NCBI RefSeq assembly: GCF_000225705.1
Contig: NZ_JH126470.1
Location: 124,001-188,000 of the forward strand
Reading direction: 5' to 3'
Source of the DNA: Collinsella tanakaei YIT 12063
GTDB taxonomy: Bacteria; Actinomycetota; Coriobacteriia; Coriobacteriales; Coriobacteriaceae
Length of the DNA: 64,000 bases
Shown: one piece after another, positions 1-64,000 of the stretch
Position numbering within the stretch: the stretch's first letter is position 1
How the letters are laid out: each line of letters starts with the position of its first letter
Notes under the pieces: generated by a model
Database searches by the model: none
Told to the model about the DNA's origin: nothing
What the model saw: the letters and a program-made list of their open reading frames with translations, nothing else
Translations under genes and position numbers: made by a program

Positions 1-723
1 CACGAGTTCCTCTACCCCGTGATGCAGGCTTATGACTCCGTCATGATTAACGCCGACGTGGAGATGGGCGGTACCGACCAGCTCTTCAACCTGCTTGCCG
101 GTCGCGAGCTCATGGAGAAGACGGGTATGGAGCCCCAGGTCGCGCTCACCATGCCGCTGCTCGAGGGCACCGATGGCGTCCGTAAGATGTCCAAGTCCTA
201 CGGCAACTACATCGGTCTGACCGATGCGCCTGCAGACATGTTTGGCAAGACCATGTCCATCCCGGACGAGATGATCGCCAAGTACTATCGCCTGGCTTCC
301 TCCAAGTCCCTCGACGAGGTCGAGGCGATCGAGGCCTCCCTGACGGACGGCACCGGCGATCCCTACCAGCTCAAGCGCGCCCTCGCCCGCGACCTCATCA
401 CCACCTACCACTCCGCCGAGGACGCCGTGGCGGCAGAGGCTGAGTTCGACCGCGTCTTCAAGGAGAACCAGCTTCCCGAGGATATCGCCGAGGTCTCCCT
501 TGACCTCACCCCCGGCGAGGACGGCACCGTGTACCTTGCCGGTCTTTTGAAGGATGCGGGTCTAGCGCCTTCTGCCGGCGAGGCCCGTCGCCTGATCGAC
601 GGCGGCGGCGTCAAGATCGACGGCGAGGCCGTGGCTCCCAAGAGCTATAACATCGATCCCGCATGCCTGAAGAGCGGCGTGGTGCTCCAGGTTGGCAAGC
701 GCAAGTTCGCCCGTCTGGCCTAA
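1..723 (+). CDS. tyrS: Tyrosyl-tRNA synthetase, 3' part
   Basis: This enzyme charges tRNA-Tyr with tyrosine in the cytosol for translation. The reading frame is open from base 1, so the start codon and the N-terminal Rossmann half lie outside the window. Visible parts are the tyrosine-site stretch with MGGTDQLFN, the class I signature KMSKS at bases 184-198, and a C-terminal S4-type RNA-binding domain (the [17 protein letters not shown] region, about bases 575-635). These make it a bacterial TyrS beyond reasonable doubt. The gene ends in TAA and is followed 35 bp later by a strong intrinsic terminator, so it closes its transcription unit. Seen: motifs and stop. Known: KMSKS binds ATP and the S4 domain binds tRNA. 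Confidence 0.97.
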
Positions 724-756
724 AAGCCCCCGTGCCCGCGCGGCATAGAACGCAGA

Positions 757-802
757 TAAGCCGGCGATCGGTTCCCGTAAGGGGCCGGTCGCCGGCTTTA
801 TT
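757..802 (+). terminator. Intrinsic terminator of tyrS
   Basis: A 10-bp perfect stem (AAGCCGGCGA at 758-767 pairing with 789-798) is followed by TTTATT. It sits just after the tyrS stop codon and faces the plus strand. Confidence 0.85.
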
Positions 803-1140
803 CATGTATCGGTCCGTATTGTGCGGTTTTATACATGGGTTTTGGAGCATGGAAAACCGTCCTCCTTCGGGTTGGTCAATGAGTGCCACGAGGTGGGTAG
901 GGTTTCTGCTATTAGGCGGTTTATAGGCATGCCTTTAAGGTGGTCCAGCGCTTCCGATGACGTGTGGGGCCGTTCTTGAGCGGCGGTTTAGTCAAGTTGT
1001 TAAACACCTGTCGCAAAAAAGTACAGGATAAGGAGGGTTTTGCCTTTCTCAAACGCGATAAGATCGCAATTTTGAAATGTATAAAGAAAGCAGTCCCCGC
1101 CTGAAGCGTTTCAATTGCCAAACCGATCGGTTGCGATATA
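803..1140. other. Intergenic stretch without a recognisable gene
   Basis: This AT-richer stretch separates the tyrS terminator from the phnX terminator. A ribosome-binding-like AAGGAGG occurs near 1030 but is followed only by a TTG-initiated frame of about 11 codons. I see no tRNA and no convincing promoter. Confidence 0.5.
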
Positions 1141-1174
1141 AAAACGCCCCGGAGAAAGGTCCCCGGGGCGTTGC
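1141..1174 (-). terminator. Intrinsic terminator of phnX
   Basis: The stem AACGCCCCGG (1143-1152) pairs perfectly with 1163-1172. Read on the minus strand it is followed by TTTTTAT. It lies 90 bp past the phnX stop codon and closes the phosphonate remnant operon. Confidence 0.8.
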
Positions 1175-1261
1175 GAAATCCCTATCAGGGTGCAGCCCGC
1201 GCTCTAACGGCGATGCGTGGCGCGAGCGGGCACGCGCGCGGTGTGCGGTGCGATCGAAGCG

Positions 1262-2032
1262 CTACAGCTGGCGAAGAAGCGCGGGTAGCTCCGCTAAGGT
1301 GCCGATGACGGCGTCTGCCCCCGCCGCGCGGAACACGGATTCGACGCGCTCGCGTGCAGCGGTCTGCTCGTCGGTGCCGAGTGCCTCGAACTCATCCTGC
1401 GTCATCGCCATCTCCGAGGATCCCTCGATAACGCCGATGGAGATGCAGCCGGCGTTTTTACCCTCGCGGATGTCCGAGACGGTGTCGCCCACCTTGGCAA
1501 CGCGGCGCGCGTCGATGACGCCCAGCGCTTCCATGTTGCGGAACATCATGTAGGGGTAGGGGCGGCCGTGGCCACCCACGGCGTCCGGCGTGATGATGAG
1601 GTCCGGCTCATAACCGGCTTCGCGCGCGGCGGGCGCCACAATGGCCATCATCTTATCGTTGTAGCCCGTGGTCGAGCCGATGCGAACGTCCGCCACCCTC
1701 AACTGGGCAACGGCGTCCAACACATGCGGCTTCGGCTCTGCGAAGTTGTGCAGAATCGAAAGAAGGCGCTGCTCGTAGGGCTCGTAGAGCGCATGGACGT
1801 CGTCTTCGCAAGGGGCCGCGCCGTGCACGCGCTCCCATTCGGCGGCGATGCGGTCCATCTTAAGCATGGTGCGGATGTGGTCGATCTGGAGCATGCCCAT
1901 GGGCTCGCGCGTTTCCTCCATGGTGGGCTCCACGCCTGCCGCCTTGAAGGTCTCGATAAACGCTTGCACCGGGGCAAAGCACCCATAGTCCACCGTGGTT
2001 CCCGCCCAGTCAAAAATCACTGCCTCTACCAT
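1262..2032 (-). CDS. phnX: Phosphonoacetaldehyde hydrolase (PhnX), Schiff-base lysine replaced
   Basis: PhnX is a HAD-superfamily enzyme that splits phosphonoacetaldehyde into acetaldehyde and phosphate, the second step of 2-aminoethylphosphonate breakdown. The protein has 256 residues, close to the usual 260-270. The signature FDWAGTTVDYGCFAP carries the nucleophile Asp8, and the later GSTTGY and KVGDTVSDIREG motifs are intact. The oddity is at residue 49. In characterised PhnX (Bacillus cereus Lys53, from memory) the motif PMGLLKIDH supplies the lysine that forms a Schiff base with the substrate. Here the motif reads PMGMLQIDH with a CAG codon, one base from AAG. The start is ATG preceded by GAGGAG. 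It lies 47 bp downstream of the phnW remnant. Inference: the enzyme has probably lost phosphonatase activity, consistent with decay of its neighbours. Confidence 0.85.
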   Translation of the reverse strand: MVEAVIFDWAGTTVDYGCFAPVQAFIETFKAAGVEPTMEETREPMGMLQIDHIRTMLKMDRIAAEWERVHGAAPCEDDVHALYEPYEQRLLSILHNFAEPKPHVLDAVAQLRVADVRIGSTTGYNDKMMAIVAPAAREAGYEPDLIITPDAVGGHGRPYPYMMFRNMEALGVIDARRVAKVGDTVSDIREGKNAGCISIGVIEGSSEMAMTQDEFEALGTDEQTAARERVESVFRAAGADAVIGTLAELPALLRQL

Positions 2033-2079
2033 GTGTATCTCCTCACCAATCGTTGCGTCGTATTGGATGGCACGCGTTC

Positions 2080-2943
2080 CTACGCGCTGTGCTGCGCCAA
2101 GAAGTCGGCGAGCGCGTCGGTGACGTTCATGATGTCCTCTTCGTAAATCTCGCCGATGTTGCCCATGCGGAACGTCTCCTCGTCCGTGAGCTTGCCGGGA
2201 TACAGCACGTAGCCGCGGTCCTTGATGTAGTCATACATCTCGGCAAAGCTAAACGTCGCGCCTTGCGGATAGTAGAACGTGGTGATGATGGGTCCCTGAT
2301 GGTGGTCCAGGTACGCTTTGAAGCCCATGGCCTCCATGCGCCGGGTCAGCAGGCGCTGGTTGGCGGCGTAGCGCGCGGCGCGAGCGGGGATGCCGCCCTT
2401 CTCCTCGAGCTCGCGCAGGGCCTGGGCAAACGCCAACACCACGTGGGTAGGCGAAGTGTAGCGCCACTTGCCGTCGCGCTCCATGGGGACCCACTGGTCG
2501 TAGAGGTCCATCGACAGGCTGCGCGCTTTGCCCGCGCTGGCCTCCAGCTTGTCGCGGCGGCAGATGATGAACGAGAATCCGGGCACGCCTTGAATACCCT
2601 TGTTGGCGCTGGACACCAAGAAGTCGATGTGCCAGTCCTCCACGGGCATCTCCACGCAGGCGAAGCTGGACATGGCGTCGACAATAAAGGTGAGCCCGCG
2701 CTCATGGCACAGCTCGCCAACCGGGGCGATGCCGTTCAGCAGGCCCGTGGTGGTTTCGGAGTGCACCATGCACACGTGGGTGATCGCCGGGTCGGCGTCC
2801 AGCATCTCGCGGATGCGCTCCACGTGCGGAATGTCGCTGTAGGGCTCGGAGTACACCGCATGCGGCACGCGGGCGTGGCGGCATACCTCCACCATACGGT
2901 CGCCGTAGGCGCCGTTGGAGCGCACTCGTTCGGGGTATAATAA
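2080..2943 (-). pseudogene. phnW: 2-aminoethylphosphonate:pyruvate transaminase, 5'-truncated
   Basis: PhnW is a PLP enzyme that turns 2-aminoethylphosphonate plus pyruvate into phosphonoacetaldehyde and alanine. The remaining frame gives about 281 residues from a GTG at 2925, starting at the motif SNGAYGDRM, which normally lies about 85 residues into a protein of roughly 365 residues. The PLP lysine region SSANKGIQGVPGF and the C-terminal domain are intact. Upstream the frame closes at a TGA (2944-2946), and a hairpin occupies the place of the missing 5' end, so the start, the N-terminal segment and the promoter are gone. The break looks like a deletion junction rather than a point mutation. 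phnX follows on the same strand. I regard it as a pseudogene; an unusually short functional form is unlikely because part of the PLP-binding fold is missing. Confidence 0.85.
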
Positions 2944-2948
2944 TCAAA

Positions 2949-2998
2949 GGAACGGCATGCCGCCCTCTACTGTTGAGGTTTTCGGTGCCGTTCCATTT
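2949..2998. terminator. Inverted repeat abutting truncated phnW
   Basis: GGAACGGCA (2949-2957) pairs with TGCCGTTCC (2986-2994). T-rich sequence follows on both sides (ATTTTATTT on plus, TTTGATTATTAT on minus), so it could terminate in either direction. It marks the deletion junction at the 5' end of the phnW remnant. Confidence 0.6.
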
Positions 2999-3084
2999 TA
3001 TTTGATGGTCAGATAGTTCCCAGATTTAAGTAATAATCGAATCGACTTTACGTCTCGCGCGGGACTGAGGCAACGCAGAAGTTT

Positions 3085-3119
3085 AAGCCGGGTTGGGATT
3101 GTTCCCAGCCCGGCTTTTT
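3085..3119 (+). terminator. Orphan plus-strand intrinsic terminator
   Basis: AAGCCGGGTTGGGA (3085-3098) pairs with TCCCAGCCCGGCTT (3103-3116) with one mismatch, followed by TTT. It has a clear plus-strand polarity but there is no plus-strand gene upstream in the window nearer than tyrS. It may be left from a deleted gene or may end a small RNA. Confidence 0.7.
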
Positions 3120-3185
3120 GCGCGCGGGGCGTCGCGTGCGGTTTTGGCCATGGTTGCGGGTGTTGCCGTGTCTGCGGCGTCGACG

Positions 3186-3474
3186 CTGTTTTTGGGGTTC
3201 AGTTGGACTTCGCCCTCTGCTGAAATCAGCCTCCGTCTCACCCTGCTTGCTATTAATGCGGTCCAGTTGGAGTTGCGTGGATTGCGGAATACAAAGAGCG
3301 TGGCTTCTACCTGCGCTTTCTCGCAAGAGATTGCATTAGCCCGCTGGGAGAAGTCCAACTGGACGTCATTTTCAGCATCCCCAAGTCCAACTGGACCTAA
3401 AAAGTAGCATGAGGGTGCGCACGGACCTCAATTTCAGCAGAGGACGAAGTCCAACTGGAGCTCGAAAATAGCGT
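3186..3474. repeat. Inverted array of 32-bp periodic TCCAACTG units, copy 1
   Basis: On the left the motif CAGTTGGA occurs at 3200 and 3264, 64 bp apart, with a degenerate unit between. On the right its reverse complement TCCAACTG occurs at 3354, 3386 and 3450, with spacings of 32 and 64 bp. The two arms point toward each other across exactly 82 bp (3272-3353). Most units also carry a TTTTAGCA or TTTCAGCA-like block. Copy 2 at 25.93-26.24 kb has the same architecture and the same 82-bp core length. The element overlaps the 3' end of the degenerate ABC ATPase frame. It is not a CRISPR array: the units are degenerate and have no unique spacers. Confidence 0.8.
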
Positions 3475-3852
3475 GATCATCGAATGCCCGCCAGCGAGGC
3501 GAAGAGAAGTCGAGTCCAGGCTTGTCGACGGCGCCGGTGGTGACGACGTCGATGTTGCCGCGCCGCCGTGCAAGTAGGGCTTCGCGCCGGCATAGTAGGC
3601 GCCATGGCATGCCTGAAAGACGATGTTGAAGCCGCGCTTCTCCATGGGCGTGCGCGTGATGTCGTCGCCGTTCCACAAAATCTGGCCGTCCGCGGCGTCC
3701 GTGATGTCGAGCAAGATGTTGAGCAGCGTGGTCTCGCCGCCTCCGGACGGTCCCAGCACCGAGACGATCTGTCCGTCCTCGATGGCGAGGTCGATGTCGT
3801 CCAAAACGCGGTGGTCCGCATACGTCTTGCCGACATGCTCGAGTTCGAGCAT
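3397..3852 (-). pseudogene. ABC transporter ATPase stub (phosphonate-type uptake)
   Basis: The first 80 or so codons (3613-3852) encode the N-terminal part of an importer ATPase of the PotA/FbpC/PhnT type: a start after AAGGGGG, the beta strands, Walker A, and the Q-loop run RGFNIVFQ. Homology then stops. There is no signature motif, Walker B or H-loop, and the frame runs into unrelated sequence and the repeat element. Walker A reads GPSGGGETT, so the ATP-binding lysine is glutamate (GAG instead of AAG). The gene is therefore dead twice over. Its position upstream of phnW and phnX on the same strand suggests it once imported 2-aminoethylphosphonate; that substrate is an inference from context only. 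A second frame around 3450-3560 may hold fragments of another lost gene that I cannot identify. Confidence 0.8.
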
Positions 3853-4312
3853 AGAGCCCCCTTAGTCAATTGGCCTTCTAGCAAACGCGCGCCGCGGGTG
3901 CGCGCATACACGGGTACGGCGCGCATGCGTGGGGCGGGCGGGTGGGCGTGAGCGAGTTGCGAGCCATGGCCGTGGGAGGTCGCGTTTGCAGGGCCCCGGG
4001 TCCAGCCCGGGTCTGAGTTGCGGGAAACGCGGCAAGGCGAAATTGATTATCCTAGGCGTGATTTATGGGACTGAAAGCCGTTTGTAAAGCGCGGGCAAGG
4101 GATGGGCATGAGGTGTTACGCGTCTGCAAAGGGAGCCAGCCGCAGTGTAAGGAAATCAGAGGGATTCTAGTCCAAAAACAAGATTGCCAAATGTCGCTAG
4201 CGTCAGATGGGTACCAGCAACGTATTGGGGCGTGTGCGCGCCGGCTCTTTAATGGACGCCGCCGCCCCCGGATCGCCTGTAACCGCAAGTGGCCCTACAA
4301 GGGGGAATGCAT
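3853..4312. other. Intergenic region upstream of HAD gene
   Basis: This GC-rich stretch separates the divergent ABC ATPase stub and HAD gene. I see a short CCCGGG self-complementary pair near 4000 but no gene, and no promoter that I would defend. Confidence 0.4.
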
Positions 4313-5110
4313 ATGATTAAACTGATCGCATCTGATATGGACGGTACGCTTTTGGACGAGAACGGCGAGGTGCCGCCGGAGACCTTCGACCTTATTGTGG
4401 CGCTGCGCGAGAAGGGGATCCATTTCGCCGCGTCGTCTGGTCGCCGCTATGACCGCCTGTGCCAGTTCTTTGCCCCGGTCAAGGACAAGATGGATTTTGT
4501 GGCATCTAACGGCGCGCAGGTTTACGTGGAGGGCCGGCAGGTGGGTCGCGAGGTGTACTCGCACCTGTCCGTTAAGCGCCTGGCCCGCACGGTGGCGATG
4601 TTCGACAACATGCACCTGGCCCTGTTCGACCGTACCAAGAGCTACCTGCTTGATGATGAGAGTAAGTTTGTGCGCGAGATCGACAAGGACCTGCCCAACG
4701 CCGAGCGCATCTGGGAGCTGCCGGACGCGGGCGTGAACATCATCAAGGCGTCTATTTTCTGCGATGACGGCAACGTGATGGACAACGCCTACGTGCTTGC
4801 CCGTGAGCTGGGGGACGAGTTTGTGTTCGCGCCCTCGGGCAACGCGTGGATCGACGCCATGCAGCCGCATGTGAACAAGGCGACGGGTGTGGCCGAGTTG
4901 ATGGACCACTACGGCATCGCGCGCGAGGAGGTCATGGCGTTTGGCGATTCCATGAACGACTACGAGGCCATCCGTTTTGTGGGCACCGGTTGCGCCATGG
5001 CCAACGGCCGCCCCGCCCTGCGCGCCGTCGCCGACCGCGTGGTGGGCTACAACTACGAGCAGGCGGTGCAGCAGGAGATGCGCAAGCTGCTGGAGGCTGC
5101 CGAGGTATAG
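4313..5110 (+). CDS. Cof-type HAD-IIB family phosphatase
   Basis: The 265-residue protein belongs to the Cof/YbiV branch of the HAD superfamily, cytosolic Mg2+-dependent phosphatases acting on sugar phosphates, nucleotides or PLP. Motif I is DMDGTLLDENG at residues 8-18, motif II is the ASSGR run near residue 42, the Lys of motif III lies in the VNKATG region, and motif IV is FGDSMNDYEA. The start chosen is the ATG at 4313 because AAGGGGG (4299-4305) lies 7 bp upstream; an earlier GTG at 4289 lacks a ribosome site. The substrate cannot be told from sequence. It stands alone between two non-coding stretches and ends 52 bp before a long hairpin. Confidence 0.9.
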   Translation: MIKLIASDMDGTLLDENGEVPPETFDLIVALREKGIHFAASSGRRYDRLCQFFAPVKDKMDFVASNGAQVYVEGRQVGREVYSHLSVKRLARTVAMFDNMHLALFDRTKSYLLDDESKFVREIDKDLPNAERIWELPDAGVNIIKASIFCDDGNVMDNAYVLARELGDEFVFAPSGNAWIDAMQPHVNKATGVAELMDHYGIAREEVMAFGDSMNDYEAIRFVGTGCAMANGRPALRAVADRVVGYNYEQAVQQEMRKLLEAAEV

Positions 5111-5162
5111 CGGCGGCGTAGGTGGACGAGGATCCCACCGAGAAACCCTATGCGCATGGAAG

Positions 5163-5245
5163 GGCCCGCCGGCCTTTATCACGGAAATGTGTTCGGCACG
5201 CTTCGCGCGCCTCAGAGCATTTCCTTAGATAAAGGCCGGCGGGCC
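5163..5245. repeat. Conserved-loop hairpin, family copy 1
   Basis: The outer stem is 18 bp and perfect (5163-5180 with 5228-5245). Inside, GGAAATG (5183-5189) pairs with CATTTCC (5218-5224). The core, read on the minus strand, is CTCTGAG, inner stem GGCGCGC/GCGTGCC, then GAAC. It lies between two convergent gene ends and neither side has a T-run. The same core recurs at 7.07, 41.72, 45.25 and 54.0 kb. Confidence 0.85.
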
Positions 5246-5307
5246 TGTTGCCGCGAAAGAGCGTCTTGTTCTGCGCGTGCCAGGTGGGTAGCGTGCGTAG
5301 TCGCTAA

Positions 5308-6453
5308 TTAGCTTGTGGGTAGATACGTGCGCTCGCTGGTCGAGGCGTCTTCAAGCTTGATGCTTGTGATGCTGTTTACCTGCTCTGGGTCAACCAGCCC
5401 GCTCATTACCAGTGCTTCTCCTGGTGCATCTGGATGGGAATCAACGCCTGACTGCACGTAGGTGTTGAAGATGTTGACGTCCTCCGCGTTGAGTAGGTCA
5501 TCCTCTAGAACCGTCCACGATGATCCGTCGGAGAGGTTCAGCTTTAGCGAATCTCTGATTCCGTAATGGTCTTTGAACCAGATGCTGAAGGGGCTTACAT
5601 AGCAGGTATTGCCGCTTTGCTGATCGCGAAATTTACGCGTTTCCAGCAGTCCGCTTGGGGTGAAGACCTCGCTGTAGACCCTGCCTTCCCGTGGTCCGTT
5701 TAGATACCATTTCACACCGCTCATAACGGTGGCTGCTCCGGGGGTCTCGTCATCAGCTCGGTCTATGTCGCCAATGGGGGTGAAATACATGGTGCCATCG
5801 AGATGGGTGTCGCTGAGCGTTTCTTCGTCATAGAACGAGTAGGTATTGAGGTTTACGCCGTTTGCGCACTCCATGTACATGCCGCCAACGTAGCAGTCGT
5901 TCGACCCATCAAAGACAATTTCATTTTTAGCCCCGTATTGCGTGGCAAGGTGCAGGCCGTCTGGGTTGTCGAGGGAGAAGCGCGCCACGCCGCAGCCGTT
6001 CTCGTCCGCAATCATATCCCTAATGGTCATGGTATAGCCCCAGGCGTGCAGCTGCTTGCCTACGGCCTCGACCTCATTCTCCATGTCTGATAAGACATCT
6101 TCCGCGACTATCGTGCGGTATTCCTGCTTGCACGGGATCCTTTTCGAATCGTCTGCGCCCCCGATGGCATCCCAGGTTACTTGGCTGGATCCGTTGTCGC
6201 CGCGTGGCGCGAATGCCTTTGCGAAGAGCTCCGAGTTCGAAACGGCGCTCACCGCGATGCCTCCCATGGCGGCGATCGCGATACCTATGGCTGCGACCAC
6301 GGGGATGGAGCGTAGCGCCAACCGTCCGGGCTTGGGGACCCCGTGTCCGCGGACTCTCCCCACTCGTTGCCGCGACTCGGCGAGTACGCGGTTGTAGAGG
6401 TCGTCCGATGCATGCAGCGTGTGCATGGCCTTGTCGATCTTGTTACTCCTCAT
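5308..6453 (-). CDS. Membrane-anchored anti-sigma-like protein
   Basis: This protein of about 381 residues has a short N-terminal cytosolic part, one transmembrane helix (around residues 47-71, running from RSIPVVAAIGIAIAAMGG), and a large extracytoplasmic domain of about 300 residues that I do not recognise. It sits directly behind an ECF sigma-factor gene, as anti-sigma factors do. Two starts are possible: a TTG at 6462 overlapping the sigma stop, or the ATG at 6453. I chose the ATG because GGAGG lies about 10 bp upstream of it. Role inferred: the cytosolic N-terminus holds the sigma factor and the outer domain senses a signal. No classical zinc anti-sigma HxxxCxxC motif is visible. Alternative: simply a co-transcribed membrane protein with unknown function. 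Confidence 0.7.
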   Translation of the reverse strand: MRSNKIDKAMHTLHASDDLYNRVLAESRQRVGRVRGHGVPKPGRLALRSIPVVAAIGIAIAAMGGIAVSAVSNSELFAKAFAPRGDNGSSQVTWDAIGGADDSKRIPCKQEYRTIVAEDVLSDMENEVEAVGKQLHAWGYTMTIRDMIADENGCGVARFSLDNPDGLHLATQYGAKNEIVFDGSNDCYVGGMYMECANGVNLNTYSFYDEETLSDTHLDGTMYFTPIGDIDRADDETPGAATVMSGVKWYLNGPREGRVYSEVFTPSGLLETRKFRDQQSGNTCYVSPFSIWFKDHYGIRDSLKLNLSDGSSWTVLEDDLLNAEDVNIFNTYVQSGVDSHPDAPGEALVMSGLVDPEQVNSITSIKLEDASTSERTYLPTS

Positions 6454-6458
6454 GGCGA

Positions 6459-6929
6459 TCAATCCTCCAGATAATCGGCTTTTAGCTTGGCACGTCCGCG
6501 CGCAAGGCGGGTTCTGGCAGTTGCCGGAGGGATTTTGAGTAGCGCGGCGACCTCGTTGGTCGAGAATCCTCCGTAGTAATACAGGACCAAAGGCACGCGG
6601 TATTTTTCCGGCAGCTCCAGCAGCGCGGCAAGCACATCGCGGACCTCTTGCTTGTCAGGAATAGATAGCGACCGCGCATGGTCGTCGATGTTTTCGATCC
6701 AGCGCCAAGACATGCGAAAAAGCGATTTGCATCGGTTGATGGCGACGCGAGCCAGCCAGCGGCGGACGTGCTCGTCGCTCTCAAAGGCGACGTCGCACTT
6801 CATGAGTTGGACAAAGACGTCTTGCGTGACATCGTCCGCGTCCGCGGGGTTGCGCAGGTAGGTGTAGGCGATGCGGTATACCAGGTCGCGGTAGCGACCC
6901 ATGACGTCTTTCAGCTCTGCTGCGTCCAT
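6459..6929 (-). CDS. ECF-type RNA polymerase sigma factor
   Basis: The 156-residue protein has the two-domain layout of an extracytoplasmic-function sigma factor. Region 2 contains YRIAYTYLRNPADADDVTQ (around residues 18-36), and region 4 contains LPEKYRVPLVLYYYGGFS followed by a helix-turn-helix ending in TARTRLARGRAKLK. It would direct RNA polymerase to a small regulon, typically including its own operon. The ATG at 6929 has GGGAGGACC nearby; the longer frame upstream lacks conservation with the family. Its stop lies 5 bp from the ATG of the membrane protein that follows, so the two are co-translated, the classic sigma/anti-sigma pairing. The signal and target promoters are unknown. Confidence 0.92.
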   Translation of the reverse strand: MDAAELKDVMGRYRDLVYRIAYTYLRNPADADDVTQDVFVQLMKCDVAFESDEHVRRWLARVAINRCKSLFRMSWRWIENIDDHARSLSIPDKQEVRDVLAALLELPEKYRVPLVLYYYGGFSTNEVAALLKIPPATARTRLARGRAKLKADYLED

Positions 6930-7035
6930 GATGGCGGGTCCTCCCTTCGCTTGGTCGTGTGCGTTGCTTGTAAGGATCCTCAACCAATCTACGTTTGAAG
7001 GCGCCCACATGTTTCATGCTGTCCTGAAAAAGCTT

Positions 7036-7107
7036 GCCGGCACTATCTATGGAAAAGCTCTGAGGCGCGCGAAGCGTGCCGAACGCATTTCCGTAGCTAG
7101 TGCCGGC
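7036..7107 (-). repeat. Conserved-loop hairpin, family copy 2 (terminator)
   Basis: The outer stem GCCGGCACTA (7036-7045) pairs with 7098-7107. Inside (7051-7092) are GGAAA.GC, TCTGA, the inner stem GGCGCGC/GCGTGCC, then GAAC and GCATTTCC. On the minus strand the hairpin is followed by CTTTTTC, so it probably terminates the HAD gene that ends at 7147. In that transcript the conserved loop is read in the GTTC...TCAGAG direction. Confidence 0.85.
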
Positions 7108-7146
7108 GGATTCAACGGGGTTGCCCAGCGATGTATGGAATGACTG

Positions 7147-7983
7147 TTATCCCACGCAGGAGAGTATGTAGGCGGGAACGCCGTCTTCGTCGTTGCTGGC
7201 CAAGATGACGTCGGCGGCGTCGCGGACCTCGCGCTCTGCGTTGCAGACTGCAGCGCCGCAACCCGCGAGCTCGAGCATGGAGATGTCGTTGTGGTTGTCG
7301 CCAAAGCACGTGGCCTTTGAGGGGTCGATGCCAAGGTGTCCGCAGAGCCAGGTCATCGCGGTGCCCTTGGAGGTGTCTGCTTCCATGACCTCGATGTTTT
7401 GGGGATAGGAGCGTGTGATCTCGATACCGTCCACGGAGGATAGGCGCGCTAGGATTGCGTCGCGGTCCGCCGGGTCCTTCCAGTACATAGCCACGCGCTC
7501 CAGAACGTCGACGCGCTGGATGGTCTGCTCGGGCTCCTCGTCCACGGGCGTGCGCGTGTTGCGCATGGACTGCAGGATAAAAGGGTCATCCATGAACTCA
7601 TCCAGACGGTTATAGAGGTCGCGGCGCAGCAGGCAGTTGCCGTCGGCGAAGAGGTCGAAGGTGACGTCGTACTCGCGGGCGATCTGGTGAACGGCCAGGG
7701 CCTTCTCGCGGGAGAGCGGCGCGCTGTAGATCACGGTTGCGAGATCGGTGTTCTGGGGGTTCTCCGCATCGAGTTTGGCTGCCACGGCGCCGTTTGCGCT
7801 CACGGCGTAGTGCACGGATGGGTGGGCGAGCACCTCTGCGGGAATGCCGGAGAGCGGGCGACCCGTGCAGGGGACGAACTCGATCCCTGCCGCTGCCAGC
7901 GCGTCAAGGGCTCGCCAGCCCATGTCGCTCACTCGCTTGGTGGAGGTGAGAAACGTGCCGTCCATATCTGAAAAGAAGATCAT
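7147..7983 (-). CDS. Cof-type HAD-IIB family phosphatase
   Basis: A second Cof-like HAD hydrolase, 278 residues. Motif I is FFSDMDGTFLTSTKRVSD at residues 3-20, motif II falls in VPCTGRPLSG, the motif III Lys in ADTSKGTAM, and motif IV is FGDNHNDISMLELAG. The C2 cap domain fills residues 85-190. It is likely a cytosolic phosphatase of phosphorylated sugars or cofactors; the substrate is not predictable. It is only distantly similar to the HAD protein at 4313-5110, so the two are not a recent duplication. The ATG start is the first in frame. It forms a single-gene unit closed by the hairpin at 7036-7107. Confidence 0.88.
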   Translation of the reverse strand: MIFFSDMDGTFLTSTKRVSDMGWRALDALAAAGIEFVPCTGRPLSGIPAEVLAHPSVHYAVSANGAVAAKLDAENPQNTDLATVIYSAPLSREKALAVHQIAREYDVTFDLFADGNCLLRRDLYNRLDEFMDDPFILQSMRNTRTPVDEEPEQTIQRVDVLERVAMYWKDPADRDAILARLSSVDGIEITRSYPQNIEVMEADTSKGTAMTWLCGHLGIDPSKATCFGDNHNDISMLELAGCGAAVCNAEREVRDAADVILASNDEDGVPAYILSCVG

Positions 7984-8021
7984 GGGTGAACTCCCCGGTT
8001 TAGCGTTTACAAGGTTTTAGG

Positions 8022-8068
8022 CAAAAAGTCCGCCCTCACAGGATACATCGTGAAGGCGGGCTTATGGT
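8022..8068 (-). terminator. Terminator of citrate synthase
   Basis: AAGTCCGCCCTCAC (8026-8039) pairs with GTGAAGGCGGGCTT (8050-8063) with two wobble positions. The minus strand then reads TTTTTGC. It lies about 95 bp past the citrate synthase stop. Confidence 0.75.
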
Positions 8069-8156
8069 TTTTATCGGCGATGTTTAACGCGTGCGAGGTG
8101 CTCGCGGGTGCTTGGCGACGTGGGCCGACGCGGGCGATGGAGGCGGGGCGTGCGCG

Positions 8157-9578
8157 TTAGCGCTGGCTTAGGGGCACGTACTCCATCTCGTCGTAGACGG
8201 TGTTGTATGCCGGGCGGATGATGCGGTGCGCACCGAAGAGCTCTTCCATGCGGTGGGCCGCCCAGCCGGCGGTGCGGGCGACGGCGAACATGGGCGTGAA
8301 AAGCGTCTGCGGGATGCCGAGCATGCTGTAGATGAAGCCGGTATACAGATCGATGTTGGCGCAGATGGGCTTGGAAGTGCCGCGCACATCGCGCATAACT
8401 TGGGGCGCAAGGCGCTCGACGCTCTCGATCAGGCGGAACTCATCGCCCAGGCCCTTCTCGTCCGCGATCGCTTCTGCGTAGTGGCGGCAGATCTTGGCAC
8501 GCGGGTCCGAGAGGGTGTAGACGGCATGCCCCATGCCGTAGATGAGGCCGGAGCCGTCGAAGGCCTCGCGGCGCAGGATCTTCTCGAGATAGGCCGCGAT
8601 CTCGTCGTCGTTGTCCCAGTTTTTAACGTGGTTGCGGATATCCTCGTGCATGTGCACCACTTTGGAGTTGGCTCCGCCGTGGCGCGGGCCCTTGAGGGAG
8701 CCGATCGCCGAAGCGTAGGCGGAGTAGGCGTCCGTGGCGGAACTGGACAGCACGCGGCAGGCGAAGGTGGAGTTGTTGCCGCCGCCGTGCTCGGCGTGGA
8801 GCATGAGCATGACGTCGAGCAGCATGGCTTCGCCGCGGGTGAAGTTGTCGTCCCCGCGAAGCACCTGCAGGATAGTTTCCGCTGTGGAGAGCTTGGGGTC
8901 GGGCGTGGGGATGAGCGCGCGGCGGCCCTGCTGGCGGGCGATCGCGAGCGCATGGGCCATGGCGGCGATGCGCGGCAGGCGGGAGAGCATGGAGACGGCG
9001 ACGTCGATCTCGTGCTCGGGCGAGATGTTGTCCGGCTCGGCATCGAAGGCGTACAGCAGCAGCACGGCGCGCATGAGCACGTTCATGATGGAGCTGGAGA
9101 CCGTGGTGATGGGGAACTGCGCCACGTAGCCATCGGAGATGTGGCGGTATGCGCCCAGGCGCGCCTGGAAGTCCGCGAGCTCGTCTACGTTGGGCAGGGC
9201 GCCGGTGATGAGCAGGTAGGCGACCTCTTCGTAACCAAAGCGGCCCTCCGCCTGCGAGCTATTGATAAGGTCCTCGATGCTGTAACCGCGAAGCGTCAGC
9301 TTGCCCTCGTCCGGAACCAGCTTGCCGTCCACGATGTTGTAGCCGTGGACGTCGCAGATGCGGGTGAGGCCGGCCACCACGCCGGAACCGTCCGCGTTGC
9401 GCAGGCCGCGCTTGACGTCGTGCTCTTTGTAGAGGCTTTCGTCATAGGGCTCGCTAGGGGCACCGTGGTAGAGGCGCTCGCTTTCGGGGGAGACCTGGCG
9501 GCTCGCTTCATAGTCGATGACCAAGCGGCTCAGCGCATCGTCGAAGCGGTAGTAGATGTTTTGCGTGGTGTAAGCCAT
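8157..9578 (-). CDS. Citrate synthase (citrate/2-methylcitrate synthase family)
   Basis: This 473-residue enzyme condenses acetyl-CoA and oxaloacetate to citrate. The catalytic set is visible: His in MLHAEHGGGNNSTF, His in GMGHAVYTLSDPRAK, and Asp in CANIDLYTGFIYSMLGIP. The length is greater than the usual 370-430 residues because of an N-terminal segment of about 60 residues with SPESERLYHG before the core. AGGAGG lies 5 bp before the ATG. No other TCA-cycle genes are near, so it probably feeds an incomplete cycle toward glutamate; that is inference. A 2-methylcitrate role cannot be excluded by sequence, but no propionate-degradation genes are nearby. The ACT-domain gene precedes it by about 95 bp on the same strand and may be co-transcribed. 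Confidence 0.9.
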   Translation of the reverse strand: MAYTTQNIYYRFDDALSRLVIDYEASRQVSPESERLYHGAPSEPYDESLYKEHDVKRGLRNADGSGVVAGLTRICDVHGYNIVDGKLVPDEGKLTLRGYSIEDLINSSQAEGRFGYEEVAYLLITGALPNVDELADFQARLGAYRHISDGYVAQFPITTVSSSIMNVLMRAVLLLYAFDAEPDNISPEHEIDVAVSMLSRLPRIAAMAHALAIARQQGRRALIPTPDPKLSTAETILQVLRGDDNFTRGEAMLLDVMLMLHAEHGGGNNSTFACRVLSSSATDAYSAYASAIGSLKGPRHGGANSKVVHMHEDIRNHVKNWDNDDEIAAYLEKILRREAFDGSGLIYGMGHAVYTLSDPRAKICRHYAEAIADEKGLGDEFRLIESVERLAPQVMRDVRGTSKPICANIDLYTGFIYSMLGIPQTLFTPMFAVARTAGWAAHRMEELFGAHRIIRPAYNTVYDEMEYVPLSQR

Positions 9579-9607
9579 GGGGTGCCTCCTATTCGCAGGG
9601 GGATGCG

Positions 9608-9657
9608 TCGATGCCGCGGGGCCGCCGGCGCGGTGCGGGGCGACGGCGCGGCATCGA
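9608..9657. other. Hairpin between ACT-domain gene and citrate synthase
   Basis: TCGATGCCGCG (9608-9618) pairs perfectly with CGCGGCATCGA (9647-9657). There is no T-run. It may uncouple expression of the two genes by partial termination or transcript processing. Confidence 0.45.
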
Positions 9658-9672
9658 GGTCGCGGAGAGCGA

Positions 9673-9960
9673 CTAGAGTCGATACATGAAGTTGAAGACG
9701 TCCTCGCGCTGGATGGTGACGGTGACGCCCACCGCCTCGCCGCCGGCGGCCAGGGCCTCCTGCAGGGCGGTGAAGTCCATGGGGCTCTCGGACATATCGG
9801 CCAGCATGGTCATGGTGAAGATGTCCTCGATGATGCTCTGGGTGATGTCGCGGATGTCGACGTTGGCCTCGCCCAAGATCTTGGAGATCGCGGCGACGAT
9901 GCCGGCGCGGTTCTTGCCCAGGACGGTGATGACGATGCGATGGGAATCGGTCTGTGCCAT
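9673..9960 (-). CDS. Small ACT-domain protein (UPF0237 type)
   Basis: This 95-residue protein consists of ACT-domain sequence: the N-terminal IVITVLGKNRAGIVAAIS strand-helix, the DIRDITQSI turn, and a second half of lower conservation. ACT domains bind amino acids or other small ligands and control enzymes or transcription. The stand-alone form of about 90 residues is common in Firmicutes and Actinobacteria and has no firm function. It precedes citrate synthase on the same strand, so a link to amino-acid or 2-oxoacid metabolism is plausible but unproven. The ATG follows GAAGGGTCCCACC. Confidence 0.88.
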   Translation of the reverse strand: MAQTDSHRIVITVLGKNRAGIVAAISKILGEANVDIRDITQSIIEDIFTMTMLADMSESPMDFTALQEALAAGGEAVGVTVTIQREDVFNFMYRL

Positions 9961-10205
9961 GGTGGGACCCTTCTGGTTGATGCGACGCCGTCTGTCTGTT
10001 GGGAGCGTCGCGTGCCCGCGCTCGAGCGGCCGCGCGCACTTTGACTAGGTACAGTGTTCACCATTGTAGCGTGTGTTTTGCGTCACCTGTTGGATAACCG
10101 TGAGTATTACAGGGATGTCACGGGGGGCGCGGGCGCGGTCGGCCGCGAGGTCGGCCGCGAGAATTGCTGCAATTTGTAGTTCTCGTGCACGGGCTCCGCC
10201 TGTGG
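9961..10205. other. Intergenic region between divergent ACT gene and rpmE
   Basis: This region must hold promoters for both directions. A plus-strand TTGACT (about 10041) followed 17 bp later by TTGTAG is the best -35/-10-like pair, with a weak -10. The minus strand shows TACAAT at about the same place. No gene is seen. Confidence 0.35.
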
Positions 10206-10290
10206 TAGACTGTCAAGGCTGTTTTGCCTTGGTCGGAAACCAAGGCACCCCTTAGTTCTGGTCGGTAACCAGAACGCGAGTAATAAGAGG
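10206..10290 (+). promoter_or_regulatory. rpmE leader with tandem hairpins (L31 leader type)
   Basis: A -10-like TAGACT (10206-10211) is followed by two similar hairpins. TGCCTTGG (10225-10232) pairs with CCAAGGCA (10240-10247), and GTTCTGG (10255-10261) pairs with CCAGAAC (10269-10275). Both close on GGTCGG(A/T)AACC, so loop and closing pairs are conserved while the outer stem changes. It lies directly before the rpmE ribosome site. Leaders of this kind, called L31-Corio among ribosomal-protein leader motifs, are known from Coriobacteria; I assign it by position and form, not by a covariance search. Probable role: L31 binds its own mRNA and represses translation. Confidence 0.65.
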
Positions 10291-10299
10291 AGCCCTGCC

Positions 10300-10719
10300 A
10301 TGAAACAAGGTATCCATCCCGAGTACGTCGAGTGCACGGTGCGCTGCTCCTGCGGCAACACCTTCAAGACCCGCTCGACCAAGCCCGAGATCACCGTCGA
10401 ACTTTGCAACGAGTGCCACCCGTTCTACACCGGCCAGCAGAAGTTCGTCGACACCGGTGGACGCGTCCAGCGCTTCGCCGACAAGTTCGGTGGCGCCGCT
10501 CAGGCCGCCCTCGAGCGCGAGGCCGCCAAGAAGGCCGCCAAGGCTGCTGCTGCCGCTGAGGCTGCTGCCAAGAAGGCCGCCGAGCGCGAGGCCAAGGCCG
10601 CCGAGAAGGCCAAGCGTGCTGAGAAGTTCGCTGCTGAGGCTGCCAAGAAGGCCGCCGAGGCTCCCACAGCTGAGGCTGAGGTTGCCGAGACCGCCGAGAC
10701 CGAGGTTGCTGCTGAGTAG
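10300..10719 (+). CDS. rpmE: Large-subunit ribosomal protein L31 with long charged tail
   Basis: L31 bridges the 50S and 30S subunits. Residues 1-65 are a normal zinc-type L31: [16 protein letters not shown], and [13 protein letters not shown] with the four zinc cysteines (Cys16, Cys18, Cys36, Cys39), ending in [12 protein letters not shown]. Bacterial L31 proteins usually stop near residue 70-90. This one continues to 139 with a Lys/Ala/Glu repeat tail ([11 protein letters not shown]-like), expected to form a long charged helix, then an acidic end. The tail shares codon use with the rest, so it is probably genuine. AGAGGAG precedes the ATG. It is a single-gene unit between its leader and a strong terminator. 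Confidence 0.95.
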
Positions 10720-10741
10720 CACCTCGCTGTAACAGGCATTG

Positions 10742-10788
10742 AAAACCCCGTATCGAGTTTGAAGCTCGGTACGGGGTTTCTTTTTTCT
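10742..10788 (+). terminator. Terminator of rpmE
   Basis: A stem of about 15 bp with one mismatch (AAACCCCGTATCGAG with CTCGGTACGGGGTTT) is followed by CTTTTTT. It ends 22 bp after the rpmE stop region. Confidence 0.92.
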
Positions 10789-10886
10789 CAGTCGATGTTC
10801 GTTGGCGGCGCGAGCGCAGCTGTCTGGGCGACGTGAACGACCCTTTCGCGCATCATCGCCCTGCCGTCGTCGGTGGGGCGATCGTC

Positions 10887-11381
10887 CTATATATGCGTGC
10901 GTGCCTTGCCCGTGAACTCGTCTACGTCGATGCGCCACACGTGCGTGCGGTCGATGATACCCGGGCCGTAGGCGGTGGGGGCGTCCGGCGCCAGGTGTTC
11001 CATGATGAGGTCAAGGCCGTAGACCTTGTCTTCGCCGCTGGTGACAGGCCGGAGCGTGCCGGTTCCCATGATGCTGCGATACGCGAACGAATAGTCGCAG
11101 GCGTGCTCGCCGGAGATCACGCCGTCCTCGATGTCCATCTCTATGGCGACGGGGCGGCCGGCGTCGCCCGCACTCTTCCATGCGGCGGCCTTGCGTCCTT
11201 CGCCGGCAGAATGCAGCCACAGGCTCAAATGGCGCGTTTCATCATCGAGTTCAAAACCAAAACTCATGGGGACTATGAAGAGCCCCTGGTCATCAACGCA
11301 CGCGATGCGGACCGTCTTGCATGCTTCAAGGATTTCTCGCAGTTTGGCGATATCCGTAACCTCGCGTTTCGACAACCTCAT
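10887..11381 (-). CDS. Pyridoxamine 5'-phosphate oxidase-like flavin protein
   Basis: This 164-residue protein has the split-barrel FMN-binding fold of the PNPOx-like/NimA group: an N-terminal helix, VRIACVDDQGLFIVPMSFGFE (first strands), then a barrel strand with SLWLHSAGEGRKAAA and a C-terminal strand ending WRIDVDEFTGKARTH. Such proteins reduce nitro compounds or flavin-dependent substrates, or simply bind flavin; the exact substrate is unknown. I chose the ATG at 11381 because AAGGAGG lies just upstream; the reading frame continues upstream with Arg/Pro-rich sequence of no coding character. It is transcribed divergently from the operator-controlled unit at 11.65 kb. Confidence 0.85.
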   Translation of the reverse strand: MRLSKREVTDIAKLREILEACKTVRIACVDDQGLFIVPMSFGFELDDETRHLSLWLHSAGEGRKAAAWKSAGDAGRPVAIEMDIEDGVISGEHACDYSFAYRSIMGTGTLRPVTSGEDKVYGLDLIMEHLAPDAPTAYGPGIIDRTHVWRIDVDEFTGKARTHI

Positions 11382-11630
11382 GATGGAGCCTCCTTGGCCG
11401 GTCCGCCCACGCATGGGTTCATCCGCGCGGGGCGCGGTAGGGCGCGAACGGGCGCTTTTTTCGAACCACACCATAGTATCAGAGCGGCGCCCGCATCTGG
11501 GCACTCGCACTTCGCGTTTCCTTATCATGCGTCTTTCTAAACCCGCATGTTGGTTGCTCTTCCGTGGTGTGGGAGCCGCACGCAGATGTGCGCAAACCGT
11601 GTACATGTGTAGACGTTTGCATGGGGGCGC
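11382..11630. other. Intergenic region upstream of PNPOx-like gene
   Basis: This must carry the minus-strand promoter of the flavin protein gene; no clear hexamer pair is visible. No gene is seen. Confidence 0.35.
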
Positions 11631-11698
11631 TTGTGGGATACTCCGTTCGGGAATAGTATGAACAGCGTTCAGTTGAACATAGTTCATTATTTGGAGGA
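11631..11698 (+). promoter_or_regulatory. Promoter with two tandem GAAC-N3-GTTC operators
   Basis: TTGTGG (11631-11636), a 17-bp spacer and TAGTAT (11654-11659) form a good sigma-70-like promoter. Immediately downstream are two palindromes, GAACAGCGTTC (11660-11670) and GAACATAGTTC (11675-11685), with centres 15 bp apart, placed across the start site where a repressor would block transcription. GAAC...GTTC recalls the Gram-positive LexA box, but that has a 4-bp spacer and this has 3. GGAGGAG (about 11692-11698) follows without a usable reading frame. The next gene starts at 11786. Confidence 0.6.
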
Positions 11699-11785
11699 GT
11701 AGGAATCGGCTGTGACCTGACCGCGAGGCAGGCGGGTGGGGCGCTGCCGGCCATCGTCCACATGCGTATACAAGGGAGGCTCCCC

Positions 11786-12316
11786 ATGAGCAACAATACT
11801 GAGAAACAGGCGCGTTCCGCCGGGAAGCGCGTCGTCGAGATCGAGAACTCCATGAGCCCTAAGGCTTTCTACGTGACCAAAGAGGTTCTGCTGGGCATCG
11901 CGGGGTTTGTGTGGTGCGCCGCGGGCTTCAACATCGTCCGCATCGGTGTGCTCGCCTACGCCGAGCAGTCGGGCGCGCTGCTGATCGCGGGCCTGCTCGC
12001 GGCCAGCGTCGCCGTGTTCCTGGTCTTTTGGACCCGCATCTTCTCCAAGCTGCTGGGCAAGCATACCGACCGCATCGTGGGCTACGGCAACGCGCGCCAG
12101 CCGTTTTGGCGCTTCTTCGACCGCCAGGCATTCATCATCATGGCGGTCATGATGACGGCTGGTATCTCGCTGCGCGCCTTCTCGCTGGTTCCCAGCTCGT
12201 TCATCGCCTCGTTCTACACCGGATTGGGCATCGCGCTCTTTGGCGCGGGCGTGGGATTCCTGATCAACCTTGCTCGTTTGCTCAAGGCATCGCGCAGGAC
12301 AGGCACGCTGGCATAA
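11786..12316 (+). CDS. Small integral membrane protein, function unknown
   Basis: This 176-residue protein has about four predicted transmembrane segments (residues 26-48, 55-77, 110-130 and 138-158; the first contains LLGIAGFVWCAAGFNIVRI and the last ASFYTGLGIALFGAGVGF). The N-terminus is polar and cytosolic with EKQARSAGKR. I do not recognise the family. The ATG at 11786 has GGGAGG 6 bp upstream. The promoter with twin operators about 100 bp upstream suggests it is repressed under most conditions, which is the only functional hint. A terminator follows at 12364, so it is a single-gene unit ahead of secA. Confidence 0.8.
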   Translation: MSNNTEKQARSAGKRVVEIENSMSPKAFYVTKEVLLGIAGFVWCAAGFNIVRIGVLAYAEQSGALLIAGLLAASVAVFLVFWTRIFSKLLGKHTDRIVGYGNARQPFWRFFDRQAFIIMAVMMTAGISLRAFSLVPSSFIASFYTGLGIALFGAGVGFLINLARLLKASRRTGTLA

Positions 12317-12363
12317 GGGTTATTGGCGCCGAGTTGCTCGCCCTTTATTTGCCGATGACGTGA

Positions 12364-12406
12364 GGCCACGGCGCTTCCTCGTATGAGGGGGAGCGCCGTG
12401 GTTTCT
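12364..12406 (+). terminator. Terminator between membrane protein and secA
   Basis: CCACGGCGCT (12366-12375) pairs perfectly with AGCGCCGTGG (12392-12401), an inner CCTC/GAGG extends it, and TTTCT follows. Confidence 0.85.
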
Positions 12407-12571
12407 ACGTGTTCGCTCACATTAACCGATGGAATGCGCGGGCAAATGGTTAGAGTTATGGTCGTCTGAGTATCTACCGTGGAACGCAGCGCGCCCGTCC
12501 GACCTTTGGGGCCCGCTTCGACCCACGTCAGCCCGTATCGCACGGGTGAGGATCATTGAAGAGGAAACCAC

Positions 12572-15364
12572 ATGGGATTCGTTTCTAAGCTGCTTTCGTT
12601 TGGCTCTGATAAAGATCTCAAGCGCTACTACAAGCTGGTTGATAAGATCAACGCCCTCGAGCCCACCTATGAGAAGATGGACGAGGAGGAGCTCAAAAAG
12701 CAGACGGACCTGTTCCGCGAGCGCTACGCCAACGGCGAGTCGCTCGATTCCATGCTTCCCGAGGCCTTCGCCGTCACCCGCGAGGCGTCCAAGCGCGTGC
12801 TGGGCATGCGTCACTTCGACGTCCAGATGATCGGCGCCATGGCGCTGCACGAGGGCCACATCGCCGAGATGAAGACGGGCGAGGGCAAGACCCTGGTTTC
12901 CACGCTCGCCGGCTACCTCAACGCTATCGCCGGCAAGGGCGTGCACATCGTCACCGTCAACGACTACCTGGCGAAGCGCGACTCCGAGTGGATGGGTCGC
13001 CTGTACCGCTATATGGGCATGAGCGTGGGCCTTCTGCAGAACGGCATGCCGCTGGAGCTCAAGGGTCCGGCCTACCAGGCCGACGTCACCTACGGCACCA
13101 ACTCCGAGTTCGGTTTCGACTACCTGCGCGACAACATGGTCACCTATGCGTCCCGCCGCGTGCAGCGCGGGCATCACTTCGCCATCGTCGACGAGGTCGA
13201 CTCCATCCTGATCGACGAGGCCCGCACCCCGCTGATCATCTCCGGTGCCGGCACCAAGTCCGCAAGCACCTATAAGGACTTCGCCCGCGCCGTCCGCGGT
13301 CTGGAGCGCGGCGAGGAAGTGGTCTACGACATGCTCTCCGATCCCGAGCCCAAGGAGCCCACGGGCGACTACGTGATGGACGAGGCCAAGCACACCATCG
13401 CCGCCACTGAGCGCGGCCTGAAGAAGATCGAGCAGCGCCTGGGCATCGACGACATCTACGCCGACCTTTCCGGCCAGCTGGTCAACCACCTGCAGCAGGC
13501 CCTCAAGGCCCAGTACATGTTCCATCGCGACAAGCAGTACGTGGTCACCAACGGCGAGGTCAAGATCGTCGATGAGTTCACCGGCCGCATCATGGAGGGC
13601 CGCCGCTACTCCGAGGGCCTGCACCAGGCCATCGAGGCCAAGGAAGGCGTGCTGGTCCGCGAGGAGAACCAGACGCTGGCCACCATCACCCTGCAGAACT
13701 ACTTCCGTCTGTACGAGAAGCTCTCCGGCATGACCGGTACCGCGCTTACCGAGGACGCCGAGTTCCGCGAGATCTACAAGCTGCCCGTCCAGGTCATTCC
13801 GCCCAACCGCCCCGTGGCGCGCAAGGACAACGAGGACCTGGTCTACCGCACCATCGACGCAAAGTTCAACGCCGTCGCAGACGAGGTCGAGGCACGCCAT
13901 GCCAAGGGCCAGCCGGTCCTGGTGGGCACCGTCTCCATCGAGAGCTCCGAGCGCCTGTCCCGCCTGCTCAACAAGCGCGGCGTCAAGCACCAGATCCTCA
14001 ACGCAAAGTTCCACGAGCGCGAGGCCCACATCGTCGCCCAGGCGGGCCGCGAGGGCGCCGTCACCATCGCCACCAACATGGCCGGCCGCGGTACGGACAT
14101 CTTGCTGGGCGGTAACGCCGAGGAGCTGGCGGACGAGATGATCACCTCCCAGGGTATCGACCTTGAGGAGGCCACGCCCGAGATGCGCGCCGAGGCCCTG
14201 GCCAAGGCAAAGGAGACCTGCGCCGAGGAGCGCAAGAAGGTTCTGGCCGCCGGCGGACTCACCGTCATCGGCACGGAGCGCCACGAGAGCCGCCGTATCG
14301 ACAACCAGCTGCGCGGCCGCGCCGGCCGTCAGGGCGACCCCGGCGAGACGCAGTTCTACCTGTCGCTCGAGGACGACCTCATGCGCCTGTTCGGCGGCGA
14401 CCGCATGGAGAGGGTCTCCAACATGATGGTCTCTGCCGAGATGGACGACGATATGCCCATCCAGCACAAGATCATCTCCAAGGCCGTCGAGGGCGCCCAG
14501 CACAAGGTCGAAAGCATCAACTTCGCCATGCGCAAGAGCGTTCTTGAGTACGATGACGTTATGAACAAGCAGCGCCAGGTTATCTACGCCGAGCGCAACA
14601 AGATCTTGGACGGCAAGGACCTTTCCGAGCACGTGGACGAGGTTATCAACGACACCGTCCGCCGCTGCGTGGCCGAGTTCTGCCCGGTCGACTCCCGCGA
14701 GGGCGAGCGCGATATGGAGGGCCTGCACAAGTGGCTGGTCGAGCTCACCGGCAACGTTTCCGCTCCCGAGTTCGAGGAGCAGGATTACGAGCAGCTGTGC
14801 GCCTCCGTCCTGGAGTACGTGCAGAAGGTCTATAACGAGAAGGCCGAGCGCCTGGGCGATGAGCTTATGCGCAACCTCAACACCCAGGTCATGCTCCGCG
14901 TTATCGACACCCGCTGGATGAACTACCTGCAGGAGATGGATTACCTCAAGCAGGGTATCGGCCTGCGCGGCTTCGGCCAGCGCGACCCGTTGGTCGAGTA
15001 CAAGACCGAGGCCTTCGCCGCCTTCCGAATCTTGGTCGACACCATGTACGAGGACTACCTGCGCACCGTTCTGCGCGTCGAGCTCAAGCAGGCCCCGGCT
15101 CCCATGGAGTCCCAGGCTCTGCGCGGCGCCACCTATTCCGGTCCGGACCAGGTTGATGGCGACTCCGGTTCCTCCACCTTGCGCCGCCAGGCAGCCGAGC
15201 AGGCCGCCAACAGCGCCGGTCACGCCCCGCAGGCAGCCGCCAGCGCCGGCGTCCGCACCTATCGCAAGGACGAGTCCGATCCGTATGCGGGCGTGGGGCG
15301 CAACGACCCCTGCCCTTGCGGTAGCGGCAAGAAGTTCAAGAACTGCCACGGCAAGGACCGCTAA
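12572..15364 (+). CDS. secA: Preprotein translocase ATPase SecA
   Basis: SecA is the motor that pushes unfolded secretory proteins through SecYEG. At 930 residues it is full length. In order: N-terminal helix, Walker A MKTGEGKTL near residue 104, the DEVDSILIDEARTP Walker B/DEAD-like region, the preprotein crosslinking domain, the second nucleotide-binding fold with TNMAGRGTDILLGGN and the RGRAGRQGDPG arginine finger, the helical scaffold, and a C-terminal zinc motif CPCGSGKKFKNCHG that binds SecB or lipid. The ATG is preceded by GAAGAGGAAACCAC. It overlaps prfB by one base, so the two are one transcription unit. The two S-layer-like proteins in this window are among its likely clients. Confidence 0.98.
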   Translation: MGFVSKLLSFGSDKDLKRYYKLVDKINALEPTYEKMDEEELKKQTDLFRERYANGESLDSMLPEAFAVTREASKRVLGMRHFDVQMIGAMALHEGHIAEMKTGEGKTLVSTLAGYLNAIAGKGVHIVTVNDYLAKRDSEWMGRLYRYMGMSVGLLQNGMPLELKGPAYQADVTYGTNSEFGFDYLRDNMVTYASRRVQRGHHFAIVDEVDSILIDEARTPLIISGAGTKSASTYKDFARAVRGLERGEEVVYDMLSDPEPKEPTGDYVMDEAKHTIAATERGLKKIEQRLGIDDIYADLSGQLVNHLQQALKAQYMFHRDKQYVVTNGEVKIVDEFTGRIMEGRRYSEGLHQAIEAKEGVLVREENQTLATITLQNYFRLYEKLSGMTGTALTEDAEFREIYKLPVQVIPPNRPVARKDNEDLVYRTIDAKFNAVADEVEARHAKGQPVLVGTVSIESSERLSRLLNKRGVKHQILNAKFHEREAHIVAQAGREGAVTIATNMAGRGTDILLGGNAEELADEMITSQGIDLEEATPEMRAEALAKAKETCAEERKKVLAAGGLTVIGTERHESRRIDNQLRGRAGRQGDPGETQFYLSLEDDLMRLFGGDRMERVSNMMVSAEMDDDMPIQHKIISKAVEGAQHKVESINFAMRKSVLEYDDVMNKQRQVIYAERNKILDGKDLSEHVDEVINDTVRRCVAEFCPVDSREGERDMEGLHKWLVELTGNVSAPEFEEQDYEQLCASVLEYVQKVYNEKAERLGDELMRNLNTQVMLRVIDTRWMNYLQEMDYLKQGIGLRGFGQRDPLVEYKTEAFAAFRILVDTMYEDYLRTVLRVELKQAPAPMESQALRGATYSGPDQVDGDSGSSTLRRQAAEQAANSAGHAPQAAASAGVRTYRKDESDPYAGVGRNDPCPCGSGKKFKNCHGKDR

Positions 15365-16533
15365 TGGCATCGGCGAACGAGGGCGCCGTCGTGTCGCAGG
15401 CCGACCTGACGGCGCTTGCCGAGCGCCTCTCCCAAGTTGAGCAGTATCTGCATGTGGACGAGAAGCGCCTGCGTGTGGCCGAGCTTGAGAGCAGGAGCAC
15501 CGAGCCCAGCTTTTGGGATAACGCCGACGCAGCCCGCTCCGTTATGGAGGAGCTCGCCCGCTGCAGGGAAGACGTGAAGCTGGTTGAGACCGCGCGCGAG
15601 CGCCTGGCGGACGCCTCCGCCGCTCTTGAGCTCGCCGACGAGCTCGAGGGCGATGAGGCTGCCGAGCTTGTGGCCGAGGCATCCTTAACGGCATCCGAGC
15701 TCGAGGCTTCTATCGACCAGATGGAGCTCTCCAGTTGGTTTACGGGCGAGTTTGATCACGGCAGCGCAATCGTCACCATCAAGCCCGGACAGGGCGGCCT
15801 GGAGGCCCAGGACTGGACCTTCATGCTGTTCAAGATGTACATGAAGTACTGTGCTCGCCGCGGTTGGAAGGTCACCATCAACGATTGCCCCGCTGCGGAG
15901 GTGATCGGCATCGACCGCGCGACCTTTACGGTCGAGGGGCGCGATGCCTTCGGCATGCTGCGCGCCGAGGCCGGCGTGCACCGCCTGGTGCGTATCTCGC
16001 CCACGGACGATAAGAAGCGCCGCCAGACCACCTTCGCGGGTGTGGAGGTCATTCCGGTTCTGCCGGACGATATCGAGATCGAGGTCGCCCCGGACGATAT
16101 CCGCGTGGACGTCTACCATGCATCCGGCCCGGGCGGCCAGGGCGTCAACACCACCGACTCCGCCGTCCGTGTCACCCACCTGCCCACCGGCATCGTCGTC
16201 ACCTGCCAAAACGAGCGCAGCCAGATCCAGAACAAGGCCGCGTGCATGCAGATTCTCAAGGCACGCCTATACGAGCTCGAGCTCGAGAAGCGCGAGGAGG
16301 CCCTCGACCAGATCCGCGGTCCCAAGCACACCATTGGCTTTGGCAACCAGATCCGTAGCTACGTGCTGTATCCGTACCAAATGGTTAAGGACCTGCGCAG
16401 CGGCGTGGAGACGGGTAACGTCGAGGCCGTGCTCGATGACGGAGACCTCGACCCCTTTATTGTTGGCTACCATCGTTGGGCTACCGGCAACGCCGAGCCC
16501 CTTTCGCTGAGCGAAGACGACCTGGACGAGTAG
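15364..16533 (+). CDS. prfB: Peptide chain release factor 2 with SPT instead of SPF
   Basis: RF2 ends translation at UGA and UAA. The 389-residue frame is continuous: there is no internal UGA frameshift site of the kind that autoregulates many prfB genes. The GGQ motif that triggers hydrolysis is in GPGGQGVNTTDSAVR. The codon-reading tripeptide, normally Ser-Pro-Phe near residue 205, is Ser212-Pro213-Thr214 here (RISPTDDKKRR; codons TCG CCC ACG). The rest of the loop is also Lys/Arg-rich rather than the usual SPFDxxGRR. The ATG overlaps the secA stop (TAATG), giving translational coupling. It is clearly RF2-like in length and overall sequence; a specialised paralogue is the alternative. Confidence 0.93.
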   Translation: MASANEGAVVSQADLTALAERLSQVEQYLHVDEKRLRVAELESRSTEPSFWDNADAARSVMEELARCREDVKLVETARERLADASAALELADELEGDEAAELVAEASLTASELEASIDQMELSSWFTGEFDHGSAIVTIKPGQGGLEAQDWTFMLFKMYMKYCARRGWKVTINDCPAAEVIGIDRATFTVEGRDAFGMLRAEAGVHRLVRISPTDDKKRRQTTFAGVEVIPVLPDDIEIEVAPDDIRVDVYHASGPGGQGVNTTDSAVRVTHLPTGIVVTCQNERSQIQNKAACMQILKARLYELELEKREEALDQIRGPKHTIGFGNQIRSYVLYPYQMVKDLRSGVETGNVEAVLDDGDLDPFIVGYHRWATGNAEPLSLSEDDLDE

Positions 16534-16539
16534 GAGCGT

Positions 16540-17430
16540 ATGGCTAAGAGGATCAATATCCAGGCGATCATTCAGTCCCAGTTTATGCGCGACGTCCCCC
16601 TGGTTATGGCGGGCTGTGCTATCGCCGCTTTGGCGACGGACATCTTTCTCATTCCCAACGGCCTGGCTGCCGGCGGCCTGACCGGTCTTGCGACCATCAT
16701 CGCCGAGCTGGGCCGTCGTTCCGGGATCAACCTTCCGGTCGGTATGCAGACCATCGTTATGAACGCGCTGCTGCTCCTTGTGGTGGTGCGCGCCGGTGGC
16801 TTGCGCTATGCGCTGCAGACCGTGACGGGATTCGTGTTCTTCGGCTTCTTCACGGATTTGTTCGCGCCCTTTGTGCTTCCGCTCGATGCAGCGGACCTCA
16901 CGCTCTCCGCGCTGTGGGGTGGAATCATCTCCGGCTTAGGCTACGGCTTGGTCTTTCGATGCGGCGCGAACACGGGCGGCTCGGACACCATCGGCCAGAT
17001 CATCTCCCGTAAAAGCTCCCTACCGGTAGGCGGCACGGTCATGGCTATCGACGTGGCGGTCTGCGCGGCGTCCGCCCCGGTGTTCTCCGTGGCCAACGCC
17101 CTCTATGCGGCGCTCGCCATGGTGGTCATGGGCTACGTCGTCGACATGGTGGTCGACGGCGGTAACCGCCAGCGTGCCGCGTTCATCATCTCGGACTGTT
17201 TCTCCGATATCGAGTACGACATCTTGCATGAGATGGACCGTGGTTGCACGCGCCTGATGGCCCAGGGCTCCTGGACCGGCAAGGACCGCCCGGTGCTGTT
17301 CTTTGTGTTCAGCAAGCGCGAGATCTCCATCATCAAGACCATCGTCTACCAGCATGATCCCAATGCCATCCTGGTGATTACGGATGTGAACGAGGCGATC
17401 GGCTACGGTTTCAAAAAGGCGGGGGAGTAA
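16540..17430 (+). CDS. YitT family membrane protein
   Basis: This 296-residue protein has five or six transmembrane helices in the first 200 residues (DUF161-like; for example VPLVMAGCAIAALATDIF, GLGYGLVFRCGANTGGSD) followed by a C-terminal soluble DUF2179 domain (GCTRLMAQGSWTGKDRP, then VLFFVFSKREISIIKTIV). The family is widespread in Firmicutes and Actinobacteria; transport roles have been proposed but not settled. The conserved GxNTGGSD segment is present. It starts 6 bp after the prfB stop with GAGTAGGAG as ribosome site, so it belongs to the secA-prfB unit. Confidence 0.88.
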   Translation: MAKRINIQAIIQSQFMRDVPLVMAGCAIAALATDIFLIPNGLAAGGLTGLATIIAELGRRSGINLPVGMQTIVMNALLLLVVVRAGGLRYALQTVTGFVFFGFFTDLFAPFVLPLDAADLTLSALWGGIISGLGYGLVFRCGANTGGSDTIGQIISRKSSLPVGGTVMAIDVAVCAASAPVFSVANALYAALAMVVMGYVVDMVVDGGNRQRAAFIISDCFSDIEYDILHEMDRGCTRLMAQGSWTGKDRPVLFFVFSKREISIIKTIVYQHDPNAILVITDVNEAIGYGFKKAGE

Positions 17431-17643
17431 GGCCCTTTCGCTGCTTCGACGGGGGTTGCGCCCGCGTTATTTGGGCGGGGCGATTGCGAGCGGCGGCCGC
17501 CCCGTTTATTTTGTTTGTATCCCACTGTGCTTTCTGCCCTGTAGCCTGCCCGTCTTCGTCCCCTGCACTCCATTGCCGGACGGGTCGTTCACGAGGCCCT
17601 CCTGCTGCCGGCTTTTGCAGTGGATTGTTCGCTGCCACTTTTA
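17431..17643. other. Intergenic region after YitT gene
   Basis: Between the convergent YitT and AraC genes I find no gene; the main feature is the perfect inverted repeat that follows. Confidence 0.4.
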
Positions 17644-17710
17644 TGAGAACGCCTTTTGGTCGTTTTTCGATGGGTGCAGGGGTGGAAAAAACGACCAAAA
17701 GGCGTTCTCA
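17644..17710. repeat. 24-bp perfect inverted repeat with internal T/A run
   Basis: The arm at 17644-17667 (TGAGAACGCCTTTTGG then TCGTTTTT) is the exact reverse complement of 17687-17710, with a 19-bp loop. It lies between the convergent ends of the YitT and AraC-type genes and could act as a bidirectional terminator, though the T-run lies inside the stem. A similar object occurs at 38268-38327. Confidence 0.8.
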
Positions 17711-17810
17711 CCAATTTTGAGCGTCGGGTGGCACTGCGCGCGGCAACAGGATCGCAAATTTGGGCGTCGGGCAGGCGCCCTGCGAGCCCGCACCGCGCCC
17801 GCGCCGCCTG

Positions 17811-18806
17811 TCAGACGCGCATCGTTTCGCGGTACTTCTTGGGTGTCATTCCGTAGGCGGTAGAAAACTTCTTGTAGAAAAAAGTCTGGTTCGAGATGCC
17901 TACCTTCTTCGCTATGGACTCGATAGATCGTTCCGTATTCAGCAGCAGATACGCTGCTTCGGAGAGTTGCTGGCCAAGTTTTATCTGGCTAAACGTTTCA
18001 CCCGTCTTGGCCTTCAGCATATTGGAAAGATAATTTGGACTGTAGCCAAACTCTTCCGCCGTCGATGTCAGCGTGCACTCCTTGTAGTGGTGTTCTATAT
18101 AGTCGAGCACGCGCGCGGTGCCGTCGTCGATACGCGATGCCCTTCCGGTTATCTGGCTTTGGTAGTACAGGCCCCTTATCAGCTCGATAAAAACCAACGT
18201 GGCGTAATGCTCCAACATGTTGGGCGTGTAGATGTTGGGAAACATATACTCATTCGTCAGCAGCATGAGCAGTTCAAAGAGGTTGCCGGTATGTTCCGCC
18301 TCGATGGTGATGTAGTGCATGGAGCGCCGCCTGTTGGCAATTGCCTCGAACAGGAATGTGGTGAGTATGCCTCCGCCCGGAAGGCGCGAGAGGAATACGG
18401 AATCAAAAAAGTCGCGCTCGAACGTGAGGGCGATCACGATGTCGTTTTCCGCCTTGGGCACCGGCGAGGACCTAACCGCCTCTGTGTCGATAAGGATGGC
18501 ATCGCCGCGCTGTAGGATCACTCGCTTGCCGTCTATTTCGAGCTCGCAGGTTCCATCATAGACAAAATCTAGCTCCATGTTGCTGTTTACGTGGGGAGGA
18601 ACGGTTGCGAAACGCGTCTCTTTGATCATGCCTATGAAGTTGCGCTTGACAGTGTTGCGCCAGTCGAAATAGTAGACCTCTATTCCGCCCGCATTCACCT
18701 TCGGCGTGGTCTCGTAGATCGGGCTGGGTTCGCCCGGATGTTCAAGATGCCATCGCTCGCTTTTTGTGATGCTCCTCATGCGCTTGTCTAACACGGCGCG
18801 GTCCAT
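17811..18806 (-). CDS. AraC family transcriptional regulator of beta-glucoside genes
   Basis: This 331-residue protein has an N-terminal cupin-like ligand domain (MELDFVYDGTCELEIDGKR, QRGDAILIDTEA) and a C-terminal AraC double helix-turn-helix: LTSTAEEFGYSPNYLSNMLK with GETFSQI, then SIESIAKKVGISNQTFF and the family end GMTPKKYRE. The family binds sugars and switches nearby promoters on. It is divergent from the GH1 gene across a 217-bp region with palindromes, so it most likely controls the GH1-PTS operon and itself. GGAGG lies 6 bp before the ATG. The inducer is probably a beta-glucoside or its phosphate; that is inference. Confidence 0.9.
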   Translation of the reverse strand: MDRAVLDKRMRSITKSERWHLEHPGEPSPIYETTPKVNAGGIEVYYFDWRNTVKRNFIGMIKETRFATVPPHVNSNMELDFVYDGTCELEIDGKRVILQRGDAILIDTEAVRSSPVPKAENDIVIALTFERDFFDSVFLSRLPGGGILTTFLFEAIANRRRSMHYITIEAEHTGNLFELLMLLTNEYMFPNIYTPNMLEHYATLVFIELIRGLYYQSQITGRASRIDDGTARVLDYIEHHYKECTLTSTAEEFGYSPNYLSNMLKAKTGETFSQIKLGQQLSEAAYLLLNTERSIESIAKKVGISNQTFFYKKFSTAYGMTPKKYRETMRV

Positions 18807-18854
18807 CTGCCGTCCTCCTATCCTGGGCGAGAAAATACGGCTCGTAAAACCACA

Positions 18855-18931
18855 TTACAATCTGTAAAAATGACAGTAAACATACGATCTCATGACATTA
18901 TATAAAATCGTTATTCACCGTAGACTGTGAA
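18855..18931. promoter_or_regulatory. Divergent promoter/operator region, beta-glucoside operon
   Basis: This AT-rich region holds two palindromes, TTACA-N3-TGTAA (18855-18867) and TTCAC-N8-GTGAA (18914-18931), and a TATAAA -10-like box near 18900. It lies between the AraC-type regulator and GH1 gene and is the likely binding site of the regulator or of a catabolite control factor. Confidence 0.5.
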
Positions 18932-19023
18932 TCAGTAAAGCGCGCTGGGCGATGTAGGGCGACGTGCGAATCGGAGCATGCATACGCTGCAAAGATGTCA
19001 CCTTCTACGGATTGGATTGCATC

Positions 19024-20499
19024 ATGACCAAACTCAAGGCAGGATTTGATGACGGATTCTTGTGGGGCGGCGCTATCTCATGTTCCCAGGCGGATGGCGG
19101 CTGGAAGCAGGGCGGCAAGGGTACCTCTACCCAGGACCTGCGCTATCTTGACCCCTCTTGGGACCACGAGCAGGTGGAGCTCAAGCACCATGGAAACCCG
19201 TTCTCCCGCGAGGAGTTCGAGGCGGCGCTTGCGGACGAGGGCACCGAGTTCTATCCCAATCGCAGGGGCATCGACTTCTACCATCGCTATAAGGACGATA
19301 TCGAGCTGTTCGGCGAGATGAGCCTCAAGCTGTTCCGCACCTCAATCTGCTGGAGCCGCATCTTTCCCAACGGCGATGACCTGGAGCCCAACCGCGAGGG
19401 CATCGAGTACTACCGCAGCATGTTCTCCGAGTGCCACAGGCACGGCATCAAGGTCTTCGCGACCATCCTGCACTACGACATCCCGGTGAACCTGGTGCTC
19501 AAGTACGGCGGTTGGAAGAGCCGTGAGACCATCGAGTTCTTTGTTCGCTACGCTGAGACCCTGTTCTCCGAGCTGGGTGACCTGGTTGATTTCTGGCTTC
19601 CGTTCAACGAGTTCAACGCTGGGCGCTTCGCGCCGTGGGACGGCGTCTGCCTGATTCCCGGCGATGAGGAGTGCACCAGCCAGGCGGTGTTCCAGTGCCT
19701 GCACCATCAGTTTGTCGCCAACGCTCGCGTGGTCGAGCTGTGCCACCGCATGCTGCCTGGCGCGCCGATCGGTGGCATGATCGCCCGCTTCTGCACCTAC
19801 CCGGCAACGTGCAAGCCGGAGGACAACATGCAGGCCCTCCAGGATGACCAGTATTCCAACTGGTTCTACACCGACATCATGGCGCGCGGCGAGTATCCCT
19901 CGTATATGAACCGTTATTTCGACCGTTTCGATATCGACATCAAGATGGAAGACGGGGACGAGGAGCTCCTGGCTGCAAACACCGTCGACTTCCTGGCATT
20001 CTCCTACTACTTCTCGCAGGTTTCCACCACCGAGCAGGGATGGGAGAAGACCGCCGGCAATCTTGTCATGGCAAACAAGAACCCCTATCTGCCGACGTCC
20101 GAGTGGGGCTGGCAGATGGATCCCGTGGGCCTGCGCGTCACCCTCAACCAGATGTACGACCGTTACGGCCTGCCGCTCTACATCGCGGAGAACGGCTTGG
20201 GCACCTCTGACGTGCTCAACGAGGACGGCACCGTCCACGATGACTACCGTATCGACTACCTCCGCTCGCACATCGAGTGCCTCAAGGAGGCCGTTATCGA
20301 CGGCGTCGACGTTCGCGGCTACATGGTCTGGGGCTTCATCGACGTCGTCTCATGTGGGCCGCTCACCATGGATAAGCGCTACGGCTTGATCTACGTGGAC
20401 TACGACAACGGCGGCAAGGGCACGGGCGAGCGCTATCGCAAGGACTCGTTCGCCTGGTACAAGAAGTGCATCGAGTCGAATGGCGAGGATCTTTCCTAG
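19024..20499 (+). CDS. Glycoside hydrolase family 1, 6-phospho-beta-glucosidase
   Basis: This 491-residue (beta/alpha)8 enzyme cleaves a phosphorylated beta-glucoside after PTS uptake. Seen: the GH1 N-terminal FLWGGAISCSQADG, the acid/base Glu in WLPFNEFN, the nucleophile Glu in LYIAENGLG, and the C-terminal KRYGLIYVDYDNGGKG pattern with SFAWYKK, typical of the 6-phospho subfamily. In many GH1 enzymes the acid/base segment is TFNE or TLNEP; here it is PFNEF, unusual but with the key Asn-Glu kept. The ATG at 19024 is chosen because it aligns with the usual family start, although the ribosome site is weak. The PTS gene follows by 23 bp, forming an operon. Confidence 0.93.
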   Translation: MTKLKAGFDDGFLWGGAISCSQADGGWKQGGKGTSTQDLRYLDPSWDHEQVELKHHGNPFSREEFEAALADEGTEFYPNRRGIDFYHRYKDDIELFGEMSLKLFRTSICWSRIFPNGDDLEPNREGIEYYRSMFSECHRHGIKVFATILHYDIPVNLVLKYGGWKSRETIEFFVRYAETLFSELGDLVDFWLPFNEFNAGRFAPWDGVCLIPGDEECTSQAVFQCLHHQFVANARVVELCHRMLPGAPIGGMIARFCTYPATCKPEDNMQALQDDQYSNWFYTDIMARGEYPSYMNRYFDRFDIDIKMEDGDEELLAANTVDFLAFSYYFSQVSTTEQGWEKTAGNLVMANKNPYLPTSEWGWQMDPVGLRVTLNQMYDRYGLPLYIAENGLGTSDVLNEDGTVHDDYRIDYLRSHIECLKEAVIDGVDVRGYMVWGFIDVVSCGPLTMDKRYGLIYVDYDNGGKGTGERYRKDSFAWYKKCIESNGEDLS

Positions 20500-20522
20500 C
20501 GCGAGAGAAGGGGAGTGTACCC

Positions 20523-21872
20523 ATGAAAACCAACAAAGAGCTTGCCGCCGATATCTTGGAAAAGCTTGGCGGCGCAGATAACGTTACCCATGCGACCCAC
20601 TGCATCACCCGCCTGCGCGTGAACCTGGCGGACGATTCCAAAGGCGACCTGGAAGCCCTGAAGCAGATGGAAGGCGCCATGGGCGCCCAGATCAAAGACG
20701 GGCAGTGGCAGGTCATTATCGGTCCCAAGGTGGGCGATGTGTTCCTGGAGTTCGAGCCCCTCCTGGGTGCGAAGAGCGCGGGCGACATGGACCTTGATGC
20801 TGGCGGCAAGGCCAAGGTGCTCGACATCCTCACCGGTATTTTCTCGCCGATCATTCCGGCGCTTGTCGCGGGCGGCATCGTCAAGGGCGTTCTGGCGGTC
20901 ATCGCCGGCTTCGGTATCGATACCGGATCGGGGGACTGGGCCATCTTCAACATGATGTCCGATATCCCGTTCTACTTCCTGCCGTTTTTGCTGTCCGTCT
21001 CGGCTGCTAAGAAGTTCAAGGTCAACCCGTTCCTAGCCCTGTGCGTCGCGGGATCGCTTATGTATCCCACGCTGGTTTCCGCGGTCGGCACCGGCGAGTC
21101 CCCCTTCACGCTGTTCGGCATCGCGCTGCCCGTGTTCAGCTATGCCAGCTCGGTGTTCCCCGTCATCTTCGGCGTCGCGGGCCTGTCTGTCGTGTACCGG
21201 GTCATCGACAAGTTCATCCCCGACTTGTTCAAGTTGGTCGTGGTGCCCGCGCTGTCGCTCATGATCGTCATTCCGCTCAACCTTGCTGTCCTCGCTCCCA
21301 TCGGTGCTTGGTGCGGTATCGGACTTGCGAACGGCATCGTCTGGCTGTTCGACACCTTCGGACCGTTGGCGGGTTTCCTGCTTGGCTTCTTCATGCCGTT
21401 GATCGTTTTGTTCGGCATGCACCAGTCCACCTCGCCTATCCAGATCTCCAACATCGCTACCCTGGGCTACGACTATCTTCTGCCGGTTTCCTTCTGCCAT
21501 AACCTCGCCGAGTCCGGGGCCGCCTTGGGCGCGTCGCTCAAGATGAAGGACCCCGCCATGCGCTCCGCTGGCCTCACCTGCTCGTTCTCTGCCTTTATGG
21601 GCATCTCCGAGCCCGCGCTCTTCACCGTCCAGGTTCCCAACAAGACCCCGCTGTTCGGCGCTATGCTCTGCTGCGGTATCGGTGGCATGCTCACGGTCAT
21701 TCTGGGTGCCAAGTGCTACGGCTTCGTTATGCCCGGCATCACCTCGCTGCCGGTCTACATGGATCCCAGCGGCGCCATGGGCAACCTCCTCTCTATCGCG
21801 GCCTGCCTCGTTGCGTCCTTCTGCATAGCTGCGGTCACCTCTTATATCCTTACCAAGCCAATCGAGGCGTAG
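20523..21872 (+). CDS. PTS beta-glucoside-type transporter subunit IIBC
   Basis: This 449-residue permease takes up and phosphorylates a beta-glucoside. Residues 1-80 are an EIIB domain with the phosphoryl-accepting Cys in ATHCITRLRVNL. The rest is an EIIC channel of about ten transmembrane helices with the conserved GMHQSTSPIQ and GISEPALFTV motifs. Unlike BglF there is no C-terminal EIIA, so it must borrow EIIA from elsewhere. The ATG has GGGGAG about 7 bp upstream; an earlier in-frame start overlaps the GH1 gene without support. Together with the GH1 enzyme and the AraC regulator it makes a complete uptake-and-cleavage module for aryl- or di-glucosides. Confidence 0.93.
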   Translation: MKTNKELAADILEKLGGADNVTHATHCITRLRVNLADDSKGDLEALKQMEGAMGAQIKDGQWQVIIGPKVGDVFLEFEPLLGAKSAGDMDLDAGGKAKVLDILTGIFSPIIPALVAGGIVKGVLAVIAGFGIDTGSGDWAIFNMMSDIPFYFLPFLLSVSAAKKFKVNPFLALCVAGSLMYPTLVSAVGTGESPFTLFGIALPVFSYASSVFPVIFGVAGLSVVYRVIDKFIPDLFKLVVVPALSLMIVIPLNLAVLAPIGAWCGIGLANGIVWLFDTFGPLAGFLLGFFMPLIVLFGMHQSTSPIQISNIATLGYDYLLPVSFCHNLAESGAALGASLKMKDPAMRSAGLTCSFSAFMGISEPALFTVQVPNKTPLFGAMLCCGIGGMLTVILGAKCYGFVMPGITSLPVYMDPSGAMGNLLSIAACLVASFCIAAVTSYILTKPIEA

Positions 21873-22135
21873 GAGGTCGCTGGGCGAGCGCGCCGCACGC
21901 GACGGCTCTCATCGATCGCGATATCCCTTCACCGCGCCGGTGTTCCCACACTGCTTGATACCGATGAATCGGGCGCCGGCGATATATCCTAGAGGCGCGT
22001 CCAGGCTCGTTTGCCCGGGCGCGCTTCTTGTTGGCTTCGTCTTGCCCTCGTTCACATATACAGCGCAACCGAGCGACAGCGTCTTCATCAATCTGCTTTA
22101 AAATGTCCCCGTACCCTTGATTGTTTGGAGTCACT

Positions 22136-23767
22136 ATGAGCGACCCGCGCAACAGCGATCGCGATGCGATAGATTCGATTGAGCCTTCCCTGGCAAGCAG
22201 CGCGCTGGACCGTACGTTCGGCGCGCATTTCGGCACGTCTACCCAGGTCTTGCCTGATGACCTGGCGACGCGCGAGGCAATGCGTCAGGCAGCGCATTTC
22301 GCGCCCCCGTCGCCCCAGACGGTTTCCAACCGTATATCCCGCGTTCCGGAGATATCCGACCCGGTGCCCGCGCCCGGCCAGGTGCCCGCTTCTAGCGAGG
22401 TGCCCGCGTCGGACCAAGTGCTTGCTCCCGGCCAGCCGCCCTTGCTCAACCAAACCCCGGCGCGTGAGCTCGCCAAAACCGCGACCTCTACCTATGCTGC
22501 GGCGTGCGAGCTGGTCGCCATCGCCCGCAGGGACCTGGCCGAATACAACCAGGCGGTGAACTCGCTCACCCAGGTGCTGCCCACCGCTACGGCGACCCTG
22601 CAGCAGGGCGGGCGCGACGGCTGGACCCAGGCCCTGCATCGCCCGGTGTCCGCGGATGCGGTGGAGGCGGATTCTCTGGACGAGAAACCCAAGAAGCGCC
22701 GCATGCCTCGCTGGGCCATCGTCCTCATAGTGATTCTGCTGGTGGGCGGCGCGGGCGTCGGCGGCTTCTTCGCCCTGGGCGGCCCCGCATACATCGCGTC
22801 GATGCTGGCGGAGGTTGACGAGTCCGCGGTGCGTGCCGTCCTGGAGCAGGATGACGCCTTTATGCGCGGATTTGCTTCGGCCGATTACGTGGGCGAGAGC
22901 ACCTATCAGCTCTCCGACGTCCGCATCACCCAGGCGGTGACGGAAGATGACGGATCGGTCCTGGTCGATGCGGAGGCCGTGCTTACCAACGAGTTCTTCA
23001 AGAGCGAGTGCCTGGTGCACCTGATCTTTGTCCACGCGTCGCAAGCGGACCGCTATCCCAGCATGCAAGACGCCGAGACCGCCACCAGCCCGGACGGCGA
23101 GTGGCTGGGCACGCTGAGCCAAAGCTCGGCCACCACGCGCGCCATCGCCGGCGTGACCAATGACCCGGATTTCCCGGAGGGCTTCTCGCCCACGTTTGAC
23201 GAGGCGTCGCAGACGTGCTCCTACACCGGCGTGGGCGCACTTGACATGTGGTTTGGCTCGCGCAAGACCTCGACCCCGTATACCTATACATTCGATGGGC
23301 AGGCGTGGACGAGGAGCGCCGGCGAGGTGACGGAGGAGTTCTCCTACAACGCCGACGCGCTGGCGGGTTATTACTCCGCTCAAGACGGCGACGCCGGGCG
23401 CATGACTTCCTTTAGGATCGTCGACTTCGATGCGTCGACCGGCGCGTTCTCCATTGAGTACAAAGCTGCGAGCAGCGGCTTTAACCCCCAGACCATATCC
23501 GGTGTCATCGCTTGCCAGATGACCAGCGAGGCGGCGGGCGAGGGCAGCGGCTCGTTCCGTCAAGCGGACGGCTTTGTGTACGCGTTCTCAGGTGACGGTC
23601 AGAGCTCTGGCGGCGACGGTGCCGCGCACATCGAGGGCGTTCTGGGCCTGGACGGCAGCATCTTGTTCGATTTCTCGGGCGACTACACCAAGCCGGCGTT
23701 TTTGTTTGGCAATCCAAGCAACGAGTCTATGGAGATCTCCGGTTCGGTAGTCAAGCAGCAGGGGTAG
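22136..23767 (+). CDS. Single-pass membrane protein with Pro-rich cytosolic part
   Basis: This 543-residue protein of unknown function. Residues 1-190 are cytosolic and low in complexity, with repeats of the kind VPASSEVPASDQVLAPG around residues 85-105. A basic stop (KKRRMPR) precedes one transmembrane helix (WAIVLIVILLVGGAGVGG, about residues 196-214). Residues 225-543 are extracytoplasmic and look globular, with two alternating strand/turn halves (for example AGVTNDPDFPEGFSPTF and FRIVDFDASTGAFS). The layout resembles membrane proteins of Coriobacteria whose outer domain is uncharacterised. GGAG lies 8 bp before the ATG at 22136. It is a monocistronic gene with no informative neighbours. 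Confidence 0.75.
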   Translation: MSDPRNSDRDAIDSIEPSLASSALDRTFGAHFGTSTQVLPDDLATREAMRQAAHFAPPSPQTVSNRISRVPEISDPVPAPGQVPASSEVPASDQVLAPGQPPLLNQTPARELAKTATSTYAAACELVAIARRDLAEYNQAVNSLTQVLPTATATLQQGGRDGWTQALHRPVSADAVEADSLDEKPKKRRMPRWAIVLIVILLVGGAGVGGFFALGGPAYIASMLAEVDESAVRAVLEQDDAFMRGFASADYVGESTYQLSDVRITQAVTEDDGSVLVDAEAVLTNEFFKSECLVHLIFVHASQADRYPSMQDAETATSPDGEWLGTLSQSSATTRAIAGVTNDPDFPEGFSPTFDEASQTCSYTGVGALDMWFGSRKTSTPYTYTFDGQAWTRSAGEVTEEFSYNADALAGYYSAQDGDAGRMTSFRIVDFDASTGAFSIEYKAASSGFNPQTISGVIACQMTSEAAGEGSGSFRQADGFVYAFSGDGQSSGGDGAAHIEGVLGLDGSILFDFSGDYTKPAFLFGNPSNESMEISGSVVKQQG

Positions 23768-23983
23768 GGGAGGCCCGTGCGCAGAGGAGCGCGGCGGCCC
23801 GGGGCTCCGCTCATCAACGGGAACCGCATCCTGTATTGCGACCGTTCGCCGGCCTTTGCGTGCTTGCGGCAAAAATGTTCCGTACATCCGTGTTGATTGA
23901 TTGTGTTCGCCCGCCGTGTTCCCCCACATGGCTGCTATAGTGAAAACCGTTCATCCAACCACCCCGCACATGAAGGGAAAGGC

Positions 23984-24877
23984 ATGTCAACTGAAACGCT
24001 CAGGAGCGCGTGCGCGCGCACGGATGATGAGATAGCGCTCATCGCCAATTCTATGCGCCACGACATCATCGCGATGCTCGAAGCCGCGGGCTCCGGTCAT
24101 CCCGGCGGCTCGCTGTCCGCGACCGACGCCATGGCGACCCTGTTCTTCTCCGGCGTCCTCGCATGGGACCCCCAGGATTCCTCGTCCGCAGACCGCGACC
24201 GTTTCGTCCTCTCAAAGGGACATGCCGCTCCCGCGCTGTACGCCCTGCTGGTCCAGCAGGGATTCTTGCCGCATGATGAGATTGTCACCCTGCGTCACAT
24301 GGGCAGCCGCTTGCAGGGCCATCCCGATAGCAACCTGTGCCCCGGCGTAGAGGTGGGCACCGGCTCGCTGGGTCAGGGCACTTCGATCGCCGCCGGCATG
24401 GCGCTGGGCTTGAAGCTCGATGCAGCCGCCGCGGGTACCGACCCCCAGCGTGTCTTCGTCCTCACCGGCGACGGCGAGCTGCAGGAGGGCCAGAACTGGG
24501 AGGCGGTCATGTTCGCCGCCCACAACAAGCTGGATAACCTTGTCCTCATGCTTGATAACAACAACCTGCAGATCGACGGCCACGTGACCGATGTCTGCAG
24601 CATCGAGTCCGCCGCCGAGAAGTTCCGCGCTTTTGGCTGGAACGTCCTTGCCTGCGACGGCCATAGCATCCCGGCTATCCGAGAGGCCCTGACTCAGGCC
24701 GTTGAGCACACCGGCGCCCCTACCGCCATCGTCTGCAAGACCGTCAAGGGCAAGGGCGTCTCCTTCATGGAGGACCAGGTGGGCTGGCACGGCAACGCTC
24801 CCAGCGCGGAGCAGGCCGCCGTCGCCCTGGCAGAGATCGATGCGGCGCGCGAGCAGCTCGCTGCGAAGGAGGCGTAA
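23984..24877 (+). CDS. Transketolase, N-terminal subunit
   Basis: This is the first half of a split transketolase, a thiamine-diphosphate enzyme of the pentose phosphate pathway. The 297-residue protein carries the substrate and TPP-phosphate binding half: GSGHPGGSLSATDAM, LSKGHAAPALYALL, GSLGQGTSIAAGMA and the GDGELQEGQNWEA...NLVLMLDNN Mg2+-TPP motif. The other half is the next gene, which starts 7 bp after the stop. The split form is usual in anaerobes and archaea. The ATG at 23984 has GAAGGGAAAGG upstream; a longer in-frame extension is not conserved. Confidence 0.95.
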   Translation: MSTETLRSACARTDDEIALIANSMRHDIIAMLEAAGSGHPGGSLSATDAMATLFFSGVLAWDPQDSSSADRDRFVLSKGHAAPALYALLVQQGFLPHDEIVTLRHMGSRLQGHPDSNLCPGVEVGTGSLGQGTSIAAGMALGLKLDAAAAGTDPQRVFVLTGDGELQEGQNWEAVMFAAHNKLDNLVLMLDNNNLQIDGHVTDVCSIESAAEKFRAFGWNVLACDGHSIPAIREALTQAVEHTGAPTAIVCKTVKGKGVSFMEDQVGWHGNAPSAEQAAVALAEIDAAREQLAAKEA

Positions 24878-24884
24878 AGACCCC

Positions 24885-25814
24885 ATGGCAAAAGCAACGC
24901 GTGCCGCTTTCGGCCCCACCCTTCTCGAGCTTGTGGACGAGGGCATCGACGTCATGGCCGTCGACGCCGACCTCGCCGGTTCCACCACCACCGCCAAGCT
25001 TGCTGCAGCTCATCCGGACCGTTTTGTCGACGTGGGCATCGCCGAGCAGAACATGATCGGCGTCGCCTCCGGCCTGGCGCTTACCGGCCGCACGGTCTTC
25101 ACCGGTTCCTTTGCAGTCTTTGGCTCCGGCCGCTGCTGGGAGCAGATCCGCAACACGGTGTGCATCTCTAACCTCAACGTCAAGGTGTGCCCCACCCATG
25201 CCGGCATCACCGTCGGCCCGGACGGCGAGACCCACCAGGCGCTCGAGGACATCGCCCTCATGCGCGTTCTGCCCCATATGCGCGTGCTGGTTCCGGCTGA
25301 CTACAACGCCGCCCGCGCCGCCATCAAGCTCGCCGCAAAGACCCCCGGCCCCTTCTACGTGCGCATGGGCCGCGAGCCTCTGCCCGAGGTCTACGGCGAG
25401 GACTTCTCCGTGGACACCGAGGCGTTCGCCAACGTGGTCCGCGAGGGCTCCGACATCTCCATCATGGCATGCGGCGTCGAGCTGGCCCACGCCCTGAAGG
25501 CTGCCGAGCTCCTCGCTGAGGAGGGCATCTCCGCAGAGGTCGTCGACATCATGAGCATCAAGCCCCTGGACGAGGAGACCATTCTCGCCAGCGCTGCCAA
25601 GACCGGCGTGGTCCTCACCGTTGAGGAGCACAGCGTCTACGGCGGCATGGGTTCCGCGGTCGCGGAGCTGCTGGCAGAAAAGCATCCCTGCCGCGTGAGC
25701 CGTCTGGGCATGACCGGCTTCGGTCAGTCCGGTAACGCCGCCGAGCTCTTGGCCCATTACGGCTTGGACGCCGCTGGCATCGTCGCCCGCGTGCACGAGG
25801 TTCTGGGCAAGTAG
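24885..25814 (+). CDS. Transketolase, C-terminal subunit
   Basis: The second half of the split transketolase, 309 residues: the pyrimidine-binding domain (DADLAGSTTT, VGIAEQNMIGVASGLALTG with the catalytic Glu) and the C-terminal domain (GSDISIMACGVELAHALKA, TVEEHSVYGGMGSAVAELL). It pairs with the preceding subunit to form the active heterotetramer. The GGAGG that serves it lies within the last codons of the upstream gene, so the two are coupled. An unusual repeat-rich region of about 700 bp follows it. Confidence 0.95.
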   Translation: MAKATRAAFGPTLLELVDEGIDVMAVDADLAGSTTTAKLAAAHPDRFVDVGIAEQNMIGVASGLALTGRTVFTGSFAVFGSGRCWEQIRNTVCISNLNVKVCPTHAGITVGPDGETHQALEDIALMRVLPHMRVLVPADYNAARAAIKLAAKTPGPFYVRMGREPLPEVYGEDFSVDTEAFANVVREGSDISIMACGVELAHALKAAELLAEEGISAEVVDIMSIKPLDEETILASAAKTGVVLTVEEHSVYGGMGSAVAELLAEKHPCRVSRLGMTGFGQSGNAAELLAHYGLDAAGIVARVHEVLGK

Positions 25815-25890
25815 GGGGCGAAGACGGGCGGGTGCCTGCACGGCTTCTCGTCCAACTAGTCAACTAGAGCTAGACAACTAGAACTGCTTC

Positions 25891-25927
25891 CAGGGGGGGG
25901 TTCTGCGTACGCGCGGACCCCCTCTTG
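25891..25927 (+). terminator. Probable terminator after transketolase
   Basis: The G-run at 25892-25900 pairs with CCCCC around 25918-25924, with an inner GCGTACGC palindrome. CTCTTGC follows, so the T-tract is weak. Just upstream (25854-25881) AACTAG occurs three times within 28 bp. Confidence 0.5.
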
Positions 25928-26243
25928 CTATTTTTGGCCTTCAGTTGGAGTTGCGCTCTGCTAAAAAGAGCCTTCATGTTGCCTGAATTGCTAAAAATCA
26001 CCTCCAGTTGGAGTTGATGTCAATCAGCGATAAGGGATGCGGCTCATCTACCTGCAGATTCTCTAAACCATCGTATCCATGAATCCGCGCCAAGTCCAAC
26101 TGAAGGTCGATTTCAGCAGTGCCAAGTCCAACTGGACCGTAAAAATAGCATCCAACTCCAACTGGTCCGCGATTTTAGCAAGCCAACTCCAACTGAAGCT
26201 CGATTTCAGTACAGCCAACTCCAACTGGAGGCTGAAAATAGCA
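25927..26243. repeat. Inverted array of 31-bp periodic TCCAACTG units, copy 2
   Basis: On the left CAGTTGGA occurs at 25942 and 26005 (63 bp apart, with a degenerate unit between). On the right TCCAACTG occurs at 26095, 26127, 26157, 26188 and 26220 (spacing 32, 30, 31, 32). The core between arms is 82 bp (26013-26094), the same as in copy 1 at 3.2-3.5 kb. Units add a TTTTAGCA or TTTCAGCA block about 10 bp after the motif. Little of the core is shared except a TCTACCTGC block. No open frame of coding character lies here. Confidence 0.85.
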
Positions 26244-26402
26244 GGACGAAGCGGACGGCGCAGGTGAAGCGGACGAAGCGGGCGACGCTGACGAGGCAGG
26301 CGAAGTAGGCGACGCTGACGAGAAGGACGAAGTGGGCGAAGCGGGCGACGCTGACGAGACGGGCGAAGTAGGCGACGCAGGCGAGGCAGGGCGACACGGG
26401 CG
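26242..26402. repeat. Minisatellite with 9-bp register
   Basis: About 160 bp are built from degenerate GGCGACGCTGACGAG-like 9-bp steps; that 15-mer occurs at 26281, 26308 and 26344 (27 and 36 bp apart). One plus frame reads Asp/Glu/Ala/Gly repeats but has an in-frame stop just upstream and no start; the minus frames read Ser/Pro or hydrophobic repeats. I regard it as a non-coding tandem repeat directly abutting the periodic array. Confidence 0.75.
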
Positions 26403-26521
26403 AAGCTCTATTTCGGCATGTCGATAACGCGCCTTATCGTGCTTGTTCTGTGCATCTGCGCAGGTCTTGCTAAAATAGCAAACGCATATGTAGTTCAAAC
26501 GCACGACACGAAGGAGCTCTA

Positions 26522-27739
26522 GTGGGTAACCACTTCCGTACATCCGGAGACGAGCAGTCCGCGTCTCAGGCGCCTATGCCCCAGGCAAACGGCGTTGAGA
26601 GCAAGGATTCCGTGCCGGATTTCCAGAGCGATCCGCTCGCACAGCACGCAGCTTCGGCAGGCGATGCTTCCGCCGCTCAGTCCGCGGCAAACCCCATGCT
26701 CAACATCCCTTCGCCCGCCGCGCCCGCGCAGCCGCGCGTCAACGTGCCCGACCCTTTGGTCGATCCCGTTGGTCCGTCTACGCCATCGCTGGCAGGCATT
26801 CCCGATCCGTCCGCTCCCGCAGCGGCCCCCGCGGCCACCGCAGCTGCCGTGACTGCTCCGGACGTCTTCATGACGCCTGCGGGCGCCGCCGGTCCCTCCA
26901 CGGACGCGGACGAGGCCCGTCAGATTCGCGACCTGGACGCAGCGCTCCAGAATCCGGACTTTACCTCGGTGTTCGCCCCGGCGGACCTGGACCGTGCCCA
27001 AGAGCGCAAGAAGATTGCGCGTCAGGCGGGCGTCGAGCCCGTCATCCTGACCGAGCACCTCACCAAGATCTATCCCGCGCAGCCCAATAAGCCCGCGTTG
27101 GACGATGTCAACATCGAGATCTATCCCGGAGAGTTCGTCTTCCTGGTCGGTCACTCCGGCTCCGGCAAGACCACGCTGCTCAACACCCTGCTGCGCAACG
27201 TCAAGCCTACTTCCGGCCGCGTGCTGGTCGCCGGTCAGGACCTCATGCGCATCAAGAACCGCCGCATTCCGTACCTTCGCCGCCAGATCGGCGCCGTCTT
27301 CCAGGACTACAAGCTCCTGCCCAACAAGACCGCGTACGAGAACGTGGCGTTCGCCCTGCAGTGCATCGGCAAGCCCCGCGGCGTTATCCGCGCCCAGGTA
27401 CCCGAGGTGCTGCGCCTGGTGGGTTTGGCGGATCAGATGGATTCCCTGCCCGACCAGCTTTCCGGCGGCGAGCAGCAGCGCGTCTCCGTCGCTCGCGCCA
27501 TGGTCAACCGCCCGCCGCTGCTCATCTGCGACGAGCCCACGGGCAACCTCGACCCGGCGATCTCGCTGGGCATCATGAAACTGCTCGAGCGCATCAACCG
27601 TACCGGCACGACCGTGATCGTGGCCACGCATGACCGCGAGATGGTCGATTCCATGCACCGTCGCGTTATCGCCCTCGAGGGCGGCCGCGTGATCCGCGAC
27701 CAGGAGAGGGGAGGCTACGGCAACTATGGCTCCTTCTAA
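26522..27739 (+). CDS. ftsE: Cell division ATPase FtsE with long N-terminal extension
   Basis: FtsE is the ATPase of FtsEX, which couples division to cell-wall hydrolase activation. Residues 173-395 are a standard FtsE: Walker A VGHSGSGKTTLL, Q-loop GAVFQDYKLLPNKTAYENV, signature LSGGEQQRVSVARA, Walker B LLICDEPTGNLD, and the switch His in VIVATHDREMV. The oddity is the first 170 residues, rich in Ala, Pro and Gln, with no fold I recognise; usual FtsE is about 230 residues. The GTG at 26522 has AAGGAG 5 bp upstream and no better internal start is visible before the core, so the extension appears to be translated. It overlaps ftsX by 14 bp. Confidence 0.92.
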   Translation: MGNHFRTSGDEQSASQAPMPQANGVESKDSVPDFQSDPLAQHAASAGDASAAQSAANPMLNIPSPAAPAQPRVNVPDPLVDPVGPSTPSLAGIPDPSAPAAAPAATAAAVTAPDVFMTPAGAAGPSTDADEARQIRDLDAALQNPDFTSVFAPADLDRAQERKKIARQAGVEPVILTEHLTKIYPAQPNKPALDDVNIEIYPGEFVFLVGHSGSGKTTLLNTLLRNVKPTSGRVLVAGQDLMRIKNRRIPYLRRQIGAVFQDYKLLPNKTAYENVAFALQCIGKPRGVIRAQVPEVLRLVGLADQMDSLPDQLSGGEQQRVSVARAMVNRPPLLICDEPTGNLDPAISLGIMKLLERINRTGTTVIVATHDREMVDSMHRRVIALEGGRVIRDQERGGYGNYGSF

Positions 27740-28643
27740 TCTGGGCTACTCCCTGCGCGAGGCAGGCAGCCACTTCACCCGCAACTGGACCACGTCGTTG
27801 GGCGCGGTCATCACCATCTTCTTGTCGCTGTTCATCATCGGCTTGTTCATCATCGGCTCCGCCATGATCAACTCCATGATCGGCAGCGTTCAGGACACCG
27901 TTAAGATCTCCGCCTTCATCTCGGACGATGCATCGGACGAGGACGTCGAGGCCTTCATGGAGAAGATCGAGGGCTGGGACAACGTCAAGAACGTCGAGTT
28001 CAAGACCAAGGACGATGCCCTGGAGGACTTCCAGAGCAGCTCCAGCGACGCCGACGCAACCATCTCCGCCCTGGACGGCGAGAACCCGCTGCCCCGCTCG
28101 TACACCATCGAGATGAACGAGCCCAGCCAGGTCGAGGAGATGGCCAACAAGATCAAGCAGGACTCGGACTTCCAGCAGATCGTTGATGGCGGCAACGTGG
28201 ACGAGTCGGTCCTCTACGGCCAGGAGGAGGTCGCGCGCCTGTTCCAGTTCACCGATTACATCCGCCTGGCGGCTGTGGTGCTGGTGGCTCTGCTCACCTT
28301 CGTAGCGTTCATCTTCATCAACAACACCATCCGCCTGTCAATCACCGCGCGCCGTCGAGAGATCGCGATCATGCGCCTGGTGGGTGCCTCCAACGGCTTC
28401 ATCCGCGGGCCGTTTGTGGCCGAGGGCGTGCTGCAGGCGTTGTTGGGATCGCTTCTGGCCATCGGTTGCCTTGAGCTGGTCCGCAACTTCCTCATGCCTC
28501 TCATCCAGGAGAACCTCAAGTTCATGCCGTTCAACGTTACCATGGCGATGTACCTGGCAACCTACGGTTCGCTTATCCTGGTTGGTATTGTTATCGGTCT
28601 TTTTGGCTCGGCTATCGCCATGCGCCGCTACCTCAAGGTCTAG
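27726..28643 (+). CDS. ftsX: Cell division protein FtsX
   Basis: FtsX is the membrane partner of FtsE. The 305-residue protein has a cytosolic start (NLGYSLREAGSHFTRNW, typical), TM1 (SLGAVITIFLSLFIIGLFIIG), a large extracellular loop (residues 50-165) that contacts wall hydrolases or their activators, then three TM helices around LAAVVLVALLTFVAFIFIN, EGVLQALLGSLLAIG and LATYGSLILVGIVIGLF. The start overlaps the ftsE frame, with GAGGGGAGG upstream, so translation is coupled. No PcsB/CwlO-like partner gene is adjacent. A strong terminator follows. Confidence 0.95.
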   Translation: MAPSNLGYSLREAGSHFTRNWTTSLGAVITIFLSLFIIGLFIIGSAMINSMIGSVQDTVKISAFISDDASDEDVEAFMEKIEGWDNVKNVEFKTKDDALEDFQSSSSDADATISALDGENPLPRSYTIEMNEPSQVEEMANKIKQDSDFQQIVDGGNVDESVLYGQEEVARLFQFTDYIRLAAVVLVALLTFVAFIFINNTIRLSITARRREIAIMRLVGASNGFIRGPFVAEGVLQALLGSLLAIGCLELVRNFLMPLIQENLKFMPFNVTMAMYLATYGSLILVGIVIGLFGSAIAMRRYLKV

Positions 28644-28711
28644 CGCCGCGCTATACTCGTCCAAAAGGTCCTTCGAGTTGGCCGTACGGCCATGACAGCT
28701 TGCACGTATAT

Positions 28712-28786
28712 CCCGGGCGGGACTTCGGCAAGGTGAGTGCAACATATGCGCATCGCCATGTCCAAGTCCCGCCCGGGTTTTGTTTG
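28712..28786 (+). terminator. Terminator after ftsX
   Basis: CCCGGGCGGGACTT (28712-28725) pairs perfectly with 28764-28777, followed by TTTTGTTT. The loop is unusually long (38 nt) and contains the palindrome ATGCGCAT. It lacks the conserved TCTGA/GAAC core of the hairpin family. Confidence 0.85.
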
Positions 28787-28908
28787 GGTATAACAACGCC
28801 TGTTCGCGGTGCCCTTGTTTCTTTGGACGATGATTCGCACGAGGAGCCGCTTTTGATATATCGACGCGCCACCCGCACGCTGCGGCGGGCGCGAAAGGGG
28901 GTGCGTCG

Positions 28909-31038
28909 GTGGGACGCAAAAAGAAGGGGCGCGGCGGTCGCAAGGGTCCGGCGCGCACCCAACACCAAGCCGGCCTTATCGGCACGGTTCATATTACGGA
29001 GCGATCTGGCTATGTTGAATGCGCGGAGGGCGAGTTCAAACTCACCAGCCGCGGGCTTCGCGAGGCCATGAACGGCGACCGCGTTCATGCCAGCCTATGC
29101 CGCGGACCCCACGGTGAGCGCCGCGCTATTATCGAGAGCGTCATCGAGCATGCCGCCACCTCCGTGATAGGTACCTTTGTGCAAAACGGGCCGCTGGGCG
29201 TGGTCCATCCGCTGGACGCGCGCATTAGGCAGGATTTCTTTATCCTCCCTACGGACAATAGCCCCAAGCACCACAAGGTCAAGCCTGGCGACATCGTGTC
29301 CGCCCGTATCGAGACCTATCCGTCGCGCTATGAATCCGGCGTGGCGACCATCGAGCGCCGCATCGGCGATGCGGGCGCGCCGGACCTGGGCATCCAGTGC
29401 ATCATGGCCCGCTATGATTTGAGTGACGGCTACAACCCTCGTGCGCTTGAAGAAGCCCGGGCGCTAGACCTGGATGTCGAGGCCGCTCTTGCGGACCCGC
29501 TGCGTCGCGACATCCGCGATCGCTTCCTTATCACCATCGACCCCGTTGACGCGCGCGATTTCGACGACGCCATCTCCGTTGCGCGCACGCCGGATGGTGG
29601 CTGGAACCTGGGCGTCCATATCGCCGACGTCTCGCATTACGTGACGTGGGAAAGCTCGATCGACCTTGAGGCGCGCACTCGCTCCACGTCCGTCTACCTT
29701 GCCGACCGCGTGCTCCCTATGCTGCCCGAGCGTCTTTCCAACAACCTGTGCTCGCTTGTTCCGCTCCAGGACCGTTTGGCCTTTACGGTCGATATGGTTC
29801 TTTCGCCCGCCGGTCGCGTGCGGTCCTACACTATGTTCCCATCCGTAATCCACTCGCGCGTGCGCATGGACTACGCCGCTGCGGACGCGCTGCTGCAAGA
29901 TCCGCTCGCATTGGGCGATGAGCCTTCGTTCCAGCGCGCTCGCGCCTGCCTTGCCCAGGCGGAGGAAGCCGGCGTCGACCTCGCGGCTTTTCTGCGCGAT
30001 GCGAACGACCTTGCCCATGCGCGCCAAAAGATTCGCCACGAGCGCGGCGCCATCGACTTCGAGACGGTCGAGGTCCATGCGATCTTGGACAATGAAGGCT
30101 ATCCGGTCGAGCTGGTGAACCGCATCCGCACCGACGCGACCTCGCTCATCGAGGAAGCCATGTTGCTTGCCAACGAATGCGTGGCGGAGCGTTTGGCGGA
30201 CGAGGGCGCGCCCGCGGCCTTTCGCGTGCACGAGCCGCCGTCTCCGGACAACCTGGTGGCCGCCGCGCGCGTGCTGGCAGATCTGGGGGCGATCTCGCCG
30301 CAGCAGGCATCTGAGATCGAGTTAGGCGACCCGCACGCCATCGAGCAGGGCGTCGAGGCAGCGCATGGCACGCCTTTCGAGGAGCTCACCAACGCCCTGT
30401 TGCTCCGCGCGATGCAGCGCGCCGTCTACAAGCCGCACAACCAGGGTCACTTTGCCTTGGGCGCACCGGCCTACTGCCATTTCACCAGTCCCATTCGCCG
30501 CTATCCGGACCTGTTGATCCATCGTGCGCTCAAGCTTTCGCTCGCCCGCGAGCATCTGGGTAAAAAGGCCGCGCGCGAACGCACGGACGCCCTGGTGGGC
30601 ACCGGACGGCAGGCGCTCGACCAGATCGCCCCGCAGCTCTGTCGCCACGCCAGCGATCGAGAGCGCTTGGCAGACGCCGCCGCGCACGCCACGCAAAAGG
30701 TCAAGGTGGCGCAGTATTACGGTGAGCGCATAGGCCAGCGTTTCTGCGGCACCGTGTCTTGGATAGACCGCATGGGCGTCTTTGTTCGCCTGGATGATAC
30801 CGGCGCCGAGGGCCTGGTGCGCATGAGCAGCCTTGGAGTCAACGGCGATTGGTGGGAGCTGGACGAGGACGCGCTCACGCTTGCCAGCTCGTCCACGGGC
30901 GATGTCATCGAGCTGGGCCGTCGCATGGTGATCGAGGTCTCAAGCGTCAACGTCATACGCGGGCACCTCGACTTCAAGCTCGTCCACGCGGTCACGCCCT
31001 CGAGCACGTTGGCGCTCCGGCAGCCTGCTCGTCCCTAG
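28909..31038 (+). CDS. rnr: Ribonuclease R
   Basis: RNase R is a 3'-5' exoribonuclease that degrades structured RNA and, with SmpB/tmRNA, mRNA from stalled ribosomes. The 709-residue protein has a basic N-terminus (GRKKKGRGGRKG), cold-shock domains (residues 20-150), the RNB catalytic domain with the acidic cluster DPVDARDFDDAIS near residue 215 and the FTSPIRRYPDLL motif, and a C-terminal S1 domain (FCGTVSWIDRMGVFVRLDD). The GTG start at 28909 follows GAAAGGGGG; no ATG in frame would keep the N-terminal domain. smpB lies two genes downstream, consistent with a trans-translation cluster. Confidence 0.95.
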   Translation: MGRKKKGRGGRKGPARTQHQAGLIGTVHITERSGYVECAEGEFKLTSRGLREAMNGDRVHASLCRGPHGERRAIIESVIEHAATSVIGTFVQNGPLGVVHPLDARIRQDFFILPTDNSPKHHKVKPGDIVSARIETYPSRYESGVATIERRIGDAGAPDLGIQCIMARYDLSDGYNPRALEEARALDLDVEAALADPLRRDIRDRFLITIDPVDARDFDDAISVARTPDGGWNLGVHIADVSHYVTWESSIDLEARTRSTSVYLADRVLPMLPERLSNNLCSLVPLQDRLAFTVDMVLSPAGRVRSYTMFPSVIHSRVRMDYAAADALLQDPLALGDEPSFQRARACLAQAEEAGVDLAAFLRDANDLAHARQKIRHERGAIDFETVEVHAILDNEGYPVELVNRIRTDATSLIEEAMLLANECVAERLADEGAPAAFRVHEPPSPDNLVAAARVLADLGAISPQQASEIELGDPHAIEQGVEAAHGTPFEELTNALLLRAMQRAVYKPHNQGHFALGAPAYCHFTSPIRRYPDLLIHRALKLSLAREHLGKKAARERTDALVGTGRQALDQIAPQLCRHASDRERLADAAAHATQKVKVAQYYGERIGQRFCGTVSWIDRMGVFVRLDDTGAEGLVRMSSLGVNGDWWELDEDALTLASSSTGDVIELGRRMVIEVSSVNVIRGHLDFKLVHAVTPSSTLALRQPARP

Positions 31039-31088
31039 CAGCACGGCTTGCGCTACACTGGTGGCTGATTGTTTTTACAGGAGGAACC

Positions 31089-31979
31089 ATGGATCTACCT
31101 ATCGATGCCCATGATATCGAATACGCCGAGAACTTCCTTGTGACCGGCGATCTGGCGACGGCCGTGCCGCTGCTGGAGAAACTCGTCCAAATGCTTGAGG
31201 AATACGTCGAGGCCGAATGCTCCGATACCTCCAAGACGCAGTGGTTCAGCTTCGCCGACCCCTTTGAGCGCTTGGCGTACCGCCGCATCGAGCGCGACCC
31301 GCGCGAGCTGGTGCAGATGGAGGCGCCGGTCGACCGCCTCTATGGCGCCCTTGGCTTCGCTTACATTCGCCAGCAGCAGTGGGAATCCGCTCGCGACGCC
31401 CTTATGCAGGCAGTGCGTTGGAATCCCATGAACTGCAACTACCGTTTGGACCTGGCGGAGCTCTTCCGCGTGCTGGGCGACGTGCAGGAGTGGGCTGCGC
31501 TGAGCAATTCCGTGATCGAGCGCGCATCCGACAACCGTTCCGCGGCACGCGCCTACGCCAACCTGGGCCAGTTCTTTTTGGATGAGGACCGCGCCTCCGC
31601 CGCATCTGGCTGCGCGCGCATCGCCCAGCGCCTGGCGCCAACGGAGCAGCGCGTGGTCCGCTTGATGAGCCGCCTTATGAACGAGCATCCAGAGGTCGCG
31701 GAAGAGACGGACGACCATGTTATGGGCGAGCTGGTACTTGAGGGCGTGCCCACCACACCCAATGCCGAGATCGCGGTCTGCCTGCTCATGTGCGCTTCTG
31801 ACGCAGCAGCAGAGGGCGATACCGCCATGGCGACCGATCTCACCGTGCGCGCGCACCACCTGGTGGGCGAGGAGGCTTGCAAGGCGCTTATCAAGCTCAT
31901 CTATGAGTCGGATGCCGAGCTCAAGGCCGAGCGCGCTGCCGGCTCCGTCGATCCGCGTTCCGACGAGGCGGGGGAGTAG
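31089..31979 (+). CDS. TPR-like protein, function unknown
   Basis: This 296-residue soluble, mostly helical protein carries repeats of TPR type: YGALGFAYIRQQQWESARDA (residues 83-102) and CNYRLDLAELFRVLGD, then AYANLGQFFLDEDRASA. It has no signal peptide or membrane segment. I do not recognise a specific family. It sits between rnr and smpB with a gap of only 2 bp to smpB, so it is in the same unit and may assist RNA decay or ribosome rescue, an inference from position alone. AGGAGG precedes the ATG. Confidence 0.8.
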   Translation: MDLPIDAHDIEYAENFLVTGDLATAVPLLEKLVQMLEEYVEAECSDTSKTQWFSFADPFERLAYRRIERDPRELVQMEAPVDRLYGALGFAYIRQQQWESARDALMQAVRWNPMNCNYRLDLAELFRVLGDVQEWAALSNSVIERASDNRSAARAYANLGQFFLDEDRASAASGCARIAQRLAPTEQRVVRLMSRLMNEHPEVAEETDDHVMGELVLEGVPTTPNAEIAVCLLMCASDAAAEGDTAMATDLTVRAHHLVGEEACKALIKLIYESDAELKAERAAGSVDPRSDEAGE

Positions 31980-31981
31980 CC

Positions 31982-32452
31982 ATGCCCAGCCGCAAAGAAC
32001 GCAAGACCATCGCCAAGAATCGCTCCGCGCATCACGAGTACTTTATCGACGAGACGTTTGAGTGCGGCGTGGTGCTCGCGGGCACCGAGGTTCGCAGCCT
32101 GCGCGAGCGAGCCTGCCAGATAACCGACACCTTCGCCCTTATCCGCAACGGCGAGTGCTGGCTGATCGGCGTTCACATCCATCCGTATTCGCACGGTTCC
32201 ATTTTCAATCGCGATCCGGATCGTCGTCGCAAGCTGCTGCTCCATCGCAAGCAGATCGATTACTTGGACGGCAAGCTTCGCAACAAGGGCTACGCCCTGG
32301 TGCCGCTGGAGCTCTATTTTGATGACAACGGCCGCGTCAAGCTGCTGCTTGGCCTGGGTCGCGGAAAGAAGCTCTACGACAAGCGCGACGATATGGCCAA
32401 GCGCGATATGCAGCGCGAGATCGACCGCGCGCTCAAAACCCGTAGCCGCTAG
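31982..32452 (+). CDS. smpB: SsrA-binding protein SmpB
   Basis: SmpB carries tmRNA into stalled ribosomes. The 156-residue protein is full length: NRSAHHEYFIDETFECGVVL (N-terminal beta barrel), GTEVRSLRE, the RRKLLLHRKQID stretch, LVPLELYF, and a basic C-terminal tail (LGRGKKLYDKRDDMAKRD) that enters the mRNA channel. The ATG lies 2 bp after the preceding stop. I looked for the tmRNA gene, which often lies next to smpB, and saw none in the flanking sequence. Confidence 0.97.
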   Translation: MPSRKERKTIAKNRSAHHEYFIDETFECGVVLAGTEVRSLRERACQITDTFALIRNGECWLIGVHIHPYSHGSIFNRDPDRRRKLLLHRKQIDYLDGKLRNKGYALVPLELYFDDNGRVKLLLGLGRGKKLYDKRDDMAKRDMQREIDRALKTRSR

Positions 32453-32473
32453 GCTGCGCCGAACAGCCTAATT
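32450..32473 (+). terminator. Weak terminator after smpB
   Basis: TAGGCT (32450-32455) pairs with AGCCTA (32464-32469), followed by ATTTG. The short stem and poor T-run make it uncertain. Confidence 0.4.
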
Positions 32474-32609
32474 TGCACAGCGCTGCGCTTTGGAGTCCAT
32501 GTGCGCGGGTAGAATCTTTGATGCAAATGTCGCGACGCGCGGGCACCATGTTTCGCCTGGCAACACGTCCGCGCGGCGCGGCGACATCTCTACGTTAAGA
32601 GGGGACGTC

Positions 32610-33113
32610 ATGGATCTAACTGCCTTCTTCACCATGAGCTACGGCTTGTACGTGGTCTCGTCCGAGGCGGACGGCCTCAAGGCGGGCTGCATCATCAACA
32701 CCGCAACGCAGGTCACCGCTGAGCCGCCGCGCATGATGGTCGCCGTGCACAAGGACAACGTCACTGCAGACGTTATCGCTAGGGCCGGCAAGTTCGCCGT
32801 CACCGCGATCGATAAGACCGCGGACATGCCCTATATCGGCAACTTCGGTTTCCGCAGCTCCAATACGTTCGATAAGTTTGAGAAGTACGGCGAGGAGCGC
32901 ACGGGCAACGGCTGCCCCTATAGTCCCCAGCATATCTGCGCCGTGTTTTCTTGCGACCTCATCGAGACCGTGGACGTGGGCACCCATTATCTATTCATCG
33001 GCGATGTGGTCGAGGCGGAGCGCGTTTCGGACGAGGAACCTCTGACGTATTCTTACTATCACTCCACCCTCAAGGGCAAGACGCCTCCCAAGGCCTCGTC
33101 TTACCAGGCATAG
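32610..33113 (+). CDS. Flavin reductase-like FMN-binding protein
   Basis: The 167-residue protein matches the flavin reductase/FMN-binding split-barrel family found as the N-terminal half of high-molecular-weight rubredoxins: FTMSYGLYVVSSEADG, GCIINTATQVTAEPPRMMVAV and the C-terminal HYLFIGDVVEAERVSD and TYSYYHSTLKG. It likely moves electrons from NAD(P)H-derived flavin to a small redox partner for oxygen or peroxide detoxification in an anaerobe. The next gene encodes a rubredoxin, so here the two halves are separate genes. The ATG at 32610 has AAGAGGGG upstream. Confidence 0.88.
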   Translation: MDLTAFFTMSYGLYVVSSEADGLKAGCIINTATQVTAEPPRMMVAVHKDNVTADVIARAGKFAVTAIDKTADMPYIGNFGFRSSNTFDKFEKYGEERTGNGCPYSPQHICAVFSCDLIETVDVGTHYLFIGDVVEAERVSDEEPLTYSYYHSTLKGKTPPKASSYQA

Positions 33114-33203
33114 CCCCGCTATGGAGGCGCCGCGCCGCGTCGCCCCGTGCTGCGCGGTTGCGCCACCTCGAGGCGTGCGGCCCGCATGCGCAAGGCGCGT
33201 GTA

Positions 33204-33260
33204 AATCCTTATTAGGATTCTGTATTGTTACTTGCAAGGCATCCCATCGAATGGTATAAG
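33204..33260 (+). promoter_or_regulatory. Promoter and palindrome upstream of rubredoxin
   Basis: TTGCAA (33232-33237), 17 bp, then TATAAG (33255-33260) forms a good sigma-70 promoter. A 6-bp palindrome AATCCT-TATT-AGGATT (33204-33219) lies just upstream and could be an operator for an oxidative-stress or metal regulator; which one is unknown. Rubredoxin is thus transcribed independently of the flavin reductase. Confidence 0.55.
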
Positions 33261-33398
33261 AATGGTAGCAAAAGAGGGCGCCGCGAGGGGATTCCGGTGC
33301 GACCGCCCGCTTGAGAAGATTCCAATTTCGCGCATGCACCCGCGCGGGATGGATATACTTCTACTATTGTTCATTCGCCTGTGAAAGGAAGGTTCGCC

Positions 33399-33539
33399 AT
33401 GAGCGACGAGAAGACCTACAAGTTTGTTTGCGTTGTCTGCGGTTTCGAGGTCGAGGTCGACACCCCCGAGCTTCCCAAGGACTACATCTGCCCCGTTTGC
33501 GGCGTTGGTCCCGACCAGTTTGAGGCCGTCGAGGAGTAA
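33399..33539 (+). CDS. Rubredoxin-type small iron protein
   Basis: A short gene of 46 residues. Two Cys-x2-Cys-Gly knuckles (CVVCGFEV and CPVCGVG, with PDQFEAV after the second) are the iron ligands of rubredoxin, a one-electron carrier. It is slightly shorter than the usual 52-54 residues and lacks the typical long middle loop, which fits the truncated rubredoxin-like group. AAGGAAGG lies 7 bp before the ATG. Its likely electron donor is the flavin reductase encoded just upstream. A strong terminator follows. Confidence 0.9.
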   Translation: MSDEKTYKFVCVVCGFEVEVDTPELPKDYICPVCGVGPDQFEAVEE

Positions 33540-33565
33540 CCTCGCTTCAACCAGATGTCTGGAAT

Positions 33566-33612
33566 CGCCGGGCGGACCGTTTCGCATATGCGTCGGTTCG
33601 CCCGGTTTTTTA
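33566..33612 (+). terminator. Terminator of rubredoxin gene
   Basis: CCGGGCGGACCG (33568-33579) pairs with CGGTTCGCCCGG (33594-33605) with one mismatch and is followed by TTTTTT. Confidence 0.93.
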
Positions 33613-33740
33613 CCGCGGCGTCAAAGCGATGGCGTTTCTAATGCTGCCGGATGGATTGAGAAGTCGTAGAACATGATTGCTCCGAGGGGGCAATCGGTCC
33701 CGAATAGCGAACAAGCCCGCTTCATGGTCCTATGCAACCC

Positions 33741-34412
33741 CTACGCCGTGCGCACCTTCAGCGTGTCTTGATAGCGGCCGTCGGGAGAGAGCAAGTCGCG
33801 AGCCAGGCGGATAAAGTAGCTTGCCGCCTCCAGCTCCGGTCGCGTCTCGTGATCCTCGGGATGAAACTCGCCCGGGCCGTCGGCAGAGGTGGCATTCGGC
33901 GCGGCGCGGTCGTACATGCGCACCTGGCCTACCATCTGCCATGCGCCGTCAATGCATCCTATGCGCTCGGCTATGGTGCCGTTCTTCCAATGCTTTACCT
34001 CGCATAGGTGCTGGTCGTATACGTCGTAGCAGCGGCCGGTCCGCACGTCTTTGAGCGTGCTGACGCCCGTGGCGGCATCCTTTTTAAGAATGGCAAAGCG
34101 CGAGAAGAACTGCGTGTCGCGCACCTGGAGCAGACGGTCCAAAGCCTGCTGCGATACGCGCGCGGGGCGCTCGTTCAAATAGAGCGATAGCGGGGTAAGG
34201 CCGTCTCGCAGCGGGCATTCGAACAATAGCCACTCGGTAAAGCACATACTCATGATTACCTGTTTATCATCGTCCAGTTTATCGAGCTCGTTGTGCGGGT
34301 CTATGTAAGAAAAGAAGACGTCATTGGTCCAGTCTAAAAACTGGAACTTCCTCAACAGCCAGTAGTTCGCCATCTGGCGAATATCGCGCTCAACGTCTTG
34401 GTATGTACTCAT
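33741..34412 (-). CDS. Hypothetical cytosolic protein
   Basis: This 223-residue protein has no recognised motif. It is Asp/Arg-rich and hydrophilic with aromatic patches at the start (YWLLRKFQFLDWTNDVFFSY) and no signal peptide or TM helix. The N-terminal half is probably helical and the second half beta-rich (TGRCYDVYDQHLCEVKHW). GGAGG precedes the ATG at 34412; another ATG 15 bp upstream overlaps that ribosome site. It is a single gene. I cannot propose a function. Confidence 0.7.
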   Translation of the reverse strand: MSTYQDVERDIRQMANYWLLRKFQFLDWTNDVFFSYIDPHNELDKLDDDKQVIMSMCFTEWLLFECPLRDGLTPLSLYLNERPARVSQQALDRLLQVRDTQFFSRFAILKKDAATGVSTLKDVRTGRCYDVYDQHLCEVKHWKNGTIAERIGCIDGAWQMVGQVRMYDRAAPNATSADGPGEFHPEDHETRPELEAASYFIRLARDLLSPDGRYQDTLKVRTA

Positions 34413-34577
34413 CGCTCGTTCCTCCATGACTTCGCTGGTTCAATGGCTCGCCCCCGCGGACGGGCACGGCATAGCGAAACACGGGCGATGCACGGTTTTT
34501 ATACGCTGCATCTTCCAAAAGTCAGCGCGCAATCTATCCAAGATGTGGCCGCGGCAGGTACAGGGGCCGCCTCGGTC

Positions 34578-34662
34578 CTTCATCGTCCAAAAACAAGGGT
34601 CCGCGCACACAAAGAAACCACCCTGGGGCGCCATGGCCCTTAGGGTGGTTTGGACGATGAAG
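34578..34662 (-). terminator. Nested hairpin after amidohydrolase gene
   Basis: The inner stem AAACCACCCT (34615-34624) pairs with AGGGTGGTTT (34642-34651); on the minus strand it runs into TTTCTTTG. An outer 14-bp pair (34578-34591 with 34649-34662, containing CATCGTCC/GGACGATG) overlaps the inner right arm by 3 bases, so the two stems compete. It closes the amidohydrolase transcript. Confidence 0.65.
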
Positions 34663-34710
34663 CGTATCGATCACCGGCTATCGCCGGGCGGCATGAAAGC
34701 CGCGTTCGCG

Positions 34711-36057
34711 TTAGCGGACGATGAGGTTGGCCGGCTGTTCCATAATCCAATCCAGCTCGGCATCCAGCTCGGGCAGGTGCTTGACGCGCAACTTGTCCGC
34801 CAATACGCCGCGCGCCATCACATGGGTCACCTCGCGTAGGGTCGAGAGGTCGTCAAGCGGGTTGCTCTTCACCGTGATGATGTCCGCCTCCTTGCCAACC
34901 TCGATGGTGCCGCAGACGTCGCCCAGTCCCAGCAGTTGGGCATTGACCTGCGTGGCGGTGTGCAGGGCGAACGCGTTTGAGACGCCGGCGTACTTGGCAA
35001 AGTAGGCGACCTCGCGCCACATGTCGTACTGGGTGACGTAGGGGCAGCTCGAGTCCGTGCCCAGGCCCACGGGAATGCCTGCGGCAAGTGCCTGCTTCGC
35101 GCTCTCGATAATGCCCGAGCACACAATGTCGCCGTTGATCTTCTGCACTTCGGTGGAGTGGGTCTTTTCCGGATCGAGCAGCGTGAACGGCAGGGCGGGC
35201 GAGATGGTGCAGGTGACCGATGCGGGGCGTTCGGCAAGCTGCGCGCCGTTGCGAGAAAGATAGAGCTCGCGAATCTCATCGTCCATGGGCGCGCCGTGTT
35301 CGATGGTGTCGACGCCGGCTGCAAGAGCGATGCGCACGCCTTCGGTGCTCTCCACGTGCGCCATGACGGGTATGCCGAGCTTGTGGGCGGCCTCGCAGGA
35401 CGCTTGGGCGACCTCTGGAGACATGCGCACCACGCCGGGCTCGCCGGGCTCCGTCGCGTCGAAGACGCCTCCGGTGACAAAGAGCTTGATCACGTCCGCT
35501 CCGCGCTGGGCGAGCGACCGCACCATGGAAGCGGCCTCCTGCGGGGTGTTGGCCACCTGCGCGAAGAGCCCCGCGCCGTGTCCTCCGGGCACGGTGACGC
35601 CGGTGCCGGGCGAGACCAGGCGCGGGCCGGGGTATTTGCCGGCGTTGATGGCGTCGCGCACGTCCAGGTCGCACAGCAGCGGGTCGCCCGCACCGCGCAC
35701 GGTGGTGACGCCGCTGGCCAGCTGCTGCTGGGCGCTGCTTTTAAGGATGCGGCGGACGATGGCGCGGCCCACGGGGTTGTCGAGCTTCTTCATAAGGCTT
35801 CCCGCATCGCCCGCGGAGACCGGCTTGCCCGATCCGCACAGGTGCACGTGCATATTGATGAGGCCGGGTAGCAGGTAGCCTCCGGCAAGGTCGATGACGC
35901 GCGCGCCGTCCTCGATGCGGGCGATGGCATCCGGGGCGATGCCCGTGATAACGCCGCGGTCCACGGTGACCGTCATGTTGGGACGAGGCTCCATGGAAGC
36001 GGTCCCGTCTAGAAGGGTGGCGTTGGTGAACGCGATGGAATTATTGGTTGCTGACAT
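34711..36057 (-). CDS. Metal-dependent amidohydrolase
   Basis: This 448-residue TIM-barrel enzyme belongs to the amidohydrolase branch that includes imidazolonepropionase and Xaa-Pro dipeptidase-like enzymes. Seen: the metal His pair in INMHVHLCG, the bridging Lys in GADVIKLFVTGG, a metal His in IPVMAHVESTEG, a second in TIEHGAPMDDE, and an Asp region TDSSCPYVTQYD. Such proteins hydrolyse cyclic amides or dipeptides; the substrate is not determined. The ATG at 36057 follows AGGTGAGG. No signal peptide. It is single-gene, with the hairpin at 34578-34662 downstream. Confidence 0.88.
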   Translation of the reverse strand: MSATNNSIAFTNATLLDGTASMEPRPNMTVTVDRGVITGIAPDAIARIEDGARVIDLAGGYLLPGLINMHVHLCGSGKPVSAGDAGSLMKKLDNPVGRAIVRRILKSSAQQQLASGVTTVRGAGDPLLCDLDVRDAINAGKYPGPRLVSPGTGVTVPGGHGAGLFAQVANTPQEAASMVRSLAQRGADVIKLFVTGGVFDATEPGEPGVVRMSPEVAQASCEAAHKLGIPVMAHVESTEGVRIALAAGVDTIEHGAPMDDEIRELYLSRNGAQLAERPASVTCTISPALPFTLLDPEKTHSTEVQKINGDIVCSGIIESAKQALAAGIPVGLGTDSSCPYVTQYDMWREVAYFAKYAGVSNAFALHTATQVNAQLLGLGDVCGTIEVGKEADIITVKSNPLDDLSTLREVTHVMARGVLADKLRVKHLPELDAELDWIMEQPANLIVR

Positions 36058-36241
36058 AACCTCACCTGCTTGTGCTCTGAAACCCTGCGGCCGCAGGCGG
36101 GTGCGGCTCGCGCGATTCGCCTGCGGATAATGAGGCAAGTGTACACCCGCGCGTGCAGGGAGGATGTGCGTGCGGGACGGGCGGCCGCGCAGCGACAGCG
36201 CGCGGGAAGGGCGCACGGGGCGCGCCCGGGTATCCGTTCGG

Positions 36242-37189
36242 TTATAGGTCGAGCTGCTGCTCCGCATTCGTTTCGGGGCGCAGCGCGGCTGCCAGGGCGT
36301 CGCGGCGCCTCTTATGGAGCGGCGTCAGCTTCAGCTCGTCCAAAGACGCGATAATCTGCAGGGCGCGGTCACGGTCGCCGTGAAACTGCTCCCAGGTGCA
36401 TTCGTCCAAAAGCCAGCTGGCGTATTCCAACGGGCTCTGCGCGCGGTCGACTCCATCGCGGATGAACGCGGCGTCCTGCGACGTCCATGCCGCGGGGTCC
36501 TTAAGTATGACTTGGTAGCGGGCGTGCAGGCCGTCGAGCTCCTTGGCAAGGGCGCTGCCCGCCGACGCTTTGCGCCCAAGCTCATCCAAACGCGACAGCG
36601 CGAGGGATTCGCCGGCGGAATCGCCCACGTCATGGCGGCACATGGTCTCGATTGAGAGGACGGCGAGCCAGTAGGGGTTCTTGGGGGATTTAAACCTGAC
36701 CTGCGAGAGCAGCTGCAGCGCACGCATGGACTCGCCTTGGTAGTAGAGGCCGCGTGCCTGCTCGGTTGCAAGGATGCTGCGGGAACGGTCGTGCACATCG
36801 CTGGCGACAAGCGCTTCCATGACGGCGCGGTACTTGGCGGGGTCGCATTCGAGGCTGCAAATCTGGTGCAGGGAGCCAAAACGATTGATCGCCCGCGTTC
36901 GATGAAGGAAGGATATTGCAACGGCGGAAGCCAGGAGCGCCAGATAGATGATCCCCGCGGCAGGGGGTTTGAGCGCGATGACGGCGAGCGCCGCCGCGAA
37001 GACGGCGATCTCGGTTGGGATAAAGATGAGGCAGCGCTTCTTGATCCATGCGACATGTTGGTCGGCGACCTGTTGCGCGTTCAGGTTCTCGTAAGGCGAT
37101 CGCTGCCATGACGGGCGCGTCCGGGTTGAGGGCGCGCAGGCGTAAGTTGTGGGTGGGGGCGAGGACGGCTTGGAAGTGGGGTCGTGCAT
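36242..37189 (-). CDS. Membrane protein with TPR-like cytosolic domain
   Basis: The 315-residue protein starts with a Pro/Thr-rich stretch, then two adjacent transmembrane helices (IPTEIAVFAAALAVIALK and GIIYLALLASAVAISFL, about residues 54-94), then a helical soluble domain of about 210 residues with TPR-like pairs (ARGLYYQGESMRALQLLSQV). The two TM helices form a hairpin, so both ends face the cytosol. I do not recognise the family. The ATG at 37189 has CAGGAGCG upstream; the longer frame has no support. The function is unknown. Confidence 0.75.
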   Translation of the reverse strand: MHDPTSKPSSPPPTTYACAPSTRTRPSWQRSPYENLNAQQVADQHVAWIKKRCLIFIPTEIAVFAAALAVIALKPPAAGIIYLALLASAVAISFLHRTRAINRFGSLHQICSLECDPAKYRAVMEALVASDVHDRSRSILATEQARGLYYQGESMRALQLLSQVRFKSPKNPYWLAVLSIETMCRHDVGDSAGESLALSRLDELGRKASAGSALAKELDGLHARYQVILKDPAAWTSQDAAFIRDGVDRAQSPLEYASWLLDECTWEQFHGDRDRALQIIASLDELKLTPLHKRRRDALAAALRPETNAEQQLDL

Positions 37190-37407
37190 GAGCGCTCCTG
37201 TCCTGCAAGGTTTCACTAGCCGCTCGCTGCGTTGGATTGCGTGATGAGGGAGTGTGCGGCAAGGGGTCGGCGGAAACGTTGCCGCATATTGTAGCGCATG
37301 CGGGGGTGCTGCCACAATGTTGCCCGTAGGCGCGACCCTCGCCGGTCCCCCACATCGCGAGGCCAGCTAAAAGGACACTGGGGCAGCTGCCTGCTCCGGC
37401 GCGTCCG

Positions 37408-37965
37408 TCAGCTTTCCAGCGCTGCAGCGGTTGTGGTCGTCTTAGCGGCTGTTGCCCCTGCAGCCTCTGGCGATGCCTTCGGTTTTGTCGCCGCCAAAGG
37501 CGTCGCTTCATTACGATGCTTGGTTGGTCTGCCGGGATTGCGCGGGCTGTTGAACCGGTCCATAACATCCTGAGCGTTGAGCAGGCGGGAGCTCCCCACC
37601 TTCTCCGAGCGGATCGCCCCATCCTTTACCAGCGTGTAGATTCTTGCGCGGCTTACGTTGAGGATGTCGGCGGCTTCCGCTACGGTCATGGTTTCAGTTC
37701 GCTCGCACCCCACTTCAACAAGGGCCATGATGCCCATTGCGATGCTGCCGGCGGGTAGGGCCCCCGCAGTTCCAAAGGACCCAATATGGGGGACGTCCTC
37801 TCCAGCCTCAAGGCGTTCGGCGATGTCCATGGTAAGTAGGTCTTGTGCCATATAGGCAGCGTCGGCAAGGCTGGTTCCTTGGGTATAGAGACTGAGTTCT
37901 GGGAAGTAGACTTCATATATATCGCCGTATGGGGTCAATATCGCCTCGTAGAGATATCTGTCCAC
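37408..37965 (-). CDS. hicB: HicB antitoxin fused to a helix-turn-helix
   Basis: HicB neutralises the HicA ribonuclease and represses the operon. Residues 1-70 show the HicB partial RNase-H fold (YLYEAILTPYGDIYEVY, FPELSLYTQGTSLADA, then the long helix with AQDLL). The middle is an excisionase-type HTH (TVAEAADILNVSRARIYTL). The tail after residue 140 is Ala/Thr/Lys-rich and unstructured. I chose the GTG at 37965 because AAGGGAG lies 5 bp before it; the frame could start upstream at 37983 or 37998. It follows hicA by about 48 bp in the same direction, the standard order toxin then antitoxin. Confidence 0.85.
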   Translation of the reverse strand: MDRYLYEAILTPYGDIYEVYFPELSLYTQGTSLADAAYMAQDLLTMDIAERLEAGEDVPHIGSFGTAGALPAGSIAMGIMALVEVGCERTETMTVAEAADILNVSRARIYTLVKDGAIRSEKVGSSRLLNAQDVMDRFNSPRNPGRPTKHRNEATPLAATKPKASPEAAGATAAKTTTTAAALES

Positions 37966-38013
37966 AGCTGCTCCCTTCTGCATATCGATTCGGCGCACGT
38001 CGCGTCTTGGCGC

Positions 38014-38205
38014 TCATCTTCTGAGGCCGTCTGCCCTTTTCTTGATATCGTATTCCACGCCGGGCGACAGGTCGCCTCGATGGCGTGGAATACGAATTTT
38101 GGTTCCCCAGGGCATAATGAATGTGTCATGTTCTCGTCCATGGTTGAGGAATACGCCCTCCCTTGCGAGAACGTATTGGACGGCGTCTCGATAAGTCATT
38201 GGCAT
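38014..38205 (-). CDS. hicA: HicA toxin (mRNA interferase)
   Basis: A 63-residue HicA-type double-stranded-RNA-binding-fold ribonuclease that cuts mRNA when free of HicB. Seen: YRDAVQYVLAREG helix, the catalytic His region (NHGREHDTFIMPWG; the usual Gly-Ser-His is Gly-Arg-Glu-His here) and the conserved IPRHRGDLSPGV. The altered active-site segment might weaken activity. The ATG at 38205 has AAAGGGG 7 bp upstream, and a -10 box TATAAT lies 24 bp above the start. AT-rich flanks and low GC compared with neighbours suggest a mobile origin. Confidence 0.85.
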   Translation of the reverse strand: MPMTYRDAVQYVLAREGVFLNHGREHDTFIMPWGTKIRIPRHRGDLSPGVEYDIKKRADGLRR

Positions 38206-38228
38206 CGGACGCCCCTTTAATAATAAAT

Positions 38229-38234
38229 ATTATA
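38229..38234 (-). promoter_or_regulatory. -10 box of hicAB
   Basis: A perfect TATAAT on the minus strand (38234-38229) lies 24 bp before the hicA start. TTACAAGTTATAA overlaps it and could be the HicB operator. No good -35 hexamer is visible. Confidence 0.55.
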
Positions 38235-38267
38235 ACTTGTAATGGTTTTTAGCTAGATGATCGTGAG
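38235..38267. other. Intergenic spacer upstream of hicAB
   Basis: AT-rich sequence between the hicA -10 box and the long inverted repeat; nothing further recognised. Confidence 0.3.
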
Positions 38268-38327
38268 ACCCACTAAAAGGACGCTTTTTGCCGAGACGTC
38301 GGGGCAAAAAGCGTCCTTTTAGTGGGT
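38268..38327. repeat. 25-bp perfect inverted repeat
   Basis: The arm at 38268-38292 (ACCCACTAAAAGGACGC then TTTTTGCC) is the exact reverse complement of 38303-38327, loop 10 bp. It lies between divergent hicA and the Hsp70 gene, so it cannot simply be a terminator of either. It shares the style (AAAAGG.CG.. with an internal T run) of the repeat at 17644-17710. Confidence 0.8.
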
Positions 38328-38526
38328 TTCGTCAAAACGCCAAGGAAGGAGAGGGCTCGGGGTGGCCCCGCCGAACACCCGGCACGGCAGCACGGCGGCG
38401 CAGCGCCTCGGCGCATGCCGAAAAACCCCGCCGAACGGCAGGCCCGCGCCGTAGCGAATTCGGTTACGCGCGCGCCCTTTGGTACAATCCGCCCTATCTG
38501 TTCGCCGTCGGTTGCAAGGAGCGCAT

Positions 38527-40339
38527 ATGGCGATCGTGGGCATAGACCTGGGCACAACCAACAGCCTGGCGGCGGTATACAAAGACGGGCGCGCGCAGCT
38601 GGTGCCCAACCAGTTTGGCGAGTTCCTTACCCCCAGCGTGGCGAGCGTGGACAAGGACGGCCGCGTCGTGGTGGGCCGTATCGCCCAAGAACGGCTGGTG
38701 ACGCAGCCACAGGACACCATCGCGCGCTTCAAGCGCAAGATGGGCACCGACGCGGTGTTATAACCTGGGCGGGCGCCGCTTCACGCCGGAAGCGCAGGAG
38801 TTTTTGGGCGAGCGTGTGGACGAGGCGGTGGTGAGCGTTCCCGCCTACTTCGACGTGGCGCAGCGGGCGGCGACCAAGCGCGCGGGCGCGCGTGCGGGCG
38901 TTCGCGTGGAGCGCTTGGTCAGCGAGCCCTCCGCCGCGGCGCTGGGGCATCATTTCTCAAGTGAGGGCGCCGTGGCCGCCGCCGCGGCGGACGGGTACCC
39001 GCCGGACGAGACCTTCTGCGTGTTCGACTTTGGCGGCGGCACGCTCGACGTCTCGGTGGTCGACTGCTTCGACAACGTGGTGGGCATCAGCGCGGTGGCG
39101 GGCGATAACCATCTGGGCGGGGGCGACTTCGACCTGTTGATCGCGCAGGAGGCGTGTCGCATCAACGGTATTGGCCTCAACGCGCTAGGGGCCTCCCGGC
39201 GCGAGACGTTGCTGCGCGAGGCGGAGCGCGCCAAGCGCGAGCTTGCGGACCGCGATTCCCATGCGTTTCTGCGCAGCTCCATCCCCGCGCTGCCCCAGGT
39301 GCTCCATCTAACCAACAAGGGGCTCTTCGAGCTCGCCGTGCCGTTGTTCATCCGCATCGAGCGCCCGCTCAAGCAGGCGGTGTATGACTCGGACGTGCCG
39401 GCAGAAGAGATCTCGCGCGCGGTGCTGGTGGGCGGATCCAGCCGCATGCCCGTGGTGCGCGACTACCTCGAACGACTGCTTGCGGTTCCCGTGACCTGCG
39501 AGGAGGATTGCGATGTGGCCGTAGCGCTTGGCCTGGGCACCTACGTTGGCATCAAACAGCGCGCGCGGGGCGTCGACAGCTTGGTGCTAACGGACATCTG
39601 CCCGCATTCGCTTTCGACCGACGTGCGCAACCCTCATCCGCCGTTTGAGCCCCTGGCATCTGTCCTCATCCCACGCAACACCACGCTGCCGGCGAGCAGC
39701 TCGCAGGTGTACGCCAATTCGCAGGTGGGTGCGCGCGAGGCTCGCGTGGCGGTGTACCAGGGCGAGAACGTGTACGTGCAGGACAACAAGCAGCTGGCGG
39801 AGCTCATGGTGCCGCTGCCGCGTAACAACAAGAGCCATGAGCCCTTTACCGTCACGTTCACCTATGACATCAATTCTATTTTGGGCGTGGAGGTGCGCGT
39901 GCATTCCACGGGCGAGGTCACGCGCCGTGTCTACAACGGGTCGAGCTAAGATGAGGGCGAGGACGCGCTGGCGACCCTGCAGGAGGTTCAACTGAGCGCG
40001 CGCATGGAGCCGGCACGGGTCGACGCGGAGCTGGCCCTGGAGCGCGCGCTGCGCGTGGCGGCCGAGGGCAGCGATTATGTTCGCGACTATTTAAGCGTTT
40101 TGACCTGCGATTTTGCAAGCAGCTTGAATTCTAACAGCTTAAAGCTATTGATTACGAAAACACGCCAGCTCAACGCCGTGCTCGATCGCATCGAGGCTGA
40201 CAAGGCGGATAACGCGTTCTTTAGGCATGGGGACGAGGGCGATTGCGGCGAGCTCGGTGGTCCTGGCGACAGCTCGGGCAACGAGGCGGGCGACGGTTCG
40301 CATGGTTTGGACGATGGCTTGGACGAGGAGCGGCTGTGA
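38527..40339 (+). pseudogene. hscC: HscC-like Hsp70 chaperone gene, disrupted
   Basis: HscC-type Hsp70s are ATP-driven chaperones with a dedicated J-domain partner. The start is clear (AAGGAG, then VGIDLGTTNSLAAVY with the phosphate loop; FLTPSVASV; FKRKMGTD). The frame stops at TAA 38761-38763, while the homologous sequence YNLGGRRFTPEA continues at once in the next frame, i.e. a one-base frameshift near 38755. About 15 codons normally between TPEE and EFLGERV are also absent. The rest of the ATPase (VPAYFDVAQR, FCVFDFGGGTLDVSVV, VLVGGSSRMP) is open to an in-frame TAA at 39947, after which the C-terminal helical lid continues in frame as DEGEDALATLQEVQLSARM to 40339. The gene is broken three ways unless the bases are wrong. 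The J-domain gene overlaps its end. Confidence 0.8.
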
Positions 40340-41571
40340 ATATCTGGGACGTCTTGGAGATCGAGGCAACGTCGAGCGCCCGGGCGATAAAGCGTGCCTA
40401 CGCGCGGCAGCTTACCAAGCATCACCCCGAGGATGATCCGGAAGGCTTCCAGCTGGTGCAGGCCGCCTACGAGCGCGCGCTGCTTATCGCCCGCGGGGGC
40501 AAGGGCGCATCCGAGGACGTGTCGCCCGCGCTTCGTGCAAGCGTCGAAGCAGGAGCCGTCGCGCCGGAGGCCGTAACCACGGCACCCGCAGCGACGGCAT
40601 CCGCTGTGGGGGAGCCTGCGGCATCGGAGCCCGAAGCGGTGCCGTCCGCCGCTAACGCCACCGTCCCGCGTCCGCGTATCGCGCGCCCGGGCGGCGTTTT
40701 TGCTGACGTCAAGGCCGAAGCTGAGGCCGAAGCAGCTGCCGCGGCCTCAGCAGGCGACCCCGCGGGCGCCAGCGCCGGCACCGAGTCCGACTTCATCCGC
40801 GAAAAGATGCTGGGCGACATCCGGCATCGTGAGGACGCGCTGCGCTGGATCGACGACCTGGACCGTGATCTGAACAGCAACGGCGACGCGCTCGCGGCTT
40901 TGCGGCGCCGGCCTGCAGCGCAGTACATGGACGTCGACGGCGCGGACCAGGCTGCGGCGAACCTTCTTCGTCCATACGTAAGCCGCATGCGCCAGCGCGA
41001 TTTGGACCAGCTTGAACAGGCGCTGGGAGCCGCGGCAGAACAAGATGCGCTGCGTGCGCTGCTGGCGCGGCGCCGGGCGGAGCACGCGAAGCATCGGCGA
41101 GATGTGCTGAGCGTGCTGGCGAGCGTGGTGGTGCTCGCGGTGTCCTTTTCGCTGCGCATGGGGCAGATAAGCCGTAGGGCGGAGCTGCGACAAGAGGCGC
41201 AGCAGAGCATGGAGCAGATGAGGCAAGAGGTCTTGAAGCGCCGTGATTCGCTGGATTTAGAAGGCCCATCGTTTGGCGCGCCCATTGCCAGTGAGGATGA
41301 GAAGCGCGCGCTCGAGGCGGCGGCAGAGACAAACCGTGCGGCGATTCTGGACTACCTGCGGCAGGCGTTTGGGGCTGAGTTCACGCTGGAGGAAGACCCA
41401 TCGTTTGTTCCCGGGCATACCGACACGGTGATGGCGATAGCGACCGATCCGGCAGCTGCACGCTATGCGGTGATGGCAGATGTGGACGAGGAGTGCCGCA
41501 TAACCGAGATTCGCTCCGCCGTGGAGGTGGATGAGAAGGCCGTGCCTGCGCCTGCGGGCGATGCCAGCTAA
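40336..41571 (+). CDS. J-domain membrane protein, partner of the HscC-like Hsp70
   Basis: The 411-residue protein begins with a J-like domain: IWDVLEIEATSSARAIKRAY, with ARQLTKHHPEDDPEGFQ where a classical HPD would be (the HscC-partner DjlB/DjlC type uses a P-(E/D)-D-D-P-E-G-F variant). Then comes an Ala/Pro/Glu-rich linker, a helical segment, one transmembrane helix (HRRDVLSVLASVVVLAVSF, about residue 256-276) and a C-terminal soluble domain. It would recruit and stimulate the chaperone at the membrane. The GTG start overlaps the previous stop (GTGA). The frame is intact although its chaperone gene is broken. Confidence 0.8.
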   Translation: MNIWDVLEIEATSSARAIKRAYARQLTKHHPEDDPEGFQLVQAAYERALLIARGGKGASEDVSPALRASVEAGAVAPEAVTTAPAATASAVGEPAASEPEAVPSAANATVPRPRIARPGGVFADVKAEAEAEAAAAASAGDPAGASAGTESDFIREKMLGDIRHREDALRWIDDLDRDLNSNGDALAALRRRPAAQYMDVDGADQAAANLLRPYVSRMRQRDLDQLEQALGAAAEQDALRALLARRRAEHAKHRRDVLSVLASVVVLAVSFSLRMGQISRRAELRQEAQQSMEQMRQEVLKRRDSLDLEGPSFGAPIASEDEKRALEAAAETNRAAILDYLRQAFGAEFTLEEDPSFVPGHTDTVMAIATDPAAARYAVMADVDEECRITEIRSAVEVDEKAVPAPAGDAS

Positions 41572-41680
41572 AGTAGGCCACCGCGCGGGACGCAGGTGCG
41601 CGGCTGCGCTAAGGCGCCGGCCATAGCGACTGCGGGCGAAGCACGGACAAGGACCTTCAACCACGGCCGGGCAGTAAAAA

Positions 41681-41754
41681 GGGGCCGCGGGCTTATCCGG
41701 GGATGCTCTGAGACGCAGCGCGTCGAACGCATCCCCGGATAAGCCCGCGGCCCC
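41681..41754. repeat. Conserved-loop hairpin, family copy 3 (terminator)
   Basis: The 25-bp outer stem is perfect (41681-41705 with 41730-41754). The loop carries CTCTGA, inner stem GACGC/GCGTC around AGC, then GAAC. TAAAAA precedes the left arm, so on the minus strand the hairpin is followed by TTTTTA and terminates the permease gene. It also lies at the 3' end of the convergent J-domain gene. Confidence 0.88.
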
Positions 41755-41792
41755 TGGTTTGTAGCCGACGGCGAGCAGGGCTCCTCGTCCAC

Positions 41793-43151
41793 CTACGCCT
41801 TACGAGCGCGACGACGGCCCATGAGATAGGTGGCGACCGCCAGCGTGATGATGTGCGCCGCCACAAACGGCCAGCGCGTGGGGTTGGAGATGCTGGAGAG
41901 GCCCACGGCCAGCGAGCTCGCAATGGCGATCACGGGCGCGATGGCGCGGCGAATGCGCGTGGCGCGGTTGGGCGCGGGGCCGGCGGGATCGTGGACTAAG
42001 GCCTGGACGTAGAACAGCGGCAGCACCAACAAGGTGAGGCTTACGCTGACTTCCGAGATGTCGCCGTTGGGCAGCAGGTTGAAGGTGGTGACCACGGCGT
42101 GCACGGCCATCCAAAACAGGGTGGTGCCCAGCGCGATCGCGGCAGACACCAAGGGGAACTTGAGCGTCTTGTTCATGCGCAGGACGGCCTTGGAGCACGG
42201 AATCTCATCGTGCAGGGCAAGCGCGTAGGGCATGCGCAAAAGCGACAGCACCAGGCCGTTGGCGGTTCCCACCACGGCGATAAGTGCGATAAGGTTGGGC
42301 AGGGTTGCGGCGCCCTCGCCAAAGAGCTCCACAAAGAGCATCGACAAGCTGGCGTCGCCGGCGGCCATGACGGTCTGCGGGCCCAGCGTGCAAGAGACGC
42401 CCAAGAAGTAGCCAACGTAGAGGACCAAGATGATCGCCGGTCCGATGGTGAGCGCCAGCGGCAGGTTGCGCTTGGCGTTCTTGAGCTCCGGCGCGATGCT
42501 GGCGGCGGCGCTCCAGCCGTCGAAGGCGAAGGCGATGGGCGCGGCGGCGGCGATCCACCCGGTGCCGGCGGCGCCCGCGGTCTCTATGCCATGGACAATG
42601 TGCTGGGCGGGCTGGCCAAAGACGAGGCCCACCGCCAGCACCACCACCAGCGGGGCTACTTTGGCGACGGTGGTGGTGTTCTGCACGTAGCCGCCAAGCG
42701 TGGGCCAGCAGACGTTCCATACACAGCAGGCCAGTAAAAACACCAGGCCAATGGCCATCTGCTGGGCAAAGGTGCCCGCCAGGCCAAAGGTCATGCAGGC
42801 GTAGACGCCCACCACCCAGCAGATGATGGCGGTCACCATGGGCAGGTACAAAAAGGTGAAGTGCCAGCCAACAAAGGTAAGGCGGTGCGGGCCCAAAAAG
42901 CGCTCGGCATAGGCGATGGGGCCGCCGGCGCCATCGGTGCGCGAGGCGAAGCGAGCCAGGGTGAGGCCGCCAAAGACAATGGTGGTCGCGGCCAGTAGAA
43001 ACATCGCCACGCCTAGGGCGACGTTGCCGCCCGTGGCGATCAAGATGTTGTCAGATTTAAAGAAGATGCCAGACCCAATGCAGATGCCAACGATCATGCA
43101 CAGGGCGGTAGTGAGCGTGTAGCGCTCGACGTGAACGGTTTGGTTTTCCAT
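41793..43151 (-). CDS. APC-family amino acid permease
   Basis: This 452-residue membrane protein has about 12 hydrophobic helices. TM1 has the family's broken-helix motif GICIGSGIFFKSDN that binds the amino acid backbone, and TM6 carries the AFAFDGW-type motif (IAFAFDGWSAAASIAPELKN), placing it near the Ser/Thr exchanger and LAT-like branches of the APC superfamily. The exact substrate cannot be read. The ATG at 43151 has a weak AGAGG upstream. It starts 12 bp after the end of the small holin-like gene on the same strand, forming a two-gene unit. Confidence 0.92.
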   Translation of the reverse strand: MENQTVHVERYTLTTALCMIVGICIGSGIFFKSDNILIATGGNVALGVAMFLLAATTIVFGGLTLARFASRTDGAGGPIAYAERFLGPHRLTFVGWHFTFLYLPMVTAIICWVVGVYACMTFGLAGTFAQQMAIGLVFLLACCVWNVCWPTLGGYVQNTTTVAKVAPLVVVLAVGLVFGQPAQHIVHGIETAGAAGTGWIAAAAPIAFAFDGWSAAASIAPELKNAKRNLPLALTIGPAIILVLYVGYFLGVSCTLGPQTVMAAGDASLSMLFVELFGEGAATLPNLIALIAVVGTANGLVLSLLRMPYALALHDEIPCSKAVLRMNKTLKFPLVSAAIALGTTLFWMAVHAVVTTFNLLPNGDISEVSVSLTLLVLPLFYVQALVHDPAGPAPNRATRIRRAIAPVIAIASSLAVGLSSISNPTRWPFVAAHIITLAVATYLMGRRRARKA

Positions 43152-43163
43152 CGCGCGGTGCCT

Positions 43164-43532
43164 CTACGCGTCCTTGGTGGCGACGCCCAGGATGGAGCAC
43201 ATGATGCTCACGATGATGGCGCCCACAAACGCGGACCAGAAGCCGGAGATAGAGATGCCCGAGCCCAGCAGGTTGACGGACAGCCAGCTTGCGAGCTCCA
43301 GCATGAAGCTGTTGACCACCAGCTGGAACACGCCCAGCGTAAGGAAGGTGACCGGCAGCGAGATCACGGTGATCAGCGGTTTGACCAGCGAGTTGACCAG
43401 GCCCAAAAACAGGCCGACAAAGGCAAAGCTCAGCCAGGCGTCCGTGGGGCCAAACGGCGCGATGCCCGGAACAATGAAGGTGGCGATGGCGATAGAGATG
43501 GACGTCAAGAGCCAGTTGAGAAGAAAGCGCAT
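43164..43532 (-). CDS. Phage holin family IV / YvlD-like membrane protein
   Basis: A 122-residue protein with four tightly packed transmembrane helices (LLNWLLTSISIAIATFIV, AWLSFAFVGLFLGLVNSLV, ITVISLPVTFLTLGVFQL, and the last ending in MCSILGV). The signature NSLVKPLITVISLPVTFLTLG is that of the YvlD/phage-holin-IV family, chromosomal proteins widespread in Gram-positives and linked in some species to envelope stress. No prophage genes are nearby, so a lysis role is unlikely. AGGAGATCCCC precedes the ATG at 43532. The APC permease follows by 12 bp. Confidence 0.9.
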   Translation of the reverse strand: MRFLLNWLLTSISIAIATFIVPGIAPFGPTDAWLSFAFVGLFLGLVNSLVKPLITVISLPVTFLTLGVFQLVVNSFMLELASWLSVNLLGSGISISGFWSAFVGAIIVSIMCSILGVATKDA

Positions 43533-43950
43533 GGGGATCTCCTGTCTGTGGACGAGAATCATCGAATGGTCCGCCAGCCCGTTGGCGGTGCGAGTTGGGG
43601 TGAGCCGGGGCGGGTGCGGGCGGACGCGTGGGTACGTGGGTGGACGCACCGAGACCAAGCGGTTGCGGTCTCGAGATTTCAAAGCCTATCACGCCTTTTG
43701 TACCCAATCCTTGTCCGAGCGCCCCTCAAACGGAAATACATGAGTGTCCGCAGAAGGGCGGTCGCGCCGTTGCCACGTTGCCGCCTTCGCCCTGCGCCCG
43801 CGTGGTTGCGCGGACACGCAAGGGGGATAAGATGGTGGTGCCCCAAGCGTTTGGACGCCGCAAGCGCCCGCGGGGCCAACGTGGCAGCCTAGCCCGCCGC
43901 GCCACGCCGCGCGCTACTGTACGACGAAGCAAAAAGAGCAAAGGGAGAGC
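43533..43950. other. Divergent intergenic region before apbE
   Basis: 418 bp of very GC-rich sequence between the holin-IV and apbE genes. Open frames here are Arg/Pro-rich and look non-coding. TACTGT (43915-43920) might be a -10 box for apbE but lacks a -35. No repeat or structured element was found. Confidence 0.35.
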
Positions 43951-45177
43951 ATGGTGCAGACCTATACATATGGCGATGCCAAAACGGCGATGCCCGCCTG
44001 GGCGCAGGACGGCTCGCGCTGCATTTCCTTCTTCCTGTTCAACACGCAGGTGCATATGCACGCGTATGCCGCCGCGCGCCCCACGGGTCGCCCCGCGGCC
44101 GCGGACCCAAACGCCGCTGCCGGTCCAAGCACCGCCGCGGGCTCTGAAGCCACCGCGCGCCTGGACGCCGCCCTCGTCGCCGCCCGAGACCGCTGCCTAT
44201 TTTTCGAGCGCGCCTTCTCGCGCACCCGCGATGACTCCGATATCGCCCGCGCGCACGCCGTCTCGCCCAATGCCGTGCCCGTCTCGCCCCAAACGGCCCA
44301 TCTGGTCCGACAGGCCCTGGGCTACTGCGAGCGCAGTCGCGGCAAGTTCGACATCACCATGGGCACGGTGACCTCGCTGTGGAACTTCCACACCGGCGAG
44401 GTGCCCAGCCGCCTCGCGCTGGCGCGCGCCCTGCCCCATGTGGACTACCGCCATATAGTTTTGGACGAGGAGCCTTGTGAGAAGGAGCCTTTGGGCGAGG
44501 AGTCTCTGGATAAAGACTCTCCGGTCCAGGGTTCTCTGGACGAGGATGCTTTGAACGCCGACGTCTCCCGCGTGCCCTCGTCCAAATCATCCCAGCCCAC
44601 CCTTGCCATCACCGACCCCCAAACCATCCTCGATCTGGGCGGCGTCGCCAAGGGCTACATCGCCGACGATCTCGCTGACCTCTTTATCGCCCATGGCGTC
44701 GGTCGTTTTGTCATCAACCTGGGCGGCAACGTGGTGGTGCGCGGGGGCCGACCCGCGGACGCGTCCGCCCGGCCTCCCGTGGCCGCCGGCAGCCCCTGGC
44801 GCATAGGTATCATCAACCCGCTCGACCCCGCGCACAACCGGGCCATCGTGGACATGGCGGATGGCTCCGTGGTCACCAGCGGCATCCATGAGCGGCGCTT
44901 TACCAAGGGCGGCGTCACGTACCACCACATTCTCGACCCCGCCACCGGCATGCCCGCCAAGACCGATCTCACCAGTGCAACCATTATCGCCCCGCGCTCC
45001 ATGGACTGCGACGGCTACTCCACCACCGCCCTCATGCTGGGCGCGCGCGACGCCATCGACTTTGTGGAGTCGCTGCCCGGTATCGAGGCCGTGCTCATAG
45101 ATGAAGCGGACGAGGTCTGGTGGACGTCCGGCATCGAGGAGCGGTTGTCGTTGGTGCCCACGTTGCCCCGGTTCTAG
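43951..45177 (+). CDS. apbE: FAD:protein FMN transferase (ApbE)
   Basis: ApbE attaches FMN covalently to a Thr/Ser in target proteins such as Rnf/Nqr subunits or extracellular reductases. The core is clear: LGGVAKGYIADDLADLF, VINLGGNVVV, DGSVVTSGIHERRF and YHHILDPATGMPAKTDLTS with the metal-binding Asp. The protein is 408 residues, longer than the usual 300-350, because of an acidic repeat insert at residues 171-213 (EEP, KEP, EES, KDS steps) encoded by imperfect tandem repeats of about 24 bp. There is no signal peptide or lipobox, so it would act in the cytosol unless an upstream start is missed. No target protein is encoded nearby. AAGGGAG precedes the ATG. Confidence 0.93.
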   Translation: MVQTYTYGDAKTAMPAWAQDGSRCISFFLFNTQVHMHAYAAARPTGRPAAADPNAAAGPSTAAGSEATARLDAALVAARDRCLFFERAFSRTRDDSDIARAHAVSPNAVPVSPQTAHLVRQALGYCERSRGKFDITMGTVTSLWNFHTGEVPSRLALARALPHVDYRHIVLDEEPCEKEPLGEESLDKDSPVQGSLDEDALNADVSRVPSSKSSQPTLAITDPQTILDLGGVAKGYIADDLADLFIAHGVGRFVINLGGNVVVRGGRPADASARPPVAAGSPWRIGIINPLDPAHNRAIVDMADGSVVTSGIHERRFTKGGVTYHHILDPATGMPAKTDLTSATIIAPRSMDCDGYSTTALMLGARDAIDFVESLPGIEAVLIDEADEVWWTSGIEERLSLVPTLPRF

Positions 45178-45220
45178 GTCGTAGCGTTTCAATTGCATAT
45201 GTGGACGAATGATCTGCGCG
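45178..45220. other. Spacer after apbE
   Basis: Short region before the conserved-loop hairpin; nothing recognised. Confidence 0.3.
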
Positions 45221-45293
45221 CCGCCTCGGCTTCCTCCAGGGTATGTTCGCCGCATGCTGCGGCTCAGAACACCCTGGAGGAAGCCGGGGGCGG
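45221..45293 (+). repeat. Conserved-loop hairpin, family copy 4
   Basis: The outer stem CCGCCTCGGCTTCC with TCCAGGGT (45221-45242) pairs with 45271-45293 with small bulges. On the plus strand the core reads GTTCG, inner stem CCGC/GCGG around ATGCT, then CTCAGAA, i.e. the reverse of copies 2, 3 and 5. It lies 44 bp after the apbE stop. The following T content is low. Confidence 0.75.
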
Positions 45294-45528
45294 CTGCTGC
45301 TATTTCTCCCGCTGCGACTTGAGGGGTGGCCCGTGCCACGGTCGGCACCCGATTTGGCATGCTTCTCACGTATGAGTGCTGGGGCATGAAGGGTGGCCAT
45401 CTTATATCATCGGTAGCCGCTGTGGTAGATTGATTCTTGTAAGGGGCCTGCCGACATTTTTGCTAGGCGGGTTTACCGCCTCGCATGTTTGCAATTCTGG
45501 GGTTATGCCTAGTGGAAGGAGATTGGAC
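45294..45528. promoter_or_regulatory. Leader and promoter region of secreted protein 1
   Basis: TAGATT near 45426 may be a -10 box but its -35 (TATATC, 17 bp upstream) is poor. A hairpin AGGCGG-GTTTA-CCGCCT lies in the likely leader (about 45464-45481). No gene is recognised. Confidence 0.35.
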
Positions 45529-48500
45529 ATGACCGGCAAGATTGGGCACGCTTGGGTTCGCGGCAGCGCGACCGCCCTGGTTGCGACCGCCATGGCATTT
45601 GGCGTCGTTCCTGTCGTGGCGGCATTTGCGGAAACGAGCGTCGAGGTGAACGATTCGGCTCAGGGGAGTGCCGCGGAGATCCCCGAGAACGCTATCAAAG
45701 TGGGCGAGGGACTTACCGGCGAGGGAGCCTTTTCCTCTTTGGCCGCGGCCCTCGCCAGCGATGACGTTGCCGACGGGGCGTATATCGTCCTCGAAAGCAA
45801 CCTGACCGAGGATGTGACGATTTCCAAAAATGTGACGATTGACGGACAGGGAAAGTACTCGGTTACAGGTCACACTCGGCTGCAAAACGGTGCTCTCAAG
45901 AACATGACGATCGCTTCGGAGACGACCTCTCTCCTAACCATTGGCAGCGCACAGGAAAACTCCATCCGCATGGACAACGTCACCGTTAAGTATTCTGTGA
46001 CAACGCGTGCTGCTGGTTCTGCGGTAACGGTAAGTGGCAACAAGGCCGATATCGTTATCAGCGGCTGCCGTTTTGTGAACGAGCCGAAAAACGACGGGCA
46101 GACTACTGACGCCCTACAATGGTCATACGGTCTATATGTCAACGGCCAGGCGGACGAGGGTAGCATCCAGTTTGTGAACAATCGGTTCGATGGCGCGTTC
46201 CGCACCATGTTGCCGAATATCAGCGGCAACGTGACCATTCAGGATAACGTGTTCGTGAACTCCGTGTATAGCGTGGTGGACGGTCCCACGTCTGGTGCCG
46301 GTGCGGAGGCAACGTGCATCACAACCGCGCAACCTTCTGCGAACGACAATTTCGTTATCACGGGCAACACCTTCGACAACGCCGGAGCGTTCTACTTCCA
46401 GCAGACGGAAAAGGCCAATGTCCAGGGCAATGAATTCAAGTTCGATACATTCGAGCACTATATTCAGGCGAGGGGTGCCGCTGCACACCCCCTCGATTTG
46501 ACTGATAACACGTTCGTGATGGGCGAGAATGATCTGGTGGTTGTCGACACGACCGCGGCTCCCGTGAAGCTGCCTGCGGGGCAGCGGGCAGTCAGCTTCT
46601 ATCCTTGGGTGGAGACTCCCGAGGCGACCAGGCCCGCTGATTACAGCTCTTATGGGTACGCTTACAATGAGGACGGAACGGTAACCTTTTATCCCGCTTC
46701 CCAGGCTGCGCTTAAGGCGTTTCTCGCTCCGGGTGACGGAAACATCGGTGTGAACGACGGGGACACCGTCTCGCTCGAATGCGACCTGACAGATACCGGG
46801 AGCCTGTCCCTTTCATCCGATATTACGTTTGAGGGTAACGGGCACATTGTCAGGGGCGACTCCTCCATTTACATCGGCGCGGACGCCCATGCAACTCTGA
46901 ACGATATCGAGTTCAATGGTATTCACAACGCCGGCGGCAAACTGTCCGCCGTATACGCCACGGGCGCGTTCTCTGGCTCTTTGACGGTTACGAACTGCAC
47001 CTTTGATAGCTGCGATTGGGACGCGATTCAGATCACGCCCGATAAAGGCCCGTCGATGGCTGCCGATATCACGATTACGAACAACGTATTTAGGCGCTCG
47101 GACGCCGCCATCAACCAGCAACGCTACATCCACATCGAGTCCGACATGGATAAGCAGATCGATTTCAAGGTGCTTGTAACGGATAATAAAATGTACGACA
47201 ACGTGGCGCAGGAGGCTTTGGCGGTCTACAGCGTCGCGAATCAGAGCATAGCGTCTTTGTCGGGCAATTACTTCGCGGAAACGGTGAGCCATCCTACTTG
47301 CATTGCGAATTACGATCAGCGCTGGGTCATCCTAAACAAACTCGCATATCCAATGGCGGACGAGAACCTGGAGGAGCGGACGGACCAGGTTGCGATTGTC
47401 TCTCGAGACACGTGGTATGCCGACTCTTATGGGACGTTGGTAGAGGCGCTTGAGGCGGCGGGCGATGCCAAGGCGATCGCATTGGTTCGCGATGCGGCCG
47501 TCGATGGCGACGCTCTAATCAAGAACCTGAGCCTGTTCGACTTCAACGGAAAGTCAATCACCCTCAAGAGCGGCGCCTCTATCAAGGCGCCTGCGGATAT
47601 CAGCGCCAACCTGAAGGTGCCGTCAAACTGCGAGCTCGTCAAGTCCGGTGACGAGTCGAGTGGATATACGTTCACTGTAAGGGTGGTTTCCTCTGGCGGC
47701 GGATCAACCTCCGACAAGACCGAGGTCGAGAAGAACCCCGACGGCTCCACCACCACGACCGTGACCAAGCCCGACGGCTCGCAGACCATCACCCACGAGA
47801 CGGCTAACGGCACCGAGTCCGTGGTCAAGAAGGATAAGGACGGCAACGTGACCTCCACCGAGGTGACGGTCTCCAAGAAGGACGCCGAGTCCGGCAAGGT
47901 GGAGCTGCCCATCGATAAGTCCGAGCCCGCGGCCGACGCGGACAAGGCCCTGGCCGTCGAGGTGAAGGTCCCCGCGACCGTCACCGCGGACAAGCCCGTC
48001 CAGGTGACGGTGCCCGTCGCCAAGGGCGAGGGCGACGAGCCGAACTACGGAATCGTCGTGTTCGCCGTGGACGAGGACGGTAACGAGACCGTCATCCCCA
48101 AGACCGCAGTGGACGACGACGGCAACGTGGTCTTCGAGGCCACGGGAGACGTCACCATCAAGGTGGTCGACAACGCCAAGGACATGCCCGACGTGAAGGA
48201 GACCGACTGGTTCGCGGGCGACGTGGTCGACTTCGCGACCGCGCGCGGCATCGTCAACGGCGTGGACATGCCCGACGGCACGAAGGAGTTCCAGGGCTAC
48301 GGCAGGACCTCCCGCGGCATGTTCGTGGCGATGCTCCACAACCTGGAGCTGAACCCCGAGACGGCGAGCGAGGACTCCCTCGCCGACGTGCCCGAGGGCG
48401 CCTTCTACGCCGACGCGGCCGCCTGGGCGCTGGGGGAGGGGATCCTCTCCGGCGTCGACATGCCCGACGGCTCCAAGCAGTTCCAGGGTAACGCCGACGT

Positions 48501-48756
48501 CACCCGCGAGCAGGTGGCCGTGTTCCTGATGCGCTACGCCGAGGCGCTCGGCATGGACGTCTCGAAGCGCGCCGAGATCGACTTCCCCGACGCCGGCGAG
48601 GTCAGCCCCTACGCCGAGGACGCCATGTCCTGGGCCGTGGCCGAGGGCCTGTTCACCGGCGACGACGTGACCGGCGAGCTCAACCCCACCGACGGCGCCG
48701 CCCGCGCCGAGGTCGCCACCGTCCTCATGCGCTTCATCAACCTGATGTACGCGTAG
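45529..48756 (+). CDS. Secreted beta-helix protein with SLH anchor, first copy
   Basis: This 1075-residue exported protein probably sits on the cell surface. The signal peptide (MTGKIGHAWVRGSATALV to AFA, cut near residue 36) is followed by about 680 residues rich in NNxFxxN and ITGNTFDNA-type turns, typical of a right-handed parallel beta-helix as in pectate-lyase-like adhesins or glycosidases. From residue 722 (SGGGSTSDKTEVEKNPDG) comes a threonine-rich stalk, a beta-sandwich-like stretch (PVQVTVPVAKGEGDEP, YGIVVFAVD) and three S-layer homology repeats (WFAGDVVDFATARGIVNGV; FYADAAAWALGEGIL; SYAxDAMSWAVAEGLFTG types). GGAAGGAG precedes the ATG. No catalytic residues were recognised; adhesin or polysaccharide binding is an inference. 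Confidence 0.85.
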   Translation: MTGKIGHAWVRGSATALVATAMAFGVVPVVAAFAETSVEVNDSAQGSAAEIPENAIKVGEGLTGEGAFSSLAAALASDDVADGAYIVLESNLTEDVTISKNVTIDGQGKYSVTGHTRLQNGALKNMTIASETTSLLTIGSAQENSIRMDNVTVKYSVTTRAAGSAVTVSGNKADIVISGCRFVNEPKNDGQTTDALQWSYGLYVNGQADEGSIQFVNNRFDGAFRTMLPNISGNVTIQDNVFVNSVYSVVDGPTSGAGAEATCITTAQPSANDNFVITGNTFDNAGAFYFQQTEKANVQGNEFKFDTFEHYIQARGAAAHPLDLTDNTFVMGENDLVVVDTTAAPVKLPAGQRAVSFYPWVETPEATRPADYSSYGYAYNEDGTVTFYPASQAALKAFLAPGDGNIGVNDGDTVSLECDLTDTGSLSLSSDITFEGNGHIVRGDSSIYIGADAHATLNDIEFNGIHNAGGKLSAVYATGAFSGSLTVTNCTFDSCDWDAIQITPDKGPSMAADITITNNVFRRSDAAINQQRYIHIESDMDKQIDFKVLVTDNKMYDNVAQEALAVYSVANQSIASLSGNYFAETVSHPTCIANYDQRWVILNKLAYPMADENLEERTDQVAIVSRDTWYADSYGTLVEALEAAGDAKAIALVRDAAVDGDALIKNLSLFDFNGKSITLKSGASIKAPADISANLKVPSNCELVKSGDESSGYTFTVRVVSSGGGSTSDKTEVEKNPDGSTTTTVTKPDGSQTITHETANGTESVVKKDKDGNVTSTEVTVSKKDAESGKVELPIDKSEPAADADKALAVEVKVPATVTADKPVQVTVPVAKGEGDEPNYGIVVFAVDEDGNETVIPKTAVDDDGNVVFEATGDVTIKVVDNAKDMPDVKETDWFAGDVVDFATARGIVNGVDMPDGTKEFQGYGRTSRGMFVAMLHNLELNPETASEDSLADVPEGAFYADAAAWALGEGILSGVDMPDGSKQFQGNADVTREQVAVFLMRYAEALGMDVSKRAEIDFPDAGEVSPYAEDAMSWAVAEGLFTGDDVTGELNPTDGAARAEVATVLMRFINLMYA
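47692..48756 (+). repeat. SLH anchor cassette, copy A
   Basis: 355 codons from SGGGSTSDK to the stop align without any indel to 52723-53787, at roughly 90 percent amino-acid identity by eye. Long runs are identical at DNA level, for example the stretch encoding DMPDGSKQFQG. It is more GC-rich than the rest of the gene. Confidence 0.9.
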
Positions 48757-48820
48757 GCGCCGGCAGGGCTCCTGCAGGGGCTCCTCGTCCAAAGGCACAG
48801 ACATAGATCTATTTAGAAAG

Positions 48821-48857
48821 ATCGCGGTTATCCGAAAAGGAGGCCGCGACTTTTTTG
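48821..48857 (+). terminator. Terminator of secreted protein 1
   Basis: TCGCGG (48822-48827, extended by G-T pairs) pairs with CCGCGA (48844-48849) and is followed by C and TTTTTT. Confidence 0.88.
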
Positions 48858-49032
48858 TTTGGAGACGGTGCTGTCTTTAGAACAATCGATGGCGTTTCTT
48901 GAAAGACGCAGATAACCGTTCAACGGAGAAACCGCAGCTAAACAACTGGCTGGAGATTGAAGAAAGCGATAGCGGGGGATAGCATGAAAGCTAGGTGCGA
49001 AGGAATGTCACTTCTACTGAGTGGGAGGAATT
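48855..49032 (+). promoter_or_regulatory. Promoter and structured leader of secreted protein 2
   Basis: TTGTTT (48855-48860), 17 bp, TAGAAC (48878-48883) is a plausible promoter. The leader of about 140 nt holds three successive hairpins: GCGTTTC/GAAAGACGC (48892-48909), CCGT-TCA-ACGG (48916-48926) and CAGC/GCTG (48935-48952), then GGGAGGAATT before the ATG. I compared it with the c-di-GMP-I riboswitch and found only loose similarity, so no class is assigned. Confidence 0.5.
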
Positions 49033-52000
49033 ATGGGAACGCGGAAAACGCATACGGCGCGCCTCGCCGTGAGTGCTGGTTTGGTTGCTGCGCTTGCCGG
49101 CGGTGTCTCGTTGGCTCCGGCAGTTGCTTTTGCTGTTGATGAGCTTGCGCAGGAAAAAGCCGTGGACCAGGGGGCCACTGTAGAGTCAAAAGCGGTCACA
49201 ATGGTTCAGGGTGGCGGGGCGGCGGTTCAGTACGACAGCATTGCCGCCGCCATTGCCGATGCTAAGCCGTACGACTACAAGACAAATAAAGAAGCTTACG
49301 TAATTACGCTCAACGATAACCATGCTGAGGATGTCAGCATCCCCGCGAACACCAGGATAGTCATCGACCTCAACGGCCACACCCTTTCAAATGCGAGCGG
49401 CCATACCATTACCAATAGTTCTAACAAGCTTGAGGTAAAGGATAGCGTTGGCACCGGTGTTGTTGACAATACATCGAACGGCAAGGCCGCGCTTTACAAT
49501 GACGTTAAGGCGACCGCGACGCTTAACGGCGGCTCGTTTACAAGGTCTGCCGAAGCCAGCACAAGCGATTCCGATGCTGGTGGAAACTCGTACTATGTTC
49601 TCAAGAACTACGGAACAATGATCATTAACAAGGGCGTTGTTGTGAAGTTCTCCGATACCAATCCCGGATTCTATTCAAGCCTTGTTGCCAATGGCTGGCA
49701 GGATGCCATCAAAGCGGAGGCCGGCACTAGCGGCGAGCCGAAGCCAACTGATGGTGCCAAGAAGGCGACGCTAACGATTAACGATGGATCGTTCACCGGC
49801 GGGCAGATTACCGTTAAAAATGATGACTATGGCACTCTTACCATAAAGGGTGGCGCAATCGCCCAGCCTTCTGAAGGAAGGTTTGCGGTTTACAACAACC
49901 ACATTGCAAAGATTAGCGGCGGCAACATCTCTTCGAGATCCAGCGCGGTGGCGTCGCGGATGATAAAGGACACCGGCGCAAATGAGGGAAGCCTGACCGT
50001 GGAGTCGGCTGCGGTTATTGTTAGCGAGGCCGGCAATCCTGTGTTCTTGAGGGACGGCGCTAAGGCGACCATCACTGGTGGATCTTTTGAAGCCAAGGGT
50101 GGTGCTGTTGCCATTGGTATTAACGATGACGCCTCGAACGCGGTTGTAAGCGGTGGAACCTACAAAGGGACTACCAAGGTCTCGAATAGGGGCGATGTTC
50201 TTGTAGACCGCTACGGCGTTGTTGAGAAGGACGGCTCCCTTGTTGTGGAGATGACCCGTCCTGCGGCAACCGTGATCATGGAGGACGGAACAGCGACCCC
50301 TTACGAGACCTTTACCAAGGCATGCAGTAATGCTCCCGCTTACAGTACGGTCAAGCTGAACGAGAATGCGGTTTTGGGCAAATTCGCTGCTAAAGTACAG
50401 GCGTTTGGCGTTACGGTTGACCTGAACGGATTCAACATCGACGGTTCTGCCTATATGGGCCCGGACGCGACCTTGGCCATGAAGCCGTCCTACGGTGCGA
50501 AGCCGGTTGAGGGTAAAGATTCCACCTTGAGGATAATCAACAGCGTTCCTCAGTCTGGGGGAACGATTAAGGGCAAGCTGCCCGTTGAGGGAGCTTCTGG
50601 CAATAGCATGTTTGCCGCACCGCTGTACATTGGCGACGAGGTGACCCTTGAGGTGCTTGAAGGGGGCAGCACCGCGGTTAAGCTGGGATCTTCTTCTTAT
50701 CTTGCTTATTCCGAGAAGGCGGCATCTTATGTTGCCAACGGAGGATTTAGGATGCAGGCGGCTGGTGGAAGCGATCGAATCTACGGGTCCCCATCGAGCG
50801 CCGCGGCCGATTTGCCCGAAGGCTCCGCAATAACCATGCTGCACCCTTACGTTGGTAACGAGGCTATTTGTTCTGGTAGCAAGGGCTACATTCTTGATTT
50901 GGGCGGCAATGCATACAGCTACACTGGTACGCAGCAGATCGTTGATATTAATTACGACGGCGCGTCGATTACCATTCGCAACGGCATGCTGAAAGCTCAG
51001 AACCCGCTTGATACGGCGGGCGTTTCGATGCTCTACAGCAACAGCTCGCTGACAATGGATGGCGTTACCATGCAGTTGAACGGTGCCACATGGGGCATTG
51101 GTACGAATGGCGGCGAGGAAAACAATACGATCCGATTGGTGAACTCGACCATCGATGTTGCGGACGGTTTGGGAATCTACTTCCCTTGCTCAGGCTCTGT
51201 TGTAATTGATAATACGGTCATTAAGGCAAAGTCTTTTGGTGTTCAGCTTTGCGCCGGCAGCCTGACCGTCTTGGGGGATAAGACCTCGATCACCGCGAGC
51301 GGCAGCCCTGCGGAAAAGACAGAGGCCGACGGTCCGATTGTTGACGGTGCCGCAATCTCCGTTATAGAGCGCGATGGCTATAAGGACCTTGGCAAGGTGA
51401 CCATCTCTGGTGGCGCGTTCATGGCGGGTGAAGGAATCCCCGCTATTGAGGCGTACGCCTTCAACAATACCGACAAACGGAGCGAATGGACGCAAGCGGG
51501 CGACGTCGTCGACATCAGCGGCGGAACGTACAGCGCGGCACCTACCAATATGGACAAGCTGCTTGCAGGCGGCTACGAGTTGGTGGAGTCGGACGGTTCC
51601 TGGGCGGTGCGGCTTAAGGAAAACCTGCGCGCGGCCGAGGTCGGGGGCGCGTATTACCCGACCGTGGCTGATGCGGTAGCGGCGGCCCGGGACGGCCAGA
51701 CGGTGAAGCTGCTCAAGGGGGTCGAGGAGGACGCCGAGATCCGCATCGACGGCAAGCGCTCCATCACACTCGACCTCGCCGGCTGCAAGCTCGACGCCCG
51801 CGCTCATCAGATCGTTGTCGAGTCGGGATCGGGCCTGACGGTGAAGGGCGGCGGCGAGCTGACGAACACATGCACTCAGAACGCCACCGGAAGCTACGTT
51901 GTCTACGGAGCGGACGGGTCGAGGGTCGCATTCGACGGGGTCACCGTGAACGGAGCCTACGGCCTGTACGCGGCGGGCGAGGCCTCGGTGAAGCGCGCGA

Positions 52001-53787
52001 ACCTCAACGTGACGGGCGGGTGCGCGATCGCCGTCAACGGGTCTGCAAGGGTAGAGATCGGCGACCCCGCCGCCACGGCGGAGGAGAACGCTCGCGACGT
52101 CGTCGTGACCAGCGCGAACAACTGCATCTCGACGCAGACGAAGGAGGGCGCCGCCGATTCCCAGTGCACGGTCTACGGAGGCACGTTCATCGCGGGCAAG
52201 AAGCCCGACAACCCCAGCAATCCCTGGAACAGCGGTCCCGTCTACTGGGCCTCCCACGGGACGCTCGACATCAGAGGGGGCGTCTTCAAGGCCGATGTGG
52301 AGACCGCCGCGGTCTTCCAGAAGAACGGGACGGTGAAGATATCGGGCGGCGAGTTCACCGCGAAGGACGGCTTCAAGATTGACGCGACGGCGCAAGACAC
52401 CACCGAGATCGCGACCGAGATATCCGGCGGCAAGTTCGCCGGCACGCGAGCGGGCTTCTACTCGAACGCCGACGGGGGCAGCATAGACTACGGTGCGAGC
52501 TACAGCGTCAAGGTGACCGGCGGAGAGTTCCGCGGCGGTTCCGAGGGCGCTATCTACGTGAAGGAGGGCGACGCGATCGCCGCCGAGGGCAAGCGCGCCC
52601 TCGAGGTCACGGGCGGCGACTTCTCGGAGAACCCCATCGAGTTCGTGCCCGCCTCGGGCTACGAGGTGGTCGAGTCGAACGGCATGTTTACGGTCTCGAA
52701 GTACGTGCCACCCACTCCTCCTTCGGGCGGCGGCTCCACCTCCGACAAGACCGAGGTCGAGAAGAATCCCGACGGCTCCACCACCACGACGGTGACCAAG
52801 CCCGACGGCTCGCAGACCATCACGCACGAGACCGCCAGCGGCACCGAGTCCGTGGTCAAGAAGGACGAGGACGGCAACGTGACCTCCACCGAGGTGACCG
52901 TCTCCAAGGCCGACGCCGAGAACGGCAAGGTGGAGCTGCCCATCGAGGAGTCCGAGCCCGGGTCGGACGTCGAGAAGGCTCCCGAGGTCGAGGTGAAGGT
53001 GCCCTCAAGCGTTTCCGACAAGACCCCCGTCCAGGTGACGGTCCCCGTGGCGAAGGGCGAGGGCGACGAGCCCGACTACGGCATCGTCGTGTTCGCTGTG
53101 GACGCCGATGGGAATGAGACCGTGATCCCCAAGTGCTCGGTCGATAAGGACGGCAACGTCGTCTTCGAGGCAACCGGCGACGTGACGATCAAGGTCGTGG
53201 ACAACGCCAAGGACATGCCCGACGTGACCGACGCCGACTGGTTCGCGGGCGACGTGGTCGACTTCGCGACCGCCCGCGGCATCGTCAACGGCGTCGAGCG
53301 CCCCGACGGCTCCCGCGTCTTCGACGGATACGGCAAGACCTCCCGAGGCATGTTCGTGGCGATGCTCCACAACTTGGAGCTGAACCCCGAGGCGGCCTCC
53401 GAGGGCAGCCTCGCGGACGTCCCCGAGGGCGCCTTCTACGCCGACGCGGCAGCGTGGGCGCTGGGGGAGGGCATCCTCTCCGGCGTCGACATGCCCGACG
53501 GCTCCAAGCAGTTCCAGGGCGGCGAGGACGTCACCCGCGAGCAGGTGGCCGTCTTCCTGATGCGCTACGCCGAGCACCTGGGCATGGACGTCTCGAAGCG
53601 CGCGGAGATCGACTTCCCCGACGCCTCCGAGGTCAGCTCCTACGCGAAGGACGCCATGTCCTGGGCGGTCGCCGAGGGCCTGTTCACCGGCGACGACGTG
53701 ACCGGCGAGCTGAACCCCACCGACGGCGCTGCGCGCGCCGAGGTCGCCACCGTCCTCATGCGCTTCATCAACCTGATGTACGCGTAG
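49033..53787 (+). CDS. Giant secreted beta-helix protein with SLH anchor, second copy
   Basis: This 1584-residue exported surface protein. The signal peptide ends AVAFA|VDE near residue 36. Residues 60-1230 are repetitive beta-helix sequence with many GGxxxG and SGGTYxxxT turns (for example ISGGNISSRSSA, VSGGTYKGTTKV, ITGGSFEAKGG). The end (residues 1231-1584) is the same stalk and three-SLH cassette as in the previous gene. The coding style changes sharply near 51.6 kb: earlier codons are AT-richer, later ones GC-rich, so the gene is a mosaic. GGGAGGAATT precedes the ATG at 49033. SLH repeats bind secondary cell-wall polymer, so the protein is displayed outside; a binding or adhesion role is inferred. 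Confidence 0.85.
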   Translation: MGTRKTHTARLAVSAGLVAALAGGVSLAPAVAFAVDELAQEKAVDQGATVESKAVTMVQGGGAAVQYDSIAAAIADAKPYDYKTNKEAYVITLNDNHAEDVSIPANTRIVIDLNGHTLSNASGHTITNSSNKLEVKDSVGTGVVDNTSNGKAALYNDVKATATLNGGSFTRSAEASTSDSDAGGNSYYVLKNYGTMIINKGVVVKFSDTNPGFYSSLVANGWQDAIKAEAGTSGEPKPTDGAKKATLTINDGSFTGGQITVKNDDYGTLTIKGGAIAQPSEGRFAVYNNHIAKISGGNISSRSSAVASRMIKDTGANEGSLTVESAAVIVSEAGNPVFLRDGAKATITGGSFEAKGGAVAIGINDDASNAVVSGGTYKGTTKVSNRGDVLVDRYGVVEKDGSLVVEMTRPAATVIMEDGTATPYETFTKACSNAPAYSTVKLNENAVLGKFAAKVQAFGVTVDLNGFNIDGSAYMGPDATLAMKPSYGAKPVEGKDSTLRIINSVPQSGGTIKGKLPVEGASGNSMFAAPLYIGDEVTLEVLEGGSTAVKLGSSSYLAYSEKAASYVANGGFRMQAAGGSDRIYGSPSSAAADLPEGSAITMLHPYVGNEAICSGSKGYILDLGGNAYSYTGTQQIVDINYDGASITIRNGMLKAQNPLDTAGVSMLYSNSSLTMDGVTMQLNGATWGIGTNGGEENNTIRLVNSTIDVADGLGIYFPCSGSVVIDNTVIKAKSFGVQLCAGSLTVLGDKTSITASGSPAEKTEADGPIVDGAAISVIERDGYKDLGKVTISGGAFMAGEGIPAIEAYAFNNTDKRSEWTQAGDVVDISGGTYSAAPTNMDKLLAGGYELVESDGSWAVRLKENLRAAEVGGAYYPTVADAVAAARDGQTVKLLKGVEEDAEIRIDGKRSITLDLAGCKLDARAHQIVVESGSGLTVKGGGELTNTCTQNATGSYVVYGADGSRVAFDGVTVNGAYGLYAAGEASVKRANLNVTGGCAIAVNGSARVEIGDPAATAEENARDVVVTSANNCISTQTKEGAADSQCTVYGGTFIAGKKPDNPSNPWNSGPVYWASHGTLDIRGGVFKADVETAAVFQKNGTVKISGGEFTAKDGFKIDATAQDTTEIATEISGGKFAGTRAGFYSNADGGSIDYGASYSVKVTGGEFRGGSEGAIYVKEGDAIAAEGKRALEVTGGDFSENPIEFVPASGYEVVESNGMFTVSKYVPPTPPSGGGSTSDKTEVEKNPDGSTTTTVTKPDGSQTITHETASGTESVVKKDEDGNVTSTEVTVSKADAENGKVELPIEESEPGSDVEKAPEVEVKVPSSVSDKTPVQVTVPVAKGEGDEPDYGIVVFAVDADGNETVIPKCSVDKDGNVVFEATGDVTIKVVDNAKDMPDVTDADWFAGDVVDFATARGIVNGVERPDGSRVFDGYGKTSRGMFVAMLHNLELNPEAASEGSLADVPEGAFYADAAAWALGEGILSGVDMPDGSKQFQGGEDVTREQVAVFLMRYAEHLGMDVSKRAEIDFPDASEVSSYAKDAMSWAVAEGLFTGDDVTGELNPTDGAARAEVATVLMRFINLMYA
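52723..53787 (+). repeat. SLH anchor cassette, copy B
   Basis: Second copy of the 355-codon block of 47692-48756, in direct orientation 5,031 bp downstream. Recombination between the two would delete or duplicate the whole intervening secreted-protein segment. Confidence 0.9.
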
Positions 53788-53878
53788 GCGTCGCGGGCAA
53801 GGCGGACCAGCCGGATCAGCTAGACCGGTTGAGCCAAGCGGGCATGTTGATTTGCCGCTAAACAATTGACCGCCACAC

Positions 53879-53912
53879 GGGGCCGGTGCCGCTGCAGGTA
53901 CCGGCCCCGCTT
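53879..53912 (+). terminator. Terminator of secreted protein 2
   Basis: GGGGCCGGTGCC (from 53879) pairs with GGTACCGGCCCC with one mismatch; GCTTCTT follows. Confidence 0.75.
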
Positions 53913-53960
53913 CTTGCGCGATTCCCTTCAGCGCGCTTTGACCAAGAAGGGCTTGCAGCA

Positions 53961-54050
53961 GGCCGGGGCGCCCACCGGCTTATCTAAGGGATGCTCTGAG
54001 GCCCGCCAGGGCCGAACGCATCCCGTGATAAGTCCGGTGGGGCCCCGGCC
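53961..54050 (+). repeat. Conserved-loop hairpin, family copy 5
   Basis: The outer stem (53961-53984 with 54027-54050) has a few mismatches. Inside, GGGATGC (53988-53994) pairs with GCATCCC, enclosing TCTGA, inner stem GGCCC/GGGCC around GCCA, and GAAC. It lies about 50 bp after the protein-2 terminator. Confidence 0.85.
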
Positions 54051-54268
54051 GTGCGGAGTCCTCCCTCGTCCAAAGACCCGCATGTATATTCCTCGTCCAA
54101 AAATTAGGTACCGCCGTTCTTCACCAACCGTCCACCGTTGGTGGTTACGTGCAACGCTTTATTTAAGTGGTGTGCTACACTTGCTTGGTTTACTGCGGCT
54201 GAGGCTGCATATAATGAGCGACATGGTGAATCGACATAGTCGAGAAGCCGGTTTAGGGGAAGAGACCT
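54051..54268 (+). promoter_or_regulatory. Promoter region of the TrpR-like gene
   Basis: TATAAT (54210-54215) with TTGGTT (54185-54190) 19 bp upstream is the best promoter. Palindromes CACCAAC/GTTGGTG (54122-54143) and CGAC-ATA-GTCG (54232-54242) flank it and may be operators of the encoded repressor. Two CTCGTCCAAA motifs occur near 54066 and 54094. Confidence 0.55.
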
Positions 54269-54568
54269 ATGAATATTGAAAAGATGTTCGAGCGCCCTGA
54301 CGTCGAGCAGCTGGTGCATGCGTTCTCCCTGCTTGAGAACGAGGACGACATCAAGACGTTTTTGACCGATCTGTGCACGCCGCGCGAGGTTTGCGACTTC
54401 GCCCAGCGCCTACAGGTTGCGCGCTATTTGGACGAGGGTGAGCCGTACGTTGAGGTGCAGGCCAGGACCGGCGCTTCGTCCACCACGGTGAGCCGCGTGT
54501 CCAAGGCGCTGAACGGCGAATACGGCGGGTATCGTCGTGTGCTGGTGCGCTTTGGCGACGACGTGTAG
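54269..54568 (+). CDS. TrpR-like transcriptional regulator (YerC/YecD type)
   Basis: This 99-residue all-helical protein resembles the Trp repressor family of the YerC/YecD branch: FLTDLCTPREVCDFAQRLQ (the helix before the HTH), VARYLDEGEPYVEV, and the HTH TGASSTTVSRVSKALNGEYGG. Known members bind tandem palindromes; their ligand is unsettled in Gram-positives. The ATG has GGGGAAGAG upstream. A palindrome-bearing promoter precedes it and a terminator at 54646 follows, so it is a monocistronic and probably autoregulated gene. Confidence 0.9.
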   Translation: MNIEKMFERPDVEQLVHAFSLLENEDDIKTFLTDLCTPREVCDFAQRLQVARYLDEGEPYVEVQARTGASSTTVSRVSKALNGEYGGYRRVLVRFGDDV

Positions 54569-54645
54569 AAGCGGCGGCCCGCTGTTTGGCCGCGATGCGC
54601 GCGGTTTGACATCGGGCTTTGCGCAGTGCTTGTCACGGCATCATT

Positions 54646-54685
54646 CGGCATCCTGCTTTGTGGGCGGGGTGCCGTTTTTGTTTTT
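54646..54685 (+). terminator. Terminator of the TrpR-like gene
   Basis: CGGCATCC (54646-54653) pairs with GGGTGCCG (54667-54674) and is followed by TTTTTGTTTTT. Confidence 0.85.
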
Positions 54686-54814
54686 ATGTCCGCACGAACG
54701 TGTAGCATAGAATGACATGTAATCGATAGGCTGGTTTGAAGGTCGGGCCGTGCCGGGCATGGCTGGCGGCGGTGCAGAGGCGCCGTGACGGGCGAGGGCG
54801 AAGGTGAAGAGGCT

Positions 54815-57800
54815 ATGGCGTTTCAGTTGATATCTACGCGGGCGGGTGCTTGCCTGCTTGAGCAGGAGATCTCTCTTATAAGCGATGCCGTGCGCGCGTG
54901 CGGGCGCGCCGTGCTGCTGGTTCCGTCCCGCCGCGAGCGCGATGCGTGCCGAGCGGCTCTGGCGCGTGCCGGTGTTGGCGTTGGCGTTGATGTGACCACG
55001 TCGCTTTTGTGGATAGAGTCGCTTTGGGAGCTTATGGGCGACGGCCGCCGCATGGTCAAGGGCATTGAGCGCAACATGCTTATGGCAGACGTTGTGGCCG
55101 CTCGTTCTGCGGATGACCTGGCGCCGTTGCGCGCGAATCCCGGCACCGTTCGCATGCTGGCGCGCATGGCCCGCGATCTTCTTCCCTATGCTTACGGGGC
55201 GGATTGCGACGCAGGTGCCGCTGCGGTGGGCGCGAGCGACATGGCGCCTGCTGGCCTGGCTACGCCGGCTGCTCCGGGTAAGTTTGTGGACGATGATTCC
55301 GAGCGCGTGGTGCTTGAGCTGCTGGACGCGTATGCGGCCGCGCTTGATAGCCGGCAGATGATTGAGCCCGTGACGGCTGCAGAGCAGCTGGGTGCGATGT
55401 TTGATGACGGCTTGCCCGCATGTGCCCGCTTTGTGGTGCTGCGCGACGTGACCATGCTGCCCGCACGCGACTGGCGCCTGCTTTCTCGCGTGGCGCGCAT
55501 GGGCGAGGTCCGTCTGCTGCTGAACCCGCAGCAGGCGTCTTTTGCCGAGGAGATTCGGGCGCATGTTGCATGCGAGGGCCCGCTCGACCTTGATGCGGTG
55601 ACGCTCGCGGCGGGCCGCGCGGCGGCTGCGCCTGCGGCGGGGGAGGCACGGCCCGCCGCGGATGAGGAGCTGCCGCATGCCGCGGAGCCTCGCTTCTTAG
55701 AGGTGGCCGGCCCGCATGCCCGCGACCGCGCGTATGCAGATGAGATTGTTCGTTTGGCGGCAGAGCGCGCTGCTTCTTGCAGGGCTGCCACGGGCGCGCA
55801 GAGCGGCCGGGTCAACGTCGCCGTGGTGTGCGCCAAGCCCTCAAAGCTGGCTGCGGACCTGGCACCGTACCTGGCCGCGCGCGATATCGCCGCTACGTGC
55901 ACGTACTTCGCGCGCTTTGGGCAGACGGCCGTGGGCAGGCAGTTTGCGACGCTATCCGATGTGGTGGAGCGCATGCAGGCCGTTGAGAACGAGGAGGCTC
56001 CCGGTGCCCTGTGGTGGCCGGCGCCCGAACTGACCGACTGGTTGTACTCGCCCATATCTGGTGCGGACGCTTCCACCGCCCGCATGTTCGATAAGAAGAT
56101 TCGCCAAAACCGCTGCATGACGCCGCAAGCGGCCCTGCGCGCGCTGCAGAGCCACCAGGGCAGGATCAATGCGGCCCGTGCCAAGCTGGATGCGGGCAAC
56201 CCCTTTGCTGGCGTGCCCGCGGTTTGCGCCGACGTGGTGAACTACCTGTGGCAGGGCCGTCCCGTCTCCGCCTTCAAGTCGATGGCGGCGGCCGCCCGCG
56301 CCCTGCCCGCATTCGCTCACGGCTCTGATGCCGGCAACGTGAACGCCGCCGTGGAGGCCGCGATGGCAGACGCCGCGGCGGACGCCCTCATGAACACGGC
56401 CCGCTTGCTGGATGTGTCGCAGGCCGTTGCCGCGACGGCGCTGGACGGCGTGTGCGTGGTGGTGGAGGAGCGAATCGCCGCCCGTCCGCCGAGCGAGGAT
56501 GCCGACGGGGGCGCCGATGCTGACACGGGCGTTGCCGCGGCCGACGCCGCGCCGCAGGTCCTCGTCCGCTTTATGACGCCCGCAGACGCCGCGCTGCTTG
56601 AGCCGGGCAGCGTCGACGCCATGCTGCTGGCAGATGTTGACATAGAGTCCTATCCGCTCAACCGGCCGGAGGGCCCGTTGGTGACCATGCAGGAGGCGCG
56701 CGGCGTCCCTACCGTTTCGATTGATTCCGCCGCCCGCCTGCGAGACCTGTTTGGCCGGGCCCTTAGCGCTACTTGCACCGCAACGCTGGCCCGCGTCACG
56801 CATGACCGACAGGCAAAAGACCGCTATCCGGCTGCGATCTGGACGGAGCTGCTCGCCCGCGCGCAGGCGTCTGGCAAAGAGGAATCGTCCACGTTGCCCC
56901 TGGTACGGTCCGTGGGCGAGGGCGACGTCGCCGCCAATTTCGACCCCATGGCGTGCCGCGATATGGGGGTGCGGCAGGTGGAGTGCCTGGCGCCGCAGCA
57001 CCTGTCGAGCGAAGCCGTGCTCTATTTGGTTTTGTACCGCCGCGACCCCGCCAATCCGGATGGGCCGCTGGTGCCGCGCCAGCTGTCCGCCTCACAAATC
57101 GAGAGCTACCTTACCTGCCCGCTGTGCTGGTTTATGGGCTCGCGCGTTCGCCCGCAGGGGCTGGACGCCGGCTTCTCCAACATGGAGAAGGGCAACTTTG
57201 TGCATGACGTGCTGTTCCGCCTGCACGCGGAGCTTATGGAGGACGGCACGGGCCGCGTGACGCCGGCGAATCTGGACGAGTGCCTGCAGCGTCTGCGCGA
57301 TGTGTTCGATGCAGTCCGCGCAGAGCATCAACGCGGCAAGACCTCCAGTTCTGGCGCGTTGGTGCCGTTGTCGCGCACGGAGAGCCTGCAGGTGGATGAC
57401 ATTTTGCCGCAGCTAGAGGCCGCGCTTCGCTACGAGGCGGACGCGCTGGCGCCGTTTGCGCCCGCCTACCTAGAGTACTCGTTCAACGAGCTGGGCGTGG
57501 ACTACGCCGGCCGCCCGCTGGGAGGCCGCATCGACCGCGTGGACGTGGACCAAAACGGGCGCGCGGTGGTGATCGACTACAAGCATCGCTCCGACGTGCG
57601 CGCGTTCCAGGTCAAGGACCCCACGGTGGAGAACAAGGCGGGCGAGGTGCCGGCGGATGACCCGGACTGGTTGCCCGCTCACGTGCAGTCGCTCATCTAC
57701 GCGCAGGCGCTGCGCCATTCCGGCCTGGCGCTGGATTCGCGCGCCGCGCTGTACTTCTCTACCAAGAGCAAGTCGCCCGCGTTGAACGGCGCCGCATCCG

Positions 57801-58045
57801 CAGAGCTGGTGGTGGCCGGCGCGGACGCGGAGCTTGACCCCGGCATGATCCCCGGTCTCAAGCGCGGTTTTCCGGACGAGGAAAACGGCGGCGCCATGGG
57901 CTTCGATGCACTGCTTGACCGCGTGGAGGCAACGATTGCCCGCAAACTCGACCAGCTTGAGGCGGGCGACATCCACGCCTCGTCCACACGGCAGCAAAGC
58001 TGCGACTTTAACCACACCCTAGGATTCAAGCGGAGGAACGCGTAA
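54815..58045 (+). CDS. addB: AddB/RexB-like PD-(D/E)XK nuclease subunit
   Basis: Second subunit of an AddAB-type double-strand-break resection complex. The 1076-residue protein lacks the Walker A motif at its start (it begins MAFQLISTRAGACLLEQE), so its helicase-like domain is inactive. The C-terminal third is a RecB-type nuclease: LSASQIESYLTCPLCWF, then the core GGRIDRVDVDQNG and VVIDYKHR (Asp and Lys of PD-(D/E)XK). The AddB iron-sulfur cysteine pattern at the extreme C-terminus is not seen (only QQSCDFNH). A low-complexity insert lies near residues 565-585. I took the ATG at 54815; a GTG at 54785 is possible. addA follows at once. Confidence 0.85.
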   Translation: MAFQLISTRAGACLLEQEISLISDAVRACGRAVLLVPSRRERDACRAALARAGVGVGVDVTTSLLWIESLWELMGDGRRMVKGIERNMLMADVVAARSADDLAPLRANPGTVRMLARMARDLLPYAYGADCDAGAAAVGASDMAPAGLATPAAPGKFVDDDSERVVLELLDAYAAALDSRQMIEPVTAAEQLGAMFDDGLPACARFVVLRDVTMLPARDWRLLSRVARMGEVRLLLNPQQASFAEEIRAHVACEGPLDLDAVTLAAGRAAAAPAAGEARPAADEELPHAAEPRFLEVAGPHARDRAYADEIVRLAAERAASCRAATGAQSGRVNVAVVCAKPSKLAADLAPYLAARDIAATCTYFARFGQTAVGRQFATLSDVVERMQAVENEEAPGALWWPAPELTDWLYSPISGADASTARMFDKKIRQNRCMTPQAALRALQSHQGRINAARAKLDAGNPFAGVPAVCADVVNYLWQGRPVSAFKSMAAAARALPAFAHGSDAGNVNAAVEAAMADAAADALMNTARLLDVSQAVAATALDGVCVVVEERIAARPPSEDADGGADADTGVAAADAAPQVLVRFMTPADAALLEPGSVDAMLLADVDIESYPLNRPEGPLVTMQEARGVPTVSIDSAARLRDLFGRALSATCTATLARVTHDRQAKDRYPAAIWTELLARAQASGKEESSTLPLVRSVGEGDVAANFDPMACRDMGVRQVECLAPQHLSSEAVLYLVLYRRDPANPDGPLVPRQLSASQIESYLTCPLCWFMGSRVRPQGLDAGFSNMEKGNFVHDVLFRLHAELMEDGTGRVTPANLDECLQRLRDVFDAVRAEHQRGKTSSSGALVPLSRTESLQVDDILPQLEAALRYEADALAPFAPAYLEYSFNELGVDYAGRPLGGRIDRVDVDQNGRAVVIDYKHRSDVRAFQVKDPTVENKAGEVPADDPDWLPAHVQSLIYAQALRHSGLALDSRAALYFSTKSKSPALNGAASAELVVAGADAELDPGMIPGLKRGFPDEENGGAMGFDALLDRVEATIARKLDQLEAGDIHASSTRQQSCDFNHTLGFKRRNA

Positions 58046-61000
58046 ATGGACCTATCAACGCTTATGCCCCAGCAGCGCGACATCGTGACCACGCTGGACC
58101 GCAAGCTCTTTGTGTCCGCGGGCGCGGGTTCGGGCAAAACCTTTACGCTGACGCGTCGCATCCTGTGGGCGCTGTCGCCGGAGTCCGGCCCGTTTGTCGA
58201 TGGTCTTGACCAGGTGCTGGCCATCACGTTTACCAAGGATGCCGCCGCGGAGATTCGCGAGCGCGTTCGCGCCGCCCTGGTGGCAGAGGGAATGGAGCGC
58301 GCCGCGCTGTCTGTGGACGATGCCTGGATATCGACCATCCACGGCATGTGCTCGCGTATTCTGCGTGCCCACGCGCTTGAGCTTGGCATAGACCCGGAGT
58401 TCTCCGTGCTAGAGGATCCGGGCGACCTTATGGACTTGGCCGTGGAGCGCGTGCTTTCTCGCGAGGGCTCGGCCTATGGGGACCTGTTTGGCTGGTACCC
58501 GCTTGCCGGCGAGTCCGCGCCGGGCGGTTTTGGCGGCGGCACCAGCGTGACCTCGCTGCTGCGAGTGCTGCTAGAGAAGGCGTCCGCCGCGCGCAACGGC
58601 TTTAGCGACCTGCGCATGCTGCAGGGTTCCGTTAACCTGGACGGCCTGGCGGACGCGTACCGTGGCTGCATGGGCATTACCGCCGGTGCCACCAAGGCGG
58701 CGGAGGCTGCTCTCGCCGCGATCGAGGCGTTTGAAGCGGGCGAGAAGACCGTGGGCAACCTCATCGCCTGCATGATGGCCTGCAAGCCGCCGCGCTCAAG
58801 CAAGAACCTGCCTAAAGAACAGGTGAACCTGCTCAAGGCCGAGCAAGCGGACGCCTTTGTGAACGCCTACCTCGCCTTGGGCTCGCGCGCCACCCAGCAG
58901 CTGCTTGAGATCGCGCATGCGGTGTTTGACGAGTACAACCAGCTGAAATTCGACCGCTCCGTGCTGGACAACAACGACCTGCTCCGCCTTACCTACCAAG
59001 CTCTGCGCGACAGCCCCGCCATGCGCGAAGATTACGGGTCGCGCTTCAAGATGGTGATGATCGACGAGTTCCAGGATACCGACCAGCAGCAGGTGGACCT
59101 TATCAACTTCCTCACCGGCGAGGGCGGCCGCGCCCTGTGCACGGTGGGCGATGCCCAGCAGTCGATCTACCGGTTCCGCGGCGCGGAGGTCGATGTGTTC
59201 CGCCGTGCCCAGGCGCAGGTGGAGGCTGCCGCCGCCTGCGGCTCAGACGCCGGCCGCGTGGTGCAGCTGGTCAAGAACTTCCGCAGCCATGCCGAGATCT
59301 TGGATTACGTGGCAGCCATCTTCGACGGCACGCCCCAGGGCCGCGGCGGTCTTATGCAGGGCTTCCTCAACCTGCAGGCGCACGATGGCCGCAAGGACGG
59401 CATGGTCGCCACCGGCGTGAACCGTCGTCAGGCCCTGCTGGTCGCGGGCAGCAGCACGCAGGAGCGCGCCCAGGCCCGCGCCCAGGCCATCGCCCGCCGC
59501 TTCCGCGAGCTGGCGGACGCGGGCCAGCCCGTGGGCGGCATGGTCTTGCTGCTTGGCGGCATGCCGCGTGCCAACATGTACGCGGACGCCTTCCGCGCCC
59601 AGGGGCTCGACTGCGTCATCTCGGGCGGTTCGGTCTTCGCCCAAACGCAGGAGGCCGCTGCGGTCCGCGCGCTGGTGTGGACGCTGGCAAACCTTGCGGA
59701 TACCGCGCAGGGCCTGGCGCCGCTGTTGGCGTGCGACATGTTCTCGCTGGGTGCGCAGGAGTTTTTGGCCCTGGCGACCGCGAAGGACGAGCAGACGGGT
59801 GAGACCCGCCGCCGCAACATAGACGCCGGCCTCATGAGCGATGAGGACGCGGACGGCCTGCGCGACCTGCCGCTGGTGGACCGCGCCCGCGCCGTGCTGC
59901 GCCCCGCGCTTTCCCGCGTGGGCCGCGACCCCCTTGCCGCGATCGCCCGCGACGTGGTGAACCAGTCCGGCTGGATGGTTCGCTTGGCCGGCCAGGGGGC
60001 GGAGGGCCGCGCCCGCGCCGCCAACGTGCTCAAGGCCCTGGACGCCATCGCGGAGGCGGAGGCGCAGCTGGGTTCCGCGCCGCGCCAGGTCGCCCTTGCC
60101 TACGATAGGTTCCTGGAGGGCAAGCAGGCCCCCGGCGCGCTCAACGAGGAAGGCGGCAACGCGGTGCGCATCATGACGGTGCACGCCAGCAAGGGCCTGG
60201 AGTTCCCGGTTGTCGCGGTGGCTGAGTGCTTCTCCATTAGGTCCGGCAACGCCAAGTTGCAAAGCCTGCGAGGCGATGACGGCTCTATCAGCTTGGTCGC
60301 GCTGCCCGGCCAGTTTCCCTCGGCGCGCTCGGCGGACGGTGCGTACATCAAGGGCGATGACGTGGCGAAGGAGTTCAAGAAGTACCTGGGAGGCTCCAGC
60401 GCGTGGCTTACCAGCGAATATGCGGACGATGTGTGTGCAAGCGATTCCGCTGCGGGCGCATGGCTTGCCATGAGCGAGCGCGAGACCCGGCTTGAGCTGC
60501 AGGAGCGCGAGCGGCTGCTCTACGTCGCCATGACGCGCGCCCGCGAGTACTGCCTGCTCGCCATGGACGCGCCCGTGCGATCGGTAAACAAGCAACCGGT
60601 GCTCGACCTGCGCGATGATACCGACCTCACGGGTCGCGTGCTCGAGCAGATTCTGCCCGCCGGCGCTGCGCTCAACGGCGGCATGCTGTGTTTTGAGGAT
60701 TCTCGCCGCGGCGACTTCGAGTTGCTTGCGCTGCAGGACTTCGCGTGCGGCGATGCGGCGTATACGCAAAACTACTCGGTGGAGGATGGCTGCTTCATCG
60801 GCGAGGACGCCGCTGCTGCGGACGCCGACGCTGCTGCCGGCACCGCCGCCGTTGTTGCCGCCGCCGGCGACGCCGCAGCTGTGGGGGAGCCCGCCTGCGA
60901 TCCCATGGCGGACGACGGCGGGGCGCCGGATACGTTCACGCTGGTGGCCCCCGCCGCCTGCCCGTGGCGAGCGAGCGCGGCCCCGCGCGCCCCGCGTGAA

Positions 61001-61723
61001 TCCTACAGCTACTCGTCCATAGCCAAAGAGCTGCATGGGGAGGATGAGGACCGCGCGATGCCCGCCCCCTCTATCGATGCTCCGGAGGATGCGGATGACT
61101 TCGAGGCTTTCGAGCCTCTGGCCGTGACGGAGGCCGACGGGCGGGACGCCGGCGAACAGAACTCTGCGGAGGCCGCTGATGCCGCCGTCTCTCGCGACGG
61201 CGATCCCACGGCGCTGGGCAGCGCGTTCCACGCTGCTTGCCAGTGGATGGTCGAGTTGGGGGAGGACCGCGTGCCCGCCGCTCGCCGCGACGCCCTGGCG
61301 CGCTATTGGGGGTGCACGCCTGCGCAGCGCGAGCGCTTAGATGCGGCGCTTGATCGTTGGTGCTCGTCCGCCATTCGCGCCGAGGCGCTGGCCTGGCCGC
61401 AGGTCCGCGCGGAGGTGCCGTTCTTCTCGCTGGGTGCGGACGATCTGACGGAGCGTTTCGGCGAGTTCGCGGAGGGCGCTATCGACCTGTTGTGCACCGA
61501 TCCCGATGATCCCGCCCGCGCGCTGGTGATCGACTACAAGACAGGCGGGTCTTCGCAGGAGACGCCCGAGCAGCTGCAAGATAAGCACGCCCTGCAGGCG
61601 CATGTGTACGCCGATGTGCTGCACAAGGCGGGGTTTGAGCGGGTTGACCTTGCGTTTGTACGTGTGGAGGTGGAAGATTCGGCGGCTCCGGGCCAGCCCC
61701 AGGTTGTGAGCTACCAGATGTAG
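58046..61723 (+). CDS. addA: AddA/RecB-like UvrD helicase-nuclease
   Basis: The 1225-residue protein unwinds and degrades broken DNA ends to load RecA. UvrD-type motifs in order: SAGAGSGKT (I), ITFTKDAAAEIRERV (Ia), MIDEFQDTDQQQ (II), GDAQQSIYRFRGAEVDVF (III), HASKGLEFPVVAV (V) and LYVAMTRARE (VI). A nuclease domain follows near the end (GEFAEGAIDLL, then ALVIDYKTGG). An Ala/Asp-rich insert lies at residues 920-950, between helicase and nuclease. CGGAGG lies before the ATG, which directly follows the addB stop. The two therefore form a recombination-repair operon, and dnaE follows 217 bp downstream. Confidence 0.93.
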   Translation: MDLSTLMPQQRDIVTTLDRKLFVSAGAGSGKTFTLTRRILWALSPESGPFVDGLDQVLAITFTKDAAAEIRERVRAALVAEGMERAALSVDDAWISTIHGMCSRILRAHALELGIDPEFSVLEDPGDLMDLAVERVLSREGSAYGDLFGWYPLAGESAPGGFGGGTSVTSLLRVLLEKASAARNGFSDLRMLQGSVNLDGLADAYRGCMGITAGATKAAEAALAAIEAFEAGEKTVGNLIACMMACKPPRSSKNLPKEQVNLLKAEQADAFVNAYLALGSRATQQLLEIAHAVFDEYNQLKFDRSVLDNNDLLRLTYQALRDSPAMREDYGSRFKMVMIDEFQDTDQQQVDLINFLTGEGGRALCTVGDAQQSIYRFRGAEVDVFRRAQAQVEAAAACGSDAGRVVQLVKNFRSHAEILDYVAAIFDGTPQGRGGLMQGFLNLQAHDGRKDGMVATGVNRRQALLVAGSSTQERAQARAQAIARRFRELADAGQPVGGMVLLLGGMPRANMYADAFRAQGLDCVISGGSVFAQTQEAAAVRALVWTLANLADTAQGLAPLLACDMFSLGAQEFLALATAKDEQTGETRRRNIDAGLMSDEDADGLRDLPLVDRARAVLRPALSRVGRDPLAAIARDVVNQSGWMVRLAGQGAEGRARAANVLKALDAIAEAEAQLGSAPRQVALAYDRFLEGKQAPGALNEEGGNAVRIMTVHASKGLEFPVVAVAECFSIRSGNAKLQSLRGDDGSISLVALPGQFPSARSADGAYIKGDDVAKEFKKYLGGSSAWLTSEYADDVCASDSAAGAWLAMSERETRLELQERERLLYVAMTRAREYCLLAMDAPVRSVNKQPVLDLRDDTDLTGRVLEQILPAGAALNGGMLCFEDSRRGDFELLALQDFACGDAAYTQNYSVEDGCFIGEDAAAADADAAAGTAAVVAAAGDAAAVGEPACDPMADDGGAPDTFTLVAPAACPWRASAAPRAPRESYSYSSIAKELHGEDEDRAMPAPSIDAPEDADDFEAFEPLAVTEADGRDAGEQNSAEAADAAVSRDGDPTALGSAFHAACQWMVELGEDRVPAARRDALARYWGCTPAQRERLDAALDRWCSSAIRAEALAWPQVRAEVPFFSLGADDLTERFGEFAEGAIDLLCTDPDDPARALVIDYKTGGSSQETPEQLQDKHALQAHVYADVLHKAGFERVDLAFVRVEVEDSAAPGQPQVVSYQM

Positions 61724-61940
61724 CGGACGAGGGCGCGCATGCCGGTATGGTGGGCGCGCGACCGCACCCCTCGTCCAGAGAACCGAACAGGCTATGTTGC
61801 TTTGGGCGATACCGCGTTGCGGTCAAGGCGGCGTCCGCACGGTCGGTTAGAATCGATAGCGTTCAAAAAGGGGTTTGCGCGGCGGTGGGGCTGCGCGGGC
61901 CCTGACGAATTCTCAGCACATCAGATCGGAGTTTACGCAC

Positions 61941-64000
61941 ATGGCATTCGTCCACCTACACAACCACTCCGAGTATTCGATGCTCGATGGCGCCACTCGT
62001 ATCAAGGACATGGTGGGCCGCGCCGTCGAGCTTGGCATGCCGGCAGTTGCGCTGACCGACCACGGCTACATGTACGGCATTCCCGAGCTGGGCCTTGCAT
62101 GCGACGCGGTTAACCATGGCACGCCGGAGTACAAGACCTGGAGTCACGACAAGTCGTTTTTGGAGAAGGGCCGCCGCGCAGAGTTGGAGGAGCCCGATCC
62201 GGAGAAAGACCCGCGTGCCTACGAGCAGTTCCATAAGGATATGGCTGCGTGGGACGCCGAGGGCAGCGTTGACTCGGTAAAGCCGCCGCTGGTGATCAAG
62301 CCCATCTTTGGCTGCGAGGTCTATTTCACGCCGGATGACACCCTGGCGCGCGACAAGAAGCCCGAGCTGTACCACATGGTGCTCTTCGCCCGCAACCAGA
62401 CCGGCTACGTCAACCTGATGCAGACCGTCTCCGAGGCGGCCGTCGACGGCTTCTACTACAAGCCGCGCGTCACCCTGGACAACCTGCGCCGCCACCGCGA
62501 GGGCCTTATCGCGAGCTCGGCGTGTATCGCCGGCATCATCCCCAAGATGATCGACCGCGGCGACCTGCCTCGCGCGCTCGAATGGGCGGAGACCTTCCGC
62601 GACCTGTTCGAGCCCGGCTGCTTCTACATCGAGATCCAGGAGCACGGCATCACCACGGATTCCGGCATGACGGACGAGCAGATGGACCGCCAGCTGATCG
62701 AGATCGCCAAGCAGATAGGCGTCAAGGTCATCGCTACAAACGACTTCCACTACCTCACCCGCGACGACGCGCCGGTGCAGGACGTCATGATGTGCATCGG
62801 CATGAACTCCAAGGTGGACGACCCCAACCGTATGCGCATGCAGGGCTCGGAGTTCTATATGAAGTCCGAGGACGAGATGCGCGCGATGTTCCCGTACTGC
62901 CCCGAGGCGTGCGACAACACCGTTGAGCTGGCCGAGAAGTGCGACGTCGAGTTGGACTGGGACAGCATCATCCTGCCTAACTACCCGCTGCTCGACCCCG
63001 GCGAGACGCATGAGAGCCAGTTTCGCCGCGAGTGCGAGGAGGGCTTGGCCAAGCGCTACGGCGAGGATTGGGACGGCAAGGAGATCGCCGGCGTCGACAT
63101 TCGCGAGCGCTTTGAATTTGAATACAAGGTTATTTGCGATAAGGGCTTTGCCGCGTACTTCTTGATTGTTGCGGAGTACGTGCGCTGGGCTAAGCAAAAC
63201 GGCATCGGCGTCGGCCCGGGCCGTGGCTCGGCTGCGGGCGCACTGGTCGCATACGCGATGGACATCACCACCTTCGACCCCTTGAGCAACGGCTTGATGT
63301 TCGAGAGGTTCCTGTCACCCGAACGTACCGAGATGCCCGATATCGATATGGACTTCGACGATGAGCGGCGCCTGGAGGTGGTGGAGCACGTCCGCCAGCT
63401 CTACGGCCCCGAGAAGGTTACCCACGTCATCACGTACTCGACCATCAAGGCCAAGCAGGCCATCAACGACTCGGCCCGCGTTTTGGACTACCCGGTCTAC
63501 ATGGGCCAGCGCCTGTCCAAGATGGTGTCGAGCGACCCCTCCGTCAAGCTGCGCCAGGTGCTGGAGAAGGTGCCGGGCAAGGAAGACCTCTACAACCCTG
63601 ACTTTGAGGAGGCGTACAAGCGCGACGACGACGCGCGCCGCATCATCGATACCGCGCTCTCCATCGAGGGCCTCACCCGCGGCGAGGGCGTGCACGCATG
63701 CGCGGTTCTAATCTGCCGCGACGCGGTCAACGAGCACGTCCCCACCAAGCTGGACACCAAGGGCGGCGTCGAGATCACCCAGTACGAAGGCCATACGGTC
63801 GCGGACATGGGCCTGCTCAAGATGGACTTCCTTGGCCTGCGTACCCTGACGGTTATCTCCAAGGCCAAGGCCAACATCAAGGCTAACTACGGCATCGATA
63901 TCAACCCCGACGAGATTCCGTTCGACGACCCCAAGATCTTCGAGCTCATGAGCGCCGGCCGCACCGCGGGCGTGTTCCAGGTAGAGTCCGCGGGCATGAC
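61941..64000 (+). CDS. dnaE: DNA polymerase III alpha subunit, 5' part
   Basis: The replicative polymerase. The frame starts at ATG 61941 and is open to the window end, giving 686 residues of roughly 1150. The N-terminal PHP domain has HLHNHSEYSMLDGATR and LTDHGYMYG. The polymerase palm begins around residue 435 with GVGPGRGSAAGALVAY and the catalytic PDIDMDFDD (two Asp). The FQVESAGM segment ends the window. The PHP histidines of the metal-binding type appear intact. A segment of about 70 residues around 70-130 (for example EEPDPEKDPRAYEQFH) is acidic and looks like an actinobacterial-type PHP insertion. The ribosome site GGAG lies about 11 bp upstream. Confidence 0.97.
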   Translation, partial: MAFVHLHNHSEYSMLDGATRIKDMVGRAVELGMPAVALTDHGYMYGIPELGLACDAVNHGTPEYKTWSHDKSFLEKGRRAELEEPDPEKDPRAYEQFHKDMAAWDAEGSVDSVKPPLVIKPIFGCEVYFTPDDTLARDKKPELYHMVLFARNQTGYVNLMQTVSEAAVDGFYYKPRVTLDNLRRHREGLIASSACIAGIIPKMIDRGDLPRALEWAETFRDLFEPGCFYIEIQEHGITTDSGMTDEQMDRQLIEIAKQIGVKVIATNDFHYLTRDDAPVQDVMMCIGMNSKVDDPNRMRMQGSEFYMKSEDEMRAMFPYCPEACDNTVELAEKCDVELDWDSIILPNYPLLDPGETHESQFRRECEEGLAKRYGEDWDGKEIAGVDIRERFEFEYKVICDKGFAAYFLIVAEYVRWAKQNGIGVGPGRGSAAGALVAYAMDITTFDPLSNGLMFERFLSPERTEMPDIDMDFDDERRLEVVEHVRQLYGPEKVTHVITYSTIKAKQAINDSARVLDYPVYMGQRLSKMVSSDPSVKLRQVLEKVPGKEDLYNPDFEEAYKRDDDARRIIDTALSIEGLTRGEGVHACAVLICRDAVNEHVPTKLDTKGGVEITQYEGHTVADMGLLKMDFLGLRTLTVISKAKANIKANYGIDINPDEIPFDDPKIFELMSAGRTAGVFQVESAGM

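Follow-up and report, generated by a model that had tools for sequence, protein, structure and literature searches.

Long hairpins with a conserved, oriented tip at gene 3′ ends in Collinsella and other Coriobacteriia

How transcripts end without U-tracts in the GC-rich actinobacteria is a disputed question. The I-shaped terminators of mycobacteria and other actinobacteria are GC-rich hairpins without a poly-U tail, lying not more than about 50 bp past the stop codon (PMC12288462). In one tested case their orientation was found to matter (PMC5335608), and their activity as terminators is itself disputed (PMC12288462, PMC5335608). The hairpins described here, whose tips are designated type A and type B, resemble this class as it is defined, being hairpins without a U-tail shortly past the stop codon (PMC12288462). 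They differ from it in having stems of about 32 bp, a conserved asymmetric tip, often a second internal loop, and tip types that are interchangeable; the portions of the I-shaped terminator accounts considered here mention no such conserved tip (PMC12288462, PMC5335608). Palindromic candidate structured RNAs of human microbiomes have also been catalogued in bulk, most of them being predicted terminators (PMC8040213). These too are palindromic and terminator-like, but the part of that paper considered here names no such Collinsella family; since the catalogue is a bulk one, individual hairpins may already sit in its supplementary table (PMC8040213).

Canonical (L-shaped) terminators, like the present hairpins, are GC-rich and situated past the end of a transcription unit, and some of our copies keep a T4–T5 run. 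However, most A and B copies lack a U-tract directly after the stem, and their tip is conserved. REP and REPIN elements are likewise repeated, extragenic, located near gene 3′ ends and lineage-specific. REP copies have their stem sequence in common, whereas the stems of A and B are unrelated and only the tip is common; REP/REPIN elements are, in addition, associated with a RAYT transposase. When Rfam 15 was searched at the gathering score, no match was obtained over the window hairpins or over 18 loci with B or C hairpins, and four A loci searched at E ≤ 5 gave sub-threshold matches only. A literature search of open-licence PMC texts found no description of these hairpins. Integron attC sites, the hammerhead and SECIS elements were considered and dropped: the conserved part of our hairpins is apical, a third helix is lacking, and the orientation does not fit.

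Type A hairpins in the window

The window, a 64,000-nucleotide stretch of Collinsella tanakaei YIT 12063 (contig NZ_JH126470.1, positions 124,001 to 188,000), had been predicted to hold five hairpins with a common TCTGA/GAAC core. All five were present, folding with −47 to −75 kcal/mol on the strand that carries TCTGAG. When the window was searched for TCTGAG N5–30 CGAAC, five matches were obtained, every one inside these hairpins; in 100 shuffles the mean was 0.80 and none reached 5. The common core was thus confirmed.

Copy 1 (5163–5245, tip 5191–5216; TCTGAG on the minus strand, sense plus; covariance-model match 5.5e-14) lies 52 bases past the stop of a gene for a HAD/Cof-type hydrolase (Hydrolase_3; 4289–5110, plus strand; Pfam PF08282, 4.9e-48), and a convergent gene occupies 5308–6462 on the minus strand. 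Copy 2 (7036–7107, tip 7059–7084; TCTGAG on the plus strand, sense minus; 5.0e-12) is found 39 bases past a second HAD/Cof-type hydrolase gene (7147–7983, minus strand; PF08282, 1.4e-46), with a T5 run after the stem on the sense strand. An amino acid permease gene (41793–43151, minus strand; PF13520, 4.6e-32) is followed after 38 bases by copy 3 (41681–41754, tip 41707–41728; TCTGAG on the plus strand, sense minus; 3.2e-17), the outer stem of which is a perfect 26 bp; it also has T5 on the sense strand, and the convergent gene is at 40243–41571 (plus strand). Copy 4 (45221–45293, tip 45245–45268; TCTGAG on the minus strand, sense plus; 2.4e-16) lies 43 bases past a gene of the ApbE family (43951–45177, plus strand; PF02424, 4.4e-69). 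Copy 5 (53961–54050, tip 53995–54017; TCTGAG on the plus strand; 3.5e-17) stands 173 bases past the gene of a large surface protein that carries a single S-layer homology domain close to the C-terminus (49021–53787, plus strand; PF00395, 5.3e-12), and breaks the orientation rule given below. All five are therefore at gene 3′ ends as predicted, four of them at 38–52 bases and copy 5 at 173. The T5 runs predicted on the minus strand of copies 2 and 3 were also seen, as the flanking AAAAA reads TTTTT on that strand.

Reading outward, a type A hairpin has a loop of mostly 3–4 bases, a short inner stem, internal loop 1 and a stem of 6–8 bp. In many copies a second internal loop follows (AC/TTA in the sense strand) and then a base stem; several copies, for example copy 3 and L010, are perfect stems without the second loop. 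The inner and outer stems of the window copies differ and yet pair, as had been claimed, the inner stem of copies 1 and 2 having a G–T pair. An alignment was prepared from 22 type A copies, 15 from the window's genome and seven from relatives, leaving aside opposite-strand repeats, one weak place (L019) and copies found later. Here 90.5% of the cells were paired compared with 69.0% in shuffles, two-sided changes occurred in 15 of 18 pairs, and the covariation was 0.615 against 0.216. When the register was slid by one column, pairing fell to 36–42%. The pair closing the type A loop also covaries (14 U–A, 7 C–G), which fixes the pairing register. Such covariation supports the view that selection has kept this structure, in which the internal loop is conserved and the stems covary. 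The shuffle count and the covariation, together with the reversed-pattern control described below, led us to reject a chance origin.

Internal loop 1 reads TCTGA/GAAC on the model strand and GUUC/UCAGA in the mRNA sense. Tandem G–A pairs had been proposed for it. As TCTGA/GAAC lies on the strand opposite the mRNA, such pairs are possible in the antisense strand (RNA or DNA) but not in the mRNA. The kink-turn consensus has a three-base bulge on one strand adjoining tandem G–A pairs; by inspection, three bases face two beyond the tandem G–A of our loop, and this on the antisense strand only, so that the loop did not qualify as a kink-turn.

Occurrence of type A and of a larger family

Two covariance models were used for type A, R1 made from the five window copies and R2 from the 22 copies. 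For the window's genome (G000), R1 gave 19 places at E ≤ 1; three of them were the same hairpins read on the opposite strand, and one was a weak and partial match. R2 also gave 19 places, 17 of them at E ≤ 6e-5 (16 strong and one weak, L077), and the other two (E 0.05 and 0.12) had no such hairpin fold; the covariance model thus puts the type A copies of this genome at about 17. With R1, type A was found in 5 of 43 genomes of the genus and in 5 of 65 of the family. With R2 it was found in at least 11 of 396 class genomes when 14 candidates were scored per genome, and when 150 candidates were scored in 18 chosen genomes, 11 had a match at E ≤ 0.05; the weak matches L082 and L083 appeared doubtful by eye. 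The original prediction stood to fall if a search of Coriobacteriia genomes with the five-copy model returned no more copies, or copies without the loop or the pairing. More copies were found, and they keep both.

The strict A pattern was searched in 84,980 species genomes, a collection that may omit the window's own record. Of seven stretches obtained, four were hairpins, two in Collinsella vaginalis and two in the Coriobacteriaceae MAG SIG40, and the other three do not fold into a hairpin. A wide spread of type A outside Coriobacteriia was rejected on this result. It may be noted that G042, a genome of the window's genus, corresponds to C. vaginalis by sequence. A viral origin was likewise rejected, as all 20 viral-contig matches of a loose A pattern formed no hairpin and a strict B pattern had no match there. 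In a separate observation, 16 of the 17 A copies of G000 lay on contigs C3, C4 and C6, which make up 32% of the genome, and C1, with 27% of it, carried none (post hoc p values 1e-7 and 0.004); this skew is partly due to local duplications.

Type A is one tip type of a larger Coriobacteriia family, and the predicted five-copy family, though real, was in this respect incomplete. When the groEL 3′ ends of 30 genus genomes were surveyed (30 loci out of 40 genus genomes with a match), long hairpins with three tip types were observed, and also plain terminators. Tip B has the form GTCCTCG–stem–CTGCGGRAT. Its pattern occurred in 34 of 42 genus genomes, and the reversed pattern in none of the 42; the 30 matches for which loci were retrieved were all tips of long hairpins. 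Like those of type A, the inner stems and flanking pairs of type B covary. The B tip contains two invariant G–U pairs, formed on the sense strand only. One hairpin (L057), B-type on its 5′ side and A-like on its 3′ side, was matched by the models of both types. Tip C was found only at groEL of G030 and G039.

Model R3, the type B model, detected B in 69 of 396 class genomes, belonging to 12 of 153 genera. Among 396 phylum genomes it detected B in 14; the window's family accounts for 12 of them, and the other two (G551, G563) come from outside the class. The hairpin in G563 (L208) reads as a genuine B hairpin, but that in G551 (L209) does not. L208 is convincing, with an AC/TTA second loop, and comes from a fragmented assembly outside the class but in the same phylum; transfer or contamination is possible. 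Where 150 candidates were scored, there were up to 18 B copies per genome, and none in G042, G029 and G025. The window's genome has one divergent B copy (L189, G000:C3:220467–220521), which apparently lies between convergent genes.

Placement relative to genes and exchange of tips

Genes around the A copies were called with a simple codon-usage gene caller, and 30 copies were counted, leaving out L077–L083. In 27 of these a gene 3′ end was present on the expected (canonical right) side, 43–93 nt from CGAAC. Both neighbours faced the hairpin in 15 copies (including L001), which therefore say nothing about direction, the right one only in 13, and the left one only in two (L003, L005). L001, with its right gene 174 nt away, was counted among the exceptions. 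L001, L003 and L005 lie on the other side of, or far from, the gene end, and their flanks are mutually homologous, so that they probably represent one event; copy 5 of the window is one of this trio, its flanks being homologous to those of two other A copies of its genome, L001 and L005. For type B we counted 66 copies, that is, the distinct matches of the strict B expression within the retrieved loci only. The upstream gene ended on the sense side in 63 of these, 35–66 nt away in 55, and three copies broke the rule. The one-sided cases were 13:2 for A (p 0.007) and 46:3 for B (p 7e-11), values that ignore relatedness, the copies not being independent. Since the stems are near-palindromic, the tip alone has a direction, and this direction follows the gene. 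Hence, the statement that both orientations relative to genes occur holds in genome coordinates only; the tip follows the upstream gene in every window copy but copy 5, and in 27 of the 30 copies overall.

A minority of the genes in each genome carry these hairpins. Genes with type A include groEL, the pyruvate:ferredoxin oxidoreductase gene, rplX, rpsJ, ftsX and ridA; the Pfam search covered the window genes, and all other names come from translations read by eye. Of the 63 B copies that follow the rule, the eight outside the 35–66 nt group were found at the signal recognition particle (SRP) RNA locus. Rfam placed SRP RNA directly upstream of the B hairpin, on the same strand, in three of three loci tested (L119, L125, L134), which links the hairpins to transcripts and not to translation. 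A T5–T6 run precedes the hairpin at this locus, and the hairpin may therefore be unneeded for ending the SRP transcript. Its arm sequences differ between species yet still pair. In one case (L123, G010) the arms did not match, the left resembling L138 and the right L119/L124, as if recombined in the tip, judging from the sequence. In L119, L121, L124, L129 and L134 a gene close to the SRP RNA locus has at its 3′ end a different long inverted repeat (GTTGCGGTGGAATA...).

Types A and B replace one another at orthologous genes. Pyruvate:ferredoxin oxidoreductase has A in G042 and G023 (L020, L021) and B in G022 (L132), and rpsJ has A in G138 (L052) and B in G023 (L133). At groEL, comparable base stems bear A, B, C or a plain loop, depending on the species; the loop is plain in G020, and a similar base stem bears A or C tips in G016, G022 and G030. 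Inner parts are also common to different loci. Two non-orthologous B hairpins of one genome (L197, L130) are 98% alike over the inner 60 bases, with unrelated outer flanks (36%); L006 has its arms, but not its flanks, in common with L003/L005; and one inner unit occurs in two different base stems (L116, L120).

Stems, U-tracts and the role of the hairpins

The arms contain 20–36 Watson–Crick pairs in type A (30 copies) and 18–45 in type B (66 copies). The median of 32–33 compares with 15 in 80 other gene-end hairpins and 12 in the 20 having TTTT. A base with T4 or more was present in six of the 30 A copies and five of the 66 B copies, leaving 24 and 61, respectively, without a U-tract. Some hairpin tails, TGCGTT for example, agree with the end of the genus's ordinary terminators (TTTTTGCGTT). 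If pairing in RNA is under selection, G–U should be favoured over A–C in the arms. When the two oppositions were compared, no clear excess was observed (A 19:12, p 0.28; B 32:26, p 0.51). After removal of similar copies the ratios were 15:10 for A and 22:16 for B, against 13:3 for ordinary T-tailed terminators (Fisher p 0.15). Near-perfect arms without a clear G–U excess over A–C leave room for a DNA-level process, for example template switching, by which the arms would be kept perfect.

We consider that these are probably RNA hairpins of transcript ends, like the actinobacterial I-shaped terminators, with a tip that is probably read by a trans-acting factor. Some 20–50 bases beyond the stop codon, the RNA would fold into a long hairpin of about 25–35 Watson–Crick pairs with a lopsided tip. 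This hairpin would mark the transcript 3′ end. Most likely it would act as a terminator of the I-shaped, U-tract-poor kind, or stop 3′ exonucleases, or do both; the long stems, and the lack of a U-tract in most copies, are the grounds for taking it as an I-shaped-like terminator or a 3′ protector. The tip direction that follows the gene argues for something read during or after transcription, probably by an RNA-binding protein, or by RNA polymerase together with a Nus factor. As long as pairing holds, the sequence of the stem would drift freely, and types A and B, and probably C, would serve as interchangeable versions across species. We infer that the RNA strand is what matters, acting in termination or stabilisation with a trans-acting factor. 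In favour of this reading are the covariation in both types, the short and narrow spacing from the gene 3′ end, the tip orientation, the SRP RNA case, the replacement of A by B at orthologous genes, the sense-strand G–U pairs of tip B and the terminator-like tails. What counts against it is that most copies lack the U-tract needed by intrinsic terminators, that three A and three B copies break the orientation rule, that G–U shows no clear excess over A–C, that a T5–T6 run already precedes the hairpin at the SRP locus, and that only a minority of genes bear one. The suggestion of a selected structure at gene 3′ ends, more than a simple terminator, is thus supported. A broader proposal, which we offer tentatively as possible but open to doubt, is that Coriobacteriia have a dedicated transcript-3′-end system, in which the oriented tip of a long hairpin, carried by selected genes that are often highly expressed, is recognised by a factor acting in trans, the tips having diversified and been swapped as modules between loci and species, with the stem only a scaffold.

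The modular inner units (L197/L130, L006, L116/L120), and the groEL hairpin, which has a plain loop in G020 but bears an A or C tip above a similar base stem in G016, G022 and G030, would also be expected of a small mobile or gene-conversion-driven palindrome (REP/MITE-like) settling in existing terminator loops. The internal loops would then be nested-insertion scars, and the gene-end placement would follow from the target. The near-perfect stems and the patchy presence of type A, which R1 detected in 5 of 43 genomes of the genus, fit such an element. Copies of a transposed element should, however, resemble one another, and the stems of most copies are unrelated; the strict tip orientation and the 35–66 nt spacing from stop codons also speak against it. 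Moreover, one type B stretch searched in phages and one type A stretch searched in plasmids gave no match, and the strict B pattern had 0 matches in viral contigs. We regard both this origin and the scar reading that goes with it as unlikely.

That the hairpins are ordinary intrinsic terminators, with a common tip that was inherited or arose by chance and has no role, would account for their position, their GC-rich stems and the minority of copies with T4 or more. It would not account for a tip conserved across unrelated stems and fixed in orientation, for the absence of the reversed pattern from all 42 genomes, or for stems roughly two to three times the length of those of other gene-end hairpins, and it seems to us improbable. 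Still less credence is given to a DNA-level palindrome to which a DNA protein binds, in the form of a cruciform or of a single-strand hairpin, with arms kept perfect by template switching and no role in RNA. The scarcity of G–U pairs, with G–U near A–C in the arms, and the tandem G–A mismatches that the antisense strand of tip A could form agree with it, but the orientation tied to the direction of transcription, the SRP RNA case and the invariant sense-strand G–U pairs of tip B do not; we hold it to be highly improbable. The hairpins offer a clade-wide, U-tract-poor set in which tip A, B, C or a plain loop can be compared at the same gene, and the oriented tip is a concrete bait for a 3′-end factor. 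They would also improve operon and 3′-UTR annotation in a common gut genus.

Two other features of the window may be mentioned. The most over-represented 8-mer was TGGACGAG/CTCGTCCA, with 38 occurrences against 3.2 expected from trinucleotides, found on both strands in coding and non-coding DNA (for example at 5123, 54072 and 54099). It may serve in DNA uptake, act as a Chi-like site or be some other recognition word; a literature search found no paper joining Collinsella and a DNA uptake sequence. Finally, positions 10255–10292 matched the Rfam L31-Coriobacteria ribosomal protein leader (RF03128, 35.2 bits).

Follow-up and report, generated by a model that had tools for sequence, protein, structure and literature searches.

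A dispersed 288-bp element with phased, inverted unit arrays around a core of fixed length in Collinsella tanakaei YIT 12063

The window analysed here is a stretch of 64,000 nucleotides (G000:C4:124001-188000) of the 2.49-Mb, 20-contig genome of C. tanakaei YIT 12063 (G000). It carries two inverted arrays of short units, at 25.9-26.2 kb (copy A) and 3.2-3.5 kb (copy B), for which the initial annotation had described one shared architecture; both are confirmed, and they belong to a family of 13 copies in the genome. Orientation was set by the core centre, and L and R denote units of the left and right arms. Copy A (L051) is made up as follows:

25927-26242, plus strand: element copy A, 316 bp with GCT...AGC ends; canonical plan with one extra right unit, core centre TACCTGC on the plus strand
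25925-25953, minus strand: unit L3, TTGCTATTTTTGGCCTTCAGTTGGAGTTG
25958-25987, minus strand: unit L2*, variant box, TCATGTTGCCTGAA replacing TCAGTTGGACTTGG
25988-26016, minus strand: unit L1
26013-26094, plus strand: core, the 82 bp enclosed by the inner 8-mers
26047-26063, plus strand: conserved core centre, TCTACCTGCAGATTCTC
26090-26118, plus strand: unit R1, T-tract type
26122-26150, plus strand: unit R2, A-tract type
26152-26180, plus strand: unit R3, full motif where most other copies have the variant box
26183-26211, plus strand: unit R4
26215-26243, plus strand: unit R5, outermost

Degenerate minisatellites directly abut two copies of the element, at window 26241-26407 and to the right of L045 (the copy at C3:48 kb), with the sequences GCAGGCGAAGCGGGCGACGCTGACGAG and GCGCCCAACC, respectively (the L045 flank read in core orientation). 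Elsewhere in the window, an L31-Coriobacteria ribosomal protein leader lies at 10255-10292 (Rfam RF03128). Copy B (L050) comprises the following:

3185-3472, plus strand: element copy B, of the canonical length, 288 bp; nearly identical in part to the copy at C4:118160-118447, which it duplicates
3185-3210, minus strand: unit L3
3215-3245, minus strand: unit L2*, variant box, CCTCCGTCTCACCC, read also from the near-identical L049
3248-3274, minus strand: unit L1
3272-3353, plus strand: core, 82 bp
3306-3322, plus strand: conserved core centre, TCTACCTGCGCTTTCTC
3351-3377, plus strand: unit R1
3383-3412, plus strand: unit R2
3413-3439, plus strand: unit R3*, variant box
3444-3472, plus strand: unit R4

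The two window copies are only ~68% identical to each other over the element. Copy B instead belongs to a segment of ~550 bp that duplicates the copy at C4:118160-118447, which lies 9 kb upstream and outside the window; from L1 rightwards, flank included, the two are identical, but in the left arm identity is 85-90%, a pattern that looks like conversion. The neighbours of copy B (window 2080-3852) are a class-V aminotransferase gene truncated at the N-terminal end and an ABC ATPase gene that lacks the C-terminal half, which places copy B at a rearrangement junction. The duplicated segment ends approximately where the ABC gene is cut.

The window contains 13 occurrences of the motif TCCAACTG where 1.4 are expected, a count that none of 100 shuffles reached, and all but one of these occurrences fall within the two elements. 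Searching the genome for CAGTTGGA-N75..100-TCCAACTG returned 10 places, versus 0 for the reversed control, with a gap of N82 in nine and N81 in one. A sequence model built from L1-core-R1-R2 identified 13 element copies (97-111 bits), two of them in the window; every weaker match of the model fell inside the same 13 loci, which indicates that the genome holds no solo units.

The canonical element runs for 288 bp from GCT to AGC and consists of L3, L2*, L1, the 82-bp core, R1, R2, R3* and R4, that is, seven units, three on the left and four on the right, inverted and all facing the core. The units follow the consensus CAAGTCCAACTGGAGGYCGTTTTCAGCA at unit-to-unit distances of 31-32 bp, with an A-tract alternative (...CCAAAAAYAGCA) found mainly at R2 and R4, and each contains a second conserved box, a W-tract with AGCA, ~14 bp from the first. 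In L2* and R3* the TCCAAC half is replaced by a variant box (RGGTGYAAACGGAGG...), except that R3* of copy A and of the copy on C8 has the full motif; what had been annotated as a degenerate unit is thus a conserved variant at fixed places and not the result of decay. The start-to-start spacing of R1 and R2 is 32 in all 12 distinct copies, that of R2 and R4 is 64 ± 2 in the copies that have a fourth unit, and in both window copies the spacing was confirmed as 30-32 or about 63-64 bp. Element length is 288 bp in 6 of the 13 copies and 287 and 290 bp in two others, and the remainder differ by gain or loss of approximately one or two units' material. The annotation had placed all motifs on one DNA face, and this holds within an arm, where 31-32 bp correspond to ~3 turns; it ends at the core, since the L1 and R1 palindrome centres lie 92 bp, or ~8.8 turns, apart. 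Each arm is therefore helically phased, but the two arms are out of phase with each other. The array was also correctly held not to be a CRISPR, as the units are degenerate in sequence and inverted about the core and no cas gene is present among the identified flanking genes.

The exact 82-bp core reported for both window copies proved to be a property of the whole family: 12 of the 13 copies have a core of 82 bp, the other being shortened by a single 1-bp deletion, and core length is indeed constrained. The core sequence common to the copies is confined to a 17-bp asymmetric centre, YCTACCTGCNNTTTCYC. The flanks of this centre differ between copies at 65.5% of sites, compared with 73% for random sequence of the same composition, and have accumulated ~580 inferred substitutions (a corrected, rough star-tree estimate) versus one indel, the 1-bp deletion. 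When five disjoint pairs of copies were each left out in turn (leave-two-out), conserved unit columns differed at 32 of 277 sites and core flanks at 163 of 295 (p 8e-30). Conserved unit columns, near-saturated flanks and a single indel together show that constraint acts on the unit boxes and on the length of the core, and not on its sequence. A possible coding trace in the core, spotted by eye as FYLRFL in a single reading frame, was rejected because the frame is not kept across copies. A phased, inverted array of seven sites thus retains an exact spacer length despite a randomised spacer sequence, which provides comparative evidence for a rigid nucleoprotein assembly formed by a putative protein.

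All copies are intergenic and lie between unrelated genes, in tandem, convergent and divergent layouts and in mixed orientation, in agreement with the original description of a dispersed element. The flanking genes, some of them named from translation, include those for alanyl-tRNA synthetase/AI-2E transporter, FAD oxidoreductase, LacI, ferredoxin, FCD/GntR, transpeptidase, SatD and transketolase/ftsE. The ends are terminal inverted repeats with precise common limits, GCT...AGC (288 bp in the canonical form), set in unrelated flanks. L041 and L044 are 84% identical over 294 bp, with homology that stops at the GCT/AGC edges and unrelated sequence beyond, and L048 and L045 show whole-element homology of ~74-80% that likewise ends at the element edges. 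This whole-unit homology between copies demonstrates duplicative spread. The copies are old and diverged, and the only recent pair moved together with its flanks.

The expectation of further copies was borne out in the genome itself, with its 13 loci, but failed for related genomes: the element is absent from 44 of 44 other Collinsella genomes, including the nearest relative (G024, ~84% nucleotide identity at the window locus), with one genome compared per species. With stricter filters, neither the class (397 other genomes) nor the phylum (395, overlapping samples) yielded a copy, nor did phages and plasmids by BLAST or viral contigs under a stricter unit pattern; CAGTTGGA-N-TCCAACTG scans of the genome and viral contig collections were too loose and gave chance matches in unrelated phyla. 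Searches of the literature brought up nothing of relevance on repeats of this kind in Collinsella or Coriobacteria. G024 lacks the element at two sites whose flanking genes are conserved, C1:480 kb and transketolase-ftsE, and at a third (C3:67 kb) the G024 gap of 178 bp is too short to hold it. In pairwise alignment these G024 intergenic regions are empty and too diverged for an exact insertion point to be placed.

No target-site duplication was found in 12 copies, 3-9-mer flank matches being no more frequent than in permuted pairs, and the duplications of old insertions could have been lost. No recognised transposase is carried by or adjoins any copy, and neither an autonomous partner with the same ends nor a unit outside the 13 loci was found in the genome. 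Y1_Tnp had 0 matches in the genome, with 5 of 14 control genomes positive. Neither TnsB (rve with a Mu-type C-terminal part), an rve match above the cut-off nor tns genes were seen in the genome; its sole rve match is sub-threshold, lacks the motifs and, from our reading of the translation, is presumably an IS21-type istA next to istB. An IS21-type istA/istB pair at G000:C12 (L462) lies beside an IS110-like reading frame. Hairpins flank 6 of 26 element ends versus 12% of controls, and a target preference for terminator hairpins was judged unconvincing on these figures.

The architecture is typical of a protein assembly site, and the element looks like a docking site for a putative DNA-binding machine. 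In the mechanism we propose, the inverted arms would supply 3 + 4 binding sites of ~28 bp each, on one helical face per arm, onto which a single DNA-binding protein would load cooperatively. This protein would have to bridge the arms across a core in which length, not sequence, matters, while a second factor would probably contact the 17-bp core centre. The most likely binder would be a transposase or recombinase of the multi-site-end type. In that case the element would be MITE-like, the whole 288-bp unit having presumably spread to 13 unrelated intergenic sites. We tentatively favour this reading above the others, i.e. that of a non-coding, non-autonomous, MITE-like dispersed element whose arms are phased arrays of putative binding sites across a length-critical core. 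It is consistent with the recurrence of one plan at 13 unrelated intergenic sites, with the constant core length beside diverged core flanks, with the conserved unit positions and regular R1-R2 and R2-R4 spacing, with the empty sites in G024, with the GCT/AGC homology edges shared between copies and with the published case of a Tn7-like CAST whose site spacing follows the helical pitch (PMC10201428). Against it count the missing target-site duplications, linked transposase and Y1_Tnp, the sub-threshold IS21-type rve match as the only one, the age of the copies, of which just one pair is recent and moved with its flanks, and the strict end-to-end distance, a feature seldom seen at the ends of transposons.

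A motif-free scan of G024 for inverted k-mers at a fixed gap revealed two strong families in this relative, CTCAGA-N17-TCTGAG and CGTATG-N38-CATACG, whose loci include the following:

G024:C28:108795-109807: RAYT-like ORF, flanked by CTCAGA(TT/AA)-N-(AA/TT)TCTGAG hairpins containing GTGCCTGTCCCT, about 19 loci
G024 C1:37392, C3:14153, C3:59059, C3:140548 and C4:63837: examples of CGTATG-N38-CATACG loci (L328-L407, L415-L449)
G024 C4:68315, C4:68388, C12:200844 and C14:8077: further examples of CGTATG-N38-CATACG loci

The CTCAGA-N17-TCTGAG family, which flanks the RAYT-like gene, is a classical REPIN, part of a REPIN/RAYT system in Collinsella, and served as the positive control for the REPIN/RAYT test. 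CGTATG-N38-CATACG is present in 9 copies in G024 and in 0-1 in each of the other 44 genomes; its core is exactly 38 bp, its outward arrays are spaced 20, 30-31 and 42 bp, and its stem covaries (score 0.307 versus 0.138 shuffled, 0/500). Like the 82-bp-core element it combines near-palindromic inverted boxes, outward phased arrays and an exact core length in one genome, but its sequence is unrelated, its core is 38 bp long and its hairpin is covarying and REPIN-like, whereas the element is not a hairpin. G024 also carries a CRISPR array at C5:23640-25000 (repeat GGATCATCCCCGCGTACGCGGGGAGCAC, ~61-bp period).

The initial annotation had allowed that the two arms might pair into a large hairpin, and as a foldback or REPIN-like element, with the hairpin as the unit of movement or of RNA processing, the family would have the inverted arms, intergenic position and variable spacer of fixed length that are seen in REPINs (PMC3116915). 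When each unit was compared with its partner in the same element against partners in other elements, however, no significant excess of complementarity was detected in any of 12 L:R unit comparisons (all p>0.05), swapped A- and T-tracts break the pairing, and the RNAalifold covariation term of the element is ~0 (0.2). The same kind of test was strongly positive for CGTATG-N38-CATACG, so covariation can be picked up with about ten copies. As its arms do not covary, the element is conserved at the level of DNA and not as a hairpin, and, in a genome without Y1_Tnp/RAYT, the foldback reading is highly improbable. Cores show no stability beyond that of shuffles (mean z -0.1 and -0.5) and the element has no match among the curated covariance models of Rfam, so a structured core or ncRNA was rejected. 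A role as promoter or operator region, terminator or ncRNA gene acting on the neighbours, to which intergenic position, T-tracts at both ends and hairpins beside some ends would lend themselves, is also improbable, given that the flanking genes are unrelated and arranged convergently, divergently or in tandem, that hairpins in the flanks hardly exceed the control, that Rfam gives no match and that inspection by eye showed no promoter-like consensus in the conserved centre.

That the copies are remnants of recombination-spread repeats, duplicated and drifting without present function, would suit copy B, which was carried along with its flanks through duplication and conversion, yet drift cannot preserve the boxes of the units and a core of 82 bp when the sequence of that core saturates; the contrast between indels and substitutions makes this reading very improbable. 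A rather unlikely but weightier alternative is a chromosomal site maintained by the host, i.e. a nucleoid anchor or a nucleation site for segregation or silencing, at which a host protein would spread along or bridge the arrays and selection would retain the copies. Continuing selection in place would suit copies that are old and diverged and still have intact sites and an exact core length, no partner transposase was detected, and the copies cluster, with five within ~91 kb of contig C3 (P ~0.007) and four within ~67 kb of C4. Housekeeping sites, parS among them, are as a rule conserved, whereas this element is missing from all other Collinsella genomes compared, the nearest relative included, so that the conservation across related species expected of a parS-like site was not seen; mixed orientation and flanking genes, and the duplicative spread indicated by whole-unit homology, also argue against a host site. 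Membership among REPINs and among Tn7-like elements fails on the features tested (hairpin, RAYT, rve/TnsB and target-site duplication), and for this reason we hold the MITE-like reading only tentatively and give the host-maintained site second place.

That the element of G024 is a different one, with a core of exactly 38 bp, suggests that fixed-core elements may be lineage-specific. Whether both represent one class of chromosomal site that is specific to a lineage and has a ruler-like core, with ~10 copies per species of an inverted array of its own, an invariant core length and no common sequence, is doubtful; if true, this would imply a pair of DNA site and protein in which the recognition sequence is swapped wholesale between sister species. 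The 13 natural variants of the element are a ready-made bait for its putative binding protein, and the element offers a test of how quickly pairs of site and protein turn over between species.

Small dispersed bacterial repeats usually consist of two inverted boxes or one hairpin. BIMEs, ERIC, NEMIS and RU, the enterobacterial and neisserial repeats, are like the element short, non-coding, dispersed and intergenic, but BIME units alternate in orientation whereas the arm units of the element all face the core. Plasmid centromeres such as R1 parC have a core of set length with phased iteron arrays to either side, as in the element, which differs in being chromosomal, dispersed in 13 copies and built of inverted arms; no par genes were recognised among the flanking genes examined. 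REPINs, the RAYT-mobilised REP doublets, in which the length and hairpin capacity of the spacer are critical features (PMC3116915), share inverted conserved boxes, a variable spacer of fixed length, intergenic position and lineage specificity, but the element is built of seven 31-32-bp units where REPINs have two REPs, shows no covariation of a hairpin, has an 82-bp core with a conserved unpaired centre and lies in a genome without RAYT (Y1_Tnp). The ends of Tn7-like transposons and CASTs (TnsB sites), together with MITEs that descend from multi-site-end transposons, resemble the element in having several transposase-type sites per end in asymmetric number (3 and 4), and site spacing follows the helical pitch both in a CRISPR-associated Tn7-like transposon (PMC10201428) and in the element, which differs in its genome lacking rve above the cut-off and tns genes, in the absence of a target-site duplication, in its fixed 82-bp interior and in its 31-32-bp spacing. 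Functionally, the nearest precedent for the element lies in transposase-type multi-site ends; anatomically, it lies in REPINs.
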